Assembly: GCA_029010715.1 (NCBI GenBank)
Contig: JAQXKZ010000015.1
Span: forward strand, 1 to 64,000
Origin: Clostridiales bacterium
GTDB lineage: Bacteria; Bacillota; Clostridia; Oscillospirales; Oscillospiraceae
Direction of reading: 5' to 3'
DNA length: 64,000 bases
The notes under the pieces were generated by a model. The model was not told the DNA's origin. It saw nothing but the letters and a program-made list of their open reading frames with translations, and searched no databases. The translations under genes were made by a program, and so were the position numbers. Shown here piece after piece: positions 1-64,000 of this stretch; the stretch's first letter is position 1; the number at the start of each line of letters is the position of its first letter.

Positions 1-100
1 GCTTTAATTGACATAATACCGGATTTGGACAAATAAGATATTCGAAACGGTTACAATAAAGAAAAAATTAATCGCAAATTTATTAAAAAAACTCTTGCAT

Positions 101-128
101 TTTACATAACATCGTGTTACAGTATATT
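101..128 (+). promoter_or_regulatory. Putative sigma-A promoter of the surface protein gene
   Basis: A -35 element TTTACA (101-106) and a -10 element TATATT (123-128) are separated by 16 bp, about 90 bp before the surface-protein start codon. The leader that follows holds a short imperfect hairpin (CCGGGA...TCCCGG) and a ribosome binding site AAGGAG just before the ATG at 220. The upstream 100 bases are AT-rich compared with the genes. Confidence 0.5.
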
Positions 129-219
129 CACACCGATGACCGGGAGCAGAAGAGTGTTTCCCGGACGGAGGTAAATTAATTGGTGAGAATAAAAACAGCA
201 ATATAAGGAGACGGACAAC

Positions 220-2928
220 ATGAAAACAGTCACAAAATTCTTATCCATGCTTCTTCTCGTCGCCATGTGCCTGAGCCTTTTCGGCGGCAGCGCATATGCG
301 CTTGAGCTCGGCGGGTCCGCTTCGACTCCCGGCTCCGATGTCAGCTCCGTTACGGCGAGCGGAAGCAGTGCAGGCGGATTCGAAGTCGGCGGCGCCGACG
401 CTTCCGGAACCCAGAGCGAATCCGGTACAGACACTCTTTCTGACGACCTTGAGATTGACGATTCTGTCTACAGCACCAGGAGAGGCCTTCTCAGAGCTCC
501 CGTAGCGCCTCCGGTGGCCGACGGTGAAGCCCAGATCGGCACCACCGTATATGAGACTCTGGCTGACGCTATCGCGAAGGCTCAGCAGAACGATACCATC
601 AAGCTTCTTAAGAATGTAACTACCAATTCTATCATCACCATCAGCGTTCCGGTCACGATCGACCTCAACGACTTCAAATGGACTCTGAACAAGAGTCTGA
701 ACATCAACGCTGCGGTAACCGTCACCGATACGGCCTCCACCGGTATCCTCGATATGTATGACTACATAAACGTTTATGCCGGCCTGAAGTTCAATAACAT
801 CGATCTTTACTGCAACAGCAACTCCGGCTTCAGCTTCGGCTACGGCGGCAAGGTCACCATGGACTATGTATGGGGCAACGGCAACCTCTTTGCCAACGCC
901 GGCAGCACCAGCCAGATGCTGGTCAACAGCGGCTGCTATGAGTACAGACCCAACGGTCTCAACGCTCCCGGTACTGTTATCTCTGAGCGCACTGACGGCA
1001 GATTTGAGGTCCGCGCAGGTGAGGATACTGACATCACCAAGTATCAGGCCTCCATCGGCAGCACCTACTATACCACCCTCAGCGAGGCATTCCAGAAGGC
1101 AGTCAGCGGCGATACCATCGTCATAGTCAAGCAGAGCGGCAAGACCAGCGTCAGCGGAGCCGAACTCACCGACTATAAGAACGTCACCCTCGACCTCAGC
1201 GGCGAAGATGTTTACGACGGCGGCATCACCGTGACCCCCAACAGCAGCCTGACCATCACCAACGGTAAATTCAATGCTGGCATAATAAACAACGGTACTC
1301 TGACCGTTTCCTCCTCTGCGGAGCTCGTTGCGCTCAGCAGCTACGGCACCACCTATGTCAACGGCAAGATTGCTACCATTAACATCAGCAGCGGCAACAT
1401 GAACGTATCCGACACCGCGGAGATCACCACGATCAATGTCGCCAACGCGCCTACCATTTACGTTCCTGAAGGCTCCAGCGCCAAGATGGGCAGCATCAAC
1501 AAGAACCCCGGCAGCGCACCCAGGCAGGTATACGGCGGTATTTGGTCCAACAGCAATGTTGACAGCTACGTTGCCGACAACTTCGAGGCAAAGCAGCAGA
1601 CCTCTACCACCTGGATCGTTCAGCGCAAGGGCGTAACTCCTACCCCCACTCCGAGCGGCAAGCCCGTGAACGCCAGCGTCAGCCCCAGCTCTCAGCAGTA
1701 CTACCAGAAGAACAATTCCAACGCAGTTAAGTTCACTGTATATCCCGCAAACAGCCTGACCTCTCTGGTTGCTTACACCGCATCCGGTTCCGTTACCCTG
1801 AATCAGGGAAGCGACTACGGCTACAACAGCAGCACCGGCGCTGTCACCATTTACAGCACCTACCTTGAGAAAATCAAGGCTCAGACCGTTACCCTGTACT
1901 TCTACTTCGCAGGCGAGACCAATCCCGCTACCGCGCTCGTATATGTCATTCCTTACTGCAGCCTGAACACCGGCAGCTACTACAGGAATACCGGCAACGC
2001 AGTCTACTTCGACATGTCCACCGGCTCTGCATACGGCTACAGATACGGCACCTCCACTGACTTTGCCTACTCTCAGCCCCTGTACAGCAGCAACTACACC
2101 GAGACCAACGGCAGCAACGGCTATGTTACCCTGCGTCTGAACAACAGCTTCCTGGATTCCCTGGCAAGCAACCAGACCTACTACTTCTTCTACGTGCTCG
2201 ATAACAGCAATACCCGCTACCGCATGGAGAGGAACGGCCTGACCATCGACAGCAAATCTCCTTCTGTCGGCGGTGACTACATGATCGACTACCTCGACAG
2301 CGCATACTGGTACTATGGCGACAGCAAGCTCGGCTTCAGAGTCAGCCCGCTCGCCAGCGGCGGTATCGCAGTTGACAACTGGGGAGTTCCCGGTGAAGAG
2401 TACGTCGACAGCGGCACCGGCAAGATCTACCTCGGCACCGCTCTGCTCAAGGAACTCAAGACCGGCTGGCACACCCTGACGGCCTACTACGGCGAGTACG
2501 GTGAGGAACCTTCCCGCTCCATCGACTTCTATGTCGGACCGTACCTCAAGCCCGTCGACACCGATAAGCACGTCATCAACAGCAGCAAGAACCTGAAGTT
2601 CGTCTGCTCCGACAGTATCGCAAAGGTCTATGTCGGCGATAAACTCCTTGACGACGAGTACTACACCATCAGCCGCGACGGCAAGTACCTGACCCTCAAG
2701 GCAGGCTTCCTGAATGCCCGCATGGCAGGCGAGACCTACAACCTCTCCGTCCTGACCGTAAACAACGAGTATGCAAGCACCACTTTCCGCATTCTCACTA
2801 CCGCTCAGGCTTCTTCCAGCCCAAGGACCGGCGATGAGAGCAATATGGGTCTGTGGCTCGCATTCCTGATCGTCTCCGGCGGCGCAGCGATCGCTGTTGT
2901 CCCGAGACTCAGAAAGGGCAAGGACTGA
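220..2928 (+). CDS. Large secreted surface protein with X2-like Ig domains and SPRTGD wall-anchor tail
   Basis: A 902-residue exported protein. Residues 1-28 form a signal peptide ending in AYA. A Ser/Gly-rich, probably disordered stretch follows to about 95. Two repeats, each opening with a line like 'YETLADAIAKAQQNDTI' (about 110 and 285), resemble beta-helix rungs. From about 480 there are four Ig-like modules of about 100 residues with the look of the X2 carbohydrate-associated family. The C-terminus has SPRTGD, a hydrophobic helix and the basic tail RLRKGK, which fits a clostridial variant of the LPXTG sorting signal. Surface display by a sortase is inferred; no sortase gene is in the window. 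The protein has almost no Cys and a very high Ser/Thr/Asn/Tyr content. It could be an adhesin or a glycan-binding scaffold; no catalytic motif was recognised. Confidence 0.75.
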   Translation: MKTVTKFLSMLLLVAMCLSLFGGSAYALELGGSASTPGSDVSSVTASGSSAGGFEVGGADASGTQSESGTDTLSDDLEIDDSVYSTRRGLLRAPVAPPVADGEAQIGTTVYETLADAIAKAQQNDTIKLLKNVTTNSIITISVPVTIDLNDFKWTLNKSLNINAAVTVTDTASTGILDMYDYINVYAGLKFNNIDLYCNSNSGFSFGYGGKVTMDYVWGNGNLFANAGSTSQMLVNSGCYEYRPNGLNAPGTVISERTDGRFEVRAGEDTDITKYQASIGSTYYTTLSEAFQKAVSGDTIVIVKQSGKTSVSGAELTDYKNVTLDLSGEDVYDGGITVTPNSSLTITNGKFNAGIINNGTLTVSSSAELVALSSYGTTYVNGKIATINISSGNMNVSDTAEITTINVANAPTIYVPEGSSAKMGSINKNPGSAPRQVYGGIWSNSNVDSYVADNFEAKQQTSTTWIVQRKGVTPTPTPSGKPVNASVSPSSQQYYQKNNSNAVKFTVYPANSLTSLVAYTASGSVTLNQGSDYGYNSSTGAVTIYSTYLEKIKAQTVTLYFYFAGETNPATALVYVIPYCSLNTGSYYRNTGNAVYFDMSTGSAYGYRYGTSTDFAYSQPLYSSNYTETNGSNGYVTLRLNNSFLDSLASNQTYYFFYVLDNSNTRYRMERNGLTIDSKSPSVGGDYMIDYLDSAYWYYGDSKLGFRVSPLASGGIAVDNWGVPGEEYVDSGTGKIYLGTALLKELKTGWHTLTAYYGEYGEEPSRSIDFYVGPYLKPVDTDKHVINSSKNLKFVCSDSIAKVYVGDKLLDDEYYTISRDGKYLTLKAGFLNARMAGETYNLSVLTVNNEYASTTFRILTTAQASSSPRTGDESNMGLWLAFLIVSGGAAIAVVPRLRKGKD

Positions 2929-2967
2929 ACGCAGGATAAGCGTCAGATAAGCAAACAATGATAATTC

Positions 2968-2991
2968 GCCCCACAGCCTTAGCTGTGGGGC
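2968..2991 (+). terminator. Terminator-like hairpin after the surface protein gene
   Basis: A perfect 10-bp inverted repeat (GCCCCACAGC / GCTGTGGGGC) with a 4-base loop lies 40 bp after the stop codon. The U-tract after it is weak (GTTATC), so termination efficiency is uncertain. Confidence 0.6.
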
Positions 2992-3042
2992 GTTATCGCT
3001 GTGCCGGGCTTTGTAAACTTTTTATGTATTACAGGTATGCTG

Positions 3043-3071
3043 TTGAAAAGCAGCCGGCGCTGAAGTATAAT
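3043..3071 (+). promoter_or_regulatory. Sigma-A promoter of the Sel1 lipoprotein gene
   Basis: TTGAAA (3043-3048), a 17-bp spacer and a perfect TATAAT (3066-3071) lie just ahead of the lipoprotein gene, whose ribosome binding site AAGGAG is at about 3103. This makes the gene its own transcription unit. Confidence 0.75.
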
Positions 3072-3117
3072 CTAGGGCACCCGGAAAAGTTGTGTTTTAA
3101 TATAAGGAGAGCTTGAA

Positions 3118-4317
3118 ATGAAAAGATCATTGTCAATAATACTGCTGCTGGCGATGCTGCTTTGCCTGGCCGCCTGCGGTGAGACTGCGCCGGCTGCTAC
3201 TGCTGCGCCCGAAGCCACTCAAACACCGGACGATTCTCCGGAAGCCATGGCCGCAGAGGCGGAAAGGCTTTTTTATGATGACGCGGATTACGCGGCGGCA
3301 TTTGAAAAGCTGAGCGTTGCGGAAATCAGCGGCTTTGCTGAAGTGCAGGAACTGCTCGGTACCTGCTATTACCTCGGACTCGGTACCGACGTTGATTATG
3401 ACGAGGCTGTGCCTCTCCTGACCAGAGCGGCGGATCAGGGCAGCGTGCCGGCAATGTATATGCTGGCTGCGGCCAATTATGCCGGCAACGGCGCCAGAAA
3501 GGATACTGATAAGGCCGGGGAACTCTACAGAAAGTTTGTGAGTGCGGCTGAGTCTGCCGGGATCGAAGAGACCGATCGGTACGGGCGCGTCCTGGCCTAT
3601 CTTGCCGACTGCTACGGCTTCGGCAGGGGAGTGACGAAGAACGCGGATAAGGCGAATGACTATGCCGAAAAGGCTGTTGCGGCCGGAAAACTCTGTGCAC
3701 TCGACCAGGTTAGACTCGCCGAAGGCTATGTTGCCGGCGTATTCGGCAAGGCTGAGCCCACGCCCGACCCGGAACCCACCGGCGATCCCTACGCGGTGCC
3801 CGATTCTGCCGTAAATACCGAAGAGCCGGCAGCTGAGGTCAAAACGGTCCCCGCTGAGGCCGAGGCGCTCTACAGCAGCGCGCTCAGCGGTATCAGAGCT
3901 CTTGCGGACTGCGGTAACGTGAAGGCCGTTAAGATACTCGGAGACTATTCTTTCTACGGCCTTGGCGGAGTAGGGCAGGACTATCTGAAGGCTCTTGAAT
4001 ACTACACGGAGGCCGGTGAGCAGGGCGATGCCGACGCTCAGGCCCAGGTAGGCTATATATACCAGAACGCCTGCGGCGTTGAGGCTGACTACGAAAAAGC
4101 CATGGAGTGGAACAACAGGGCCGCCCAGCAGGGCAACGCTCAGGGACAGGCTCAGATAGGCTGGCTGTATCATCATGGACTGGGCGTGACCCAGAACCTT
4201 GACGAGGCCGGCAGATGGTATACCAGAGCCGCCGATCAGGGCAACACCTGGGCGGAGGAGCGTCTGGCGGAGACCGAGATTACAAACCCGCAGAGCTCGT
4301 TTGAGGCACACGCATAA
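3118..4317 (+). CDS. Sel1-repeat (TPR-like) lipoprotein
   Basis: A 399-residue lipoprotein. The signal peptide ends in the lipobox LAAC with the lipidated Cys at residue 20, followed by an Ala/Thr/Pro-rich linker. Residues from about 60 carry Sel1-like repeats with the hallmark 'A...G...A...LG..Y..G.GV..D..KA' pattern; the clearest are near 85-160 and 265-385. An acidic Pro-rich spacer at about 215-245 divides the repeats into two groups. Such solenoids bind partner proteins; the partner here is unknown. It stands alone with its own promoter and is convergent with the glycosyltransferase gene at 4650. Confidence 0.85.
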   Translation: MKRSLSIILLLAMLLCLAACGETAPAATAAPEATQTPDDSPEAMAAEAERLFYDDADYAAAFEKLSVAEISGFAEVQELLGTCYYLGLGTDVDYDEAVPLLTRAADQGSVPAMYMLAAANYAGNGARKDTDKAGELYRKFVSAAESAGIEETDRYGRVLAYLADCYGFGRGVTKNADKANDYAEKAVAAGKLCALDQVRLAEGYVAGVFGKAEPTPDPEPTGDPYAVPDSAVNTEEPAAEVKTVPAEAEALYSSALSGIRALADCGNVKAVKILGDYSFYGLGGVGQDYLKALEYYTEAGEQGDADAQAQVGYIYQNACGVEADYEKAMEWNNRAAQQGNAQGQAQIGWLYHHGLGVTQNLDEAGRWYTRAADQGNTWAEERLAETEITNPQSSFEAHA

Positions 4318-4589
4318 CGTCAGAAGAAGCTCGCGCCGCTCCGCTTCCGCCGGGGCGGCGAAAGCTGCGCTATGCTCCCTCCTTCTTCCTTTTCCGGTCA
4401 GACCCGCCTTGACGGGTTCTGCCCGGAGGACGCGGGGGGGAAGAAGCTCGCGTCGCTCCGCTTCCGCCGGGGCGGCGAAAGCTGTGCTATGCTCCCTCCT
4501 TCTTCCTTTTCCGGCCAGACCCGCCATGACGGGCTCTGCCCGGAGGACACGGGGGGGAAAGCTCGCGCCACGGAGTTCCAGTATTATTA
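4318..4589. repeat. 117-bp tandem repeat, two full copies plus a partial third
   Basis: Copy 1 is 4324-4440 and copy 2 is 4441-4557, with only about eight differences between them; a third copy breaks off after a few bases at about 4558. Each copy carries GC-rich inverted repeats (for example CCGCCGGGGCGGCG and CAGACCCGCC...CGGGTTCTG). The unit length is a multiple of three, so one frame stays open through it, but the readings are Ser/Arg/Ala-rich, have no ribosome binding site and do not look like protein. It is best treated as a non-coding intergenic repeat. Confidence 0.8.
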
Positions 4590-4621
4590 AACGGAGATGG
4601 AGTTTTTACTCCATCTCCGTT
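4590..4621. terminator. Bidirectional terminator between convergent genes
   Basis: A perfect 12-bp stem (ACGGAGATGGAG / CTCCATCTCCGT) with a 6-base T-rich loop sits between the plus-strand lipoprotein and the minus-strand glycosyltransferase. It can serve both. Confidence 0.75.
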
Positions 4622-4649
4622 GTTACGTTATGCGTGTGTGTCTTATTGT

Positions 4650-5777
4650 TTATACCGCGCAGTCCTCTCCGGGGCAGTGCATACTGTCGTATATTGCCTC
4701 GGCCGCATGCTGCGGCACTGCCGACGACGCTGCCTGAGACATCATGGAGAGCCGGCGGCTGTCTGAGAGCAGCTCCGTGCACATAGAGGCGAGATCTTCC
4801 GGAGAGGCCGCCGTGACGGCGGCGCCGGAGCGCACAAAGAAATCAAGGTTGTACTCCTCAACGGCGGCGACCGCGTCAATGAGCACCATCGGCAGTGCTT
4901 TCGCGGCTGCCTCCGTCACGCTTATTCCGCCTGGCTTGGTCAGGTACAGGTCGGCGCTGTCAAGCAGCCGGGAAACGTCATGCTCAAAGCCGGATATGTG
5001 CACGTTGGGAGCAGTGCAGAAGCGTCCGCTGAGCTGACGGTAAAGCTTTTCATTTGAGCCGCAGACGACGGTAAGCTCAATGTCTGCGCCCATGGTTTCC
5101 GAGAGAATTTCCGTCAGCTCCTTCACAGGCCCGCAGCCTATGCTCCCTGTCATTGCCACGAGGTGGCGGTGCTCGGGCGCGACGCCGAAGCTGCGCTTGG
5201 CCTCAGCCTTGGGCACCGAGCTGTAGAAATCCTGACGTATTGGGATGCCGTAGGGGTATATCAGGTCCGGCCGGATATTGCCGACGGTAAAATTCCTGAC
5301 GAGCGAGGGAGAGGGGATGAAGTAGCGCTCCAGCAGGCTGTCGCCGGCACTGGGACTGCAGGTGTAGTCGGTCGCAACAAAGGCGGTGCTGAGCGAGGCG
5401 TCGAAGTGCTCCAGGACCTCTGTGAGCATCAGCGCCGGGAAAAGATGCGTGCATATCACGCTGTCGTAACCGCCGTCCCGGATGTGCTCATACAGGGGCG
5501 GCGCGCCCTTGCAGAATATCTCGCGCAGCTTGGACGACTCGTTGAACATGTCCGGGTGGTTCTCGGAGAACCTGTAACCGGACTGGTAAAGGCGGGGAGT
5601 GTGGCGATACATGAAGGTATGGCCGCTCGTAATGATTTTCTGTGCGCTCTCGGATACAAAGTGCAGCGCTTCGCACAGGTCGCAGTCCTCGCCGTGCGCC
5701 TGATATACCTCCTGAATGGCGCGGGCACAGGAATTGTGGCCCTCGCCTGTATTGCAGCTCAGAATAAGTGTTTTCAT
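4650..5777 (-). CDS. MGDG-synthase-like / UgtP-like lipid glycosyltransferase (GT28)
   Basis: A 375-residue GT-B enzyme. The N-terminal Rossmann-like half starts with the MGDG-synthase signature (SCNTGEGHN, residues 7-15), and the C-terminal half has a donor-binding TGSIGCGPV loop at about 210 and the TKPGG...EA motif at 280-290 that contacts the nucleotide sugar in MurG/UgtP enzymes. The family transfers Glc or Gal from a UDP-sugar to diacylglycerol at the inner membrane face. The start overlaps the stop of the upstream CrtO-like gene by 4 bases (ATGA), so they are translationally coupled. The donor sugar and the lipid acceptor cannot be read from the sequence. Confidence 0.8.
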   Translation of the reverse strand: MKTLILSCNTGEGHNSCARAIQEVYQAHGEDCDLCEALHFVSESAQKIITSGHTFMYRHTPRLYQSGYRFSENHPDMFNESSKLREIFCKGAPPLYEHIRDGGYDSVICTHLFPALMLTEVLEHFDASLSTAFVATDYTCSPSAGDSLLERYFIPSPSLVRNFTVGNIRPDLIYPYGIPIRQDFYSSVPKAEAKRSFGVAPEHRHLVAMTGSIGCGPVKELTEILSETMGADIELTVVCGSNEKLYRQLSGRFCTAPNVHISGFEHDVSRLLDSADLYLTKPGGISVTEAAAKALPMVLIDAVAAVEEYNLDFFVRSGAAVTAASPEDLASMCTELLSDSRRLSMMSQAASSAVPQHAAEAIYDSMHCPGEDCAV

Positions 5778-6247
5778 TTCTGTATATTCCCCCCGTGTTT
5801 CCTCGTGCCGTCCTCCAGACGCTGCAGTCTGGGCCGGTTATAACGCTGTATTATGATAAACGGCAGATTACCGCCAAGAAAATAGACGATCGCGATCACC
5901 CATCCCCAGACGCCGGGCCAAATAAATACCGCGCCGAATCCCAGTATGCTCAAAAGCACATGTATAAATTCCGCCACGCAGGTCTCCTGCAGCATCCGCG
6001 GCAGTCTCTCGCTGTAGTCGGCTGTTATTTTTTTGGGAGGCATAAGCTTCGGAAATATGCGGCTCATGTCCGGCAGCTTGTTTTGCCACTGCTTCACGTG
6101 CAGACGGTGATAGAGCTCCGGCTCAAAGGAATAAATTCTGTAAGGGAAGGCGCGGCAGTCAAACCAGTTTTTGGGCAGCAGCCTGCCGAGTACGAAGGAG
6201 GCGGCGCCGAGCACGAGATAGTACAGTGCGCAGTACAGAAGCTTCAT
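5774..6247 (-). CDS. CrtO-like glycosyl-4,4'-diaponeurosporenoate acyltransferase family membrane protein
   Basis: A 157-residue membrane protein with helices near 4-20 and a long hydrophobic block at about 100-135. The conserved features are WFDCRAFPYRIYSFE near the N-terminus and NLPFIIIQRYNRPRL near the C-terminus, which I associate with the CrtO acyltransferase family of staphyloxanthin synthesis. I chose the ATG at 6247 because GGAGAG lies six bases upstream; the open frame extends another 32 residues with no ribosome binding site. No carotenoid genes are nearby, so it more likely acylates the glycolipid made by the coupled glycosyltransferase. That role is inference. Confidence 0.65.
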   Translation of the reverse strand: MKLLYCALYYLVLGAASFVLGRLLPKNWFDCRAFPYRIYSFEPELYHRLHVKQWQNKLPDMSRIFPKLMPPKKITADYSERLPRMLQETCVAEFIHVLLSILGFGAVFIWPGVWGWVIAIVYFLGGNLPFIIIQRYNRPRLQRLEDGTRKHGGNIQK

Positions 6248-6602
6248 CTTTCTCTCTCCTTGGCATCCTGTGGTGGTCTGCGGTAATATACGGCTGAATC
6301 TTTCTGTATTATTTGTATTATCCGTGTTGCAACTGTTATTCAATTAAGTTTCAAGAATTGTTGACAAAAAGCACGTTTGGGAAGCAAAACGGAATTGCAG
6401 GCAAATATGAGCTGAGAAATGTGAGAATTATGGGGGAGATGCTGTCCCCGTGTACGGCTGATGGAGGATAAATAGACTAAAATATACAAAAAACCATGCT
6501 GATATTTCTGCGAATTGCATGTGCTTAATAGTTGACCCGGGGCAAGCTGAAGGCGTATGCTGTAAATGTAAACGAATAGCTCTTTATCCCGGGAGGACAG
6601 GC
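6248..6602. other. Divergent intergenic region between the glycolipid pair and the aldehyde oxidoreductase operon
   Basis: 355 bases. It holds the minus-strand promoter listed separately. For the plus strand I found no convincing -35/-10 pair; a weak TAAAAT lies at about 6477, and a small GGGGA...TCCCC hairpin at about 6430-6450. I looked for a molybdenum-cofactor riboswitch pattern and did not recognise one. Confidence 0.5.
6315..6343 (-). promoter_or_regulatory. Promoter of the CrtO-like/glycosyltransferase pair
   Basis: Reading the minus strand: TTGAAT (6343-6338), 17-bp spacer, TAATAC (6320-6315), about 70 bases before the chosen start at 6247. Confidence 0.55.
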
Positions 6603-6863
6603 ATGAGTGCAGAGGAGTTCTTTGAAATAAGCGCGGACACCGTGACGGTCGAGGTCACGGATGCAAAAACCGGGGAGACTTTCCGCCGTGAGCTTCCCAT
6701 AGACTATTATGAAAACGCGAACTTCCTGCGGCTGCGGGCTGAGGACTTCAGCGGGGCCCTGTCGGAGCTCGTGTTCTGCTCCGGACGCGGCGTGGAGCGA
6801 ATGAAGGACATGACCGGACGCGGTCCGGACCATGACCGCTGCGGCGGCCATGGCGGCAAATAA
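6603..6863 (+). CDS. Small hypothetical protein at the head of the aldehyde oxidoreductase operon
   Basis: 86 residues starting at the ATG at 6603, which has GGGAGGA six bases upstream; an in-frame ATG at 6519 has none. The first 60 residues predict a beta-rich domain (SADTVTVEVTD...RRELPIDYY). The tail is GRGPDHDRCGGHGGK, with His and Cys that could bind metal. I do not recognise the family. It ends 58 bases before the oxidoreductase start and is likely co-transcribed, which suggests an accessory or regulatory role for the molybdoenzyme; that is inference. Confidence 0.55.
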   Translation: MSAEEFFEISADTVTVEVTDAKTGETFRRELPIDYYENANFLRLRAEDFSGALSELVFCSGRGVERMKDMTGRGPDHDRCGGHGGK

Positions 6864-6921
6864 GCGCGCTGTACCAAAAGGTTTTACCATACAGTATACA
6901 AAAATACAGGAGGAAGTGTTT

Positions 6922-9684
6922 ATGATCAAAAAGACACTCGTTATCAACGGCGTGACCCGGAATCTGATCCTGAACGGTGACGAGACCTTGGCAACCGTCC
7001 TTCGTGAACACCTGCTGCTCACCGGTTGCAAGATCGGCTGCGGCGAAGGCCATTGCGGCGCGTGCAACGTCATTGTCGACGGCAAGGTCGTCAAGGCCTG
7101 CATCTGGAAGATGAGCAAGATCCGCGACAATGCCGAGATCACCACTATCGAGGGCGTCGGTACTCTGACAGATATGCATCCGCTGCAGGTAGCGTGGATG
7201 GCATACGGCTGCGCACAGTGCGGCTTCTGCACACCCGGCTTTATCATCAGCGCGAAGGTCCTGCTTGAGCAGAACCCCAACCCGACCAGAGAAGAGGTCC
7301 GTGACTGGTTCAATAAGACACGCAACCTCTGCCGCTGCACCGGCTACAAGCCCATCGTTGACGCCGTTATGGCCGCTGCCGCAGTTATGCGCGGCGAGAT
7401 GAAGAAGGAGGACCTCATCTTCAAACCCACCGGTGACAGCATCAAGGGCACGAAGTACATCCGTCCCTCCGCCGCACAGAAGGTCACCGGTACATGGGAC
7501 TTCGGCGCGGACGATGCTCTGAAGATGCCTGAGGGTACCCTGCGTCTGGCTCTGACCCAGGCCAAGGTCTCCCACGCCAACATCAAGAGCATTGACACCT
7601 CCGAGGCTGAGAAGATGCCCGGCGTCTTCAAGGTCATCACCTATAAGGACATCCTCGCTTCCGGCGGTACCAACCAGATCAACGGCCTGGTCATGCTGCC
7701 CAAGCACAACAAGACCGACGGCTTTGAGCGCCCGGTCCTCTGCTCCGACAAGATCTTCCAGTTCGGCGATGCCATCGCGATAGTTGCGGCCGATACCGAG
7801 GCCCATGCGAAGGCCGCTGCGGACGCTGTCAAGGTCGAGATCGAGGAGCTGCCCGCATACATGAACGCGCTTGACGCCATGGCTCCCGACGCTATCGAGA
7901 TCCACCCCGGCACCCCGAACGTGTTCTTTGAGACGAACTGCATCAAGGGCGACGACTTTGACTGGAGCAGCATTCCCGATTCCCAGCAGGTCGAGATCGA
8001 GAGCTACTGCTCCCGTCAGCCGCATCTGCATATCGAGCCTGACTGCGGCTATGCCTACACCGATGAGGACGGTATGCTGACCATCCACTCCAAGTCCATA
8101 GGTATCCACCTGCATATGCCCATGATCGCCGACGGCATCGGCGTTCCGATGGAGAAGCTGCGTATGGTCCAGAACCACGCCGGCGGCACCTTCGGCTACA
8201 AGTTCTCTCCCACCAACGAGGCCCTGCTCGGCGCCGCCGCCAAGATCACAGGCCGCCCTGTCTCCCTCGTGTTTACCCAGTTCCAGAATATCACCTACAC
8301 CGGCAAGCGTTCTCCTGCTTTCATGCACGTCAGGCTCGCCGCGGACAAGAACGGCAAGCTGCTCGCTCTGTGGGGCGACAACTATGTCGACCATGGCCCG
8401 TACTCCGAGTTCGGCGATCTGCTGACCATGCGTCTGAGCCAGTTCACCGGCGCCGGCTACGGCATCAACTCCATCCGCAACAAGAGCCAGACCGTGTTCA
8501 CCAACCATGCATGGGGCTCCGCCTTCCGTGCCTACGGCTCGCCTCAGTCCTTCATGGGCTCCGAGATCGCGATCGACTGCCTTGCCGCCAAGATGGGCAT
8601 CGACCCGTTCGAGATGCGCGCCATGAACTGCTACAAGGAGTCCGAGCATACCACGATCCCGACAGGCTATCCCCCCGAGGTCTACTGTGAGGAAGCCCTG
8701 TTCGACACTGCCCGTCCTCTGTACGAGGCAGGCAAGAAAAGAGTTGCGGAGAAGAACGCCGCTTCCGACGGCCGCTATAAGTACGGTATCGGCGTGTCCC
8801 TCGGCGTCTACGGCTGCGGCCTTGACGGCGTTGACACCTCCTCCGCCTATGCCGAGCTCAATCCCGACGGCACCGTAACGATGTACGCCGCATGGGAGGA
8901 TCACGGTCAGGGCGCCGATATGGGCGTGGTCGTCTCTGCCCATGAGACTCTGCGTCAGGCAGGCATCAAGCCCGAGCAGATCCGCCTCGTCATGAACGAC
9001 ACCAAGACCTGCCCCAACGCCGGTCCTGCCGGCGGCTCCCGTTCTCAGGTCATGTCCGGCAACGCATGCCGTCTCGCCGCCGAGAACCTCGTCGCTGCCA
9101 TGAAGAAGCCCGACGGTACCTTCCGCACCTACGACGAGATGAAGGCCGAAGGCATCGAGACCAAATATGAGGGCAACTGGGTCACCACCTTCTGCGCCGA
9201 CCATCCGATCGATCAGGATACTGCTCAGGGCGACCCGTTCGCAACCTACATGTACACGATATTCCTGCCTGAGGTCTGCGTAGACACTCAGACCGGTAAG
9301 GTCAAGGTCGAGAAGTTCACCTGTGTTGCCGATGTCGGCACCATCATGAACCGTCTGCTCGTCGAGGGCAACTTCTACGGCGGTCTGGTTCAGGGTATCG
9401 GCCTTGCGCTGAGCGAGGACTTCGATGATCTGGATAAGGAGACCAGCCTGCTCAAGTGCGGTATTCCTTACCCCAACGATGCTCCGGATGACATCGAGCT
9501 GCACTTCAACGAGACCTACCGTCCCTCCGGCCCCTACGGCGCCGCCGGCTGCGGCGAGGCTCCTCTGGATGCACCTCACCCCGCCATCCTCAACGCCATC
9601 TACAACGCCACCGGCGCACGCATCACCCGTATCCCGGCACGCCCCGACAAGGTCCTGGCTGCGCTGAAGGCACTTGAAAAGTAA
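6922..9684 (+). CDS. Mop-type molybdopterin aldehyde oxidoreductase (DVU_1559-like)
   Basis: A 920-residue single-chain member of the xanthine oxidase family that matches Desulfovibrio gigas Mop over its whole length. The N-terminal plant-type [2Fe-2S] domain has Cys40, 45, 48 and 60; the second [2Fe-2S] domain has Cys100, 103, 137 and 139, the same numbering as I recall for the D. gigas enzyme. The rest is the molybdenum domain, with the GxGE motif and the likely catalytic Glu near 879. The family oxidises aldehydes to acids and passes electrons to an external acceptor; there is no FAD domain. The start at 6922 has AGGAGG ahead of it. It heads a cluster of redox and maturation genes. Confidence 0.9.
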   Translation: MIKKTLVINGVTRNLILNGDETLATVLREHLLLTGCKIGCGEGHCGACNVIVDGKVVKACIWKMSKIRDNAEITTIEGVGTLTDMHPLQVAWMAYGCAQCGFCTPGFIISAKVLLEQNPNPTREEVRDWFNKTRNLCRCTGYKPIVDAVMAAAAVMRGEMKKEDLIFKPTGDSIKGTKYIRPSAAQKVTGTWDFGADDALKMPEGTLRLALTQAKVSHANIKSIDTSEAEKMPGVFKVITYKDILASGGTNQINGLVMLPKHNKTDGFERPVLCSDKIFQFGDAIAIVAADTEAHAKAAADAVKVEIEELPAYMNALDAMAPDAIEIHPGTPNVFFETNCIKGDDFDWSSIPDSQQVEIESYCSRQPHLHIEPDCGYAYTDEDGMLTIHSKSIGIHLHMPMIADGIGVPMEKLRMVQNHAGGTFGYKFSPTNEALLGAAAKITGRPVSLVFTQFQNITYTGKRSPAFMHVRLAADKNGKLLALWGDNYVDHGPYSEFGDLLTMRLSQFTGAGYGINSIRNKSQTVFTNHAWGSAFRAYGSPQSFMGSEIAIDCLAAKMGIDPFEMRAMNCYKESEHTTIPTGYPPEVYCEEALFDTARPLYEAGKKRVAEKNAASDGRYKYGIGVSLGVYGCGLDGVDTSSAYAELNPDGTVTMYAAWEDHGQGADMGVVVSAHETLRQAGIKPEQIRLVMNDTKTCPNAGPAGGSRSQVMSGNACRLAAENLVAAMKKPDGTFRTYDEMKAEGIETKYEGNWVTTFCADHPIDQDTAQGDPFATYMYTIFLPEVCVDTQTGKVKVEKFTCVADVGTIMNRLLVEGNFYGGLVQGIGLALSEDFDDLDKETSLLKCGIPYPNDAPDDIELHFNETYRPSGPYGAAGCGEAPLDAPHPAILNAIYNATGARITRIPARPDKVLAALKALEK

Positions 9685-9748
9685 GAGCGGTACCGCGCAA
9701 TATGATTCGGCTGTACTTTTGCCGGATTATGCGGTACTGGTCAAGGCC

Positions 9749-9777
9749 TTTCAATAAAGACCGAAAAGTGATATAAT
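9749..9777 (+). promoter_or_regulatory. Internal promoter before the dicluster oxidoreductase gene
   Basis: TTTCAA (9749-9754), 17-bp spacer and a perfect TATAAT (9772-9777). The predicted start of transcription falls inside the hairpin at 9776-9803, so RNA from this promoter would lack the full hairpin while read-through RNA from the oxidoreductase gene would contain it. Confidence 0.55.
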
Positions 9778-9803
9778 AGAGAGGCCCGACCGGGCCTCTC
9801 TAT
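9776..9803 (+). terminator. Hairpin terminator between the oxidoreductase and dicluster genes
   Basis: A perfect 12-bp stem (ATAGAGAGGCCC / GGGCCTCTCTAT) with a 4-base loop, followed by a U-containing stretch (TATTGATATT). It would reduce read-through from the highly expressed molybdoenzyme gene into the rest of the cluster. Confidence 0.65.
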
Positions 9804-9838
9804 TGATATTATCGCTTTCTTCATACGGAGGTGACCTC

Positions 9839-12124
9839 ATGTCCCAGATACAGGAGCGCGGCTCCACACATGTATACCATGTCAACAGAATATCCAAGGA
9901 AGAGATAGATACGATGACCTCCCGCTGCGTCTATGAGCAGCCGGCTTACTGCAACGCCGCCTGCCCGCTGAAGCTCGACACAAAGGCGATGCTGAAGGCT
10001 GCGGCTGAGGGAGATTTCAAAAAGGCGCTCGCCATATACGAAAAGGCGACTCCCTTTCCCCTGATACTCTCCATGGGCTGCGAAGCACCGTGTGAGAAAA
10101 AATGCAGGCTCTGCGAGAAGGGGGACGGCATAGCCATAAGGGATATTGAGACCGCGCTGGCCAAATACGGCGAGCAGACAAAGAGCGGCGGCGTGTTCCG
10201 CATGAAAAAGAAAAAGACCGTCGCCATATTCGGCTCCGGCCTGTTCCCGCTGTTTCTGGCGGGTGAACTGGAAAAGAAAGCATACCCCGTCACAGTGTTC
10301 TGTGAGGAGGAGAATATAGATGGATTCCTGCGCAGCGCGGCGCCGTTTCTCGGTGAGGAGGCGTTTGCGGCGGAGCTCAAAAGACTGAAAGGCATGGATA
10401 TTGCCTTTGAGTTCGGCTGCGGCATAACGCCTGAATTTTTTGAGGAACGCAGGACCGGCATTGACGTGCTCTGCGCGTCAGAGGCGGCGGCGAAGCGCAT
10501 ATTCCCCGGTGCCGTGTGCAGCGGGGATATCATGGCTTACGAGCCTGAGAAGCTCATTATGGGCGGGGGCAGCGGCGTTATGGCCGCGGCTTTCGGCGCG
10601 AAGAAGGCCGCGCTGACGGCTGACCGTCTCGCGCAGAAGCTCGATCCGCGCAACACGCGCGGAGAGGAGGGCGCCTGCGATACGCGGCTGTATACGGATC
10701 TGTCCGCGGCAGAAAAGCTCAAGCGCGTGCCGAATGACAGCGGCTACACGAAGGAGCAGGCCATCGAGGAAGCGGGCCGCTGCATCCAGTGCCACTGCGA
10801 CGAGTGCATGAAAAGCTGCGCCTTCCTCAAACACTATAAGAAATATCCGGGCCTGCTGTCCCGCGAGATATACAATAACACGCAGATCATCATGGGCGAC
10901 CACCAGCTTAATAAGCCGATGAACGCCTGCTCGCTCTGCGGACAGTGCACGGTCGTATGCCCGAACGGTTTTGACATGGCCCACGTCTGTCATATTGCGC
11001 GGCAGAACATGGTGTCGACGGATAAAATGCCTCTGGCGCCGCATGAGTTTGCTCTGATGGACATGCTGTTTTCCAACGGCGAGGCGTATCTCTGCCGGAA
11101 GCAGCCCGGCTTTGAACAGTGCCATTATGTGTTTTTCCCTGGCTGTCAGGCGGCGGCCATAGCCCCGGCCACGGTCAGAGCGGCATATGAGGACCTCTGT
11201 GCCAGACTTGACGGCGGAGTGGCTCTTATGCTCGGCTGCTGCGGGGCGATATGCGATTGGGCCGGCCGCTTTGAAATGCACGATAAGGTGAAGGACTTCA
11301 TGGACGCTGAGCTTGCAAAGCTGGGAGATCCGGTGGTGATCGCAGGCTGTCCTACCTGCAAAAGGGAACTAGGCGCCAATACGAAGGCCGAACTTACCGG
11401 TATCTGGGACGTACTCAGTGAGATCGGGCTGCCCGAGGGCGCAAAGGGTCTCGACCGACCGGCGGCGATGCACGACTCCTGCGGCGCCCGCGGCGATGAA
11501 CATACGCAGCAGACTGTGAGGGCAATTGCCGAGAAGCTCGGCTGTACGCTGGTGGAGACCGAGTATTCGGGCGACCGTTCGCCCTGCTGCGGTTACGGCG
11601 GACTGACCGCCTACGCCAACCGGGAAGTTGCGCATGAGATGACCGAAAAATGTCTGGAGCGCTCCGACGCGCCGTATATCAGTTACTGTATGGCCTGCCG
11701 TGACCGCTTCGCACGCGAAGGGCGCGAGTCGCGCCACATTCTCGAGCTGGTCTACGGTACCGACGCCGGCTCACCGCCGGATATAAGCGAGAAGCGCTAT
11801 AACAGACTGAGCCTTAAAAATGAGCTGCTCCGGGATATCTGGGGCGAGGAGGTTGAAAAGGTGGAGCTTGGCTATAAGCTGGAGTTTACGGATGAGGCGC
11901 TGAAGATGATGGACGAGCGCATGATACTCAAAAGCGACGTCATTGCCGTTATGGATTCCGAGCGTGAGACCGGCGAGGCGATAGAGGACGCGGACACCGG
12001 ATATATCATGGCAAGAAAGCGCTCCGGAAACGTCACCTTCTGGGTGGCGTATACCGAGACCGACGGCGGATATCTCGTTCACCGTGCCTACAGTCACCGC
12101 ATGAACGTCGTCAGAAGAAACTGA
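9839..12124 (+). CDS. Dicluster-binding pyridine-nucleotide oxidoreductase/HdrD-like iron-sulfur protein (DVU_1558-like)
   Basis: 761 residues. The N-terminus resembles the GltD iron-sulfur domain (Cys30, 38, 42, 81, 85, 89, 92). A Rossmann-like region (IFGSGLFPLFLAGELEKK, about 130) is shortened relative to true GltD flavoproteins. Next come a CxxC cluster region (CIQCHCDECMKSC, about 318) and a 4Fe-4S motif (CSLCGQCTVVCP, about 365), then two HdrD-type CCG domains, with PGCQ...LGCCGA at about 440-475 and HDSCGARG...PCCGYGG at about 545-590. It is a likely electron-transfer partner of the aldehyde oxidoreductase. The start at 9839 has CGGAGGTGA upstream. Confidence 0.8.
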   Translation: MSQIQERGSTHVYHVNRISKEEIDTMTSRCVYEQPAYCNAACPLKLDTKAMLKAAAEGDFKKALAIYEKATPFPLILSMGCEAPCEKKCRLCEKGDGIAIRDIETALAKYGEQTKSGGVFRMKKKKTVAIFGSGLFPLFLAGELEKKAYPVTVFCEEENIDGFLRSAAPFLGEEAFAAELKRLKGMDIAFEFGCGITPEFFEERRTGIDVLCASEAAAKRIFPGAVCSGDIMAYEPEKLIMGGGSGVMAAAFGAKKAALTADRLAQKLDPRNTRGEEGACDTRLYTDLSAAEKLKRVPNDSGYTKEQAIEEAGRCIQCHCDECMKSCAFLKHYKKYPGLLSREIYNNTQIIMGDHQLNKPMNACSLCGQCTVVCPNGFDMAHVCHIARQNMVSTDKMPLAPHEFALMDMLFSNGEAYLCRKQPGFEQCHYVFFPGCQAAAIAPATVRAAYEDLCARLDGGVALMLGCCGAICDWAGRFEMHDKVKDFMDAELAKLGDPVVIAGCPTCKRELGANTKAELTGIWDVLSEIGLPEGAKGLDRPAAMHDSCGARGDEHTQQTVRAIAEKLGCTLVETEYSGDRSPCCGYGGLTAYANREVAHEMTEKCLERSDAPYISYCMACRDRFAREGRESRHILELVYGTDAGSPPDISEKRYNRLSLKNELLRDIWGEEVEKVELGYKLEFTDEALKMMDERMILKSDVIAVMDSERETGEAIEDADTGYIMARKRSGNVTFWVAYTETDGGYLVHRAYSHRMNVVRRN

Positions 12125-12177
12125 ACGCCGGGAATACTGCGCTTACGCTGTAAGATAAAATATTCAGGAGAAAAACT

Positions 12178-12396
12178 ATGCAGGACAGAACATATTACGT
12201 CATTGACCCGCAGGGCAAGCTTAAATGCCGCAAGTGCGGCGTGAACCTCGTCAGGGGCAAGGCCAAGTTCATGTATCTCGACAACGGCTTCCCGGTGGAG
12301 CTTCCGGTCTGTCCGGTCTGCGGCTTCGTCTATGTACCCGAGGAGCTTGCCCTGGGCAAGGTGCTCAGCGTGGAAAAAGCGCTGGAGGACAAATGA
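12178..12396 (+). CDS. Small CxxC redox/zinc-ribbon protein (DVU_1557-like)
   Basis: 72 residues with two CxxC pairs (Cys17/20 and Cys45/48) arranged as a zinc ribbon or rubredoxin-like fold. GGAGA lies seven bases before the ATG. Its stop overlaps the start of the methyltransferase gene (ATGA). The position between the dicluster protein and the methyltransferase is what I expect for the DVU_1557 family. Confidence 0.75.
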   Translation: MQDRTYYVIDPQGKLKCRKCGVNLVRGKAKFMYLDNGFPVELPVCPVCGFVYVPEELALGKVLSVEKALEDK

Positions 12397-12902
12397 ACGG
12401 CCATCCGGGCGGGGCGGAGCACAGCCTTCGTATGCTGGAGCTTTCCGGCCTTACGCCCGGCTGCCGCGTGCTCGATATGGGCGCCGGCGCCGGGGAGACC
12501 GTGGAGCTGCTGAGAAGCCGCGGCTATGAGGCTGTGGGCATTGATATTGAGCCGCGCGGCATAAATGTGGAGCGCGGAGACATGCTGCATACCGGGTATG
12601 CTTCCGGCAGCTTTGATGCCGTGATCTCCCAGTGCGCGTTTTATGTGAGCGGTGATGTGCCCGGGGCCTTCCGCGAGAGCGCGAGGGTGCTGCGGAGCGG
12701 CGGTATACTCATGCTCTCGGATGTCGTGTATGAGCCGGTCGTGCCCGCTGCTGAGGCTGCGGGCTTTGAAATACTGCACCGCGAGGATATGACGGACGTA
12801 TGGCGCGAATATTATATCGCGGCGATCTGGGCCGGCACGGCGGACTGCCGCTGCGGCCGGGAAAAATGCGGATACGAGCTGCTTGTTTGCAGAAAAAAAT
12901 AA
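12393..12902 (+). CDS. trsM: Class I SAM-dependent methyltransferase, TrsM/DVU_1556-like
   Basis: 169 residues starting at the ATG that overlaps the previous stop. It has a Rossmann methyltransferase core: the SAM loop VLDMGAGAGE at 27-36, the acidic residue of strand 2 at Asp51 (GIDIEP) and a post-II/motif IV region near 70-80 (FDAVISQCAF). The C-terminus adds a Cys-rich tail (DCRCGREKC...C) not usual in small-molecule methyltransferases; it could bind metal or a thiol substrate. The name is taken from the conserved neighbourhood with the radical SAM protein TrsS. The substrate is unknown. Confidence 0.7.
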   Translation: MNGHPGGAEHSLRMLELSGLTPGCRVLDMGAGAGETVELLRSRGYEAVGIDIEPRGINVERGDMLHTGYASGSFDAVISQCAFYVSGDVPGAFRESARVLRSGGILMLSDVVYEPVVPAAEAAGFEILHREDMTDVWREYYIAAIWAGTADCRCGREKCGYELLVCRKK

Positions 12903-12915
12903 AGGGAGGCCGCGT

Positions 12916-13341
12916 ATGGACCTTTTTGACAGGATAATGGAGCTGAGCCGCTGCGGCTACTTCTGCTCGCAAATACTGGCTATACTCATGCTGGACACTC
13001 TGGGCGAGGAAAACCCCGGCTTGGTCAAGGCCATGGAGGGCCTCAACGGCGGCGTCGGTTTTTCCGGCGGCTGCTGCGGCTGCATGACCGGCGGTGCCTG
13101 TATCATCTCGTACGTCACCGGCAAGGGCTCGGACACCGATATGGACAGCCCCGAGCACAAGGGGGCCATGGCGGAGTTCACCAACTGGTTCAAGGAAGAG
13201 ATGACGGTAAACTACGGCGGCACCGACTGCGAGGATATTACGAAGGGCAACCCGGCCAGGCGCGTCGAGCTCTGCCCGGGCATCATCGCCGACACCTACC
13301 AGAAATGCATGGAGATTCTCTCGGACAGGGGGCTGCTCTGA
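12916..13341 (+). CDS. C_GCAxxG_C_C family iron-sulfur-type protein (DVU_1555-like)
   Basis: 141 residues, start at 12916 with AGGGAGG upstream. Conserved cysteines Cys13, 17, 53, 54, 56 and 62 include the block GGCCGCMTGGAC, a variant of the C_GCAxxG_C_C redox-protein signature. Two further Cys lie near 107 and 120. Members are probably cluster- or metal-binding redox proteins. Its UGA stop is followed immediately, and in the same frame, by the GTG of the radical SAM gene. Confidence 0.75.
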   Translation: MDLFDRIMELSRCGYFCSQILAILMLDTLGEENPGLVKAMEGLNGGVGFSGGCCGCMTGGACIISYVTGKGSDTDMDSPEHKGAMAEFTNWFKEEMTVNYGGTDCEDITKGNPARRVELCPGIIADTYQKCMEILSDRGLL

Positions 13342-14673
13342 GTGGTCTTTGGGAGGACAAAAAGCGTCTGCCCGGTATGCCTGCGCGTGATCGACGCGGA
13401 AAAGACGACCGGCGCGGATGGAAACATATACATGGAAAAGACATGCCCCGGGCACGGACATTTTTCGGCGCTCATATGGGAGGGCGACCTGCGCAGCTAT
13501 CTGCGGTGGGGCACCGTGAGCAGCACGGTTGAGCCGCCCGTGGATGCAAAGGCGCCGGGTGAGGGTTGCCCGTATGACTGCGGCCTGTGCACGGAGCATC
13601 TGCGCAAGGGCTGCTGTATGCTGCTGGAGCTGACGAACCGCTGCAATCTGCGCTGTCCGGTCTGCTTTGCCGCGGCCGGGGAGAAAGAACCGTATGACCT
13701 GCCGTTGGATGAGATAGAAAGACAGTACGACTTTCTCATGGCGCACGGCGGGCCGTTCAATATCCAGCTGTCCGGCGGCGAGCCCACCGTGCGCGACGAT
13801 CTGCCGGAAATCATAAGGCTGGGCCGCGAAAAGGGATTCACCTTCTTCCAGCTCAATACCAACGGACTGCGTCTCGCGCGGGAGGCGGACTATGCCGCCG
13901 TGCTGAAGGCGGCGGGGCTGAACACCGTGTTCCTCCAGTTCGACGGCATGACCGATGAAGTTTACATAACGTTGAGAGGGCGCGCGCTGCTCAAAGAGAA
14001 GCTCGCCGCGGTAGACAATTGCGAGCGCGCGGGACTTGGTATCGTGCTTGTCCCGGTCGTAGCGCCGGGAGTCAACGACATGCAGGTCGGGGATATCCTG
14101 CGCTTCGCGCTGTCGCGTATGCCGGCTGTGCGCGGGGTACATTTTCAGCCGGTAAGCTATTTTGGCCGCTGCGGTCTGGAGCGCCCGGGCAGACCGATAA
14201 CGATCCCGCGTATGCTGAGGCTCATCGGGGAGCAGACCGGCGGGCAGATGAAATATGAGGACTTTGGCGGCGGCGGAGCGGAGAATCCGTACTGCTCCTT
14301 CCATGCGAGCTATATGCGCCGCCCTGACGGGAGCCTGAAGCCGCTTGCGAGAAAGGCGGGGAGCAGCTGTTGCTGCTGCACGGGCTCGGACGATTCGCGC
14401 GAGTTTGTCGCAAACCAGTGGAGCGGCGAGGACAGCCGCGAATACGCCCCGGACGGGGACATGACCCAGACTTCGGCGCTGGACGAATTTCTGGCTCAGG
14501 CGAGGCTCAACACCTTTTCCCTGTCCGGAATGCTGTTTCAGGACGCGATGAACCTCGACCTCGACAGGCTGAAGCGCTGCTACATCTGCGAGCTCGACTC
14601 TGAGAGGGGCATGGTGCCCTTCTGCGCGTATAATCTTACGGACACTGACGGAAAGGCACTGTACAGGAAATGA
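13342..14673 (+). CDS. trsS: Radical SAM (seleno)protein TrsS family, cysteine form
   Basis: 443 residues. The N-terminal CPVC (Cys10, 13) plus Cys35 and Cys76/80/83 form a treble-clef-like metal site as in tetraether-synthase-type radical SAM proteins. The 4Fe-4S/SAM motif CxxxCxxC is Cys101, 105 and 108, and GGEP follows at about 150. A C-terminal SSCCCC block (about 350) and a last Cys pair suggest auxiliary clusters. As I recall, some homologues carry selenocysteine; here the N-terminal positions are Cys. The GTG start directly abuts the previous UGA, with only a weak AGGGGG ribosome binding site. The reaction is unknown; modification of a protein or cofactor in the molybdoenzyme system is inferred. 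Confidence 0.75.
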   Translation: MVFGRTKSVCPVCLRVIDAEKTTGADGNIYMEKTCPGHGHFSALIWEGDLRSYLRWGTVSSTVEPPVDAKAPGEGCPYDCGLCTEHLRKGCCMLLELTNRCNLRCPVCFAAAGEKEPYDLPLDEIERQYDFLMAHGGPFNIQLSGGEPTVRDDLPEIIRLGREKGFTFFQLNTNGLRLAREADYAAVLKAAGLNTVFLQFDGMTDEVYITLRGRALLKEKLAAVDNCERAGLGIVLVPVVAPGVNDMQVGDILRFALSRMPAVRGVHFQPVSYFGRCGLERPGRPITIPRMLRLIGEQTGGQMKYEDFGGGGAENPYCSFHASYMRRPDGSLKPLARKAGSSCCCCTGSDDSREFVANQWSGEDSREYAPDGDMTQTSALDEFLAQARLNTFSLSGMLFQDAMNLDLDRLKRCYICELDSERGMVPFCAYNLTDTDGKALYRK

Positions 14674-15908
14674 AGCGCAGCCGTATAGACGAACTTATAA
14701 TGAGACAGGAGGGCCTGCCGGTGCTTGACCGGGAGGCCCTTGAGCGCGTTCAGCTTGAAAAGCTCAACGCGCTGCTGAAGCGCGAGCGTGAACGGGGCGG
14801 CTTCTATGCCGCGCTCCCGGAGAGGCTGGATGCTTTGGGGCAGCTGCGGGAGCTGCCCTTCACGACGGACGAGCAGCTCGCGGAGCACGGCGGAGCCATG
14901 CTGCTGTGCTCGCAGTCGGAGGTGGAACGCGTGCTGTCCGATGCGACCAGCGGCACCACCGGACGGGCAAAGCGCGTGTTTTACACGCGCGGCGACTGCG
15001 AGCACACGGTGCAGCTTTTCGCGGCGGGCCTCGGGGAGTTTGTGTTCCCGGGCAGCGTTACCATGATCTGTATGCCGTTTTCCGGGCCCTTCGGCTTGGG
15101 CGAGCTTATCTGCGAGGCGATAGAGCGCCTCGGCGCACGGCCCCTGAGACTCGGTACCGGGCTGAGCTATGCAGAGCTTGCCGGGGTGCTGGAGCGGGAA
15201 CGGCCGGACAGCTATGTCGGGATGGCGGTGCCGCTTCTGTCGATGCTGCGCGTATGCGGCCGGGGCAGCCTTCGCCGTGCGCTGGTCAGCGGAGACGCCT
15301 GTCCGGAGACAGTCACGGCGGAGTGCGAAAAAATACTCGGCAGCCGCCTGTTTCCGCACTACGGCTCACGTGAGATGGGTCTCGGCGGCGCGATATGCTG
15401 CGAGGCACATGAGGGTATGCATCTGCGTGAAAACCATGTGATCGCCGAGATCATCGGGGAGGACGGAGATGTCCTTCCGCGCGGCGGGTACGGCGAACTG
15501 GTTATCACCACGATAGGCATGGAAGCCCAGCCGCTCATCCGCTACCGGACCGGCGACTATACGCGCATACTCCCGGACCCATGCCCCTGCGGCAGCGAGG
15601 TCATACGCCTTGACGCACTGCGGCGCAAAGGCGAAGCCGGGGATATGGCGCAGCTGGACGGCCGCATGTTTGCTCTGCCGGGGCTTGTTGATTTCGTGGC
15701 CTGCTGCGACGGCGGCGGAATAAGCGTAAGGGCTCTGCACGACGGGAGCCTGACCGTGGAGGAGCTCCGTTCGGTCTGCCCTGAGCTGATACGCGCAGAG
15801 CTCAGAAAAGCGGCGCCGGAGGACCGTGCAATGTACCGCGGAAAGCGCAGAATAGAAAATACTGCGCAAGCATATCCAATAAATGCGTCAAAACATAAGT
15901 TGTGGTAG
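14670..15908 (+). CDS. AMP-dependent CoA-ligase-like enzyme (DVU_1553-like)
   Basis: 412 residues, overlapping the radical SAM stop by 4 bases (ATGA). The adenylate-forming signature ATSGTTGRAK is at 92-101 and the YRTGD motif near 290, followed by CPCGS as in phenylacetate-CoA-ligase-like (PaaK) enzymes. At 412 residues it is slightly shorter than PaaK, and the C-terminal domain is short. It would activate a carboxylate as an adenylate; if paired with the aldehyde oxidoreductase, the acid made by that enzyme could be its substrate. This is the last gene of the cluster. Confidence 0.75.
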   Translation: MKRSRIDELIMRQEGLPVLDREALERVQLEKLNALLKRERERGGFYAALPERLDALGQLRELPFTTDEQLAEHGGAMLLCSQSEVERVLSDATSGTTGRAKRVFYTRGDCEHTVQLFAAGLGEFVFPGSVTMICMPFSGPFGLGELICEAIERLGARPLRLGTGLSYAELAGVLERERPDSYVGMAVPLLSMLRVCGRGSLRRALVSGDACPETVTAECEKILGSRLFPHYGSREMGLGGAICCEAHEGMHLRENHVIAEIIGEDGDVLPRGGYGELVITTIGMEAQPLIRYRTGDYTRILPDPCPCGSEVIRLDALRRKGEAGDMAQLDGRMFALPGLVDFVACCDGGGISVRALHDGSLTVEELRSVCPELIRAELRKAAPEDRAMYRGKRRIENTAQAYPINASKHKLW

Positions 15909-16027
15909 ATTTTTTTTATACACTTTGATATACTTTATCACAGGTACAGGCGGTCAGACCGCTTACGGCCCGGGGCATGGGCCAGACAGAAGCTCCGCCC
16001 CAGGAAATTTGAAAGGAGAAAATAAAT

Positions 16028-17356
16028 ATGGGTCTTATTCAGGCAGCGCTCGGCGCGGCAGGCGGCGTGCTTGCAGATCAGTGGAAAGAATATTTTTACT
16101 GCGAGGCGCTCGACAGCGACGTTCTGGTAACCAAGGGCCGGAAGAGAGTCTCCGGCCGTTCCTCTAACCGCAGCGGTTCGGATAATATCATTTCCAACGG
16201 CTCTGTTATCGCCGTTGCAGACGGTCAGTGCATGATTATCGTTGACCAGGGAAAGATCGCAGAGCTCTGCGCGGTCCCCGGTGAGTTCGTGTATGACAGC
16301 TCCACCGAGCCTTCTGTTTTCAGCGGCAGCCTCGGCAGCAGCGTCATGGAGGTATTCAGGAACATAGGCAAGCGCTTCACCTTCGGCGGCGAGCCGCCCA
16401 AGGATCAGCGCGTCTACTACTTCAATACCAAGGAGCTTGTCGGCAATAAGTACGGCACTCCGTCTCCCGTGCCCTTCCGCGTTGTCGATCAGCGCGCGGG
16501 TATAGATATCGACATCTCTATCCGCTGCTTCGGCGAATACAGCTACCGTGTCAGCAACCCCATACTTTTCTATACCAATGTCTGCGGCAATGTCAGCGAG
16601 GACTACACCCGCGACAAGATAGACAGCCAGCTCAAGACCGAGCTGCTGACCGCCCTGCAGCCCGCCTTTGCCAAGATCTCCGACATGGGCATCCGCTACA
16701 GCTCCCTGCCCGGACACACGACTGAGATCGCCCAGGCGCTCAATGAGGTGCTCAGTCCGAAGTGGGCCGATCTGCGCGGCATTGAGGTCGTCTCCTTCGG
16801 CGTGTCCAGCGTGAAAGCCAGCGAAGAGGACGAGGCCATGATCAAGGAGATGCAGCGCACGGCGGCGTACCGCGATCCCGGCATGGCGGCGGCCAACCTC
16901 TCGGCGGCTCAGGCTCAGGCGATGCGCGACGCGGCAAACAATGCCGGCGGCGCGGCGCTCGGCTTCATGGGTATGAACATGGCCGGCGCAATGGGCGGTA
17001 TGAACGCGCAGAACCTCTATCAGATGGCCGGCCAGTATCAGCAGCCCGCGCAGCCGGCAGCTCCTGCGCCAGACGCGGCGCCTGCGGCCGGAGCGTGGAC
17101 CTGCCCCAAATGCGGCGCCTCCGCTGCCGGTAAGTTCTGCCCCGAATGCGGCGCAAAGAAGCCCGGGGACGGCAAGTGGACCTGCGCCTGCGGCGCAGTG
17201 AACACCGGCAAGTTCTGCTCCGAGTGCGGTGCAAAGAAGCCTGGCACGGTGAAGTACAAGTGCGACAAGTGCGGCTGGGAGCCCAAGGATCCCAGCAAGC
17301 CGCCCAGATTCTGCCCTGAGTGCGGAGACCCCTTTGACTCCGGCGACACAGTCTGA
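16028..17356 (+). CDS. SPFH-domain protein with three C-terminal zinc ribbons (YdjI-like)
   Basis: 442 residues, start with GGAGA upstream. Residues 1-285 match the SPFH/virion-core family typified by Bacillus YdjI (opening GLIQAALGAAGGVLADQWKEYF). An Ala/Met/Gln-rich linker runs to about 355, and then three CxxC...CxxC ribbons follow (CPKCG/CPECG, CACG/CSECG, CDKCG/CPECG). The Bacillus protein is around 320 residues, so the tail here is longer. It has no membrane helix of its own. It heads a three-gene set resembling ydjI-ydjG-ydjH; in Bacillus that set is linked to PspA and membrane stress. Confidence 0.8.
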   Translation: MGLIQAALGAAGGVLADQWKEYFYCEALDSDVLVTKGRKRVSGRSSNRSGSDNIISNGSVIAVADGQCMIIVDQGKIAELCAVPGEFVYDSSTEPSVFSGSLGSSVMEVFRNIGKRFTFGGEPPKDQRVYYFNTKELVGNKYGTPSPVPFRVVDQRAGIDIDISIRCFGEYSYRVSNPILFYTNVCGNVSEDYTRDKIDSQLKTELLTALQPAFAKISDMGIRYSSLPGHTTEIAQALNEVLSPKWADLRGIEVVSFGVSSVKASEEDEAMIKEMQRTAAYRDPGMAAANLSAAQAQAMRDAANNAGGAALGFMGMNMAGAMGGMNAQNLYQMAGQYQQPAQPAAPAPDAAPAAGAWTCPKCGASAAGKFCPECGAKKPGDGKWTCACGAVNTGKFCSECGAKKPGTVKYKCDKCGWEPKDPSKPPRFCPECGDPFDSGDTV

Positions 17357-17414
17357 GTACTGGATAAGGCAACTGAAACATAGGTATTTCAAAGTCAAAG
17401 AGAGGTGACAGACT

Positions 17415-18500
17415 ATGGCAGAAAAGGTTAGCAATTACCAATGCCCCGCATGTACCGGTCCGCTCCATTTCGACGGGGCGAGCGGAAAGCTCAAATGTGA
17501 TTACTGCGGCAGCGAGTACGATATCGCCGATATAGAAGCTCTGTATAAAGAAAAGGACGCCGCGGCCGCCGAGGCCAAGGCGGAGGCCGACGGAAACTGG
17601 GAATACTCAGACGCCGGCCGCTGGGGCGACGAAGGAAAGGGTCTCAAGACCTATAACTGCCCGAGCTGCGGCGCGGAGCTTATCTGTGATGAGACAACTG
17701 CGGCGACGAGCTGCCCCTACTGCGGCAACCCGAGCATAGTACCCGGTCAGTTCACCGATATGCTCAAGCCGGACTATGTGATTCCCTTCAAGCTTGACAG
17801 GAATGCGGCCAAGGCCGCGCTCAAAAAATACTATAAGGGCAAGAAGTTTCTGCCTAAAGCCTTCGCGGACGATAACCACATTGAGGAGATCAAGGGCGTA
17901 TATGTGCCCTTCTGGCTCTTCGACGGCAGCGCGGACGCCGATGTGCAGTATCACGCGACCAGAGTGCACAGCTTCACAAGCGGCAAGGACCGCGTGACTG
18001 TTACGGAGCATTACAATGTCCGCCGCGCAGGCACGGTAAACTTCGAGATGATACCCGTGGATGCTTCAGGCAAGATGCCCGACGAGCATATGGACGCTAT
18101 CGAACCCTTCAACTACGATGAGCTTAAGTCATTCTCCACGGCCTACCTTCCGGGCTTTTTTGCCGATAAGTATGACGTGAACGCCGTAGATTGCTCCCAG
18201 CGCGCCGACGAGCGCGCGGAGAACACAGCGGTCAGCCTTATGGCCGAGAGCGTGGTGGGCTACTCGAGCTGTGTCCCCGAGAGCAGGCGCGTCAGCATCC
18301 ACCGCGGCAAGGTCAGATATGCCCTGATGCCGGTATGGATGCTCAGCACCAGATGGAACGGCAGGAACTACCTCTTCGCCATGAACGGTCAGACCGGCCG
18401 TCTTATCGGAGATCTGCCGATATCCAGGGCTAAGTTCCTCGCGTGGTTCGCGGGTATCGCGGCTCCGCTGATGGCCATCATGGCCTTCCTGCTGTACTGA
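17415..18500 (+). CDS. Membrane-anchored zinc-ribbon protein (YdjG-like)
   Basis: 361 residues. Two zinc ribbons open the protein: CPAC...CDYC (about 10-34) and CPSC...CPYC (about 79-104). A soluble beta-rich domain follows, and one membrane helix closes it (FLAWFAGIAAPLMAIMAFLLY, last 21 residues), giving a tail-anchored layout. This is the order seen in Bacillus YdjG. AGAGGTGA precedes the ATG. It is likely a membrane partner of the SPFH protein. Confidence 0.75.
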   Translation: MAEKVSNYQCPACTGPLHFDGASGKLKCDYCGSEYDIADIEALYKEKDAAAAEAKAEADGNWEYSDAGRWGDEGKGLKTYNCPSCGAELICDETTAATSCPYCGNPSIVPGQFTDMLKPDYVIPFKLDRNAAKAALKKYYKGKKFLPKAFADDNHIEEIKGVYVPFWLFDGSADADVQYHATRVHSFTSGKDRVTVTEHYNVRRAGTVNFEMIPVDASGKMPDEHMDAIEPFNYDELKSFSTAYLPGFFADKYDVNAVDCSQRADERAENTAVSLMAESVVGYSSCVPESRRVSIHRGKVRYALMPVWMLSTRWNGRNYLFAMNGQTGRLIGDLPISRAKFLAWFAGIAAPLMAIMAFLLY

Positions 18501-18514
18501 GAGGGGGAGATAAT

Positions 18515-19360
18515 ATGAAGAAAAAACTTTGTGTATCTCTCGTCCTGTGTCTCCTGCTTTGCCTGTGCGTTGGTACGGCTGCCTATGCCTCAGACGCGGA
18601 GAGCGGCAGTCAGCTCAACTATGTGACCGACGCTGCGGAACTGCTGGACTACGGCGACCGGGTCGAGCTGGAGACTGCGGCTGCGGGAATATCCGAAAAG
18701 TACGGCTGCGGCGTGTATGTTGTTATCGTGTACGACTATACCGATTATACAAACGGCAGCATTGAGGACTTCTCCGAAGAGGTCTATGAATACTACAACC
18801 TCGGTCTCGGTGAGGAGAGAAACTGTGTTCTGCTCGCAATGAGCATGAGCGGACGCGACTATGATCTCATGGCCCACGGCAGCACCGGCAACGCCGCCTT
18901 CACCGACTACGGCAAACAGCAGCTTGCCAATGAGTTTCTCGACAACTTCAGGAACGATGACTGGGCCGGCGGCTTCAGAGACTACATAGAGACCGCGGGG
19001 GAATACCTTGAAGCGGCGGCAAACGGCAGCCCGGTAGACACGATAGTTTACGACGACTACACGGAGCCTGAACGCGGGCTGGATGGCTTTGACATCTTTC
19101 TCATGATCTTTATCCCCTGCGTGATCTCGCTGATCGTCTGCGGCGTATTTGCCGCGCAGATGAAGACCGCGAGACGTCAGACCGGCGCGAGGAACTATAT
19201 CGGTCAGGGCGGAGTGGATATGCGTGTGTCGCAGGACCATTTCCTCTACCGCACAGAGACGCGTCAGCGCATACAGGACGATAACGACAAGGGCGGCGGC
19301 CGCCCGGGCGGTACGACCGTGAACTCCGGCGGCTTCTCCCACAGCAGCGGAAAGTTCTGA
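18515..19360 (+). CDS. TPM-domain membrane protein (YdjH-like)
   Basis: 281 residues; the ATG at 18515 with GAGGGGGAGA upstream was chosen over an in-frame start inside the previous gene. A signal peptide ends near AYAS (about 26). The TPM domain spans about 35-165 (VTDAAELLD...YGCGVYVVIVYDY). One membrane helix follows at about 195-215, and the Gly/Ser-rich tail ends HSSGKF, typical of YdjH. Orientation puts the TPM domain outside. It completes the YdjG/H/I set. Confidence 0.8.
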   Translation: MKKKLCVSLVLCLLLCLCVGTAAYASDAESGSQLNYVTDAAELLDYGDRVELETAAAGISEKYGCGVYVVIVYDYTDYTNGSIEDFSEEVYEYYNLGLGEERNCVLLAMSMSGRDYDLMAHGSTGNAAFTDYGKQQLANEFLDNFRNDDWAGGFRDYIETAGEYLEAAANGSPVDTIVYDDYTEPERGLDGFDIFLMIFIPCVISLIVCGVFAAQMKTARRQTGARNYIGQGGVDMRVSQDHFLYRTETRQRIQDDNDKGGGRPGGTTVNSGGFSHSSGKF

Positions 19361-19789
19361 CAGGCACGCCGAACAAAACAAAACTCAGGGCGGTGATCTG
19401 GAGCATACTAAGGCAATAACGCATGATTCGCTGACGGCAGCTGCCGTAGGCGGATTGTGCGCTGCTGTTCCGGGACTTCATTCCGGCGTTGCTTCGCTTC
19501 TGCGCTTTGTGTATATGGAGCAAATAAATCAGGCGGACAGGGTCATCCTGTCCGCCTGATTTCAGCTTGTCTGAAAGGCCGGAAGTGGCTTTTTTGTCTG
19601 CAATTTTGCCGCCGGGAATTATGAATTTGTTCAAAATGCCGCTTCGCCGGGAAGCGTTGATCAGTCAGGCCTTTCCGCGGCGGCTTATCCGATTCGAGGC
19701 GGAACCCGGCCCCCTTCAGGCTCCGGCGGCTAAGCTGTCGCACTGCTCAGCGCCGGTTCCCCGGCAGCCTGTTGTTCTGCGTGTTGTGT
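19361..19789. other. Intergenic region between convergent YdjH-like and cysS genes
   Basis: 429 bases. Apart from the terminator at 19526-19562 I see no gene, promoter pair or RNA. The two short open frames in it are Arg/Ser-rich and lack ribosome binding sites. Confidence 0.5.
19526..19562. terminator. Strong bidirectional terminator
   Basis: A perfect 16-bp stem (AAATCAGGCGGACAGG / CCTGTCCGCCTGATTT) with a 5-base loop, flanked by A and T tracts on either side. It ends the YdjI-G-H operon and may also serve cysS read-through. Confidence 0.85.
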
Positions 19790-21241
19790 TTATATTCTCT
19801 TCCAGGTAACGCCGTGGGGGATATCGGTCAGCTCAATACCGGCGGCCTTCAGCTCGTTGCGGATACGGTCGGCCTCGGCGTAGTTTTTGGCCTTCTTCGC
19901 GTTCTGGCGTGCCTGGATCTTTGCCTCGACGTCCGCGTTGGCTTCGCCGGACTCGGACACAATGGTGAACTGGCCGGCGGCGACGCTCTGCTTCATGAGT
20001 TCTTCGCGCTTTGCCCCGGCCTTTTCGATAAGGCTCAGGCTCAGCACGCGGTCAAAGTCGGCAATGGCGGCGAGCTTGGTCGCGTCGTTGGTCTTGAACT
20101 TCAGCGCGTCATAAACGGAAGTGACGGCCAGAGAGGTGTTGAGGTCGTTGTCCATTGCGGCGCAGAACTTCTCCTTCATCGCGGCCATTGCAGCCCCGTC
20201 AGGCTCGCCGTCGCCGGGCTTGAGAGCGGCGATGCGGTTGATGAGCTTGTTGTAGGCGGTCTGGGCGTTGTCGAGGTTCTCCCAGCTGAACACGAGGTTG
20301 TTGCGGTAGTGGCTCTGCAGGCAGAACAGGCGGTAGGCGAGAGGGTCGTAGCCCTTTTCCTGGAGCAGGGAGACGGTGAGAAACTCGCCGCTGGACTTGC
20401 TCATCTTACCGTTGTTGGTGTTAAGGTGGTGGACATGCATCCAGTAATTGCACCAATGGTGGCCCAGATATGACTCAGACTGGGCGATTTCATTGGTGTG
20501 GTGGGGGAAAGCATTATCTATGCCGCCGCAGTGGATGTCAAGATCCTCACCGAGATGCTTCATTGAAATGCCGGAGCACTCGATGTGCCAGCCGGGATAG
20601 CCGACGCCCCAGGGGGAATCCCATTTAAGGGCCTGGTCCTCGAACTTGGATTTGGTAAACCAGAGGACAAAGTCGTTTTTGTTGCGTTTGTTGGTGTCCT
20701 CGTCGACGCCTTCACGCACGCCTACGGCCAGGTCCTCCTGATTAAAGTCGTTGAAAATATAGTAGCGCTCCAGCCTGGAGGTGTCGAAGTAGACATTGCC
20801 TCCCGCAAAGTACGCGTAGCCGGTATCCATGAGCCGGGAAATGATGCGGATATATTCGTCGATGCAGTTTGTCGCGGGTTCGACGACGTCGGGTGTCTTT
20901 ATGTTTAGCTTTGCGCAGTCTGAGAAGAAAGCGTCCGTGTAGTACTTGGCGATCTCCATGACGGTCTTGTGCTCACGCTTCGCTCCCTTGAGCATCTTGT
21001 CCTCACCCTCGTCGGCGTCGGAGGTCAGGTGGCCGACGTCGGTGATGTTCATGACGCGCTTGACATTGTAGCCGGCATAGCGCAGGTACTTTTCGAGTAT
21101 ATCCTCCATGATGTAGGAGCGCAGATTGCCTATATGTGCAAAGTGGTACACCGTAGGTCCGCAGGTGTACATTTTTACTATGTCCGGATTCTTGGGGACA
21201 AACTCTTCTTTGGTTCTGGTAGCGGAATTATAAAGCTTCAT
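19790..21241 (-). CDS. cysS: Cysteinyl-tRNA synthetase
   Basis: 483 residues, full length for the family. The class I motif HIGN is at 36-39 and KMSKS at 279-283. Zinc ligands fit Cys27, Cys222 and His247/248, and the GGxDxxFPHHxNE block is at 239-251. It charges tRNA-Cys in the cytoplasm. It is the last gene of a minus-strand run that begins at the response regulator, 12 bases after pgsA. No T-box leader is present before it, so any control is through the operon. Confidence 0.95.
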   Translation of the reverse strand: MKLYNSATRTKEEFVPKNPDIVKMYTCGPTVYHFAHIGNLRSYIMEDILEKYLRYAGYNVKRVMNITDVGHLTSDADEGEDKMLKGAKREHKTVMEIAKYYTDAFFSDCAKLNIKTPDVVEPATNCIDEYIRIISRLMDTGYAYFAGGNVYFDTSRLERYYIFNDFNQEDLAVGVREGVDEDTNKRNKNDFVLWFTKSKFEDQALKWDSPWGVGYPGWHIECSGISMKHLGEDLDIHCGGIDNAFPHHTNEIAQSESYLGHHWCNYWMHVHHLNTNNGKMSKSSGEFLTVSLLQEKGYDPLAYRLFCLQSHYRNNLVFSWENLDNAQTAYNKLINRIAALKPGDGEPDGAAMAAMKEKFCAAMDNDLNTSLAVTSVYDALKFKTNDATKLAAIADFDRVLSLSLIEKAGAKREELMKQSVAAGQFTIVSESGEANADVEAKIQARQNAKKAKNYAEADRIRNELKAAGIELTDIPHGVTWKRI

Positions 21242-21253
21242 TTTACAGTCTCC

Positions 21254-21775
21254 TCAGTTTGCGTTCTTGAAAACGTCGATGTTGACGCGGAAGTATTCAA
21301 AGCCGGAATAGACGGTAGTGACGATGATGACGGCGGTGCAGACAATGTTCACAGCCGGGTACTGACCGAACACGAGCATGGCGCCGAGGCCGACCATGGT
21401 ACAGCCGGTCTTGAGCTTGCCGGCCTTGCCCGCGGCGATCACACGGCCCTGCTCGACGGCGAGCAGACGCAGGCCGGAGACTCCGAACTCGCGGAAAAGC
21501 ACAATGGCCACGGCCCATGCGGGCATCTGTCCGCGCTCTATGAAGATGCACATAGCCGAAAGCACGAGCATCTTGTCTGCCAGCGGATCCATGAACTTGC
21601 CGAAGTTTGTGACCTGGTTGTAGTGGCGCGCTATGTAACCGTCGGCGACGTCGGACAGACATGCGACGATGTACACGGCGAGCGCCCAGCCGAGAAGCCC
21701 CTGATACGCAAGTATCATGAATACAGGGATGAGTACGATTCGCACGATGGTTATCTTGTTGGCGGTAGTGTTCAT
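21254..21775 (-). CDS. pgsA: CDP-diacylglycerol-glycerol-3-phosphate 3-phosphatidyltransferase
   Basis: 173 residues with several membrane helices. The CDP-alcohol phosphotransferase signature is complete: D45-G46-x2-A49-R50-x8-G59-x3-D63-x3-D67. It makes phosphatidylglycerol phosphate, the first step to phosphatidylglycerol. AAGGAGA precedes the start. It sits between rimO and cysS, a common clostridial order. Confidence 0.92.
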   Translation of the reverse strand: MNTTANKITIVRIVLIPVFMILAYQGLLGWALAVYIVACLSDVADGYIARHYNQVTNFGKFMDPLADKMLVLSAMCIFIERGQMPAWAVAIVLFREFGVSGLRLLAVEQGRVIAAGKAGKLKTGCTMVGLGAMLVFGQYPAVNIVCTAVIIVTTVYSGFEYFRVNIDVFKNAN

Positions 21776-21788
21776 TTTTGTATCTCCT

Positions 21789-23105
21789 TTATATCTCTTC
21801 GCCGTAAAGCATACCGTCGTCGGAAGTCTTTATGAGCACGGTTGTCATTTCTCCGTCACGGCAGCCGCCCCTGAAGAACACCAGACCGTCGATGTCGGGG
21901 GAGTCGGCGTAGGAACGGCCGTAAAGCATACCTGTTTCCTCGTCGTAGCCTTCGCACAGTACCCTGAGCTCTTTGCCGGCAAAGCTCCGGCAGAACTCAT
22001 CCATGATCGGAGCCTGCAGCTGCATAATCAGGTCCGCGCGTCGCCGGGCCTCGTCCTCGTCGGTATGTTCCATCGCGGCGGCCGGGGTGCCCTCCTCCGG
22101 GGAGAAGGGAAATACGCCGACGCGCTCGATGCGCGCTTCCTTCAGAAATTCGCACAGTTCCTCGAATTCGGCCTCGCCCTCGCCGGGGAGACCGGCAATA
22201 AGACTTGTACGCAGGACCAGACCGGGGATGCGCTCCCGCAGCTTTCCGAACAGCCTGCGTATATCCTCTCCGGTGCCTCGGCGGTTCATGAGCTTCAGAA
22301 TACGGTCGTTAATGTGCTGTATGGGTATATCCAGATATTTTACTATCTTATCGTTGTTCGCGATCTCGTCGATGAGTTCGTCGTCGAACTGGTCGACATA
22401 GAGGTAGTGCAGCCTTATCCACTCTATACCCTCAATCGCGGACAGACGCCTGCAGAGCTCGGCCAGACTGCGTTTGCCGTAGAGGTCGGTGCCGTAGCGT
22501 GTGATGTCCTGCGCGATAACGATAAGCTCCCTGACCCCGTGCGCGGCGAGATCGCGCGCCTCATCCAGGATGTTCTCCATGTCTCGCGAACGGTAGCGGC
22601 CGCGGATATAGGGGATGGCACAGAAAGCGCAGAAGTTGTTGCAGCCCTCGGCGATGCGCAGATAGGCCCAGCCCGGGCCTGTCGAGACGACGCGCGGTAT
22701 CTCGTCGACCGGCGCGCTGTTGTCGCCGAAGGCTCTGGCGCTGCGTCCGGCCATGACCTCGTCTGCCGCGGCGACAATTTCGCCGAAGCTGCCGACGCCG
22801 AGCACGGCGTCTATCTCGGGCATTTCGGACTGAATGCTGTCTTTATACCTCTCGGCAAGGCAGCCGGTTACGATAAGTCCGCGTAGCCTGCCGGCCTTTT
22901 TCAGCTCGGCCATTTCAAGAATGCTGTCGATCGCCTCGCTCTTGGCCGCGTCTATGAAGCCGCAGGTGTTGACGATGGCGAGGTCCGCCCCTTCCGGCTC
23001 GGGAACGAGCGTGTAGCCGGCTTCGCTCATCAGATACAGCATCTGCTCGCTGTTTACGAGATTCTTGGCGCAGCCAAGGGATATCATGGCAAAGGTTTTT
23101 TCCAT
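21789..23105 (-). CDS. rimO: Ribosomal protein S12 methylthiotransferase
   Basis: 438 residues with all three MTTase domains. The N-terminal cluster ligands are Cys12, 48 and 82; the radical SAM motif CNNFCAFC gives Cys155, 159 and 162; a TRAM domain closes the protein from about 370. The enzyme attaches a methylthio group to an Asp of ribosomal protein S12. The opening ISLGCAKNLVNSE and the domain set favour RimO over the tRNA enzyme MiaB. Confidence 0.93.
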   Translation of the reverse strand: MEKTFAMISLGCAKNLVNSEQMLYLMSEAGYTLVPEPEGADLAIVNTCGFIDAAKSEAIDSILEMAELKKAGRLRGLIVTGCLAERYKDSIQSEMPEIDAVLGVGSFGEIVAAADEVMAGRSARAFGDNSAPVDEIPRVVSTGPGWAYLRIAEGCNNFCAFCAIPYIRGRYRSRDMENILDEARDLAAHGVRELIVIAQDITRYGTDLYGKRSLAELCRRLSAIEGIEWIRLHYLYVDQFDDELIDEIANNDKIVKYLDIPIQHINDRILKLMNRRGTGEDIRRLFGKLRERIPGLVLRTSLIAGLPGEGEAEFEELCEFLKEARIERVGVFPFSPEEGTPAAAMEHTDEDEARRRADLIMQLQAPIMDEFCRSFAGKELRVLCEGYDEETGMLYGRSYADSPDIDGLVFFRGGCRDGEMTTVLIKTSDDGMLYGEEI

Positions 23106-23111
23106 TGTGTG

Positions 23112-23720
23112 TCAGTCCTCAAAGTCGGCGCTGAACCGGTTCAGCGCTTCACGTATTGCCTCCCAGGAGTAGCCGCGGCGAAAGAGCGCGGCGCTGACCC
23201 TGCGTACCTGATCCCGGTCGCTGGGGTCGCTCAGGCGGGAAGCAATGAATTTGTCTATCTTTGAATCGTCCTGCGGCGCGCTTTCAAGCACGCCCTCCCA
23301 CAGCTCGCGGTCAATACCGCGGCGTTGGAGCTCGGAACGTATACGCCCCGGGCCGTAGCCCTTGGCGCTGTAATGCCGCGCGACGGCGGAGGCGTAGCTC
23401 CCGTCGTCGATGAGACCGCGCTCGCTCAGCCATGCGACGCAATGTGCGGCGTCCTCTTCGTCTATTCCCTTGCCGCAGAGCTTCTTTTCGAGTTCCCTGC
23501 AGGACATCGCGCGGCGTGAGAGATATTCGAGGGCCTTCTCACGCGCGAGAGCGCGGCGTGAGTCTGTCCCGAGCCGTGTAAGCTCATCTCCGTCCAGCTC
23601 CCGCCCGGAGTACAGGCGCAGGCCGGTAACGACGCCGAGCGTGGATTTTATCTCGCTGCCGTCCTCCAGACAGACGGTGAGACGGCCCGGAGACGTCTGT
23701 TTTATCGCTGTAATAAGCAC
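23112..23720 (-). CDS. recX: RecX regulator of RecA
   Basis: 202 residues. Three-helix repeats of the RecX family are visible, with the block AMSCRELEKKL and the VAWLSERGLIDD line at about 90-105, and YGPGRIRSELQRRGI at about 122. It begins 6 bases after the recA stop, so the two are co-transcribed, the usual arrangement by which RecX tempers RecA filaments. Confidence 0.9.
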   Translation of the reverse strand: MLITAIKQTSPGRLTVCLEDGSEIKSTLGVVTGLRLYSGRELDGDELTRLGTDSRRALAREKALEYLSRRAMSCRELEKKLCGKGIDEEDAAHCVAWLSERGLIDDGSYASAVARHYSAKGYGPGRIRSELQRRGIDRELWEGVLESAPQDDSKIDKFIASRLSDPSDRDQVRRVSAALFRRGYSWEAIREALNRFSADFED

Positions 23721-23726
23721 TCAGAC

Positions 23727-24830
23727 TCAGTCCTCGGTGAAGTCGGAGGCGTTTATGTCCACGGCGCGGCCGGAGACCTGTGCGGCGCGCTTTGCCTGCG
23801 GTGAGAGCAGCTTGTGAGCGTTGGCGCGTATCTCCTGTTCTATCGCGCCACAGGCCTCCGGATTGGCGAGGAGGTATTCCTTCACGCCGTCGCGGCCCTG
23901 TATGCGCTGACCGTTGCAGGTGTACCAGGCGCCCGCCTTGTCTATTATCTCCAGCTTGACGCCGAGGTCTATTATCTCGCCGACCTTGGAGATGCCTTCG
24001 CCGTACATGATGTCAAATTCTGCTTCGCGGAAGGGGGGAGCTACCTTGTTCTTGACGACCTTGGCGCGCGTGCGGTTGCCGACCATCTCGCCGCCGACCT
24101 TCAGCGTCTCGATGCGGCGCACGTCTATACGCACTGAGGCGTAGTACTTCAGTGCGAGACCGCCCGGGGTGGTCTCGGGGTTGCCGTACATGACGCCGAT
24201 CTTCTGCCTGAGCTGGTTAATGAAGATTACGGTGCAGTTGTTTTTGGATATGGCGCCGGCCAGTCGGCGCATCGCCTGGCTCATCAGCCTTGCCAGCGCG
24301 CCGACGACGGTGTCTCCGACCTCGCCCTCCAGCTCGACGCGCGGTATGAGTGCCGCGACCGAGTCGACGACCAGCACGTCGATAGCGCCGGAGCGGACGA
24401 GAGACTCGGCAATGTCGAGCGCCTGCTCGCCGGTGTCCGGCTGGGATATCAGCAGACTGTCTATATCGACGCCAAGCGCTCTTGCGTATGCCGGCTCAAG
24501 CGCATGCTCAACGTCGATGTAGGCGGCGTCGCCGCCGTTTTTCTGCGCGGAGGCAACGACATGCAGCGCGAGCGTGGTCTTACCGGATGCTTCGGGGCCG
24601 TAAATCTCCACGATACGTCCGCGCGGGACGCCGCCGATACCGAGCGCCAGGTCGAGAGACAGGGAGCCGGTGGAGAGCGCTTCGACATTAACGGAGATAT
24701 CGTCTCCGAGGCGCATGATGGTTCCCTTGCCGTAGTCCTTCTCTATCTTGGCAATAGCGGTCTCGAGAGCCTTTTTCTTGTCGCTGTTCGCGGGTGCGAC
24801 GGTTGCGGGGACCTTTTTCTTCTCGGCCAT
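23727..24830 (-). CDS. recA: RecA recombinase
   Basis: 367 residues with Walker A GPEASGKT at 78-85, Walker B ([11 protein letters not shown]) near 157 and the conserved [20 protein letters not shown] loop region at about 208-227. The ATG at 24830 is preceded by GAGGGAG; an in-frame start 16 residues earlier lies inside the prmC stop region and has no such site. The N-terminus carries a short Lys/Ala-rich extension. It performs strand exchange and LexA co-protease activation. Confidence 0.96.
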
Positions 24831-24855
24831 TGTATTCTCCCTCTCTTTTATTTTA

Positions 24856-25710
24856 TCAGATTTTTCCGATGACGACACGGTCGATCATTTGCGTGTCCTT
24901 CTTCGTCTGCGTGGAGGCGAAGCCTGCCGCCATCAGCATTTCGGAAACTGCCTTCGCCTGGCCCTCGCCTACCTCGAAGAAGAGGCTGCCGCCGGGACGA
25001 AGGAGACTTTTCCAGTATTTTATGATGCCCTTATAGAAACGCAGTCCGTCCTCCCCGCCGTCGAGCGCCCAGACGGGCTCAAAATCGCGCACTGAGCGGT
25101 CAAGCACGGGGATTTCTGCACTGGGTATGTACGGGGGATTGGAGACGATAACGTCGAAACTGCCTATGCCCAGCGGCGGGGAGGCGGTGGCGTCGGCCTG
25201 CATGCAGATGACGCGGGAATTGAGACGGTTGCGGGCAATGTTATGGCGGCAGACCTCCAGCGCGCTCGCGCTGAGATCGACGGCGACGAGCTTCGTCGCG
25301 GGAAGCTCGTGCCCGACGGCGCAGGTGATGCAGCCGCTGCCGCAGCATAGGTCGAGCACGCGTGCGTCCATACGGTAGCCGGTCAGAAACTCCTTGACCG
25401 CGTCTACCAGCACCTCCGTGTCCATCCGCGGTATGAGCACGTCGGGCGTGATGACCATGGGCAGGCCATAAAACTCCCAGGAGCCGGTTATGTAGGCCAC
25501 GGGCTCACCGCGGAGACGGCGGGCGGTATAGTCGAGCACGGTGTTTTCCACCTGCTCTGTCGTGTACAGGTTAATGTCGCGCAGCAGCTGCTGCACGGTC
25601 TTGCCGGCGGCGCAGGCGACGAGTATCCTCGCCTCCAGGGAGTAGCCCTCCACTCCGTTCTGACGCAGCATATTGCGCGTGGAAAGGTAGATGTCGTTGT
25701 ATGTCTTCAA
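24856..25710 (-). CDS. prmC: Release factor glutamine methyltransferase
   Basis: 284 residues. An N-terminal helical domain binds the release factor; the methyltransferase core has the SAM loop [10 protein letters not shown] at 119-128 and the catalytic NPPY at 191-194. It methylates the Gln of the GGQ motif in RF1 and RF2. The gene lies between the YqhQ-like gene and recA, 25 bases before recA. Confidence 0.93.
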
Positions 25711-25805
25711 GTTGTCCCCTCATCCTTCCATGCTCTGTGGCCTCGCGGAGTTTTTTGCCCCGCAAGGCGAAAATTATATCAAATATTTTCACGAGGGCAT
25801 GTACC

Positions 25806-25904
25806 TCACGAAAAATACTTCCCGCTCAGAGATTGTCCGGCCCGGTGAGGCATGGGTCTGAGCGCGATCTCCTTCAGCAAGTCCCTGAACTTTGCTGAAT
25901 TCAT
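25806..25904 (-). CDS. Possible 32-residue peptide coupled to the YqhQ-like gene
   Basis: An ATG at 25904 overlaps the TGA of the YqhQ-like gene (ATGA) and opens a 32-codon frame, MNSAKFRDLLKEIALRPMPH and on. Translational coupling makes expression possible, but there is no independent ribosome binding site and I know of no family. It may be noise. Confidence 0.25.
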   Translation of the reverse strand: MNSAKFRDLLKEIALRPMPHRAGQSLSGKYFS

Positions 25905-26851
25905 TTTCCCCACTCGTCGCTGCCCTTTTCCTCGGGAATGACGAGTTCCATAGCGCGGATGGCGCATTCTATCATTGAGTCGTCCGGCTCGTTGGTGGTT
26001 ATGCGCTGCAGCCATTTGCCCGGAGCGGACAGGACGGCGGACAGGGGGTTGTCATGCATACCGCACCAGCGGTTGATTTCATAGCTTATGCCGACTACGA
26101 CCGGCAGCAGCAGAAGATGGCATCCCATGCGGGCAAAGGTGTTGTCCAGACGGACGACGGCGTTGACCAGAATGCTGACCACTATGACGACGAGCAGAAA
26201 GCTGGTGCCGCAGCGGGGATGGAACCGTGACTCGGAGCGGACGTTCTCGACTGTCAGCTCCCTGCCGTGCTCATAGCAGAAGATGGTCTTGTGCTCGGCG
26301 CCGTGGTAGGAAAACAGACGCTTGACGTCACTGACACAGGTACACAGCTTCATGTATATGAGCAGAATAATGACGCGCACTAAGCCCTCCGACAGATTAC
26401 GCACAAGATAGCTCGCTGTCAAGGGTTTTATTAAACCTACCAGCAGCGCCGGCAGGAAAATGAACAGAAACAGGGACAGCGCTATGCCGAGCGCTACGGC
26501 TACGCCGATGACGAGCTTCTGAGCCTTGTCCTCAGGGAAGTGGTCCTCTATCCATTTGTCTATCTTATCCGGCTCACCCTGCTCCTCGATGGGGACGAGG
26601 CTCGCCGAATAGGTCAGGGCCTGCATGCCCTTGACCATGGAGTCAAGGAAGATGGCGCAGCCGCGGATAAACGGCCAGCCGAGTATGGGATAGCGGTCCT
26701 TTATGAATTTGAGTTCTTCGGTCTTTTCGACGAGCCCGTCCTTTGTTCGGCATACGATAGCCTGCTTCTTCGGGCCGCGCATCAGTATGCCCTCGATAAG
26801 GGCCTGACCGCCTATGGAGGTGCGGAAACCGCAGGATCTGTTATTCTTCAA
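25901..26851 (-). CDS. DUF1385 membrane protein (YqhQ-like)
   Basis: 316 residues. The N-terminal block IGGQALIEGILMRGP is the DUF1385 hallmark; membrane segments lie near 145-185 and 215-290, with HPRCGTSFLL near 235. I chose the TTG at 26851 because AAAGGAG sits eight bases upstream and because the 44 residues before it are Arg-rich and not conserved-looking. The family's function is not established; in Bacillus YqhQ has been proposed to be a channel or secretion-related protein. It follows the histidine kinase gene closely and precedes prmC. Confidence 0.8.
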   Translation of the reverse strand: MKNNRSCGFRTSIGGQALIEGILMRGPKKQAIVCRTKDGLVEKTEELKFIKDRYPILGWPFIRGCAIFLDSMVKGMQALTYSASLVPIEEQGEPDKIDKWIEDHFPEDKAQKLVIGVAVALGIALSLFLFIFLPALLVGLIKPLTASYLVRNLSEGLVRVIILLIYMKLCTCVSDVKRLFSYHGAEHKTIFCYEHGRELTVENVRSESRFHPRCGTSFLLVVIVVSILVNAVVRLDNTFARMGCHLLLLPVVVGISYEINRWCGMHDNPLSAVLSAPGKWLQRITTNEPDDSMIECAIRAMELVIPEEKGSDEWGK

Positions 26852-26883
26852 TTGGGGTTCTCCTTTGTAAATACAGTGGTGCG

Positions 26884-27873
26884 TCAGCTGTTCATCGGAA
26901 GCGAGACGGACACGAGGCAGCCGCCGCCGGGAGCGTTGCTGATGTCGAGCTTTCCGCCGTGTCGCGTTACTATCTCCTCGCATACAGAAAGGCCGATACC
27001 GGTGCCGCGGTTCTTGGAGCTGCCCTTATAGAACTTCTCCTTGACATGCGGCAGCTCTCCCTCGGGTATGCCGTGGCCGTAGTCACGCACGCGGATATGC
27101 ACGAAGCTGCCGTCGTCGTCAAGCGAGATGTCGACCATTCCGCCGTCACCGCCGTGCTTCATGGCGTTGTCGAGCAGATTGAGGAACACCTGCTTCAGAC
27201 GCTCCGGGTCGCCGGGGATCAGCGGGATCTCGACCGGCGGCGCCTTGTAGTCGACCTGTATGCCGGCCTGACGCATGAGCTCTCCGTAGGTGAACAGGGC
27301 GTCCTCCAGCTCGGCCGCGATGTCGATAAGCTCTATACGCAGGTTAAAGCGTCCGTCCTGAATTCGTGTGAACTCGAGCAGCTCCTTGACCATGCCTGTA
27401 AGCCTTTCGGCCTCTTTGGAAATGATGTTTATACCGCGCAGGGAGTCGCCCTGAACGGCGGGGTCATATGCGATGGTCTCGGCCCAGCCGGTGATGGCGG
27501 TAAGCGGCGTGCGCAGCTCGTGCGAGACCTGAGAAATGAAGTCGGTGCGGGATTTTTCGGCAACGGCGACCTTTTCGGACATGTCGTTGATCTCCTCGGT
27601 CAGCGCCCCTATCTCGTCGTCGCGCATTTTTTCAAGCTTAATGCCGTAGCTGCCCTCGGCGATACGCCTGGCGTGGTCGGTGAGTTTGGTGATCGGTTCG
27701 GACACGTAACGCGAGAACCAGAGGTTGACGGCGGCGATGTAGACGCATATCACGACGCCGGCCGCGACAGACAGCCAGACGATGCCGCGCGCTGACGCCC
27801 ATATCCCCACGACAAGCAGCCCGAGCGCAGCCAGACCGGAGACCAGAAGCTGATTTTTAAGCTGTTTCAGCAT
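26884..27873 (-). CDS. Sensor histidine kinase
   Basis: 329 residues. Two membrane helices (about 10-28 and 32-52) enclose almost no extracellular loop, then HAMP (55-107), HisKA with the phospho-acceptor His118 in SHELRTP, and a HATPase domain with NLLDNAMKHG, the DYGHGIPEG G1 box and GTGIGLSV. The missing sensory loop suggests an intramembrane-sensing kinase. It pairs with the response regulator 56 bases upstream. Confidence 0.9.
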   Translation of the reverse strand: MLKQLKNQLLVSGLAALGLLVVGIWASARGIVWLSVAAGVVICVYIAAVNLWFSRYVSEPITKLTDHARRIAEGSYGIKLEKMRDDEIGALTEEINDMSEKVAVAEKSRTDFISQVSHELRTPLTAITGWAETIAYDPAVQGDSLRGINIISKEAERLTGMVKELLEFTRIQDGRFNLRIELIDIAAELEDALFTYGELMRQAGIQVDYKAPPVEIPLIPGDPERLKQVFLNLLDNAMKHGGDGGMVDISLDDDGSFVHIRVRDYGHGIPEGELPHVKEKFYKGSSKNRGTGIGLSVCEEIVTRHGGKLDISNAPGGGCLVSVSLPMNS

Positions 27874-27929
27874 GTACTTACTTTTTACCTTCTATATCTA
27901 TGGATTTGAAGTCAAATTCTGCGGCTGAC

Positions 27930-28619
27930 TCAGTAGCCCCACTTGTATCCGTAGCCCCAGACCGTGGTGAGGTATTCCGGCTCGGTCGGGTCGCTCTCTA
28001 TCTTGATGCGCAGGCGGCGGATGTTGACGTCGACGGTTTTTAGCTCTCCGGAGAAGTCGTTGCCCCAGACGGCGGCGAGGATATCCTCGCGGGACATGGC
28101 CTTGCCGGGATTCTCCATGAACAGCTTCATCAGCAGGTATTCTATCTGCGTCAGCTTCAGGCGCTGGCCGTTCTTCTCAAGGGTGCGGTTGCGGGTGTTG
28201 AGGAGGAAGGGGCCGCTGGTGATCTCGGTCGAAGCCTTCTCGTCCTCGTCGATGCCGAGACGGCGGATAAGCGCGTCGACGCGCGCGGTTAGCTCCGCCG
28301 GGGAGAAGGGCTTGGTAACGTAGTCATCCGCGCCGGTCATGAGACCGGTGACCTTGTCTATCTCCTGACTCTTGGCCGTGAGCATGATGATGCCCATCTT
28401 CGAGCCGGTGGCGCGGATGCGGCGGCAGACCTCGAAGCCGTCTATATCCGGCAGCATCACGTCCAGCAGAGCCATGCATATATCGGGATTGACCTTGAGC
28501 TTTTCCAGCGCCATTTCCCCGGTCTCCGCCTCTATCGGCTCGTAGCCGCTGCGGCGCAGATTGATGACCACAAAACTGCGGATATTCGCTTCGTCTTCAA
28601 GAACGAGTATTTTCTTCAT
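27930..28619 (-). CDS. OmpR/PhoB-family response regulator
   Basis: 229 residues. The receiver domain has the acidic pair at Glu9/Asp10 (LEDE in place of the usual EDD/DDE), the phospho-acceptor Asp53 (LLDVMLPD) and Lys near 105 (VTKPF). The C-terminal winged helix (about 130-229) ends GYGYKW. It is the first gene of the long minus-strand run into recA and cysS, so the two-component genes and the housekeeping genes may share a transcript. Confidence 0.92.
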   Translation of the reverse strand: MKKILVLEDEANIRSFVVINLRRSGYEPIEAETGEMALEKLKVNPDICMALLDVMLPDIDGFEVCRRIRATGSKMGIIMLTAKSQEIDKVTGLMTGADDYVTKPFSPAELTARVDALIRRLGIDEDEKASTEITSGPFLLNTRNRTLEKNGQRLKLTQIEYLLMKLFMENPGKAMSREDILAAVWGNDFSGELKTVDVNIRRLRIKIESDPTEPEYLTTVWGYGYKWGY

Positions 28620-28698
28620 GGCGTTTTACTCCTTTGCTTTATGGTGTTAATGGTGACTTTCTATATAAATAGAGAGATAGGTAGCATTATGACGCTTA

Positions 28699-28732
28699 AT
28701 TATATCATGACTTTTACAGAAATGATAGTCAA
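28699..28732 (-). promoter_or_regulatory. Promoter of the response regulator/kinase operon
   Basis: On the minus strand an extended -10, TGATATAAT (28707-28699), lies about 80 bases before the regulator start; TTGACT (28732-28727) is 22 bases upstream of that TATAAT but 17 bases from the overlapping CATGAT. Either pairing gives a usable promoter. Confidence 0.5.
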
Positions 28733-28809
28733 AGTTTCAAAAAAATAAAATTATTTTGCACAGCGATTACATGTTATGTAAATCAAGGCGAAATCATCCG
28801 ATTATCTTC

Positions 28810-28838
28810 TTGAAACAAGGCATGATCCATAATATAAT
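28810..28838 (+). promoter_or_regulatory. Strong sigma-A promoter upstream of an unassigned leader or small gene
   Basis: TTGAAA (28810-28815), a 17-bp spacer and a perfect TATAAT (28833-28838). Transcription would start near 28845 and read through a hairpin-rich stretch (TCGGCAGGGCCGA and others at 28890-28905) toward the open frame at 28947. Confidence 0.7.
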
Positions 28839-28946
28839 ACACACACTGTCATGCTGTGTGCGGCGCGCGCGATCGAGACGGACGGGCTCGGCAGGGCCGA
28901 AATTTACTGTATGTTTATGAGGCTTCGACTCCCGTTGGACTAATGC

Positions 28947-29189
28947 ATGAAGCATAAATACTGCTGCAAAATGACGGAGTACCGTTCGGGAAAGCGTTGT
29001 CGGGTGCATATGGGCGGGCAGACGTTTGACTGCCCCGGCCAGCTGGTATACTATGCTGCCGCAGAGGAGCTGCTCGGCACAGTCACCTGCGACGGCGGCA
29101 ATTCTTTTGTGCGGATAAGCTGCTGCTCCCGCTTCGGCGCCGGACTGCCGGAAGCGGCATCTCGACTGTCGTCTCCTCTTGTGGTATAA
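28947..29189 (+). CDS. Possible small Cys-rich protein
   Basis: An 80-codon frame between the strong promoter and the GTPase promoter. The translation has seven Cys and reads like a folded domain in part (MGGQTFDCPGQLVYYAAAEE), but no ribosome binding site precedes either candidate ATG (28947 or 28974), and the stop codon lies inside the next TATAAT. It may be a real small gene or the transcript may be a non-coding RNA. Confidence 0.35.
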   Translation: MKHKYCCKMTEYRSGKRCRVHMGGQTFDCPGQLVYYAAAEELLGTVTCDGGNSFVRISCCSRFGAGLPEAASRLSSPLVV

Positions 29190-29190
29190 T
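29162..29190 (+). promoter_or_regulatory. Promoter of the GTPase-NYN/ylmH operon
   Basis: TCGACT (29162-29167), 17-bp spacer, perfect TATAAT (29185-29190). The leader is only about 30 bases and ends in a very strong ribosome binding site GGGGGGAGG, with no attenuation leader of the tet(M) type. Confidence 0.65.
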
Positions 29191-29225
29191 ACTTTCAATA
29201 TGCGGTCACGGGGGGAGGCGTCATA

Positions 29226-31844
29226 ATGGGTGAACGTGAGTCGGAAAAGACGGTAAAGCATATTTGCGTGGGTCTGTTGGCCCATGTGGACGCGGGAAAG
29301 ACCACCCTGTCCGAGGCCATGCTGTACCTTTCCGGAAAACTGAAGAAGCTGGGCCGGGTGGACCACAGGGACAGCTTTCTTGACAATAACAGCCTCGAGC
29401 GTGCGAGGGGCATCACGATTTTTTCCAAGCAGGCTGTCATGCGGCTTGGCGATATGAGCGTGACACTGCTCGACACGCCGGGGCATGTCGACTTTTCAGC
29501 CGAGGCCGAACGAACGCTGCAGGTGCTCGACTACGCCGTGCTCGTCATCAGCGGTACCGACGGCGTTCAGGCGCACACAGAGACGCTCTGGAAGCTGCTG
29601 GAGCGTTACAATGTGCCCACCTTTATATTTATAACCAAAATGGACCTGCCCGGCTGCGGCCGGCAGGCGATCATGGACGGACTTCGGGCGCGCCTGTCGG
29701 AGCATTGCGTTGACTTCTCCGCCGGAGACGGAGAGCTGTTCGACGCCGTCGCCATGTGCTCCGAGAGCGCGATGGACGAGTATATCGGGACCGGCACGGT
29801 CAGTACCGGGCAAATCAGCTATATGATACGCCGGCGCGGGCTTTTTCCGTGCTGCTTCGGCTCCGGTTTGAGGACCGATGGCGTTTCCGGGCTTCTCGAC
29901 CTTATCGCTGCCTGTGCGCAGCCGGAGGACTACGGCCCAGACTTTGCCGCAAGGGTATATAAGATTGCACGCGACGCGCAGGGCAACCGCATGACATTCA
30001 TGAAAGTAACCGGCGGCGAACTCAGAGTCCGCAGCCTGATGAAATACAGCGCCCGGGACGGCAGCGCGCTGGAGGAGAAGATAAACCAGCTGCGCATATA
30101 CTCGGGCGCAAAATATGAGACGGCGGAGAGCGTCCTCCCGGGACAGATATGTGCGGCGCTTGGCCTTTCCGGGACATTTCCGGGTCAGGGTCTCGGCGGC
30201 GCGTCTGACCTTCCGGCTCCGCTGCTGGAGCCCGTGATGAGCTACCGCGTTATCCTCCCGCCGCAGACAGACCCGGCCGTGATGCTGCCTAAGCTGATGC
30301 AGCTCGACCAGGAGGACCCGCAGCTGCATATCGTATGGGACGAACATACGCGCGGGATCAGCGTCCAGCTCATGGGCAGGGTGCAGGCGGAGATCTTTCG
30401 CAGCATCGTCAGGGAGCGCTTTGACACCGATATCACGCTCGATGCCGGGCGCATAATGTACCGTGAAACCATCGCGGACACGGTCGAGGGCGTCGGACAC
30501 TTTGAGCCGCTGCGCCACTATGCCGAGGTGCACCTGCTGCTCGAACCGCTGCCGCGCGGCAGCGGTATCGAGCTCACCAGCACCTGCCCCGAGGACGAGC
30601 TCGACCGCAACTGGCAGCGCCTGATACTTACGCACCTTGCGGAGAAGCAGCATATCGGCGTGCTGACCGGATCGCCGCTTACGGATGTACGGATCAGTCT
30701 GGCCGCAGGACGCGCGCATATAAAGCACACAGAGGGCGGCGATTTCCGTCAGGCCACCTACCGCGCGGTGCGCCAGGGCCTGATGCATGCTGAGAGCATT
30801 CTGCTGGAACCGTGGTACGACTTCGTGCTTGAAGTGCCGGACGGGCAAATCGGCAGGGCGATAAGCGACGTGCGCGCGATGAACGGCAGCTTTGATTCCC
30901 CGGAGGAGAACGGCGGCATGATGCGCCTCGAGGGCGCGGCCCCGGTCGCCGGGATGAACGAATACATGCAGGAGCTTCTGGCATATACCCACGGCCGCGG
31001 CCGCCTGAGCCTGACGCCCGGAGGCTACCGCCCGTGCCGGGAGCAGCAGAAGATCGTCGGCGCCATCGGCTACGAAGCCGGACGCGATACTGACAATCCT
31101 GCCGATTCCGTGTTCTGCTCGCACGGAGCGGGCGTGAACATTCCCTGGGACAAGGTGCCTGAGTACATGCATCTTGAAAGCTGCCTGAAGCCGCCGGCGG
31201 ATGCAGCGCCCGCCACGGCCGCCGCGCCGAAATACAGAAGCCTCAGCATAGATGACCGGGAGCTCGAAGCTATAATGGAGCGCGAATTTGGCGCGATAAA
31301 ACGCCCGCAGTACTCCGGCCGTCAGGTCAACGCCGCGGTAAGCGAGCCGGAGGCCGTGAAAAGACCCGAGTTTCTTATTGTAGACGGCTACAACCTGATC
31401 TTTGCCTGGGATGAACTGAGGGCGCTGGCGGCCGACCGGCTCGACCTCGCGCGCGGGCGGCTTATGGATATGCTCTCAAACTACTGCGGATTTACGAAAG
31501 CAAAGCTCGTGCTGGTGTTCGACGGCTTCCGCACGCCGGGGAACCCGGGCTCCAGGGAGGAGTATCACAATATAAACGTCGTCTTCACGAAGGACGGAGA
31601 GACAGGCGACGCGTATATCGAGCGTATTGCCGGCGAGATCGGGAAGAACTATTCCGTGCGCGTCGTCACGAGCGACAATCTGATAAGGCTTTCGGCGCTG
31701 CGCTCGGGTGTGCTGCGCTGCTCCTCGGGCGAGTTCAGAAACGAGGCGGAATGGGTCCTCGGCCAGATCGACGAGGTGCTCAAAAAGACCAACATGGGAG
31801 CGCACAAAACAAGAATCGCGGATAAGATAGATGGAAAACGATGA
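29226..31844 (+). CDS. TetM-like translational GTPase fused to a C-terminal YacP-type NYN nuclease domain
   Basis: 872 residues. The first 640 or so match ribosomal-protection/EF-G-like GTPases: G1 AHVDAGKT (19-26), G2 RGIT (61-64), G3 DTPGH (83-87), G4 TKMD (137-140, Thr in place of the usual Asn), then domains II-V. A linker of about 60 residues rich in Ala/Pro follows. Residues 716-872 are a YacP-like NYN domain with the acidic residues Asp720 (VDGYN), Asp766 (VFDGF) and Asp817 (TSDN) that would form a metal-dependent RNase site. The first part would bring the nuclease to the ribosomal A site. It overlaps ylmH by 14 bases. Tetracycline resistance is possible but not implied. Confidence 0.85.
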   Translation: MGERESEKTVKHICVGLLAHVDAGKTTLSEAMLYLSGKLKKLGRVDHRDSFLDNNSLERARGITIFSKQAVMRLGDMSVTLLDTPGHVDFSAEAERTLQVLDYAVLVISGTDGVQAHTETLWKLLERYNVPTFIFITKMDLPGCGRQAIMDGLRARLSEHCVDFSAGDGELFDAVAMCSESAMDEYIGTGTVSTGQISYMIRRRGLFPCCFGSGLRTDGVSGLLDLIAACAQPEDYGPDFAARVYKIARDAQGNRMTFMKVTGGELRVRSLMKYSARDGSALEEKINQLRIYSGAKYETAESVLPGQICAALGLSGTFPGQGLGGASDLPAPLLEPVMSYRVILPPQTDPAVMLPKLMQLDQEDPQLHIVWDEHTRGISVQLMGRVQAEIFRSIVRERFDTDITLDAGRIMYRETIADTVEGVGHFEPLRHYAEVHLLLEPLPRGSGIELTSTCPEDELDRNWQRLILTHLAEKQHIGVLTGSPLTDVRISLAAGRAHIKHTEGGDFRQATYRAVRQGLMHAESILLEPWYDFVLEVPDGQIGRAISDVRAMNGSFDSPEENGGMMRLEGAAPVAGMNEYMQELLAYTHGRGRLSLTPGGYRPCREQQKIVGAIGYEAGRDTDNPADSVFCSHGAGVNIPWDKVPEYMHLESCLKPPADAAPATAAAPKYRSLSIDDRELEAIMEREFGAIKRPQYSGRQVNAAVSEPEAVKRPEFLIVDGYNLIFAWDELRALAADRLDLARGRLMDMLSNYCGFTKAKLVLVFDGFRTPGNPGSREEYHNINVVFTKDGETGDAYIERIAGEIGKNYSVRVVTSDNLIRLSALRSGVLRCSSGEFRNEAEWVLGQIDEVLKKTNMGAHKTRIADKIDGKR

Positions 31845-32574
31845 ACTGCTTAAGCGCGGCGGGGATCTCGCGCGGCGCTGTGAAAACAAAAACTGCCTGA
31901 CCGCGACGGGCTTTCTGACGCCGGCGGAGCAGTACGCGCTGTCCCATGACGCGAACCTGCGCTTCAGCCGCATGGTGTTCCGCGGCGGGCACGATGATTT
32001 CGAGCGCGGCATAGCTTTTTTCATTCCGGACTATATGGAGGAGGCGGAGCTGGACGAGACGGAGCATATCCGCGCCATAAAGCTGACTGCGGCCTTTGGA
32101 GAGCCCGGCCACCGGGACTATATGGGCGCGGTGCTCGGCATGGGCGTCAGCCGCGAATGGGTCGGCGATATTATCATCGACGGGAACACGGCGTATGTGC
32201 TGTGCCAGCCGAGCGTGCTGCGGCACCTGCTGAGCATCGGCAAGGTCGGCCGCTATGGAGTGCGCGCGGAGGAGATCGCGCTGGCGGATATCCCGCGTAA
32301 GGAGCGTCAAAAGGAGGAGCGGAGCTTCACATTGATGAGTCTGCGGCTCGACGCGCTGTGCTCCGGCATGTTCCGTATATCACGCACCGAGGCCGTGCGG
32401 CAGATAGCCGCCGGAAACGTGAGCCTGAACTATGCCGAGTGTCTGAAATCGGACCGGAGCGTCAGGGAGGGGGATATAATATCCCTCAAAGGCGCGGGCA
32501 AGGGCAGGCTTAAAGAGCTCGGCGGCAATTCCCGCAAGGGCCGGATATTTGTAACTGCAGAGATTTTCAAATAG
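31831..32574 (+). CDS. ylmH: S4-domain RNA-binding protein YlmH
   Basis: 247 residues. The N-terminal two thirds are the YlmH-type domain (FLTPAEQYAL at about 29, RGGHDDFERGIAFF at about 51). The S4 RNA-binding domain lies at about 171-240 (LRLDALCSGMFRISRTEA). YlmH binds the 50S subunit/peptidyl-tRNA complex and has been reported to act in ribosome-associated quality control in Bacillus. The usual location is beside the sepF/divIVA cell-division genes; here it is fused transcriptionally to the GTPase-nuclease gene by a 14-base overlap, which argues for a shared job on stalled ribosomes. Confidence 0.85.
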   Translation: MENDELLKRGGDLARRCENKNCLTATGFLTPAEQYALSHDANLRFSRMVFRGGHDDFERGIAFFIPDYMEEAELDETEHIRAIKLTAAFGEPGHRDYMGAVLGMGVSREWVGDIIIDGNTAYVLCQPSVLRHLLSIGKVGRYGVRAEEIALADIPRKERQKEERSFTLMSLRLDALCSGMFRISRTEAVRQIAAGNVSLNYAECLKSDRSVREGDIISLKGAGKGRLKELGGNSRKGRIFVTAEIFK

Positions 32575-32599
32575 ATTTCAACGGAGGAAATTCAAGGAA

Positions 32600-33811
32600 A
32601 TGAGAGCATATGAGAGACTTTTGAAATACGCGGCGGTAGACACGCAGAGCAGCGAGGACGCGCAGGGTACGCCCAGCACGCCGGGCCAGCTGACGCTCTG
32701 CCGCATTCTTGCCGAAGAGATGAGGAGCATAGGCCTTGAGGAGGTCTATGAGGACGGACGCGGCTATGTCTACGGCAAACTCCCCGCGAGCGCCGGCATG
32801 GAGAAGGCGCCGGCCATAGGCTTCATAGCCCATGTGGATACCGCCCCTGATTTTTCCGGCGCCGGCGTGAAGCCCGTGCTGCACGTAAACTACGACGGCG
32901 GCGACCTGCCGCTCGGAGACAGCGGCCTTGTGCTTTCGCCGGAGAAATTCCCCGATCTGAAGGACAGCGTCGGCCAGACGCTTATAACCACGGACGGTAC
33001 GACTCTGCTCGGCGCGGACGATAAGGCCGGAGTCGCCGAGATCATGACCGCCTGTGAGCGGATAATCAGCGAAAAGCTGCCGCACTGCGCTCTCTCCGTA
33101 GCTTTCACTCCCGACGAGGAGATAGGCAGCGGAGCGCAGCTGCTGGATCTGGCGCGCTTCGGCGCCGACTTTGCCTATACCGTCGACGGCGACGAGATAG
33201 GCGAGATAAATTACGAGACCTTCAACGCGGCGGGCGCGGGCTGGGAGATAACCGGTGTCAGCGTCCACCCCGGCAGCGCCAGGGGCATCATGGTTAACGC
33301 CGCTCTCGTCGCGGCCGAAATAAACTCAATGCTCCCCGCCGGCGAGATCCCGGCTGAAACCGACGGCTACGAGGGCTTCTATCACCTTACTGAGCTCAAC
33401 GCGACAGTTGAAAGGGCGGAGATGAAGTACATCGTCCGCGACCACGACGCGAAAAAGTTTGCCGCGCGGCTTGATAAGCTTCGCGCCGTCGAAAAGCACA
33501 TAAACGAAAAGTACGGAGAGGGTACGGCGAAGCTCACTCTCACCGAGCAGTACCTCAACATGGAAGAGATACTCTCAAAGCGCATGGACATCGTCGAACG
33601 CGCGAAGCGTGCCGTTGAGAAGCTCGGCATAGCCCCTGTCATCCGCCCGATACGCGGCGGCACAGACGGCGCGCAGCTCTCTTTTCTGGGCCTGCCATGC
33701 CCTAACCTCGGCACCGGCGGCAGCGCCTTTCACGGCCCGTTTGAGCATATTACGGCTGAGCATATGGATCAGGGCGTCGAGGTGCTCCTGAACATAGTCA
33801 GCGCGGGCTGA
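32600..33811 (+). CDS. pepT: Peptidase T (tripeptidase)
   Basis: 403 residues of the M20 zinc peptidase family. The metal-binding and catalytic motifs are in order: HVDTAPD (about 77-83), GADDKAG near 140 and the general-base pair TPDEEIG near 173. The family removes the N-terminal residue of tripeptides in the cytoplasm. GGAGG lies ahead of the start, 25 bases after ylmH; the MFS gene follows after 4 bases. Confidence 0.92.
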   Translation: MRAYERLLKYAAVDTQSSEDAQGTPSTPGQLTLCRILAEEMRSIGLEEVYEDGRGYVYGKLPASAGMEKAPAIGFIAHVDTAPDFSGAGVKPVLHVNYDGGDLPLGDSGLVLSPEKFPDLKDSVGQTLITTDGTTLLGADDKAGVAEIMTACERIISEKLPHCALSVAFTPDEEIGSGAQLLDLARFGADFAYTVDGDEIGEINYETFNAAGAGWEITGVSVHPGSARGIMVNAALVAAEINSMLPAGEIPAETDGYEGFYHLTELNATVERAEMKYIVRDHDAKKFAARLDKLRAVEKHINEKYGEGTAKLTLTEQYLNMEEILSKRMDIVERAKRAVEKLGIAPVIRPIRGGTDGAQLSFLGLPCPNLGTGGSAFHGPFEHITAEHMDQGVEVLLNIVSAG

Positions 33812-33815
33812 AACT

Positions 33816-35129
33816 ATGGAGAAAGCGACTGGACTGGGCGCCGGAAAATGGCTGACCCTGATAATCATAGGCCTGTTCGGGCAGTTTGCCTGGACGATAG
33901 AGAACATGTATTTCAACGTGTTCCTGTATAACACCATCTCGACCGACCCCGGCTATATCGCGGCCATGGTGGGCTGGTCGGCGGCCGCCGCTACGCTGAC
34001 TACGCTTCTGATGGGCGCGCTGTCGGATAAGCTCGGCAGGCGTAAGATATTCATTGCAGGCGGCTATGTCCTTTGGGGCCTGTCAACGGCGGCCTTCGGC
34101 TATATCACGCCGGAGAACGCGGCTCTGCTGTTCCCCGGGGCGAATGCCGCGGCGGCTGCGGCGATGATGGTTGTTGTCATGGACTGCGTCATGACCTTCT
34201 TCGGCAGCACCGCCAACGACGCGGCCTTCAACGCCTACGTCACCGACGTGACAGACAGCTCCAACCGCGGCCGGGCGGAGAGCGTGCTGGCCATACTGCC
34301 GCTTATATCAATGCTTATCATCTTTGGGGCCTTTGACGGTCTTACGCAGCAGGGGAGATGGAAGGAGTTCTTCGACATCTTCGGCCTTGCGGTCTCCTGC
34401 GTCGGCGTGCTGGCCTTTTTCCTCGTGAAGGACGGGCCTGAGCTGAAGCGCGCTGACGACGGCTATTTCAAAAACCTTGTTTACGGGCTGAGACCTGATG
34501 TTGCGGCGAAGAACCCCGAACTCTACATATCCTTTGCGGCTTTCTGCCTGTTCTCGGTCGCGGTGCAGGTTTTCTTCCCGTATCTGATAATCTATATACA
34601 AAACTACCTCGGTATCACGGACTATGCTCTGGTCCTCGGCGTCGTGCTGATACTCTCGTCTGCCGTGAGCGTCGTATCGGGCCGTTTCATTGACCGTCTC
34701 GGCAAGCTGCGCTTCGTTTACCCGGCGGCTGCGGTTATGCTGGCGGGGCTGACCGGCATGTATTTTGTGCGCTCCTCCGCCGGCGTCATGGTCGCCGGTA
34801 CCGTTATGATGAGCGGATACATGATGATGGCCGCGGCGCTCGGCGCGAATATCCGCGACTGGACGCCTCCGGATAAGGCCGGTCATTTTCAGGGCATACG
34901 CATGATCTTCGCAGTGCTGCTGCCGATGATAATCGGCCCGTCCGTAGGCGCGGCGGTTATAAGAAACAGCGACAGCACATATATGGAACTCGGGCAGATA
35001 AAGACCCTGCCTACGCCGGAGATATATCTGGCCGCGGCGGCGGTGCTTCTGCTGACATTCATACCGGTCGTCTACCTGCGCCGGAGGGAAAGAGGAAAGA
35101 ACAGTGCAGACAGAGAAGAAAACGCCTGA
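33816..35129 (+). CDS. MFS transporter
   Basis: 437 residues with 12 predicted membrane helices; the major-facilitator loop after helix 2 is present as GALSDKLGRRK (about 67-77). The opening helix line (ENMYFNVFLYNTI) and the long first half suggest the sugar-transporting GPH/SLC45-like branch, but the substrate cannot be read. It overlaps the NahK-like kinase by 26 bases, which points to import of a sugar that the kinase phosphorylates. Confidence 0.8.
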   Translation: MEKATGLGAGKWLTLIIIGLFGQFAWTIENMYFNVFLYNTISTDPGYIAAMVGWSAAAATLTTLLMGALSDKLGRRKIFIAGGYVLWGLSTAAFGYITPENAALLFPGANAAAAAAMMVVVMDCVMTFFGSTANDAAFNAYVTDVTDSSNRGRAESVLAILPLISMLIIFGAFDGLTQQGRWKEFFDIFGLAVSCVGVLAFFLVKDGPELKRADDGYFKNLVYGLRPDVAAKNPELYISFAAFCLFSVAVQVFFPYLIIYIQNYLGITDYALVLGVVLILSSAVSVVSGRFIDRLGKLRFVYPAAAVMLAGLTGMYFVRSSAGVMVAGTVMMSGYMMMAAALGANIRDWTPPDKAGHFQGIRMIFAVLLPMIIGPSVGAAVIRNSDSTYMELGQIKTLPTPEIYLAAAAVLLLTFIPVVYLRRRERGKNSADREENA

Positions 35130-36201
35130 TAAAAGAGCGATACCCTGCAGGTTCCCGATAGACGGAGAGGTCGTCAGCTTCGAGCAGATAAAGGAAGGAC
35201 ACATAAACGAGACTTATCTTGTCACGACCGACAAAGGGACGAAATACATACTCCAGTGGATCAACCGCTATGTTTTCCCGAATGTGGACGCGATCATGAA
35301 CAATATGTCCTCCATCAGCGCCTTCCTGAAGGACAGCGGCGAGAGAATGGCCATGATAAGCTATATCGACACTCTCGACGGCAGGAGCTATTACGACGAC
35401 GGCTGCGGCGGCGCGTGGAGGATATACCGCTTTGTTGACAACAGCGTCTGTCTGCCCCGCGCGGAGACGCCTGAGCAGTTCTGCGAGAGCGCCCGCGGCT
35501 TCGGCGCGTTCCAGTATGCCCTGCGCGATTTTCCGGCGGAGTGCCTGGAGGAGACTATAGAGAATTTCCATAACACGGCAGACCGTTATGATAAGTTCCG
35601 CGCCGCCGTTGCGGAGGATGCCTGCGGCAGACTTGAGGAGGTGCGCCGTGAGGCACGGTTCATCCTCGAGCGCGAGGAGCGCGCCTGCCGGCTCTGCCGT
35701 CAGCTGGACCGCGGAGAGCTCCCGGTGCGCGCCACGCATAACGATACCAAGATAAACAATGTTCTCTTTGACGCCGATACCGGCAAGGCCATATGCGTCA
35801 TAGACCTCGACACGGTCATGCCCGGGCTTTCGGCCTATGACTTCGGCGACGCGATACGCTTCGGCGCCTCGACGGCCGCCGAGGATGAGCCGGAGCTCGA
35901 CAGGGTGCGTCTTGATCTGGAAATGTTCCGCGCGTTCACGCGCGGATATCTGGAGGCCTGCCCGAGCCTGACAGCGGGGGAGGTCGCGGCACTGGCACAG
36001 GGCGCATACACGATGACGATCGAGTGCGGGATGCGCTTTCTCACCGACTATCTTATGGGCGACAGGTATTTCTCCGTTGACCGTGAAAAGCACAATCTCG
36101 ACCGCTGCCGAACACAGCTTAAACTGATAAGCGACATGGAGGAGCATTGGGACGAGCTGGAGCGCATAGTGGCACAGGAAGCTGCCAGGCTTTCTGTATA
36201 G
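35104..36201 (+). CDS. NahK-like N-acetylhexosamine 1-kinase (aminoglycoside-phosphotransferase fold)
   Basis: 365 residues. The GTG at 35104 follows AGAGGAAAG and lies inside the MFS gene. The phosphotransferase fold shows the ATP-lobe start EGHINETYLV (about 23), the catalytic HNDTKINNVLF block (about 217) and the metal site VIDLDTVMPG (about 235), which is near-identical to the NahK signature. NahK phosphorylates GlcNAc or GalNAc at C1 in the lacto-N-biose pathway; other pathway genes are missing here, so the sugar is uncertain. Confidence 0.7.
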   Translation: MQTEKKTPDKRAIPCRFPIDGEVVSFEQIKEGHINETYLVTTDKGTKYILQWINRYVFPNVDAIMNNMSSISAFLKDSGERMAMISYIDTLDGRSYYDDGCGGAWRIYRFVDNSVCLPRAETPEQFCESARGFGAFQYALRDFPAECLEETIENFHNTADRYDKFRAAVAEDACGRLEEVRREARFILEREERACRLCRQLDRGELPVRATHNDTKINNVLFDADTGKAICVIDLDTVMPGLSAYDFGDAIRFGASTAAEDEPELDRVRLDLEMFRAFTRGYLEACPSLTAGEVAALAQGAYTMTIECGMRFLTDYLMGDRYFSVDREKHNLDRCRTQLKLISDMEEHWDELERIVAQEAARLSV

Positions 36202-36206
36202 CGTGT

Positions 36207-36248
36207 AAAAAGACACACAGCCTCTTTTGAGTGACTGTGTGTCTTTTT
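36207..36248. terminator. Bidirectional terminator
   Basis: A perfect 14-bp stem (AAAAAGACACACAG / CTGTGTGTCTTTTT) with A and T tracts built into its ends. It lies between the plus-strand kinase gene and the minus-strand histidine kinase gene. Confidence 0.9.
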
Positions 36249-36260
36249 CTGTGAAAGGGG

Positions 36261-37589
36261 TTATTCAGCCGCCTTTTCGACCGCCGGGATGGACAGCTCT
36301 GCGGCGAAGTGCTCGCTGTCGCTGGTGACGGTGAAGCTGCCGCCCATCGCCTCCATGATCTTCCTGCAGGTCCTCAGGCCGATCTTCGTGCTCTCGACGC
36401 GCTCCATGGAGCGGGAGATATAGTTCGACACGCACAGGGACAGTCTGCCGCCGGAAAGCTCCGATATGACCATGATGGGGCGGGAGCGGTCTGCGTACTT
36501 CTTGATGTTGGACACTATGTTGTCGAGCACGCGCTTGAGATACAAAGGGTCGGCGGAAATGTTGCACTCTCCGCGAAATTCCAGCCGCTGTATTCTGAAG
36601 CCGGCGTCGATGATGTCAAACTCGGCTTCGCCGAGAAGCTGCTCGAGCAGGAGCCTGCCGTCGTATTCCTCGGGGTGCATATCCAGCTCCGATTTGCCGT
36701 AAACAAGGAAATAGCGGAACAGCTCGTCGGTCAGCTCCTTAAGCTCCATGGCCTTGGCGTAGGCCGAGGCGGTGAACTGACGGCATCGCTCCTTGTCCTC
36801 AAAGTCGCTGTCGTTGAGAAGCCCGAGATACCCGAGCATCGAGGTCATAGGTGTTCGTATGTCGTGAGAGATGGCCGTGATGAGCTCGGCGTTGGCCTCC
36901 CATGCGCGTGATTCGTTGCCCATGCGCTCCATTACCGAACGGCGCATCTCGTCCATGGACGAGGCGAGGGTGCTGATCTCGTCGCAGCCGTCGGCAGCAA
37001 TGCTTTTTTCCAGGTCGCCCGAACTGACCTCGGCAGCATCCTTTGACAGCCGGATTATGCGGTCGGTCAGCCGCTGCGTGTACCACATATTCAGCAGGAT
37101 AAAAGCGAGGCAGGAAATAAAAACGGAAGTTACGCCGACAATGATGCGCTGGCGTGCGTCGGAGCCGTCGGATATGGCGACCTGATGCAGCCCGTCGTTG
37201 AAGCGGACCAGATATATGCTGCCGTAGCGGGAGTAATCGTAGCTTTTGGCGCTGTCTTCCGTCTGAGTCTCGCCGGCGTGGTAGCGGCGGTGGTCGTTAC
37301 CCCGGCCGAAGATGACGACGGTGACATATGGGTGCTCGGACGTCCATTCGGAGACGGCGGCCGTGTCGCGCGCATTGATACTGTTGGTACGCACAAAATC
37401 GGAGAACTCCGCGTATATTTCCGTCCTGCGCTTTTTGACGGCCTCGTCGCTCATATATACCCTGTCCACCAGCAGCATGCCCAGTTGGGTCAGAATGAAA
37501 TACACGGCCAGACCGAGCGCCAGGCCTCCTATGCTGACGTAGAGCATTTTTGAGCGGAGCGAGGAGGGGAGCCGTATGTTCTTAATCAA
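36261..37589 (-). CDS. VanS-like sensor histidine kinase
   Basis: 442 residues. Membrane helices at about 18-40 and 148-168 enclose an extracellular sensor loop of about 105 residues. HAMP follows, then HisKA with His242 in SHDIRTP and a HATPase domain (LDNIVSNIKKY). The later boxes are partly degenerate: the usual G1 Asp-x-Gly-x-Gly motif is not evident (the region reads CVSNYISRSM), which raises the question whether it keeps full kinase activity. It overlaps its response regulator by 8 bases. Confidence 0.88.
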   Translation of the reverse strand: MIKNIRLPSSLRSKMLYVSIGGLALGLAVYFILTQLGMLLVDRVYMSDEAVKKRRTEIYAEFSDFVRTNSINARDTAAVSEWTSEHPYVTVVIFGRGNDHRRYHAGETQTEDSAKSYDYSRYGSIYLVRFNDGLHQVAISDGSDARQRIIVGVTSVFISCLAFILLNMWYTQRLTDRIIRLSKDAAEVSSGDLEKSIAADGCDEISTLASSMDEMRRSVMERMGNESRAWEANAELITAISHDIRTPMTSMLGYLGLLNDSDFEDKERCRQFTASAYAKAMELKELTDELFRYFLVYGKSELDMHPEEYDGRLLLEQLLGEAEFDIIDAGFRIQRLEFRGECNISADPLYLKRVLDNIVSNIKKYADRSRPIMVISELSGGRLSLCVSNYISRSMERVESTKIGLRTCRKIMEAMGGSFTVTSDSEHFAAELSIPAVEKAAE

Positions 37590-38274
37590 TCTGATAGCCC
37601 TTTCCCCATACGGTCCGGATTATTTTGGGCGACGAAGGCGTCTCCTCTATCTTGCGGCGCAGATTGAGCACGTGTACCATGACCGTGTTGCCCGAGCCGG
37701 GAAGAAAGCGTTCCTTCCATACCGATTCGTACAGCTCCGCCGCGGTCACGGTACTGCCGCGGTTTCTGAGCAGGTGTTCAAGTATGGAGTATTCCGTGTC
37801 GGTAAGTGTCACGTCACGGCCTGCGTTCTTTACGCTGTGCGTGGCGAGGTCGACCTCCAGATTGTCTATCGTGAGCGCGGCGACGGGCTTGCCGAGGTAT
37901 TCCTTATAGCGCCGCAGCAGCGAACTCACCTTGGCGAGAAACTCGCCCTGCGAAAAAGGCTTTGAGAGGAAGTCGTCCCCTCCGCTGCCGTAGGCTGAGA
38001 TACGGTCGGCTTCGCCGGACTTTGCCGTCAGGAAAAGTATCGGCACGTTTGAGATCGCGCGTATCCTGTCGCAGGCTTCAAAACCGGTCATGCACGGCAT
38101 CATAACGTCGAGCACCACCAGATCCGTGTCCGGATTGTTTGCGATATAGTCTATGGCGGCAGGCCCGTCGTGAGCCTGTGCGACAGAATAATTATTATCT
38201 TTAAGCAAAAAATAGAGAACTTTTCTTATGTCCGGATCGTCATCTACTATGAGGATGTGAGATGTGTCTGCCAT
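37582..38274 (-). CDS. OmpR/VanR-like response regulator
   Basis: 230 residues. Receiver with acidic residues Asp11-13, phospho-acceptor Asp56 (VLDVMMP) and Lys near 106 (LSKPF), and a winged-helix domain ending VWGKGYQI. GGAGGTGA lies before the start. It is divergent from the lipoprotein/ABC operon at 38434, the likely target. Confidence 0.92.
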   Translation of the reverse strand: MADTSHILIVDDDPDIRKVLYFLLKDNNYSVAQAHDGPAAIDYIANNPDTDLVVLDVMMPCMTGFEACDRIRAISNVPILFLTAKSGEADRISAYGSGGDDFLSKPFSQGEFLAKVSSLLRRYKEYLGKPVAALTIDNLEVDLATHSVKNAGRDVTLTDTEYSILEHLLRNRGSTVTAAELYESVWKERFLPGSGNTVMVHVLNLRRKIEETPSSPKIIRTVWGKGYQID

Positions 38275-38305
38275 CCAGCGTCACCTCCATATTTTCATTT
38301 GCTCT

Positions 38306-38333
38306 ATTGTATCATAAAAAACCCCGCTTACAA
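38306..38333 (-). promoter_or_regulatory. Promoter of the VanR/VanS-like operon
   Basis: On the minus strand TTGTAA (38333-38328), 16-bp spacer, TACAAT (38311-38306) with an extended TG. It lies about 35 bases from the regulator start. Confidence 0.5.
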
Positions 38334-38349
38334 CGGACTTTTTCCGGTT

Positions 38350-38393
38350 TTAAGAAAGATTAAGAGACAGCGCCGGAGAATATATGGTACAAT
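38350..38393 (+). promoter_or_regulatory. Candidate response-regulator site and promoter of the ABC operon
   Basis: Two TTAAGA hexamers (38350-38355 and 38360-38365) repeat with a 10-base period, the helical spacing typical of OmpR-family sites. They end where a -35 element should be; the -10 is TACAAT (38388-38393) and no good -35 is present. This layout fits a promoter that depends on activation by the divergent regulator. Confidence 0.5.
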
Positions 38394-38433
38394 ACGGACA
38401 ACAAAAAGGATATTACAAATTCAGGAGGATAAG

Positions 38434-40890
38434 ATGAAAAGAACCACTATTGCCGGCAGGCTTGTATGCCTGATTCTTGCTGCGGTGATGTGCCTGGGGC
38501 TGGCCGCGTGCGGCGGCGGACAGGGAAGCTCCGGCCAGAACGGGGGCCAGAACGGAAATAATGATCCGGAACAGACGCCTGAATACGTCTATACGGCGGA
38601 TTATAAGGAGCTGTTCAGCGGCAGGGAAAGCTATATGAACATATGCCGCTACACAGAGGACGGCATGTATGCCACCAGCAACGAAAAAATAGGCGAAAAC
38701 ATCCCCGAGGGCGTTACTCCCCAGTATGAGGGCCAGTATGACGTCTACGCCAGCTTCCTCTATTTCATCGACAACAGCGGCAAGGCGACTAAGCTTGAAG
38801 GATACAGGTCCATGGAGCCCGAGAAGGACGACCAGGGACGCAAGCAGTTCAGCTCCAGCAGCTACATGAACAGCATACAGTTCACCGACAGCGGCTTTGT
38901 GACCGTCGAGACCGTGTACAATTCCTGGTACGACGGCGAGGATGACGTCGCCCTCTACAGCGATGAGTACTGGCAGAACCAGAAATACGAACAGAAGTAT
39001 TACATCCGTACCTTCGACAAGGACGGCAATGAGCTCAGCTTCGCGCTGATCCCGACCAAACCGGAAGAATACATCAGCGCTTACAACATGAAGCTCGACG
39101 AACAGGGCAACATCGTATTCCCCGACAACAACACCGGCGGCGTGCGCGCGATAAAGGCCGACGGCACTGACGCCTACAGGATCAGCGGCAACAGCGGCGA
39201 CTATATCGACATTCTGCTCGCCATGCCCGGCGGCGGCATAGGCGCTGTGACATACACCAGCGACGGCCGTCAGATGCTCTACAGGGTCAACACCGAAAAC
39301 AGCACGCTTGATGAAGTCGGCGAGCTGAGCTTCGATATGTACAATGCCGTCCCCGGCAACGGCGACTATGACTTTTATTGCACCAACGGCACCAATTTCT
39401 ACGGCTATAATATCGGCAGCGAGAAACCCGAGAAAATCTTCAACTGGCTCAGCTGCGATGTCAACGGCTCCAATGTGAATGTACTGAACGTGGCTGAAGA
39501 CGGTACCGTGACCGGCTGTGTCACCGACTGGAGCAGCAAGGACAGGAGCTATTCCATCAGTCTGGTAACGGTCTCCAAGGTGCCCTATGACTCCGTGCCG
39601 CACAAGGAAGCCATCACCATGGCGGCCATCGGTATAAACTACGACGTGGCGGATATGATCGTCAAGTTCAACCGCAGCAACGACCAGTACCGCATCGAGG
39701 TCAGCGACTACTCCGAGTACAATAACGATCAGGACGGCTGGGATGCGGCACAGACCAAGCTTAACACCGAGATCCTGTCCGGCAATATCCCCGATATCTT
39801 CTGCCTCAGCGGCCTCAACTACAGGCAGCTTGCGGCGAAAGGCATCCTCGAGGACCTCTACCCCTTCATTGACTCTGACAGTGAGCTCAGCCGTGACGAC
39901 TTCTTCCCGAATGTGCTGGAGGCCTTCTCCGAGAACGGCAAGCTCTGCACTACCGTGTCCGGCATCTATGTCAGTTCCGTCATAGGTGCGGCCAGCGTCG
40001 TGGGCGACACTCCGGGCTGGACCTACGAGGAGTTCAACCAGGCGCTCGCCACCATGCCCGAGGGCTGCACCGCCTTCGACCAGTATGTCACCAAGTCCGA
40101 CATACTCAATACCTGCCTTGCCCTCGATATGGACAGCTTCGTCGACTGGAGCAGCGGCAAATGCAGCTTTGACAGCCAGCAGTTCATCGACCTGCTGAAC
40201 TTTGCCAACTCCTTCCCCTCCAGCTTTGACTGGGAGAACTACGAGTGGTCGGATTCCGATAACGTCTCCAACCGCCTCGCGCAGGGCAGACAGATGCTCG
40301 TCCAGACCAGCGCGTACAGCATCGAGGATATCTTCTACAACAACTACACCCAGTTCCTCGGCGGTAAGATAACCTATATCGGCTATCCCACCAGCAGCGG
40401 CACCGGCAACATGCTCAGCCAGGACGGCAGCGGCTACGCCATGAGCAGCAAGTGCGAGCACAAGGACGCCGTGTGGCAGCTCCTCAGACAGTTCTTCACC
40501 AAGGAGTACAACGAGAACCTCTACTCCCTGTCCAGCCGTGTGGATGTGTTCGACGAGAAGGCTAAGGGAGCCACCACCGTCGAATACCAGAAGGATGACA
40601 AGGGCAACTACATGCTCGACGAAAATGGAGAGAAGATACCCGTGGTCCGCTACACTATGTGGAACGAACAGACCGGCGAGAACGAGGAGATCTACGCTCT
40701 CGAACCCGAGCAGGTGCAGCAGATCAGGGACCTCATAACGTCCACCACCAAGGTTGCCGACTATAATAACAGCATTATCGAAATCGTCAGCGAGCAGGCA
40801 CAGGCCTTCTTCGAGGGCCAGAAGACTGCCGAGGACGTCGCCAGGCTCATCCAGAGCAAGGCCAATATCTACGTAAACGAGCAGCGGTAA
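38434..40890 (+). CDS. Propeller-fused solute-binding lipoprotein of an ABC transporter
   Basis: 818 residues, about twice the usual length. The lipobox LAAC places the lipidated Cys at 26, followed by a Gly/Asn/Gln-rich linker. Residues about 50-395 have repeating beta-blade patterns (for example NSIQFTDSGFVTVETVY, NMKLDEQGNIVFPDN) and look like a beta-propeller. From about 400 a sugar-type solute-binding domain follows (EILSGNIPDIFCLSGLNYRQLAAKG and, near the end, KDAVWQLLRQF). It would capture a ligand outside the membrane for the two permeases downstream. The ligand is unknown. Confidence 0.82.
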   Translation: MKRTTIAGRLVCLILAAVMCLGLAACGGGQGSSGQNGGQNGNNDPEQTPEYVYTADYKELFSGRESYMNICRYTEDGMYATSNEKIGENIPEGVTPQYEGQYDVYASFLYFIDNSGKATKLEGYRSMEPEKDDQGRKQFSSSSYMNSIQFTDSGFVTVETVYNSWYDGEDDVALYSDEYWQNQKYEQKYYIRTFDKDGNELSFALIPTKPEEYISAYNMKLDEQGNIVFPDNNTGGVRAIKADGTDAYRISGNSGDYIDILLAMPGGGIGAVTYTSDGRQMLYRVNTENSTLDEVGELSFDMYNAVPGNGDYDFYCTNGTNFYGYNIGSEKPEKIFNWLSCDVNGSNVNVLNVAEDGTVTGCVTDWSSKDRSYSISLVTVSKVPYDSVPHKEAITMAAIGINYDVADMIVKFNRSNDQYRIEVSDYSEYNNDQDGWDAAQTKLNTEILSGNIPDIFCLSGLNYRQLAAKGILEDLYPFIDSDSELSRDDFFPNVLEAFSENGKLCTTVSGIYVSSVIGAASVVGDTPGWTYEEFNQALATMPEGCTAFDQYVTKSDILNTCLALDMDSFVDWSSGKCSFDSQQFIDLLNFANSFPSSFDWENYEWSDSDNVSNRLAQGRQMLVQTSAYSIEDIFYNNYTQFLGGKITYIGYPTSSGTGNMLSQDGSGYAMSSKCEHKDAVWQLLRQFFTKEYNENLYSLSSRVDVFDEKAKGATTVEYQKDDKGNYMLDENGEKIPVVRYTMWNEQTGENEEIYALEPEQVQQIRDLITSTTKVADYNNSIIEIVSEQAQAFFEGQKTAEDVARLIQSKANIYVNEQR

Positions 40891-40904
40891 GGTAAAACAG
40901 ACCT

Positions 40905-40931
40905 CAGGGCGCGGCTTCACGCCGCGCCCTG
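40905..40931 (+). terminator. Partial terminator between the binding protein and the permeases
   Basis: An 11-bp stem (CAGGGCGCGGC / GCCGCGCCCTG) with a 5-base loop and only a weak U-tract. It probably keeps binding-protein mRNA in excess over permease mRNA. Confidence 0.65.
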
Positions 40932-40991
40932 TTATGCTTATGAAACGCCGGACGCCGGTAAACACGCCCTGGACGGATGCCGCCGAAGGGC

Positions 40992-41050
40992 ATTATTAAT
41001 CTACTTTTAATAATCTGCGGCTTGCGCCGGTACATGCTGTGTTGTATAAT
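40992..41050 (+). promoter_or_regulatory. Inverted repeat and promoter before the permease genes
   Basis: An AT-rich inverted repeat (ATTATTAA / TTAATAAT, 40992-41014) is followed by TTGCGC (41022-41027), a 17-bp spacer and TATAAT (41045-41050). The palindrome could be an operator or act as an UP-like element. Confidence 0.5.
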
Positions 41051-41108
41051 AAGCAGGCATATTATGACAACCGGAAGCGTGTAATAAGAAAGCACATACG
41101 GAGAACAG

Positions 41109-41996
41109 ATGGACAGACTCAAAGAAAAAAACAGAATGAAGCGTCAGGACTTTTTGCGCAGCCTGTGCTTCCTTTCGCCGAGCCTCATAGGCGTGGGTGT
41201 ATTTTTCATCGTACCGTTCGGCGTTGTGGTCTATTACTCCATGATAGACGGGGTAGGATCGAGGAACTTTGTATTTATCGAAAACTTCATAAAGCTGTTC
41301 GATAACTCCGCGTTTCTTCTGGCGGCAAAAAATACCTTGCACTTTTCTGCAATAGCAGTGCCGCTCGCGGTAATACTTGCTATGGTGCTCGCGCTGATGC
41401 TCGAATGCCGTATACCGCTGAAGTCGCAGTTCCGTACCTTTTTTCTCAGCCCGATGATGGTGCCGGTTGCGTCCGTCGTACTCATATGGCAGGTGCTTTT
41501 CAACTATAACGGCACGATAAACGAATTTCTCGCGCTGTTTGACATCGCGAAAATAGACTGGCTGCAGTCGGACCACTGCCAGACTGTCGTCATGATCCTG
41601 TTCCTGTGGAAGAACCTCGGCTATAACATGATCCTGTTTATGGCCGGGCTTGCGAACATACCGAAGGAGCTGCTGGAGGTGGCCGACGTCGAGGGCGCGT
41701 CCGAGTGGTACAAATTCTTTGCCATCAAGCTTCGCTACCTCTCGCCGACGGTCCTGTTTGTCATGATACTGTCGCTTATAAGCTCGTTCAAGGTGTTCCG
41801 CGAGGTGTACCTGCTGACGGGCGACTACCCGTATGAAAAGCTGTACATGCTTCAGCACTTCATGAACAACACCTTCAGATCCCTGGATTATCAGAAGCTG
41901 TCTGCGGCGGCGGTGGTCATGGCTCTGGTCATGGTCGTGCTGATAGCGCTGCTGTTTGCGATAGAGGACTGGTTCGGAAAGGATGTGGAGGGATGA
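41109..41996 (+). CDS. ABC sugar-type permease (MalF-like)
   Basis: 295 residues with six predicted membrane helices. The coupling EAA loop reads EVADVEGASEWYKFFAIKLRYLSP (about 195-218), typical of MalF/UgpA-type subunits. It overlaps the next permease by 4 bases (ATGA). No ATPase gene is in the operon, so a shared MsmX-type ATPase is expected. Confidence 0.88.
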   Translation: MDRLKEKNRMKRQDFLRSLCFLSPSLIGVGVFFIVPFGVVVYYSMIDGVGSRNFVFIENFIKLFDNSAFLLAAKNTLHFSAIAVPLAVILAMVLALMLECRIPLKSQFRTFFLSPMMVPVASVVLIWQVLFNYNGTINEFLALFDIAKIDWLQSDHCQTVVMILFLWKNLGYNMILFMAGLANIPKELLEVADVEGASEWYKFFAIKLRYLSPTVLFVMILSLISSFKVFREVYLLTGDYPYEKLYMLQHFMNNTFRSLDYQKLSAAAVVMALVMVVLIALLFAIEDWFGKDVEG

Positions 41997-42892
41997 AAAA
42001 GAAAGCTCCCGCACGTCTCAGAAAGAAGCACTATTTCGGCCGCGGCGCGATGTTCGTGCTCTGCGCGGTGTTTGCGGTGCTCTTCCTTCTGCCTACCGTG
42101 CTCACTATAACGAACTCCTTCATGTCCGAGGCGGAGATCAAATCCAACTACGGCATGATATTTGCCACCACTACCGGCGGCTATGTGTCAAAGACCGTCA
42201 ATCTGAAGTTCATTCCGGACAAGGTCACGCTCTCTCAGTATATAACGGGCCTGATAAAGTCTCCGGAGTATCTTCTGAAGCTGTGGAACAGCATACTGCT
42301 CGTCGTGCCCATAGTCCTGCTTCAGGTCGGCGTGGCCGCGGTCGCGGCCTACAGCTTCACCCGCTGGCGCGGCAAGATACGCAGCGGTATATTCTTCTTT
42401 TATGTCATACTTATGCTCATGCCGTATCAGGTCACCCTCGTCCCGAACTATCTGGTCAGCCAGTGGCTCGGAATAATCAACACCCGCTGGTCGATAATCC
42501 TGCCGGGCATGTTCGCGCCGTTCTCGGTGTTCCTGCTGACGAAGTTCATGCGGCGTATACCGTATTCTCTTATCGAAGCGGCGAAGGTCGACGGTGCCGG
42601 AGAGTGGGAGATATTCACGAAGATCTGCCTTCCCCAGTGCCGCTCGGCGCTGTATTCCATCGCGATCCTCGTGTTCATCGACTACTGGAACATGGTCGAG
42701 CAGCCGCTGATCCTCCTGCAGGACGCGGATGCGCAGCCCCTGTCGGTGTTCCTGTCGAGCATCAATACCGGCGAGATCGGACTTGCCTTCGCGATGGCGA
42801 CGGTGTACATGATACCCAGCCTGCTTCTGTTCCTGCACGGCGAGGAATACCTCGTCGAGGGAATCGCAAACTCTGGCAGCGTTAAAGGATAA
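41993..42892 (+). CDS. ABC sugar-type permease (MalG-like)
   Basis: 299 residues, six predicted membrane helices with a long loop after the first. The EAA loop is EAAKVDGAGEWEIFTKICLPQ (about 193-213). It forms the second half of the translocation pore. The adaptor gene begins 11 bases later. Confidence 0.88.
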   Translation: MKKKAPARLRKKHYFGRGAMFVLCAVFAVLFLLPTVLTITNSFMSEAEIKSNYGMIFATTTGGYVSKTVNLKFIPDKVTLSQYITGLIKSPEYLLKLWNSILLVVPIVLLQVGVAAVAAYSFTRWRGKIRSGIFFFYVILMLMPYQVTLVPNYLVSQWLGIINTRWSIILPGMFAPFSVFLLTKFMRRIPYSLIEAAKVDGAGEWEIFTKICLPQCRSALYSIAILVFIDYWNMVEQPLILLQDADAQPLSVFLSSINTGEIGLAFAMATVYMIPSLLLFLHGEEYLVEGIANSGSVKG

Positions 42893-42903
42893 AGAGGTGT
42901 ACT

Positions 42904-44514
42904 ATGGAATTTAAGACTGCAAACCGTGAATGGGTCAAAAACGCGGCCATTATATTTCTGGCCGTGCTGCTGGTGCTGACCTTTTTCTCGAATACCATAA
43001 TGAACCGCTCGCTGATGGAGGTCGCGACGGCCCGCGTCTCCGACGGCAACATAGTTGCCAAGGTCCGCGGCACCGGCACGGTCACCGCCAGCGGCAAGCA
43101 GCAGGTCAAGGCCGACAAGACCCGCACCATACGTTCCGTCATGGTCAAAGCCGGACAGGAAGTCAAGACCGGAGATATTCTCTTCATCCTCGGCGAGGGT
43201 GACGTAGACGAGCTTGAGCAGGCCGAAAACACCCTGCGCGAGCTGCAGGTGAGCTATCAGAAGGCCGCCATATCCCTGCCGACCTTCGACTACACTGCGC
43301 TCAACCGCGCGGTGTCCGATGCGGAAAAGTCTCTTTACGATGCCGGCGCGAAGCTCGACGAGGCGCAGATACTCTACGACGAAATGCGCCTGAAGTATGC
43401 CGACACCAGTCTGGAAGAGCAGCTGCGGCAGGCGCTGGAACAGCTGCAGTCGGCCCAGGACACCCTATATGCGGCTCAGGACGCTTATAACCAGCGGTAT
43501 CAGAAAGCATTTGACGAAGTGAGAGCTTGTCAGGAAGCTTATGACAATGACCCCAGCGAGGCAAATGCAGCCGCGCTGGAAGCGGCACAGCAGAAGCTCT
43601 CCTCGATGAGCGAGGAGTCAGACCCGCTTCTTGTCGCGGCCAGGAACCAGTATGACTCCGCAAAGGCAAAATATGACGCCCTTGCCAAGCAGCAGGACGA
43701 CATCAACTACAAGCTCATCCCGTATCAGGACGAGCTCGACAAGGCTCAAAGCGAATACGACAAGGCGTATGACGTGTATTCAGACGCGGAGAGCGCACTG
43801 TACTACGCGCAGATGACCAACGAAAAAACTCTCGCTTCCGCCCAGATAGACCTGGCGAATCTCGCCGATCAGATATCCCGCCAGCAGGAGAAGGTCAAGT
43901 CCCTCGCCGGTGAGGACGAGAATACCGTCACCGCGAACGTAAACGGCAAGATCGACACCATTGACTGCACCGCCGGCGACACGGTCGCCAAAGGCAGCCT
44001 TATGTGCACCATCGAGGTCCCTGACATGGGCCACACCGTCAGCTTCTCCGTCACCAACGACCAGGCCCAGCGCCTGAGGACCGGCGACACCGCCACGGTC
44101 AGCAACTACTACTGGGGCAATACCATCACCGCTACTCTGACGAATATACGCACCGATCCCAAGAACCCGCAGACGAATAAGCTGCTCACCTTTGACGTGA
44201 CCGGCGATGTGACCACCGGCTCCGAGCTCACGCTTTCCGTCGGGCAGAAGAGCGCGAATTACGACCTTATCGTTCCCAACAGCGCCATACGCAGCGACAA
44301 TAACGGCAGCTTTGTTTTAGCGATTAACCAGAAGAGCTCGCCGCTCGGCAACCGGTACATCGCCAAGCGCGTCAGCATTGAGGTGCTGGCTTCCGACGAT
44401 GTCAACTCCGCCGTCGTTGCGGAGCTCAGCAACGGCGACTATGTTATTACCACCAGCTCCGGCCCGGTCAAGAACGGTGATCAGGTGAGAATGGCGGACA
44501 GCAGCAACGGCTGA
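42904..44514 (+). CDS. HlyD-family membrane-fusion (periplasmic-adaptor-like) protein
   Basis: 536 residues. One N-terminal membrane helix (about 14-32) is followed by a lipoyl half-motif (VRGTGTVTASGKQQVKA, about 54-70), a long coiled coil (about 95-335, rich in Ala/Gln/Tyr/Lys/Asp heptads), the second lipoyl half and a beta-barrel domain ending in an adaptor-type strand set. Such proteins link an inner-membrane exporter to outer layers. In a Gram-positive cell they assist ABC exporters of peptides or lipids. Finding one directly behind sugar-import permeases is unusual. Confidence 0.82.
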   Translation: MEFKTANREWVKNAAIIFLAVLLVLTFFSNTIMNRSLMEVATARVSDGNIVAKVRGTGTVTASGKQQVKADKTRTIRSVMVKAGQEVKTGDILFILGEGDVDELEQAENTLRELQVSYQKAAISLPTFDYTALNRAVSDAEKSLYDAGAKLDEAQILYDEMRLKYADTSLEEQLRQALEQLQSAQDTLYAAQDAYNQRYQKAFDEVRACQEAYDNDPSEANAAALEAAQQKLSSMSEESDPLLVAARNQYDSAKAKYDALAKQQDDINYKLIPYQDELDKAQSEYDKAYDVYSDAESALYYAQMTNEKTLASAQIDLANLADQISRQQEKVKSLAGEDENTVTANVNGKIDTIDCTAGDTVAKGSLMCTIEVPDMGHTVSFSVTNDQAQRLRTGDTATVSNYYWGNTITATLTNIRTDPKNPQTNKLLTFDVTGDVTTGSELTLSVGQKSANYDLIVPNSAIRSDNNGSFVLAINQKSSPLGNRYIAKRVSIEVLASDDVNSAVVAELSNGDYVITTSSGPVKNGDQVRMADSSNG

Positions 44515-44515
44515 T

Positions 44516-45691
44516 ATGGGTAAAGCGAGAAGAATCAGGCTCAGCCGCCGTCAGCTTGTGCTGCTGATCGTTGCCGCGGCGCTTGCGTTGGCCTGCGCGC
44601 TCTGCGTTCTCGGCTACCGCCTGACGTCGCGCACGCTGGATACGCAGAAGGCTGCGGAGCGCTGGGCGGGCGAGGGCGAGCAGAGCTTTGCGCAGGTGAG
44701 CTGCTTCATGCCGGACGGCAATACCCTTACGCTCAACAATATATACGCCTTTCGCAATGAGATGTACAAAAAGCTTCACGAGGCCGCGCTGGATATCGAC
44801 AACGACAACACCCTGCTGGAAGATGCCTGGAGCTGCTTCGGCAAGGTGAAGGTCGCCAACGGCAAGCGCAGCGGCGACGTCAGAGTTACGGCGGTCGGCG
44901 GCAATTATTTTGACTTTCATCCTCTGCGGCTCGTGAGCGGGAACTATATCAGGCCGGACGACCTTATGAAGGACCGCGTCATGCTTGACCGGGATACGGC
45001 CTGGCTGCTCTTCGGCGGTACGGAGCTGACCGGGATGAGCTTCCGCATAAACGGCATACCCTACGTGGTTGCCGGCGTATATGAGCACGAGGACGATCAC
45101 TACAGCAAAAAGGCCTACGGTGAGACCGGCATGGCCATATACATGAGCTACGAGGGCTACTGTGCTCTCTTTGACCAGAGTGCGGGCGCTGTCCCTGACG
45201 GCGGAGCGGATGCCCAGTCCGGCGGCGCGGCCCAGACAGCTTCGTCTGATGCCGCGGGTATCACCTGCTATGAGATAGTCATGGCAGAACCGGTCAGGAA
45301 CTTCGTATACAGCGCCGTAAAGGACAAATTCCCGCTCGGCAGCGGCGTGATTGTTGATAACAGTCACCGCTACGACACGGAAAAGATATGGAAGCTTGCA
45401 AAGGACATCAGCTCACGCTCGATGCAGGGCAGCGCTGTCGTGTATCCCTATTGGGAAAACGCCGCCCGCGGCACGGAGGATACCTGCGCCTTCCTGATGC
45501 TGGGCGCGATCGCGACCGGAGCATTCCCGCTGGTGTATCTGATAGTGCTGCTTATCATGTGCTGCGTGCGCGGTAAGAACAGGCTGGAGGACGAGCTGCT
45601 GCCTGCCTGGAAGGACAAAATAGGCGAGGCCATCCGCGTCCGCGAGCGCCGGCGCTGGGAAAAGAAGCACCCTAATGAACGTAAGGAATAA
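44516..45691 (+). CDS. MacB-core-like membrane protein with only two membrane helices
   Basis: 391 residues starting 1 base after the adaptor stop. An N-terminal helix (about 12-36) is followed by an extracellular domain like the MacB periplasmic core (SCFMPDGNTLTLNNIYAFR, VTAVGGNYFDFHPLRLVSGNYI), with a Gly/Ala-rich insert near 220-245. The second helix is at about 320-345, and a basic Arg/Glu/Lys-rich tail ends the protein. True MacB/FtsX permeases have four helices, so two are missing. No ATPase is adjacent. It may act with the adaptor as a signalling or assembly device instead of a transporter. Confidence 0.6.
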   Translation: MGKARRIRLSRRQLVLLIVAAALALACALCVLGYRLTSRTLDTQKAAERWAGEGEQSFAQVSCFMPDGNTLTLNNIYAFRNEMYKKLHEAALDIDNDNTLLEDAWSCFGKVKVANGKRSGDVRVTAVGGNYFDFHPLRLVSGNYIRPDDLMKDRVMLDRDTAWLLFGGTELTGMSFRINGIPYVVAGVYEHEDDHYSKKAYGETGMAIYMSYEGYCALFDQSAGAVPDGGADAQSGGAAQTASSDAAGITCYEIVMAEPVRNFVYSAVKDKFPLGSGVIVDNSHRYDTEKIWKLAKDISSRSMQGSAVVYPYWENAARGTEDTCAFLMLGAIATGAFPLVYLIVLLIMCCVRGKNRLEDELLPAWKDKIGEAIRVRERRRWEKKHPNERKE

Positions 45692-45813
45692 AGCCCGTTC
45701 CGCACCGGCCGTCAGGTGCGCGCCGTACCTTGCGCCGGGCGGAAGCTGCAGCGCAGAAAGCGTACCGCGCTTGAACGCTTATCCATGAAGCCTTTAGCAC
45801 AATGTATGAAAAG

Positions 45814-45857
45814 ACCACCCGCGAGACCGTATGCAGCGGTTCCCGCGGGTGGTTTTA
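45814..45857 (+). terminator. Terminator of the ABC/adaptor operon
   Basis: A 10-bp outer stem (ACCACCCGCG / CGCGGGTGGT), an inner ACCG/CGGT pairing and a following TTTTAT tract. Confidence 0.75.
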
Positions 45858-46051
45858 TACTGCTTTTTATGCTAAAGCGCGATAGAAAACTGAGAGGGCT
45901 TTACAAGGCAGAATCGTTTCAGGCAGGGCGGACGTCGCAGAGCATAATGGAGATATATGCTCACGGCTTAAGCCGACAATAACAGCCGCAGACCGTGCAA
46001 TTACCCGAATACGGGCTGACACAAACCAAGTACCGGCGCCCTGATAGAATA

Positions 46052-46086
46052 ACCCCTCCGCCGTGAATCTGAAACGGCGGAGGGGT
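46052..46086 (-). terminator. Terminator-like hairpin after pssA
   Basis: A perfect 13-bp stem (ACCCCTCCGCCGT / ACGGCGGAGGGGT) with a 9-base loop, 30 bases past the pssA stop on the minus strand. The U-tract is poor. Confidence 0.6.
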
Positions 46087-46116
46087 CGTCAGTATTCGGT
46101 CTGATGTCTGCAGAAC

Positions 46117-46728
46117 TCATACCAGCAGCATTACAAGCGCCGCGAGTCCCAGACAGATAAAGAGGACGCAGCCCGGTAAGCCGGGCTTTCTGACTTTTAT
46201 CGGGGCGATGTAGCATATGCCCATAACGGCGAGCAGCGCGGTGCAGGCGCAGGGCAGGGCGGAGCCCAGAGGCTCTGCAAAGCACAGCAGCAGCGGCATG
46301 AACAGTGCGGAAGCCGTGATAGGCAGGCCGGCGTAGGATTCGCGCTTTTTATCGGTCTTGCTCTGGCGGGTCTCTTCGGTGACGTTGAAGTAGGCGAGAC
46401 GTATGACGCCGCAGAGCACGAACAGGGCCGCGACGGCGAGCTGCCACCATTTGTCGGCCCCGGCTGCGGCGCTGAGTACGGCCGGGAAAACGCCGAAGCA
46501 AACTATGTCGCACAGCGAGTCGATCTGTATGCCGAAGCGCTTTTCGTCGTCTGTCCTGTCCTTCTTTGTACGCGCGATCTTACCGTCGAACATGTCGCAG
46601 ACGCCTGAAACCAGCAGACAGACGGCCGCGCTTCTGACGTGGCCGGACATTGCAAGGAAAATACCGGAGACGGAGGAGAGCAGGCTGAAATATGTAAGCC
46701 AGACAGTGTAGTTGTAGAAACCGATCAA
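46117..46728 (-). CDS. pssA: CDP-diacylglycerol-serine O-phosphatidyltransferase-like enzyme
   Basis: 203 residues with about six membrane helices. The CDP-alcohol phosphotransferase motif is DGKIAR...GIQIDSLCD with a 12-residue spacer in place of 8, as in the PssA branch. There is no good ATG; the open frame begins with a TTG at 46737 that overlaps the AGAGGA site, so I prefer the TTG at 46728 (LIGFYNYTVWLTY), ten bases downstream of it. It would make phosphatidylserine at the membrane. Confidence 0.75.
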   Translation of the reverse strand: MIGFYNYTVWLTYFSLLSSVSGIFLAMSGHVRSAAVCLLVSGVCDMFDGKIARTKKDRTDDEKRFGIQIDSLCDIVCFGVFPAVLSAAAGADKWWQLAVAALFVLCGVIRLAYFNVTEETRQSKTDKKRESYAGLPITASALFMPLLLCFAEPLGSALPCACTALLAVMGICYIAPIKVRKPGLPGCVLFICLGLAALVMLLV

Positions 46729-46824
46729 GTAATCCAAATCCTCTCAAAAAATTTTTGCGGCTGAAATATAATAACACATATGAAGAATATTACAAGTTCC
46801 TGCTGCGGCGGGAAAACGGAGAAA

Positions 46825-47928
46825 TCAAAAAAACAGGGCGAAAAGCAGCAGTACGGCGAGCAGCAGCGCGTTTACCGAGAGAAAGCAGCGCATAAATGCG
46901 CCCGGGTTGCTGTGCTCGGCGTGGGAGTAAAGCTTGATGCTTATGAGGCTCGCGAGACTTGAAACCGGCGTTCCCAGACCGCCGATGTTGACTCCGAGCA
47001 GCAGCTCCCGCCCATTGCCGGTGAAGCCCGAGAGCAGCAGCGCCGCCGGCACATTGCTTATCACCTGGCTTACCGCCGCGCCGAGCAGCAATTCGCGCCC
47101 CTGCAGGAGATTCTGCAGCAGTCCGCGCACAGCGTCGATACGCGAAAGGTTGCCTGAAAATATGAAAAAGCATACAAAGGTCAGCAGCAGGTAAAAATCC
47201 GCCGACAGCAGGCGCGGCCTGTCAAAGACGAGCAGCACCGCGACCAGCGCCGCGAGCATCACGCCCCAGCTCACGAGCCGGAGCACAACGCACAGGCAGA
47301 GCGCGAACAGAAGCAGGTACAGCGTGAGACTCCGCCGGTCGAGAGACGGCGCCTCGCCGAGAAAAACGCTGAGGCTCTCGCTTTTCGGCAGCAGACACAG
47401 CAGCAGTATCAGCACGAGCGACAGCGTCCAGACCGGAGCGGTCGCCGAGAGGAAGCCGGCCATGCCGAAATCGTAGCGCGAAAACAGGTATATGTTCTGC
47501 GGGTTGCCCACGGGCGTGAGTATACTGCCGAGATTGGCCGCCGCCGTCTGCAGCACGACCACCCATATCAGGGCTTTCTCCTGATGCGCCATGCCCAGCA
47601 CGACAACGGCAAACGGCACAAATGTCAGCAGGGCGACGTCGTTTGTGACGAGCATGGCGCTGAAAAAGCACAGCAGCACCAGTATGAGCGTGACCGCGCG
47701 CAGACTGCCCGCCCCGGCGCACAGGCGGTGGGCCAGACAGGCAAATACACCGGCGCGCCTGAGACCGGCAACGACGACCATCAGGCAGTAGAGCAGCGCC
47801 AGAGTGCGAAAGTCGATATACCCGATATATGCCGCGTCCGGCGGCACAAAAAAGCAGCTGACGAGTGCCGCGAGCAAGGCGACGCACAGGGTAAGCTCCC
47901 TTTTTACGAAGTCCTTTACATGTGCCAT
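46825..47928 (-). CDS. SLC13/ArsB-like anion permease
   Basis: 367 residues, about ten membrane helices. The conserved turn TNDVALLTFVPFAVV (about 94) and the QTAAANLGSILTPVGNPQN block (about 126-144) are hallmarks of the ion transporter superfamily that includes CitM, SLC13 and ArsB. It is shorter than the 420-450 residues usual for the family, so one or two helices may be missing. It starts 1 base after the Nudix gene stop. The substrate could be a carboxylate, an oxyanion or sodium/proton exchange. Confidence 0.75.
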   Translation of the reverse strand: MAHVKDFVKRELTLCVALLAALVSCFFVPPDAAYIGYIDFRTLALLYCLMVVVAGLRRAGVFACLAHRLCAGAGSLRAVTLILVLLCFFSAMLVTNDVALLTFVPFAVVVLGMAHQEKALIWVVVLQTAAANLGSILTPVGNPQNIYLFSRYDFGMAGFLSATAPVWTLSLVLILLLCLLPKSESLSVFLGEAPSLDRRSLTLYLLLFALCLCVVLRLVSWGVMLAALVAVLLVFDRPRLLSADFYLLLTFVCFFIFSGNLSRIDAVRGLLQNLLQGRELLLGAAVSQVISNVPAALLLSGFTGNGRELLLGVNIGGLGTPVSSLASLISIKLYSHAEHSNPGAFMRCFLSVNALLLAVLLLFALFF

Positions 47929-47929
47929 C

Positions 47930-48394
47930 TTACAGCTTCTTTCCGTTCAGCACGGCTGAGTCGAGCCTGTCTCCGCGGTAACATAGCTTCAGGGAGAAGA
48001 AGGGCTCGTCAGTGTCCAGCAGACGCAGGAAGATCTTGTCGCCCTCCCATATCGGAAGCGACGGGAGTTTTTCCTTCTCTATCCACTCGAGCACGCCCTC
48101 GTCACATTCGCGGAGCGTGCCGGTAAAGTCGTCGGAGGTGAACAGATGCATGTATTCCGTGCCCCATTCGTCGGATACGAAGGTCACGATGCCGCGGTAG
48201 CGCCATGACCTGAGCGTCAGGCCGGTCTCCTCGCGTACCTCGCGCAGTACGCAGTCCTCCGGGCTCTCACCCTCCTCAAACTTGCCGCCGATGCCTATCC
48301 ACTTGTCCTTGTTCTCGTCCACGGTTTTCTTCACACGGTGCAGCATCAGGTAGCTCCCGCCGTGTTCCATATAGCATAGCGATGTGTTTCTCAT
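47930..48394 (-). CDS. Nudix hydrolase, 8-oxo-dGTP diphosphatase-like
   Basis: 154 residues. The Nudix box is complete at 37-59 (G-x5-E-x7-REVREETG), and the WIGIGGKFEEGE lead-in is typical of MutT-like 8-oxo-(d)GTP diphosphatases of Bacillota. It would cleanse the nucleotide pool. The start is ATG after GGAGGAGAC. Confidence 0.88.
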   Translation of the reverse strand: MRNTSLCYMEHGGSYLMLHRVKKTVDENKDKWIGIGGKFEEGESPEDCVLREVREETGLTLRSWRYRGIVTFVSDEWGTEYMHLFTSDDFTGTLRECDEGVLEWIEKEKLPSLPIWEGDKIFLRLLDTDEPFFSLKLCYRGDRLDSAVLNGKKL

Positions 48395-48588
48395 TGTCTC
48401 CTCCGTATCTGTCTCCGGCTGACGGTGCGCCGCTGCCGCCGTGTCGTACAGACTGCCTGGTGCGGCTTCCTGTGTCTGACGCCGCCGGCTTCGCGCTTCA
48501 CCACCGTCCGACGCGGCTGAAACATCCGTCCGCCGCAGCAGAAAGTATTATAAAGCAGTCTTCGCCAAAACGCCACATTTTTTCCGTG

Positions 48589-48617
48589 TTGAGATTGTAA
48601 ACAGGAAGGAATATAGT
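48589..48617 (+). promoter_or_regulatory. Promoter of the repressor remnant
   Basis: TTGAGA (48589-48594), 17-bp spacer, TATAGT (48612-48617); the palindrome begins at the next base. Confidence 0.65.
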
Positions 48618-48636
48618 GTGTTTACATAGTAAACAC
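48618..48636. promoter_or_regulatory. Operator-like perfect palindrome
   Basis: GTGTTTAC-ATA-GTAAACAC: 8-bp arms with a 3-base centre, overlapping the expected transcription start. It contains TACATAGTA, close to the TACA/TGTA core bound by BlaI/MecI/CopY repressors. A further GTAAAC half-site lies within the promoter spacer. Confidence 0.6.
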
Positions 48637-48743
48637 GGACGGAGCGCGCAGCCCGTGGGGCAGGGATGCTGAGCTGTCGGGCCGCGTATGCACAGGAATA
48701 TGCGCAGCGGCGATATATGGGTGCGCGTAAGGAGGGAGAGACT

Positions 48744-48945
48744 GTGGCTGATAAGAATATATGCCTGTCGGCGGCGGAGTGGAACCTGATGGAACGCCTG
48801 CGGGAGGCTTCCCCGCGGACGTGGTTTGAAGCGGCGCAGCTCGAGGTCCGGACCGTGTGACCGGTCGACAGTGAGGCGCTGAAGGTGGAGAAGGACGGAG
48901 AAGGCAACGCATACATCAGCGCGCTTGCCCCGCCGGACGGCAGCG
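48744..48945 (+). pseudogene. Decayed BlaI/MecI-type repressor
   Basis: A GTG at 48744 behind a near-perfect AAGGAGGGAG site opens a 38-codon frame, VADKNICLSAAEWNLMERLREASP, that matches the first helices of BlaI-type winged-helix repressors (consensus like 'SDAEWEVMEVLWE'). The frame stops at 48860. A downstream line at about 48871-48918, EALKVEKDGEGNAYISAL, resembles the wing of the same domain (consensus like 'L.VEKEGR..YY'). The recognition helix between them is missing, so the gene is internally deleted and interrupted. Confidence 0.55.
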
Positions 48946-49045
48946 CCTGGCTGAAGGTCGCGAACTTCCCCGTCAGCAGCCTGTTTATTACGGTAAGGAC
49001 CTCAGACTCGCCCGGGTGAGCGCGGGTCAATACGGAAAACGCAAA

Positions 49046-49074
49046 GCCCCGCAGAACGAAACGTCCTGCGGGGC
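49046..49074 (-). terminator. Terminator of the aldehyde dehydrogenase gene
   Basis: A 9-bp stem (GCCCCGCAG / CTGCGGGGC) with an 11-base loop; on the minus strand it is followed by TTTGCGTTTT. Confidence 0.7.
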
Positions 49075-49154
49075 CGCGACAGTCAAAGAACCTGAGCTGA
49101 GCAGTGTGAAAAATGAGCAGCGGAGGAGCCTGAGGTGGGCCGGCATAGCGGATC

Positions 49155-50519
49155 TTATTTGAGCAGCCAGCGGCAAAGCTTCTCCTTGAAGGAGCTGTAC
49201 GGGAAGTAGCGGAGCTTGACGTCTATCTTTCCCTGCTTCAGGACACTGCGGTAATGGGTGAGCGTATCGAAGCTCTGCTTGCCGTGATAGCAGCCCATGC
49301 CGGAGGCGCCTACGCCGCCGAAGGACATGTAAGAGCTTGCCAGATGGATGACCGTGTCGTTGATACAGCCGCCGCCGAAGGAGCAGGAGCCGAGCACCTT
49401 TTCCTGATTCATTCTGTTCTCGGAGAAGATATACAGGGCGAGGGGCTTAGGTCTGGAGCGGATAAAGTCAATGCAGTCGTCCAGCTTGTCATAGGGCAGA
49501 ATGGGCAGAATGGGCCCGAAGATCTCCTGCTCCATGACCGGGGAGTCAACAGGGACGTCGGTCAGGACGGCCGGCTCGATGAAGCGTGTCTCAGCGTCGC
49601 GCGTGCCGCCGACGGTCACGGTGCCGCTGTTGTCGAGAATATTGCAAAGACGCTCAAAGTGCCGGTCGTTGATGATATGTACCATAGAGGACATGTCTCC
49701 GCCGGGGAAGAAGTCGGCCAGGGCCTTTTTATATTCCTCGATAAAGGGCGTTTCCACGCTTTTTTCGATCATCAGATAGTCGGGAGCGACGCAGGTCTGA
49801 CCGGCATTGAGGACCTTGCCGAAGGCAATGCGGCGTGCGGCGAGGGCAAGATCAGCGGTCTCGTCGACGATGACGGGGCTCTTGCCGCCGAGCTCCAGAG
49901 TGACCGGCGTGAGCCGCTTTGCCGCGGCCTCCATGACCGTCTTGCCGACGGCGACGCTGCCGGTGAAGAAGATATAGTCAAAGGGCTCCTCAAGCAGGGC
50001 TTTGTTGGCGTCGCGGCCGCCTTCGACAGCGGTGACATAGCCGGTCGGGAAGGCCGACTCGATTATCTTGGCGATGACGCGGCTGCTCTCGGGAGCATAG
50101 GCCGAGGGCTTGACGACGGCACAGTTTCCGGAGGAGACAGCGCCGACAAGCGGCATCAGGCACAGCTGCACGGGATAATTCCAGGGGGCCATTATGAGCA
50201 CGACGCCGTAGGGCTCGGGGCAGACATAGCTTTTGCCGGGAAGCTGACCCACGCCGGATCTGACGCGGCGGGTCCTGCTCCACTTTTTCAGATGCTTTAT
50301 ATGATAATCGATCTCTTCGAGCAGCAGCCCGGTCTCGCACATATAGGTCTCAAAGGGCTGCTTGTTCAGATCGGCTCTGAGCGCGGCGGAGATGAGGCCG
50401 TCGTTTTCGATGACCGCCTTACGGAGTCTCTTGAGCATATCTATTCTGAAGTCTGTGCCGCGGGTGACGCCGGTACGGAAAAACTGCTTTTCGGATTCAA
50501 CGATCGAAGAAATGTCCAT
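49155..50519 (-). CDS. NAD(P)-dependent aldehyde dehydrogenase, class 3-like
   Basis: 454 residues from the ATG at 50519, which has AAAGGTGA at the right distance; an upstream GTG would overlap that site. The family motifs are present in order: APWNYPVQL (about 109), FTGSVAVGK (about 186), the general base Glu in LELGGKSP (about 210) and the catalytic Cys in AGQTCVAPDY (about 243). A C-terminal basic/hydrophobic tail (SSFKEKLCRWLLK) may touch the membrane. It oxidises medium or long-chain aldehydes; the substrate is not known. Confidence 0.88.
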   Translation of the reverse strand: MDISSIVESEKQFFRTGVTRGTDFRIDMLKRLRKAVIENDGLISAALRADLNKQPFETYMCETGLLLEEIDYHIKHLKKWSRTRRVRSGVGQLPGKSYVCPEPYGVVLIMAPWNYPVQLCLMPLVGAVSSGNCAVVKPSAYAPESSRVIAKIIESAFPTGYVTAVEGGRDANKALLEEPFDYIFFTGSVAVGKTVMEAAAKRLTPVTLELGGKSPVIVDETADLALAARRIAFGKVLNAGQTCVAPDYLMIEKSVETPFIEEYKKALADFFPGGDMSSMVHIINDRHFERLCNILDNSGTVTVGGTRDAETRFIEPAVLTDVPVDSPVMEQEIFGPILPILPYDKLDDCIDFIRSRPKPLALYIFSENRMNQEKVLGSCSFGGGCINDTVIHLASSYMSFGGVGASGMGCYHGKQSFDTLTHYRSVLKQGKIDVKLRYFPYSSFKEKLCRWLLK

Positions 50520-50599
50520 GTCGTAGCTCACCTTTCAATATACTTATGCAGGTATTATATAGGAGCGGCGGCGGAAATTCAAGGACGGGCAGAGTAAAA

Positions 50600-50633
50600 T
50601 GCATGCGGCAGGACGTATGTCCTGCCGCATGCA
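50600..50633 (-). terminator. Terminator of the alpha-hydroxy-acid oxidase gene
   Basis: A perfect 15-bp stem (TGCATGCGGCAGGAC / GTCCTGCCGCATGCA) with a 4-base loop; on the minus strand ATTTTACT follows. It is 143 bases after the stop codon. Confidence 0.8.
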
Positions 50634-50776
50634 GTCTGTAAAAAGCCGGTTTTGCCTTTCCGGCTGCGCTTAATCAGCCGGGTATCCAGAAGCGATTCAA
50701 AATTGCGATCGCCGGGAAAACCTGTTTTTCGGTTTTCTGCGCCGGTTTTTACAGTCTCAAATCGTGCCGCCCGGTA

Positions 50777-51793
50777 TCAGAGTCTGACCTTGTCGCGGGT
50801 GATGTCCCTGAGTGTCGGGGCGCCGCACATGGTCATCGTGGACTTGAGCTCACCGATGATCTTATCCATATAGACGTTGAAACCCTCCGGACCTCCGCCG
50901 TAGATCATGGTCAGGATGGGACGGCCGATAAGCACTGCGTCGGCACCAAGAGCCAGAGCACGGAACACATCGACACCGGAGCGTATACCGCCGTCGACAA
51001 GGATGGTGGTCTTACCGCTGACGGCGTCGGCGATCTCGGGCAGTACCTCGGCAGTGGAGGGGACGGCGCCCTGGACCCTGCCGCCGTGATTGGAAACGAC
51101 AATGGCAGCAGCGCCGGCCTCGACGGCCTTCTCCGCACCGCGGGCGGTCATGATACCCTTGACGATAAAGGGCATTTTTGCGTAATTGATTATCTCGCGC
51201 ATCTCGTCCACAGACTTGCTGCCGGCATTGGGATTCATGGCCTTCAGGAAGGGGAGGCCCGCGCCGTCAACGTCCATGCCGGCGGCGAAGATACCGTTGG
51301 CGTTCAGAACGTCGAGCTTTTCAAATACGGCTTCCTTATTCCAGGGCTTTATGATAGGACAGCCGACACCGCCGGCCTTCTTCATGTCCTCAACGGAGGA
51401 GAGCATAATGGTCGGATCGACGCCGTCGCCGGTCAGAGCCATGATGCCGTATTCGGCGGCAGCCTTGACAAGAATGGAGTTATAGGCGTGATCCTTATAT
51501 TTGGGACCGTAGTGCAGGTCTATGGCACCGAGAGGGGCGGCAAAGATGGGCGCGGCGAATTTTTTCCCGAACAGTTCAAAGGAGACGTCGGGATCGGTAT
51601 TCGGGCAGAGGGTGTCCATGTTGACGCAGATCTCCTGCCACTTGTCAAAATTGCGCGCGGCGACATTGCCGGGATACTTGCAGCCGGGGCCGGGCATGGA
51701 ATTGCCGCAGGCCCTGCCGTTGCAGACGGGACAGGCCTTGCAGTAGGGGCCGACCTGATCGCGGGCAGCGGCGAGGATCTCGTTATAATTCAT
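50777..51793 (-). CDS. FMN-dependent alpha-hydroxy-acid oxidizing protein
   Basis: 338 residues from the ATG at 51793 (AAAGGAGA upstream). The TIM-barrel signature VSNHGGR...TAEVLPEI (about 230-250) and the FMN phosphate loop DGGIRSG...GADAVLIGRP (about 264-290) are intact. The N-terminus carries Cys18, 21, 24, 29 and 38, a CxxCxxC cluster that classical lactate or glycolate oxidases lack; an iron-sulfur or zinc site there would make it a dehydrogenase linked to a carrier and not an oxidase. It stands alone between terminators. Confidence 0.82.
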   Translation of the reverse strand: MNYNEILAAARDQVGPYCKACPVCNGRACGNSMPGPGCKYPGNVAARNFDKWQEICVNMDTLCPNTDPDVSFELFGKKFAAPIFAAPLGAIDLHYGPKYKDHAYNSILVKAAAEYGIMALTGDGVDPTIMLSSVEDMKKAGGVGCPIIKPWNKEAVFEKLDVLNANGIFAAGMDVDGAGLPFLKAMNPNAGSKSVDEMREIINYAKMPFIVKGIMTARGAEKAVEAGAAAIVVSNHGGRVQGAVPSTAEVLPEIADAVSGKTTILVDGGIRSGVDVFRALALGADAVLIGRPILTMIYGGGPEGFNVYMDKIIGELKSTMTMCGAPTLRDITRDKVRL

Positions 51794-51952
51794 ACGCGTT
51801 TCTCCTTTATTAAAAAATGTTTTCAGTATGATCTGAACCAATTATCTGACAAATGCCCGAGCCTGTCAATAAAAATTAAAATATAAACGAAAGAAGCGGC
51901 CGGGTCGTACCGTGAGCGGATTATATCCCGTACATGAGCCGCTGAAACAGTG

Positions 51953-51989
51953 CTGAAAAGCCGCCGTACATCTTACGGCGGCTTTTCAG
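51953..51989 (-). terminator. Strong terminator of the symporter gene
   Basis: A perfect 16-bp stem (CTGAAAAGCCGCCGTA / TACGGCGGCTTTTCAG) with a 5-base loop and built-in A/T tracts, 20 bases after the symporter stop. Confidence 0.85.
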
Positions 51990-52008
51990 GTTTTTATTCA
52001 CGGACGGC

Positions 52009-53427
52009 TCAGGAATAGATTTCGTCCTCGAGCATGGCGGCCGGGTCGGAGAAGTGTTCTCTGGTGAGCCTGGCGACGACGCCGGACAGGGCAAACAGAC
52101 CGATAAAGTTCGGGATAGCCATGAGGCCGTTGAAGGTATCGGCGATGTTCCAGACTGCGTCGATCGGAGATACGCAGCCAATGACGATGACGACGGCAAA
52201 GGCGGCCTGATAGATGCGTATTGCCTTGGTGCCGAAGAGATACTGGATGCAGCGGCTGCCGTAGAGGGCCCAGCCGAGAACCGTGGAGAAGGCGAAAAGT
52301 ACGAGCGCGAAGGCGACAAACAGAGCAGCGAGCTTATCGCCGAAAATGGTGGCGACGGCGGCGGTGATAAGCTCGGAGCCGGGCTTCACGCCGAAGCTGA
52401 TGTCTACGCCGCTGCAGATAATGGTGAGGGCGGTCATGGTGCAGATGACGATGGTATCAACAAACACCTCAAATATGCCGTAGAGACCCTGATGTACCGC
52501 GGAGGGAGTGTCAGCAGCGGCATGGGCGATAGCGGCGGAGCCGAGACCGGCTTCGTTGGAGAACGCGCTGCGCCTGATGCCCCAGACAACGGCTTCCTTC
52601 AGAGCAATGCCGGAAGCGGCGCCCACCATGGCCCTGGGGTTGAAAGCGGCGACAAAGATCTTGGCGAAAGCGCCGCCGACGTTACCGAGATGGGTGAAGA
52701 TAACGATGAGACAGACGAGCACATAGAACACACTCATAAAGGGAATGAGCTTTTCGGAGACTTTGCCTATGCGCTTGATGCCGCCGAAGAGAATGACAGC
52801 AACGAGGGTGGCAAGGATCAGGCCCATTACCCAGTGGATGACAGTGATGCCGCTGTCGGTGACGGGGAAGAATGCGGAGATGGCGCCGGTGACGGAGCCG
52901 GTGATGGAGTTGACCTGACTCATGTTGCCGATCCCGAAGCAGGCAAGGGCTGCGAGGGCGGCATATACGGCGGCAAGCCACTTCCATTTCGGGCCGATGG
53001 CGGATATGTAGTACATCGGGCCGCCGACCCAGTCGCCCTTTTCATCGCGCTTACGGTAGGTGATGGACAGAACTACTTCGGAGTATTTGATGACCATACC
53101 AAACAGAGCGGCGACCCAGAGCCAGAACACGGCGCCGTAGCCGCCGAGGGCGATGGCCTGCGAGGTACCGACGATGTTGCCTGTGCCGACGGTGGCGGCC
53201 AGAGCGGTCGTCACGGCCTGAAGCGGGGTGACGGCTCCCTTGCCGGCTTCCCTGGACTTGAACATCTTACCGACGGTATTCTTCATGGCATAGCCGAAAT
53301 GCCTGAACTGGACAAAGCCGGTGCGCACTGTCAGCAGCAGACCGCCGATCATGACGCAGGGCAGGAACATGTACAGCCATGCGAAATTGTTGAGCGGGCC
53401 GGTAAAGAAATCATAGATAGCCTGCAT
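52009..53427 (-). CDS. Sodium:alanine/glycine symporter (AGCS family)
   Basis: 472 residues, about ten membrane helices. The family signature is clear: GNIVGTSQAIALGGYGAVFWLW (about 116-137), WVGGPMYYI near 170 and RSAFSNEAGLGSAAIAHAAA near 300. The ATG at 53427 follows CAGGAGG; the open frame extends 52 residues upstream into the riboswitch and is not coding. The glycine riboswitch before it indicates glycine as a sensed and probably transported substrate. Confidence 0.92.
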   Translation of the reverse strand: MQAIYDFFTGPLNNFAWLYMFLPCVMIGGLLLTVRTGFVQFRHFGYAMKNTVGKMFKSREAGKGAVTPLQAVTTALAATVGTGNIVGTSQAIALGGYGAVFWLWVAALFGMVIKYSEVVLSITYRKRDEKGDWVGGPMYYISAIGPKWKWLAAVYAALAALACFGIGNMSQVNSITGSVTGAISAFFPVTDSGITVIHWVMGLILATLVAVILFGGIKRIGKVSEKLIPFMSVFYVLVCLIVIFTHLGNVGGAFAKIFVAAFNPRAMVGAASGIALKEAVVWGIRRSAFSNEAGLGSAAIAHAAADTPSAVHQGLYGIFEVFVDTIVICTMTALTIICSGVDISFGVKPGSELITAAVATIFGDKLAALFVAFALVLFAFSTVLGWALYGSRCIQYLFGTKAIRIYQAAFAVVIVIGCVSPIDAVWNIADTFNGLMAIPNFIGLFALSGVVARLTREHFSDPAAMLEDEIYS

Positions 53428-53500
53428 AGAAAAATCCTCCTGTTTCTCCGATAATACATAAAATGAAAAAAGAGCTGCCGTAAAAAGCAACTCCGAAGAG

Positions 53501-53526
53501 GATCCGAACAAATCAGCGTTCGGATC
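53501..53526 (-). terminator. Expression-platform hairpin of the glycine riboswitch
   Basis: A 10-bp-class stem (GATCCGAAC...GTTCGGATC) lies directly downstream of the aptamer and upstream of the symporter start. It can act as the switch terminator or its competing stem. Confidence 0.65.
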
Positions 53527-53640
53527 TGTATGCTCTGTCCTTTGGCCTGAGAGATTCGGCATAAAGCCTTGCACCTTCGGCACTCATAGATGAGATTCTC
53601 CAGAGTTCCTCCGCTCCCGGTCTCGCTGCCGCGATCCTGA
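53527..53640 (-). promoter_or_regulatory. Glycine riboswitch, single aptamer
   Basis: On the minus strand the conserved blocks are all visible: GAGCGGAGGAACTCTGGAGA at the start, GTGCCGAAGGTGCAA in the middle and TCTCAGGCCAAAGGACAGAG at the end. Only one aptamer is present, where many glycine switches have two in tandem. It controls the AGCS symporter. Confidence 0.92.
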
Positions 53641-53669
53641 AAGCTTCGACGGATTTTTTTGATGTATGA

Positions 53670-53698
53670 AATATATCACTGTATCCGCTCAATTGCAA
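53670..53698 (-). promoter_or_regulatory. Promoter of the riboswitch/symporter transcript
   Basis: On the minus strand TTGCAA (53698-53693), 17-bp spacer, TATATT (53675-53670) with an extended TG. The aptamer starts about 25 bases downstream. Confidence 0.65.
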
Positions 53699-53968
53699 GG
53701 GGTAAATGCTAATTCGGCAAAGTGTAAAATAATCAAGGCATACTATATTTTATGCCTGTAAAATCCTACAGTATGTACGAAAAATGCCGTTATCATCCAT
53801 GACAAAAAGTAATGACGGTGCGGAGACGCGCGCACGCGGCTTAAAGCGACCTTCGGGCTGCGGCGTACCGTGACGTCGGCTGAGCGCAGGGACGGGGACA
53901 AAACGGCTTACGCGATGAGGCGGGGCGGGGAAAAACCGCACTATTTGTCGGAGTGAACAAGAATAGAT

Positions 53969-53997
53969 TTGACTGTAAGGCGGAGAAATGTTATTCT
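53969..53997 (+). promoter_or_regulatory. Promoter of nagA
   Basis: TTGACT (53969-53974), 17-bp spacer, TATTCT (53992-53997). The leader is about 100 bases and has no clear operator. Confidence 0.55.
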
Positions 53998-54106
53998 GTA
54001 TACAAAGGGACAAGACTGCCGTGGAATGGCCTCTGAGTGCGGCGGCGATGAGCGGCGGATACGGACGGGTCCCGAACGGAAATATGACGGATGGAGGGCT
54101 TTAAGC

Positions 54107-55234
54107 ATGATTATCAATAATGCGAAGATATATCGCAGCGGACGCTTTCAAGACGCTTCCATAGAGTTCACCGACAGAATACAGGGCTTCAGTGCCGGCG
54201 AAGGTCTCGATGCGGACGGAGCATATATAATTCCCGGACTCGTCGACATACACACGCACGGCGCGATGGGAATAGACGCGAGCGACTGCTCGGCGGCGGA
54301 TGTGGACACACTCGCAAGATTCTATGCGGGGCACGGCATCACGTCTTTCTGCTTCACTACGTTGACCGTGCCGGGCGACGATCTGCGTACGGCAATGCGC
54401 AACATAAGCGGCTACAGGCGCAGCAGCAAGGCTGCCAAGTGTGCCGGAGTGCACCTGGAGGGCCCCTTTGTATCATATGCAAGGCGCGGCGCACAGAATG
54501 CGGACAATATACGGACGCCGGATATTGAGCTTTTCAATGAGCTCAACGAAATCAGCGGCGGCAAGGTGCGGCTTATAACGATAGCGCCGGAGACGGAGGG
54601 CGCACTGGACTTTATACGCGAGGCGTCGAAAGTATGCACGGTCTCCCTGGGACACAGCACGGCAGATTACGATCAGGCCATGGCCGGCTTTGAGGCGGGT
54701 GCGACGCATGTGACACATCTGTTCAACGGTATGGAGCCTTTCCACCACAGAAAGCCCGGCCTTGTCGGCGCGGCGTTGTCCGCGGGGGCAAACGTCGAAC
54801 TCATCTGCGACGGCGTGCACATACACCCGACGGTTATCATGGCCGTACACAGGATGTTCGGAGACAGGCTTATTATAATCAGCGACTCACTGCGCTGCGC
54901 GGGACTCTGCGACGGACGCTACAATCTGGGCGGACAGCCGATCATTGTCCGTGACGGCTGCGCGACTCTGCTCGACGGAACCATTGCCGGTTCCTCCTCC
55001 AACCTGCTGGAAGAGCTGCGCAACGTGGTGTCCTACGGTATGCCGCTTGAAGCGGCGGTCAAGGCAATGACCGAGACCCCGGCAAAGGATATCGGCGCGT
55101 TCGGAAGCATAGGCTCGCTCGATGTGGGCAAGTGCGCGGACATGCTCGTGCTCGGCAAGGACCTGAAGCTGCTCGCAACGTTTATTGACGGCGAGCTTGT
55201 AAACGGATCGCTGGACTTCTCTGCGGTCAGATAA
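54107..55234 (+). CDS. nagA: N-acetylglucosamine-6-phosphate deacetylase
   Basis: 375 residues from the ATG at 54107 with GGAGG upstream. Amidohydrolase motifs: HTHG with His49/His51, the metal Glu in GVHLEGPF (about 121-128), SLGHST near 180, THLFNGMEP near 202 and the catalytic Asp in DSLRCAG (about 263). In most NagA proteins the last is DAMRAAG-like, so this site is slightly changed but keeps Asp. It deacetylates GlcNAc-6-phosphate. No nagB or nagE is nearby. Confidence 0.88.
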   Translation: MIINNAKIYRSGRFQDASIEFTDRIQGFSAGEGLDADGAYIIPGLVDIHTHGAMGIDASDCSAADVDTLARFYAGHGITSFCFTTLTVPGDDLRTAMRNISGYRRSSKAAKCAGVHLEGPFVSYARRGAQNADNIRTPDIELFNELNEISGGKVRLITIAPETEGALDFIREASKVCTVSLGHSTADYDQAMAGFEAGATHVTHLFNGMEPFHHRKPGLVGAALSAGANVELICDGVHIHPTVIMAVHRMFGDRLIIISDSLRCAGLCDGRYNLGGQPIIVRDGCATLLDGTIAGSSSNLLEELRNVVSYGMPLEAAVKAMTETPAKDIGAFGSIGSLDVGKCADMLVLGKDLKLLATFIDGELVNGSLDFSAVR

Positions 55235-55288
55235 ACTGCCGGCGCGTGATACGCGCGGTGCGGAATGGAGTGAACAGCCGGAGTGCTG

Positions 55289-56008
55289 ATGTATATGAAT
55301 CCGGTGCTGACCGCTGCGGCGGTGATACCGGCAATAATACTGCTTGTTAAGGTTTACAGGGCGGACCGGCTCGAAAAGGAGCCGGTCGCGCTGATTGTTT
55401 CTCTGGTGGGCTTCGGCATAATGGCCACGCTCGTTGCGCTCGTATGTGAGCAGCTCGGAGAGAGAATACTGACGTCCTTTTTCCCGGAGGGGAGCATGGG
55501 GTACAATATCATAATGTACTTCGGCATAGTTGCTTTCTCCGAGGAGGGCGCAAAATACCTGCTGCTGAAAAGACGGACATGGTACAGTCCCGAGTTTAAC
55601 TGCCAGTTTGACGGTGTGGTTTACGGGGTGTCGGTGTCGCTGGGATTCGCCCTGTGGGAGAATCTCGGCTATACGGCGATGTACGGTATGAGCACGGCGC
55701 TGCTCAGGGCCGTGACCGCCGTGCCGGGGCATGCCTGCTTCGGCGTGTTTATGGGCGTATGGTACGGTATGGCAAAGCGCTGGCAGGAGAGCGGCGTGGA
55801 AGGCCGTTCCAGGCTCTGCCGTGTGCTCGCGCTGGTCATTCCTGCACTCATACACGGCTGCTACGATTTTATAGCGACCTATGACAGCCGCGGGCTGAGC
55901 TGGATATTTGTCGGCTTCATATCGGTGCTGTTCGCGGTGTCGATGCTGTTGGTGCGGAAGATGTCCGCAGGCGACCGTTATATAAGCGGACGCAGATTCT
56001 ATTTCTGA
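55289..56008 (+). CDS. PrsW-type intramembrane metalloprotease
   Basis: 239 residues with seven or eight membrane helices. The family motifs are EEGAKY (about 90), FDGVVYGVSVSLGFALWEN (about 111-129), a His in PGHACFG (about 150) and LIHGCYD near 195; together they form the metal site. Bacillus PrsW cleaves the anti-sigma factor RsiW. No sigma/anti-sigma pair is adjacent, so the target is unknown. I chose the ATG at 55289, five bases after GGAG; an in-frame GTG at 55283 is also possible. Confidence 0.82.
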   Translation: MYMNPVLTAAAVIPAIILLVKVYRADRLEKEPVALIVSLVGFGIMATLVALVCEQLGERILTSFFPEGSMGYNIIMYFGIVAFSEEGAKYLLLKRRTWYSPEFNCQFDGVVYGVSVSLGFALWENLGYTAMYGMSTALLRAVTAVPGHACFGVFMGVWYGMAKRWQESGVEGRSRLCRVLALVIPALIHGCYDFIATYDSRGLSWIFVGFISVLFAVSMLLVRKMSAGDRYISGRRFYF

Positions 56009-56027
56009 GTAAACGGGGAAAACAGAC

Positions 56028-56336
56028 ATGAAGGAGAACGTAGGAAAGTTTTTTGAGATATACGATTCGGATGAGGCGCTGCGCGAGCGTATTGAGAGGG
56101 AGACGGAAATGTATCCCGGCAGTCTGGAGATACGCGAGGCACTGGCCGAGGCGGTGCTGCTGCCGGTCGCGGAGGAGATGGGTCTGGGCTTCACTATAGC
56201 GGAGCTGCGTGCGTATGAGACGCGGAAAAAGCTGGAGCACGGTCTTGCAAAGGACGGAGAATACGACCGGGGCGAGCACAGCTACTGGCTGCTGGAGCGC
56301 GGCTGGGAGGAACCGGAGGAGAGTGCGGATAGGTGA
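56028..56336 (+). CDS. Nif11-like small protein
   Basis: 102 residues. The line FFEIYDSDEALRERIE at the start and LPVAEEMGLGFTIAELRAYE at about 45-64 follow the helical Nif11 leader pattern seen on RiPP precursors and stand-alone homologues. The C-terminal 38 residues are acidic with Trp and Tyr, contain no Cys and have no GG cleavage site, so it is not an obvious RiPP precursor. It sits 19 bases after the PrsW gene and is probably co-transcribed. Confidence 0.5.
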   Translation: MKENVGKFFEIYDSDEALRERIERETEMYPGSLEIREALAEAVLLPVAEEMGLGFTIAELRAYETRKKLEHGLAKDGEYDRGEHSYWLLERGWEEPEESADR

Positions 56337-56364
56337 ATATACGGCACAGCCTGTATTAGACAGA

Positions 56365-56402
56365 AAAAGAATGGGAGCTGCTCAAAGCAGTCCCATTCTT
56401 TT
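56365..56402. terminator. Bidirectional terminator
   Basis: A 12-bp outer stem (AAAAGAATGGGA / TCCCATTCTTTT) with an inner CTGCT/AGCAG pairing and A and T tracts at its ends, between the convergent Nif11-like gene and pfkA. Confidence 0.85.
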
Positions 56403-56473
56403 CGGTTTTATATAGTGTTTTTACCGGGTGCGCAGGGCTCCGGAAGCGGATGAAGCTTTCAGGCGGTTTTGCG

Positions 56474-57559
56474 TCAGTCGCCGAGACTGATGCCCATCCT
56501 GCGGGCGACCTGTATCATCGGGTGATCCACCGGAAGGAACTTCGTCTTGCTCGCGGCGTCCTCCAGAGGTATGGAGACGATCTCACCGCCCTGAATGGCG
56601 ACCATGCGGCCGTACTGCCTGTTTATAATCAGGTCTGCCGCGGCGACACCGAACTGAGTGGCCAGGACTCTGTCATAGGGACAGGGTGGGCCGCCCCTCT
56701 GATAGTGGCCGGGCACGGTGACGCGGGTCTCCTGACCGGTGAGCTTTTCAAGTTTGTCGGCGATCTCATAGGAGACGGTGGAGTGCCTGCTGTTCTCACG
56801 CTTGCGGCGGCTGGCCTCCTCGTCAAGCTTTACATCGTCGACGGAGACGGCGCCTTCGGCGCAGGCGACGATGGAAAAGCTCCGCCCGTGCTTCTTGCGT
56901 TCCTCAATAAGCTCCGCGACCTTTTCAAGGTCGTAGGGGATCTCGGGGATGAGTATTACGTCGGCGCCGCTGCCGATACCGGCATTGAGCGTGAGCCAGC
57001 CGGCGTCGCGGCCCATAAGCTCAACGACGAATATGCGGCTGTGCGAGCTGGCGGTGGAATGAATATAGTCGATGACGTTGGTGGCAATGTCGACGGCGCT
57101 TTGGAAGCCGAAGGTGGTATCCGTACCCCAGATATCATTGTCGATGGTCTTGGGCAGGGTGACGACGTTCATGCCGGCGTCGGAAATGAGCTTGGCGCTC
57201 TTCTGGGTGCCGTTGCCGCCCATGATGACCAGGCAGTCGAGATTGAGACGGTTATACGTCTGGAGCATGGAGGGAATCACGCTGTTGCCCTCGGCATCCA
57301 CAATGTCCCTGCCGGGAATGTAATTCTGGCGTGAAGTACCGAGAATGGTGCCGCCCTCGGTCAGAATGCCCGAGAAATCCTTAGGCTGCATAAACTTGTA
57401 GTCGCCCTCTATAAGGCCGCGGTATCCGTCGTACATTCCGTATATCTCGACGTTGCCGAGCCGCTGAATCAAAGATTTGCCGACGCCGCGTATAGCGGCG
57501 TTCAGACCCTGACAGTCGCCGCCGCTGGTTATCAGAGCGACTTTGGTCGTGCGCTTCAT
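56474..57559 (-). CDS. pfkA: 6-phosphofructokinase
   Basis: 361 residues from the ATG at 57559 (AGGGGGA upstream). The phosphate-binding opening is GGDCQGLNAAIRG (13-25), and the catalytic site is PKTIDND with Asp140. The residues that set the phosphoryl donor are Gly117 (GGNG; Gly104 in E. coli) and Lys137 (Gly124 in E. coli). This Gly/Lys pair marks the mixed group III enzymes, some of which use ATP and others pyrophosphate. It commits fructose-6-phosphate to glycolysis. Confidence 0.9.
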   Translation of the reverse strand: MKRTTKVALITSGGDCQGLNAAIRGVGKSLIQRLGNVEIYGMYDGYRGLIEGDYKFMQPKDFSGILTEGGTILGTSRQNYIPGRDIVDAEGNSVIPSMLQTYNRLNLDCLVIMGGNGTQKSAKLISDAGMNVVTLPKTIDNDIWGTDTTFGFQSAVDIATNVIDYIHSTASSHSRIFVVELMGRDAGWLTLNAGIGSGADVILIPEIPYDLEKVAELIEERKKHGRSFSIVACAEGAVSVDDVKLDEEASRRKRENSRHSTVSYEIADKLEKLTGQETRVTVPGHYQRGGPPCPYDRVLATQFGVAAADLIINRQYGRMVAIQGGEIVSIPLEDAASKTKFLPVDHPMIQVARRMGISLGD

Positions 57560-57603
57560 ATAATTCCCCCTGTATGTATTTGATGCTGTATCGGTTAAAA
57601 GCA

Positions 57604-57632
57604 ATTATGCGTCAATCGGGGCACGATTTCAA
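57604..57632 (-). promoter_or_regulatory. Promoter of pfkA
   Basis: On the minus strand TTGAAA (57632-57627), 17-bp spacer, CATAAT (57609-57604), about 50 bases before the start codon. Confidence 0.65.
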
Positions 57633-57755
57633 TTGACAGAATCAACATATCTCAACAGTATCGGGGCGAATAACGGCGGTTTTTCCGGCAAAATGTGCAT
57701 AATCGGAAAAACGAAGCAGCAGGCGAAACAGCGCAGGACAAAAGCCATGCGCGAA

Positions 57756-57782
57756 CGCCCCGGCAGGCATCCTGCCGGGGCG
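57756..57782 (-). terminator. Terminator-like hairpin after the metallo-hydrolase gene
   Basis: A perfect 12-bp GC-rich stem (CGCCCCGGCAGG / CCTGCCGGGGCG) with a 3-base loop. The U-tract is weak. Confidence 0.55.
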
Positions 57783-57839
57783 CGGCCTTATGGGGAACAT
57801 AGTGCCATTGCCAAGCGCGGCAAAGCCCGCGGGAGCCTG

Positions 57840-58817
57840 TCAGGCACCGCGATAGACGGTCCTGCCGTCAGGGAGGGCTTCCCTGACAATGCGTCCCTCC
57901 GCACAGAGGTACTGCAGATGAGCTATGGCTTCGCCCATGGCGAACCATTTCTGGGATATCGGGAAGGTCTCCCAGTTATCGGAGCGTATTTTCCAGGTCA
58001 TCCTGCCGGCGACGGAGTACGCGTCCAGTCCGTGCCCGCTCAGCACGATCCTCTCGGTTTCGCTGAGGCGCGCCTTATGGTGGCGCATGAGGGCGTCAAT
58101 GCGTTCATAAATACTGCGGCTCGGAGTGGAGCGGTGAGAGGGAAGAGTGAGGCTTATATCAAGAGAGCGCAGCTTCTCCAGACTTTTCAGATAGTCGCCC
58201 AGCATGTTGGTGTCGGGGCCCATGGTGCAAATGTTCGGCGTAATGTCAAACAACACATGGTCGCCTGAAAACAACAGCTTTTCGTCTGCGCAGTAAAGGC
58301 ACATGTGGCCGAGAGTGTGGCCGGGAGTCTTAATGCAGCGCAGCGAAAAACCGCCGTAGCAGAGCATATCTCCGTCATCAACACACTCCGCGTCAAAATG
58401 CGCAGGTGCGTAGCGGATGGCGGGGTTGTTGATGAACACCCCGTTCCACACGTCCACGGGCATACCCTCGGACATATACCAGCGGCCGCGGGCGGGCCAG
58501 TCTATATTCTGCAGCTCGACATAGTCGGTACGGGTCATGATGATGTGTGAGCCGAGCTCCTGCAGCGCGGCGGCGTTCCCGGCGTGGTCGGAGTGAACGT
58601 GCGAGATGAAAACATCCGTATCTTCAGGTCTGAGACCGAGCTCCTTCAGCCCGTCAAGCAGGGCACTGAGGCACTCGGGGCGGTTGAAGCCGGTGTCTAT
58701 CAGCAGGTTTTTTCCGCCGTCCACGGACCTGATGACATAGCTGTTGAGGTATTTGAGAGGATTGCCGGGCAGGGGAACATAAATGCGGTATATGTTTTTA
58801 TATATGTTGTCAGTCAT
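57840..58817 (-). CDS. MBL-fold metallo-hydrolase
   Basis: 325 residues. The metal site HVHSDH gives His73, 75, Asp77 and His78; further His lie in KTPGHTLGH (about 170) and FSGDH near 190. A C-terminal helical extension of about 90 residues (PSHR...HHKARLSETE) resembles the DNA- or CoA-binding tail of larger hydrolase-like proteins. It is a single gene between terminators. The substrate is not known. Confidence 0.75.
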   Translation of the reverse strand: MTDNIYKNIYRIYVPLPGNPLKYLNSYVIRSVDGGKNLLIDTGFNRPECLSALLDGLKELGLRPEDTDVFISHVHSDHAGNAAALQELGSHIIMTRTDYVELQNIDWPARGRWYMSEGMPVDVWNGVFINNPAIRYAPAHFDAECVDDGDMLCYGGFSLRCIKTPGHTLGHMCLYCADEKLLFSGDHVLFDITPNICTMGPDTNMLGDYLKSLEKLRSLDISLTLPSHRSTPSRSIYERIDALMRHHKARLSETERIVLSGHGLDAYSVAGRMTWKIRSDNWETFPISQKWFAMGEAIAHLQYLCAEGRIVREALPDGRTVYRGA

Positions 58818-58964
58818 GTGTTTCTCCGTAATACTGAAACTGATTGAGTGCTTTGACCGGATCCGGGCAAAATGCCGGGCGCGCAGCGTCGGTTCTCAGA
58901 CAGAGGCTGGCGCGACGGCGGCGCAGTAATGCTTTTGTGACATGTCTGTACGGGCGGCATATAG

Positions 58965-58999
58965 AAACGAACGGCACGGAAAATCCGGGCCGTTCGTTT
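58965..58999 (-). terminator. Terminator of the recJ-relA-dtd operon
   Basis: An 11-bp stem (AAACGAACGGC / GCCGTTCGTTT) with a short inner pairing, 17 bases past the stop of the last gene. Confidence 0.75.
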
Positions 59000-59016
59000 G
59001 CCGGCGGAATACAGTA

Positions 59017-59628
59017 TCAGTTTTGCATGGCGGCGCGGCAGTAGTAGTTGAACATGCGCTCGCGCTCAAGGGTGCTGCTGTCCATATGGCCGGGGTAGAC
59101 CTCATAGTCACCGGGAAGGCTGCATATACGCTTGAGGGAGGCAAGCTCCTGCTTCATGTCGCCGCCCGGAAGATCGACGCGGCCGCAGCTGCCGCGAAAC
59201 AGCGTGTCACCGGTGAAGAGACAGTCCTCGCAGCGGAGGGTAACGCCGCCGGGAGTGTGGCCGGGAGTGGCGATAACATCGAACCTGAGGCCGGCAAGCT
59301 CGACGACGTCGCCGTCGGAATAGTATCTGCCGTCCTCGGGCAGGGTATAGCGCATGAAGTTCTGGCGGCCGCGGCGTGCGTCGTCGAGCTCGTTCATGTA
59401 GACGGTCGCACCGGTCTCCTTACGGACGGCGTCGACGGCGCCGACATGGTCGTAATGGCCGTGTGTGAGCATGATGGCAACGCACTTGAGCTTGTTGGAT
59501 TCGATGTAATCGAGGATAGTATTGGCCTCGTCGCCGGGATCGATCACGACACATTCAAGGGTGTTTTCATTGACGACCACATAGCAATTGGTCTCCAGCT
59601 GGCCTACGGGCAAAGTTTTTACTAACAT
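59017..59628 (-). CDS. Glyoxalase-II-like MBL-fold hydrolase
   Basis: 203 residues. The site THGHYDH gives His56, 58, Asp60 and His61, and ATPGHTPGG lies near 133. The compact size and C-terminus match the YcbL/hydroxyacylglutathione-hydrolase-like group common in Bacillota behind dtd. It starts 3 bases after the dtd stop. Confidence 0.82.
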   Translation of the reverse strand: MLVKTLPVGQLETNCYVVVNENTLECVVIDPGDEANTILDYIESNKLKCVAIMLTHGHYDHVGAVDAVRKETGATVYMNELDDARRGRQNFMRYTLPEDGRYYSDGDVVELAGLRFDVIATPGHTPGGVTLRCEDCLFTGDTLFRGSCGRVDLPGGDMKQELASLKRICSLPGDYEVYPGHMDSSTLERERMFNYYCRAAMQN

Positions 59629-59631
59629 TGT

Positions 59632-60075
59632 TCATAGCTCCTTAGTATCAAGAATTATTGTTACAGGGCCGTCATTGACGGAAGCGACCTGCATATCTGC
59701 GGCGAATACTCCGGTATCGACCCTGAAGCCGTTGGCGCGGCAATGGCTGATAACGGATTCGTACAGGGGTATGGCGGTATCGGGACGGGCGGCCTTTGAG
59801 AAACCGGGTCTGCGCGATTTACAGTCGGCAAACAGAGTGAACTGACTGATTATCAGGAGCTCGGCCCCGGCGTCCTTGGGGTTCACATTCATTTTGCCGT
59901 TTTCGTCCTCAAAGATACGCAGACCGCATATCCGGTCGGCGATCTTCGCGGCTTCGGCCTCGGTGTCATCCTGATGCACACCGAGGAGCACCAGAAGACC
60001 GGCGCCTATACTGCCGCTTATCTGCCCGTCGATCTCGACGGAGGCGGATCTTACGCGGGTGACTACAGCTCTCAT
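59632..60075 (-). CDS. dtd: D-aminoacyl-tRNA deacylase
   Basis: 147 residues, full length. Both signature motifs are present: SQFTLFAD (about 78-85) and NDGPVT (about 134-139). It removes D-amino acids, and Gly from tRNA-Ala, from mischarged tRNAs. It follows relA by 7 bases, the usual order in Bacillota. Confidence 0.93.
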   Translation of the reverse strand: MRAVVTRVRSASVEIDGQISGSIGAGLLVLLGVHQDDTEAEAAKIADRICGLRIFEDENGKMNVNPKDAGAELLIISQFTLFADCKSRRPGFSKAARPDTAIPLYESVISHCRANGFRVDTGVFAADMQVASVNDGPVTIILDTKEL

Positions 60076-60082
60076 ATATAAC

Positions 60083-62362
60083 CTACTTTCCGTTTCGGGA
60101 GACAGAGCTGACCCCGGGGATGGAGGAGAGCCTGCTCATGACATATTTGAGTTCGGTGGAGTTCTTGACCTCCAGAGTGACGGTCGTGAGCGCCACGCCG
60201 GCGCCGGTATCCCTGGCGGAGAGGGAGCGGACCTTGGCGTTGATGGAATTGAGCACGGTGGCGATGTCCATGACGAGGCCGGAACGGTCCTTGCCGGCGA
60301 TGACGACGGTAGTGACATAGGAGTCGGTGATCGCATCGGCCCAGGAGACGTCGACCCAGCGGCCCTCGTTGCCGGGCTGGCTGAGAAGCTTCTGACAGTT
60401 GGTGCAGTCGCGCCGGTGTATCGACACACCCTGACCGCGGGTGATGAAGCCGATTATATCGTCGCCGGGGACGGGAGTACAGCAGCGGGAGAACTTGACC
60501 AGACAGTTGCTAAGCCCGGCGACGAGAATGCCGTGTATGGCCTTGCCGGACTTTTTGGCCTGATTCTCGCGGCGCTCGGCAGCCTCGGAGATCTTGTCGA
60601 TCACGTTTCGCTTGTCGGGTTTGAGGTTGCGTGCCTCGTCGCGCAGGCGGTTGGCGGCGCGGGTGGCAGTGATGCCGCCGTAGCCTATGGCGGCGTAGAG
60701 ATCGTCAACACAGCCGAAGGATAGGCGTTTGAGTATCGGCGCGACGATGCTTTCCTCGAGCACGTCGTCAAGCGTGAGACCGTTATGGCGCAGTTCCTCG
60801 GCGAGCATCTCGCGGCCGCGGATGACGTTCTCCTCACGGCGCTCCTTTTTGTACCACTGCTTTATCTTGGTGCGGGCCGAACCGCTCTTGGCGATGTTGA
60901 GCCAGTCACGGCTGGGACCGGGAGCCGACTTTGAGGTGCGTATCTCGACGATGTCGCCGTTCTGCAGAACATAGTCATAGGTAACGATACGGCCGTTGAC
61001 CTTTGCGCCGACCATGTTATTGCCTACGTCGGAGTGTATGCTGTAGGCAAAGTCGATAGGCGTCGCCCCGGCAGGGAGATTGATAACGTCGCCCTTGGGA
61101 GAGAACACGAACACCTCATCGGCAAAGAGGTCGATCTTCATGTTGTGGAAGAAGTCCTGAGCATCGGACTCCTGCTGGTTTTCAAGGAGCTTGCGTATCC
61201 AGGCAAATTTATCCTCGTCGCCGGAACGCACGGCCATGTTCGCGCCGTCGCCCATCTTGTATTTCCAGTGCGCCGCGATGCCGTACTCGGCGGTATGATG
61301 CATGTCCCAGGTGCGTATCTGCACCTCGAAGGGTATGCCCTCCGAGCCGATGACAGTGGTGTGCACGCTCTGGTACATGTTGGGCTTGGGGGTGGATATA
61401 TAGTCTTTGAACCGCCCGGGGACGGGCTTGAACATGTCGTGGATTATGCCGAGAACGTTATAACAGTCGGGTATGGTATCGACGATGACGCGGAAAGCAC
61501 AGAGGTCGAAGATGCCGCTGATGTCGAGCTTCTGGGCGTACATCTTGCGGTATATGCTGTAGACGTGCTTTATGCGCGAGAAGATAGTGGCGTCGACTCC
61601 TTCGGCGTCGAGACGGGCCTGTATCCTGTCCTTGACGTTGGTCATAAAGACTTTCAGCTCGTCCATCTTCGCTTCGAGAGCGTCGGTGATCTCCTTATAG
61701 CCATCCGGGTCGAGATACTGAAGCGAGAGGTCCTCAAGCTCCCACTTGGCCCGCTGCATACCGAGACGGTGGGCGATGGGCGCGTATATCTCCATGGTTT
61801 CGAGAGACTTGGAACGCTGCTTCTCCGCGGTCTGATAGGCCATGGTGCGCATATTGTGCAGACGGTCGGCGATCTTGATGAGGATAACACGGATGTCCTT
61901 TGCCATGGCCATGAGCATCTTGCGCAGATTTTCCATCTGCTCATCCTCTTTGCTCGTGTACTGCATACGGCTGAGCTTGGTGACACCCTCGACTATATCC
62001 GCCACCGGCGTGCCGAACTGGCGGGAAATGTCATCATGCGTGAGATTGGTGTCCTCTATGACGTCGTGCAGCAGAGCGGCAATGATGGAATCCTCGTCAA
62101 GGCCCATGTCGGCGGTGATGTCCGCTGCGGCGACACAGTGAGTCACATAGGGCGAACCGTCACGGCGCTTCTGCCCGGAGTGAGCCACGCGGGCCATATC
62201 GTAGGCGGCCCTTATGCGGCCGAGGTCCATCTGATGGCCGCTGTCGCTTATTTTCCGCTCGAGCTCGGCGAACATTCTGTCCGGATCGAGCGGCGCGGCG
62301 TCCCCGGATATAGGCGGCGGAGTGCCGAGAGGAGTATCTTTTTTTATGTCCTGTTGTTCCAT
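60083..62362 (-). CDS. relA: Bifunctional (p)ppGpp synthetase/hydrolase
   Basis: 759 residues from the ATG at 62362, six bases after GGAG; an in-frame ATG four codons upstream lacks a site. The HD hydrolase domain has THC and ALLHDVIEDT (about 75-105); the synthetase domain (about 245-360) has the RVIVDTIPDCYNVLG and FKDYISTPKPN blocks; TGS (about 400-460) and a C-terminal ACT domain follow. Both catalytic halves look intact. It sets the stringent response. It follows recJ by 17 bases. Confidence 0.94.
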   Translation of the reverse strand: MEQQDIKKDTPLGTPPPISGDAAPLDPDRMFAELERKISDSGHQMDLGRIRAAYDMARVAHSGQKRRDGSPYVTHCVAAADITADMGLDEDSIIAALLHDVIEDTNLTHDDISRQFGTPVADIVEGVTKLSRMQYTSKEDEQMENLRKMLMAMAKDIRVILIKIADRLHNMRTMAYQTAEKQRSKSLETMEIYAPIAHRLGMQRAKWELEDLSLQYLDPDGYKEITDALEAKMDELKVFMTNVKDRIQARLDAEGVDATIFSRIKHVYSIYRKMYAQKLDISGIFDLCAFRVIVDTIPDCYNVLGIIHDMFKPVPGRFKDYISTPKPNMYQSVHTTVIGSEGIPFEVQIRTWDMHHTAEYGIAAHWKYKMGDGANMAVRSGDEDKFAWIRKLLENQQESDAQDFFHNMKIDLFADEVFVFSPKGDVINLPAGATPIDFAYSIHSDVGNNMVGAKVNGRIVTYDYVLQNGDIVEIRTSKSAPGPSRDWLNIAKSGSARTKIKQWYKKERREENVIRGREMLAEELRHNGLTLDDVLEESIVAPILKRLSFGCVDDLYAAIGYGGITATRAANRLRDEARNLKPDKRNVIDKISEAAERRENQAKKSGKAIHGILVAGLSNCLVKFSRCCTPVPGDDIIGFITRGQGVSIHRRDCTNCQKLLSQPGNEGRWVDVSWADAITDSYVTTVVIAGKDRSGLVMDIATVLNSINAKVRSLSARDTGAGVALTTVTLEVKNSTELKYVMSRLSSIPGVSSVSRNGK

Positions 62363-62379
62363 CTTTTTCTCCATATTTC

Positions 62380-64000
62380 TTATCTGAAGCTGCGCAGCGA
62401 GCGTATGAGCCGTGTTGACTCCAGATCGGCCTTTCCGCTGATGCTGGCGCAGCGGGCGGAGTATATGCCGCCGTCGCCGCTTCTGAGCAGGCCGGTCTCC
62501 CTAAGTACCATGAGACACAGACAGTATTTCTCCGGCGCCATGCCCGGCAGGCACTGACGGATGACCGCGCCGGTGTCCTGTCCGACGGCAAAGTCATTGT
62601 CCATGGCGCGCCACACGCGCACAAAGTCCGAGCGGTCGGGACAGTACACCGAAGCTGCCCAGTTGACGTCATCGTCACCGGCAAGGATCGCCCGGCACAG
62701 CTGCGTCGGGTCGTGCTTCCTGACTGCAGCGGCGACGAGCTGCACGGAGACATTATTGTGAAATTCATTTATCTGCGGCGTGAAGGCCATGTCTATGGTG
62801 TCGCCGTCGCGTATGCCCAGCTGGGCGGCGGTATGGGAAAAGAAGATGCACTCGAAGCGCGAACCGCCGAGGCGGATGCGCATGCGCAGGTGCTTGCCGC
62901 CGCCGACCTCCGAGGCGGAGTCGAGATGTACGCCGCACACGCACATGAGAGGCCTTGGATTGGCGTTGCCGTAGGGCTCGAGCATGTCGAGAGAACGGAC
63001 GTTTTCAATGCTGAGCAGCGACGGGTCCGTTATAAGCAGGTCACAGCGGACCTCCGGCTGAGGCACGGGGCAGTTTTTGCGGTAGTATTCAGAGAGCGCC
63101 TGACGGAACTTGCCGAGCATATCGCGGCGTATGTTCAGACCGGCGGCGAGCGCGTGGCCGCCGAAGCCGGTCAGATATTCGGAACAGGCGGAGAGCGCTT
63201 CGAAAAGGTTGAAGCCGCCGTAGCTGCGGCAGGAGCCTTTGCCGTTATCGCCGTTCAGGCAGATGATGACAGCCGGCAGGGAGTACTGCTCGGCGAGACG
63301 GGAGGCCGCGATGCCGATGACGCCCTGATGCCATTTTTCGCTGGCAAGGACGATGGGCCCCTGAGGGACGTTTTCCTTTATAATGGCGTTCGCCTCCTGC
63401 CAGATGTCGGTCTCGATACTCTGTCGGCGGCGGTTGAGCTCGCACAGCTCGTGCGCGAGGGCAGCGGCGGTTTCAATGTCACGGCTCATCAGAAGGCGGG
63501 CCGCGATGCTTGCCTGACCGAGCCGGCCGGCGGCATTGAGCCGCGGGGCGATGGCAAAGCCTATCGTGGATGAACTGAGCTTTTTGTTGTCTATGCCGGA
63601 TTCCTTCAGTATGGCGTCGATGCCGGGGCGCGGAGCCACGGACATGCGTTCAAGACCGAAACGAACGAGAAAGCGGTTTTCACCGGTGAGCGGCATGACG
63701 TCGGCCACGGTTCCTACGGCCGCGAGATCCGCATACTTTTCGAGCATTGCCGTAGTGTCGCCCTCACAGGCGCAGACCAGCTTGAGCGCGACGCCGACAC
63801 CCGCAAGATCCTTGTTCGGGTAGGTGTCACCCTCACGCTTGCAGTCGATAAGGGCCTCCACATCCGGCAGCGCATCCGGCCGACATTCGTGGTGGTCGGT
63901 AATGACCATGTCGATGCCGAGAGAGCGGGCATAGGCGGCCTCGTCCACGGCGGTGATGCCGCAGTCGACAGTCACGATGAGACTTACGCCGCGGGACTTC
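62380..64000 (-). CDS. recJ: Single-stranded-DNA exonuclease RecJ, 5' end beyond the window
   Basis: The last 540 codons of the gene. The frame stays open to the window end with TVDCGI and the DHH motif TDHHE near the cut end; the DHHA1 domain has GGHALAAG, and an OB-fold region follows. The N-terminal DHH motifs are outside the window, so the true start is not seen. It degrades single-stranded DNA 5' to 3' in repair and opens the recJ-relA-dtd-hydrolase operon. Confidence 0.9.
   Translation of the reverse strand, partial: KSRGVSLIVTVDCGITAVDEAAYARSLGIDMVITDHHECRPDALPDVEALIDCKREGDTYPNKDLAGVGVALKLVCACEGDTTAMLEKYADLAAVGTVADVMPLTGENRFLVRFGLERMSVAPRPGIDAILKESGIDNKKLSSSTIGFAIAPRLNAAGRLGQASIAARLLMSRDIETAAALAHELCELNRRRQSIETDIWQEANAIIKENVPQGPIVLASEKWHQGVIGIAASRLAEQYSLPAVIICLNGDNGKGSCRSYGGFNLFEALSACSEYLTGFGGHALAAGLNIRRDMLGKFRQALSEYYRKNCPVPQPEVRCDLLITDPSLLSIENVRSLDMLEPYGNANPRPLMCVCGVHLDSASEVGGGKHLRMRIRLGGSRFECIFFSHTAAQLGIRDGDTIDMAFTPQINEFHNNVSVQLVAAAVRKHDPTQLCRAILAGDDDVNWAASVYCPDRSDFVRVWRAMDNDFAVGQDTGAVIRQCLPGMAPEKYCLCLMVLRETGLLRSGDGGIYSARCASISGKADLESTRLIRSLRSFR

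Follow-up and report, generated by a model that had tools for sequence, protein, structure and literature searches.

What does a protein do when a single chain holds a complete translational GTPase and a YacP/Rae1-type NYN nuclease, and what does the overlap of its gene with ylmH signify? Both questions arise from a 64-kb stretch of DNA (hereafter the window), in which open reading frame (ORF) analysis gives one ATG-initiated frame, open throughout, for the fusion (Table 1). Pfam places GTP_EFTU at residues 11–232 (E = 5.5e-45), EFG_IV at 408–522 and EFG_C at 526–607; EF-G_D2 (240–318) and EFG_III (335–405) score slightly below their cut-offs. NYN_YacP (PF05991) follows at 717–869 (E = 2e-38; 132.5 bits, cut-off 24.6). 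An earlier sequence-only reading of this DNA had claimed a complete translational GTPase joined in one chain to a YacP-type NYN domain, and the ORF and Pfam results bear this out. The region scanned for promoters holds eight promoter-like sites, where shuffled sequence averages 2.8 (sd 1.7).

Table 1 Features of the fusion locus in window coordinates
Feature	Position	Strand	Basis and remarks
Candidate sigma-70-type promoter, TCGACT-17-TATAAT, extended TG	29162..29190	+	Pattern match only; ends 35 bases before the fusion start codon
Fusion gene, 872 aa, translational GTPase + YacP/Rae1-type NYN nuclease	29226..31844	+	ORF, Pfam, NCBIfam, PDB homologues
GTPase part, residues 11–607 (G domain, domains II to V)	29256..31046	+	Pfam; conserved GTPase residues
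Domain IV signature GHFEPLRHYAEV, codons 424–435	30495..30530	+	Mostly kept in unfused sisters; missing in the TetM/W-type comparator
Domain IV tip loop HIKHTEGGDFR, codons 498–508	30717..30749	+	Replaces the TetO loop YSPVSTPADFR
C-terminal GTPase motif SVFCSHGAG...W..V..YMH, codons 628–649	31107..31172	+	Alignment; unfused sisters end shortly beyond the motif
Linker, codons 655–716, conserved segment ELEAIMEREFG	31188..31373	+	Alignment
NYN_YacP/Rae1 nuclease domain, residues 717–869, acids D720, D766, D795, D817	31374..31832	+	Pfam; aligned to PDB 5mq8/5mq9
ylmH, 247 aa	31831..32574	+	ORF, Pfam; overlaps the last 14 bases of the fusion gene

The architecture itself has been in print since 2015, when Atkinson described, in the part of the paper available to us (PMC4342817), a Tet-type GTPase fused to a YacP-like NYN domain in ten Clostridiales and suggested an RNase-linked form of drug resistance. 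New beyond that report are the grouping of the nuclease as a Rae1 counterpart, the assignment of the GTPase to a distinct subfamily without the TetO loop, and the local extent of the link to ylmH. The accessible portions of PMC8161019, PMC12320835, PMC11780869 and PMC6613710 make no mention of the fusion.

The nuclease part matches YacP/Rae1 of Bacillus subtilis (PDB 5mq8, E = 4e-19), with the motifs DGYN, VFD, ETxD and TSD aligned. Its four acids, D720, D766, D795 and D817, align with D7, D53, D81 and D104 of 5mq8 (positions counted on the alignment) and are identical in 73/73 and 109/109 aligned fusions, near-duplicates included; S816 is likewise identical in all 109. Three of these acids had been named correctly in the sequence-only reading, which overlooked the equally invariant D795. 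In a tree of NYN domains, all 35 fused rows and one standalone row form a single clade (support 100/99), and the remaining standalone rows sit beside it. The trees allow a single fusion event without proving one.

PF05991 occurs in 192 of the 293 genomes of the window's class, the other 101 having no match. Classed by frame length, 99 of the 192 carry a fusion-length frame and 87 a standalone-length frame, with both forms (over the cut-off) in one genome, an intermediate length in six and a fragment in one; every fusion-length case fetched (20/20, from 15 family codes) proved to be GTPase plus NYN. The search for the same fusion elsewhere, which the sequence-only reading had proposed, therefore excludes a chance origin, as further genomes of the phylum also carry the joined pair. 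In the window's own genome the fusion is the sole PF05991 match. Because the NYN clade and the near-exclusive occurrence of fused and standalone forms both fit, the fused nuclease looks like the Rae1 of these lineages, orthology here being judged from these two patterns rather than from comparison with a species tree. The one-or-other pattern would also follow from plain descent of a single-copy gene. The available sections of two papers (PMC12320835, PMC6613710) describe Rae1 as a nuclease attacking mRNA within the A site of the ribosome, which makes A-site mRNA cutting the natural guess for the fusion. The sequence-only interpretation is supported in part; the tRNA cutting and the transfer of the 50S complex to YlmH that it also raised stay conjectural.

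The GTPase part has an intact residue set. D22, G24, K25, T26, G86, K138 and D140 are identical in 109/109 aligned fusions and H87 in 108/109, and its PDB homologues are EF-G, TetO and TetM. At the tip of domain IV, H498 lines up with a histidine of S. aureus EF-G, and nearly every member, fused or not, keeps HIKHTEGGDFR in place of the TetO-type loop. The best NCBIfam match is tet_protect (NF012153), end to end, at 367.2 bits against a cut-off of 775. With the same model, three unfused or fused relatives (L135, L181 and L113) and L142 score 414–451, a more distant Tet-like protein (L184) 587 and a TetM/W-type protein (L144) 852.6. The EF-G model TIGR00484 gives 255.7 bits, below its cut-off of 659.4, and another frame in the genome, of 703 aa, has the length of EF-G. 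On these comparisons the GTPase forms a subfamily of its own, to which unfused sisters also belong. The label 'TetM-like' given to it earlier was thus right about an EF-G/Tet-type GTPase and overstated the kinship.

This bears on the 2015 idea that the protein protects the ribosome against tetracycline or another ribosome-targeting drug and that its RNase contributes to the resistance. The end-to-end match to tet_protect speaks for it, as does the annotation of some relatives as TetM, TetW, TetO or TetS; the low score and the replaced loop speak against it, and only 2 of 72,556 plasmid records cover at least 80% of the fusion, both on replicons larger than 250 kb. In the available text of three papers on L. 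salivarius, which has unfused relatives (PMC12502609, PMC12427466, PMC8065712), no tetracycline phenotype isolates the gene; one of them gives intermediate tetracycline sensitivity for a strain in which tet(M) and tet(L) are called as well (PMC12502609). We regard drug protection as improbable. A role in ribosome assembly or RNA maturation, with the GTPase docking on subunits and the NYN domain trimming rRNA or tRNA precursors, would suit the assembly roles that EF-G-type GTPases can have. NYN domains have also been proposed to mature rRNA and tRNA, as cited in the part seen of PMC4342817, but the nearest characterised relative, Rae1, is the A-site mRNA nuclease described above, and we hold this role to be improbable too.

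Whether the physical join matters is a closer question. The GTPase might be an EF-G/Tet-side factor relieving stalls alone, the NYN domain acting as an ordinary Rae1 on a few regulatory mRNAs and the fusion simply keeping both near the ribosome. Unfused sister GTPases occur with and without a standalone Rae1, including in genomes with no PF05991 match (G178, G288, G025 and G028); the GTPase therefore seems to serve some role for which the nuclease is not needed. In one genome (G209) an unfused GTPase and a standalone nuclease, the latter grouping with the fused clade, sit on separate contigs. The linker is also long, at 54–100 residues (median 65, 109 fusions). Against such a loose arrangement, the fused state extends across many family codes and the linker position is conserved, with E679 invariant in the 59 rows aligned, which suggests that the join matters. 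We think independent action of the two parts rather unlikely. To our best explanation we give roughly even chances: the gene product would be a Rae1-type, ribosome-dependent A-site mRNA endonuclease with its own translational GTPase, feeding tmRNA and ribosome quality control (RQC). It draws on the intact GTPase residues, the complete metal-site acids, the fused clade and the near-exclusive forms. Weighing on the other side are B. subtilis Rae1, which works as a separate protein, the 101 genomes without PF05991 and the restricted link to ylmH.

That link had been claimed as a 14-base overlap, and the coordinates confirm it, stop codon included. The ylmH product matches YlmH_RBD (PF17774) at 36.6 bits (cut-off 23) and S4 weakly at 18.8 bits (cut-off 22.8); a search of the genome with this protein at E 0.001 matched no other gene. 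Among 80 loci, one of which (L080) holds no fusion but a distant GTPase, ylmH lies downstream on the same strand within ~1.9 kb in 32, whose fusion proteins all share 58% or more identity with that of the window, and overlaps the fusion gene by 11–32 bases in 23 of these. It was not found at the other 47 fusion loci, 39 of which have at least 2 kb of downstream sequence, or at any of the 20 loci from the 15 family codes (L113–L132), two of which share the family code of the window; an 18-bit match to a 137-aa frame at L121 is excluded from this count. Nor did it turn up at any of 16 more fused loci, whose flanks are short, a count that excludes the re-fetched G000 and G029. Beside unfused sisters, a divergent, Pfam-confirmed ylmH occurs at one of 11 loci (L135), in the only genome of its order searched (G028). 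We thus rejected ylmH as a general partner of the fusion, and the conserved association expected by the sequence-only reading holds just for close relatives. Gene clustering, which covered 94 of the 99 fusion loci, gave no widely shared neighbour among the 30 largest clusters for L113–L132 (best 4/20). This clustering is crude: ORF picking lost five of the 99 loci, real genes under long antisense frames were lost, and the ylmH cluster held 15 loci against 32 by profile.

How might a GTPase and a tethered nuclease share one A site? In its GTP form, the GTPase would bind ribosomes whose A site is vacant or blocked, domain IV occupying that site. It would then swing out or leave, and the nuclease, held by its linker, could enter and cut the mRNA. 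The truncated complex would pass to tmRNA or to RqcH-type quality control; the window's genome encodes tmRNA, one NFACT_N (RqcH-type) gene and one ylmH. Since domain IV and the nuclease would hardly fit the A site together, this order of events is a guess. YlmH acts on 50S subunits in B. subtilis quality control, according to the portion available of PMC11317155, and coupled synthesis in the small clade may, speculatively, keep the amount of a 50S/peptidyl-tRNA binder in step with the flow of truncated complexes. The full chain, in which GTP hydrolysis on a stalled ribosome gates the tethered Rae1 domain to cut mRNA into a tmRNA or quality-control substrate, with YlmH co-translated in one rumen/gut clade to catch the 50S peptidyl-tRNA complex, strikes us as possible but doubtful.

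A natural Rae1–GTPase fusion, present as a fusion-length frame in 99 of 293 class genomes, makes the route of Rae1 to the A site, and mRNA cutting on stalled ribosomes, directly testable. If the tethered-nuclease reading is true, the GTPase would deliver a nuclease of its own to the A site, and the stalled complex would become a substrate on which tmRNA or quality control could act. Our comparisons also suggest that some genes annotated TetM, TetW, TetO or TetS may encode translation factors instead of resistance proteins, a distinction that would matter when resistomes are counted.

With TetM/TetO ribosomal protection proteins the fusion shares a five-domain EF-G-like GTPase (TetO aligns over residues 11–604), but it differs in the domain IV loops and the C-terminal motif, and scores less than half the family cut-off. 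Elongation factor G has the same domain order and the tip histidine, whereas its stretch SGGRGQ is missing from the fusion. The clostridial fusions of 2015, as far as the available text goes, have the same domains, a Tet/EF-G-type GTPase with an added YacP-like NYN; that report had ten species and a drug-resistance proposal, whereas here 99 class genomes have a fusion-length frame (compared without the paper's sequence list), the testable Tet features are lacking and the nuclease groups as a Rae1 counterpart. The neighbouring gene is YlmH-like by PF17774 and its weak S4 match; ylmH of B. subtilis lies in the ylm operon, by the part seen of PMC11317155, and here it overlaps the fusion gene. Rae1/YacP of B. 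subtilis (5mq8, 5mq9) has a homologous NYN domain with all metal-site acids aligned, but is a small protein of its own, whereas in the fusion this nuclease forms the C-terminal domain of a GTPase.

Open-reading-frame and Pfam analysis bore out the GTPase–NYN fusion and the 14-base overlap with ylmH described in the sequence-only reading, which had overlooked a fourth acidic residue of the nuclease, D795. The nearest named relatives come from the guts of ruminants and from other guts, under the titles Oscillospiraceae, Ruminococcaceae or Clostridia.

Features of the fusion locus and tmRNA matches in the window's genome (G000)
Feature	Position	Strand	Remarks
Fusion gene	29226-31844	+	uninterrupted frame, 872 codons
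GTP_EFTU	residues 11-232 of fusion protein		Pfam
EF-G domain 2 and domain III			Pfam, weak, slightly below cut-offs
EFG_IV	residues 408-522 of fusion protein		Pfam
EFG_C	residues 526-607 of fusion protein		Pfam
NYN_YacP	residues 717-869 of fusion protein		Pfam
ylmH	31831-32574		start inside last codons of fusion gene; 14 bases in common
tmRNA match L145	G000 C7:73231-73580		156.9 bits
tmRNA match L146	G000 C25:77567-77916		150.7 bits

Searched by sequence against solved structures (E up to 0.01), the NYN part matched two distinct chains of B. subtilis YacP (since renamed Rae1), 5mq8 and 5mq9. Counted on the alignment with the YacP structure, D720, D766, D795 and D817 are chain positions D7, D53, D81 and D104; D7 and D81 are reportedly the residues mutated in work on Rae1. 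Seven nuclease residues (D720, G721, N723, D766, D795, S816 and D817) are invariant in an alignment of 109 full-length fusions, which includes the window and retains near-duplicates such as the identical loci L045 and L122; the three acids named initially, D720, D766 and D817, are among them. On the GTPase side, D22, G24, K25, T26, G86, K138 and D140 are invariant in all 109, and H87 is kept in 108. Because these catalytic and nucleotide-binding residues are intact, the GTPase part should hydrolyse GTP. The linker that separates the GTPase motif from the nuclease has 54–100 residues (median 65; 109 fusions). One segment of it is conserved and reads ELEAIMEREFG in the window; its E679 is invariant in the 59 rows of an alignment. 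A linker of this length should let the attached nuclease extend as far as the A site, and we infer that it does so.

The NYN_YacP profile (PF05991) matched 192 of 293 genomes of the window's class, taken to be Clostridia, and the profile search gave no match in 101. Taking frame length as a proxy for the fused (at least 560 aa) or standalone (up to 220 aa) state, 99 of the 192 carry a fusion-length frame, the window's genome counted, and 87 a standalone-length frame; one (G284) has both. Frames are intermediate in six genomes, in two of which (G172 and G156) GTPase sequence is present and the frame is truncated by a contig end, and one genome holds a fragment. Three other fusion-bearing genomes have a second match below cut-off, in a frame of 163–165 aa. 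Recurrence of the fusion across the class, in 99 of the 293 genomes by frame length, was borne out in all 20 fusion-length cases retrieved: each contains both GTPase and NYN, and together they span 15 family codes, the window's own code supplying two of the loci. Three assemblies (L023, L035 and L071) show the fusion gene split into two frames, through sequencing error or decay. Among 299 sampled genomes of the phylum, with four candidates per genome scored, 22 matched the GTPase closely (E up to 1e-85), 16 of them outside the class. Frames measured at least 857 aa in 18 and 651–661 aa in four; both domains are present in all 18 long frames (the window and G029 among them).

The NYN tree unites every one of the 35 fused rows with one standalone row (L100) in a single clade (support 100/99), separate from the remaining 23 standalone rows. 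This topology fits, without proving, one capture of a Rae1 gene by the GTPase. Functional replacement would explain the fused-or-standalone pattern, and plain descent of a single-copy gene accounts for it equally well. The genome with L100 (G209; nuclease at L100:1486-2004, minus strand) encodes an unfused GTPase on a different contig (L138:1507-3453, plus strand); the two are either halves of a fusion that split or a remnant of the pre-fusion state.

Signatures around GHFEPLRHYAEV, KHTxGGDFR and SVFCxxGxG...MH are common, with few exceptions, to 14 unfused sister GTPases of 640–724 aa. These group beside the fused rows (support 100/100 with 11 rows; SH-aLRT 94 in a second tree with 14 rows) under an uncertain root placed on distant Tet rows. 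Sisters occur in 11 of 40 selected genomes: 4 of the 20 without PF05991 and 7 of the 20 whose match is standalone. The GTPase therefore seems to have a role that does not need the nuclease. A quick tree placed an unfused member from an L. salivarius megaplasmid among the fused rows, which suggests that the nuclease was lost there or that just the GTPase part was transferred. On the L. salivarius megaplasmid pHN3, the unfused GTPase of the same group (L185:4536-6926), annotated TetM/TetW/TetO/TetS, adjoins a divergent ribosomal protein S14 gene, and 33 Ligilactobacillus plasmid records match the window protein. Genome G178 holds an unfused sister 48% identical to the window protein and a second Tet-like GTPase frame (C4:41644-43509; 755 aa, 36% identity).

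The sequence-only reading paired the fusion with YlmH, and a conserved link across homologues did not hold up. A search favouring close relatives gave 80 loci, of which 32 have ylmH downstream on the same strand; in 23 of these 32 it overlaps the fusion gene by 11–32 bases. ylmH was found at none of 20 fusion loci from 15 family codes (L113-L132). Because all 32 linked loci are at least 58% identical to the window protein and none is among those 20, the overlap marks one clade, in which translational coupling to ylmH is plausible, not a general rule. A promoter-like site ending 35 bases upstream of the fusion gene and a 25-base gap from ylmH to an M20 peptidase gene make an operon likely. Closely spaced or overlapping genes for the M20 peptidase, for an MFS transporter and for a protein of the APH-type phosphotransferase family follow ylmH on the same strand (32600-36201). 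A second neighbourhood of ylmH and GTPase occurs at L135, whose genome has a different family code and no PF05991 match; there ylmH (3647-4417, plus strand) is divergent from an adjoining unfused sister (1381-3342, minus strand).

We judge it most likely that the fusion is an A-site mRNA endonuclease of the Rae1 type, joined to a GTPase that binds ribosomes, a reading held with middling confidence. Its parts, conservation, grouping and distribution were computed here; ribosome dependence and A-site cutting would follow by analogy with relatives, as described in literature on Rae1. The GTPase part might gate the nuclease through GTP, domain IV and the nuclease might occupy the A site in turn, and the cut complex might pass to tmRNA or RqcH, perhaps with some involvement of YlmH. 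Rescue of ribosomes stranded on cut mRNA could be possible in the window's genome, because it encodes tmRNA and one NFACT_N (RqcH-type) gene. Its two full-length tmRNA matches end in CCA and CCC, ARAGORN calling the first alone; the other may represent an additional tmRNA gene or assembly contamination. The genome also has one ylmH and 13 GTP_EFTU matches, some from the same gene, with one frame of EF-G length among them; a profile search of this 95% complete assembly found no PF05991 match besides the fusion.

A literature search, with the main Rae1 papers outside its reach, found no experiment on such a GTPase–NYN fusion. PMC4342817 (2015) describes the same architecture in ten Clostridiales and proposes a role in resistance; the window protein is of this kind. 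The present analysis adds an interpretation of the nuclease as Rae1, together with its distribution, the negative outcome of the Tet tests and the bounds on the ylmH link. On the tests applied, the GTPase is not a tetracycline protection protein: the fusion scores 367 bits with the family profile NF012153 (cut-off 775; a TetM/W-type row scores 853), and HIKHTEGGDFR replaces the TetO loop YSPVSTPADFR. At the domain IV tip, H498, kept in 105 of 109 fusions, aligns with a histidine in EF-G of S. aureus.
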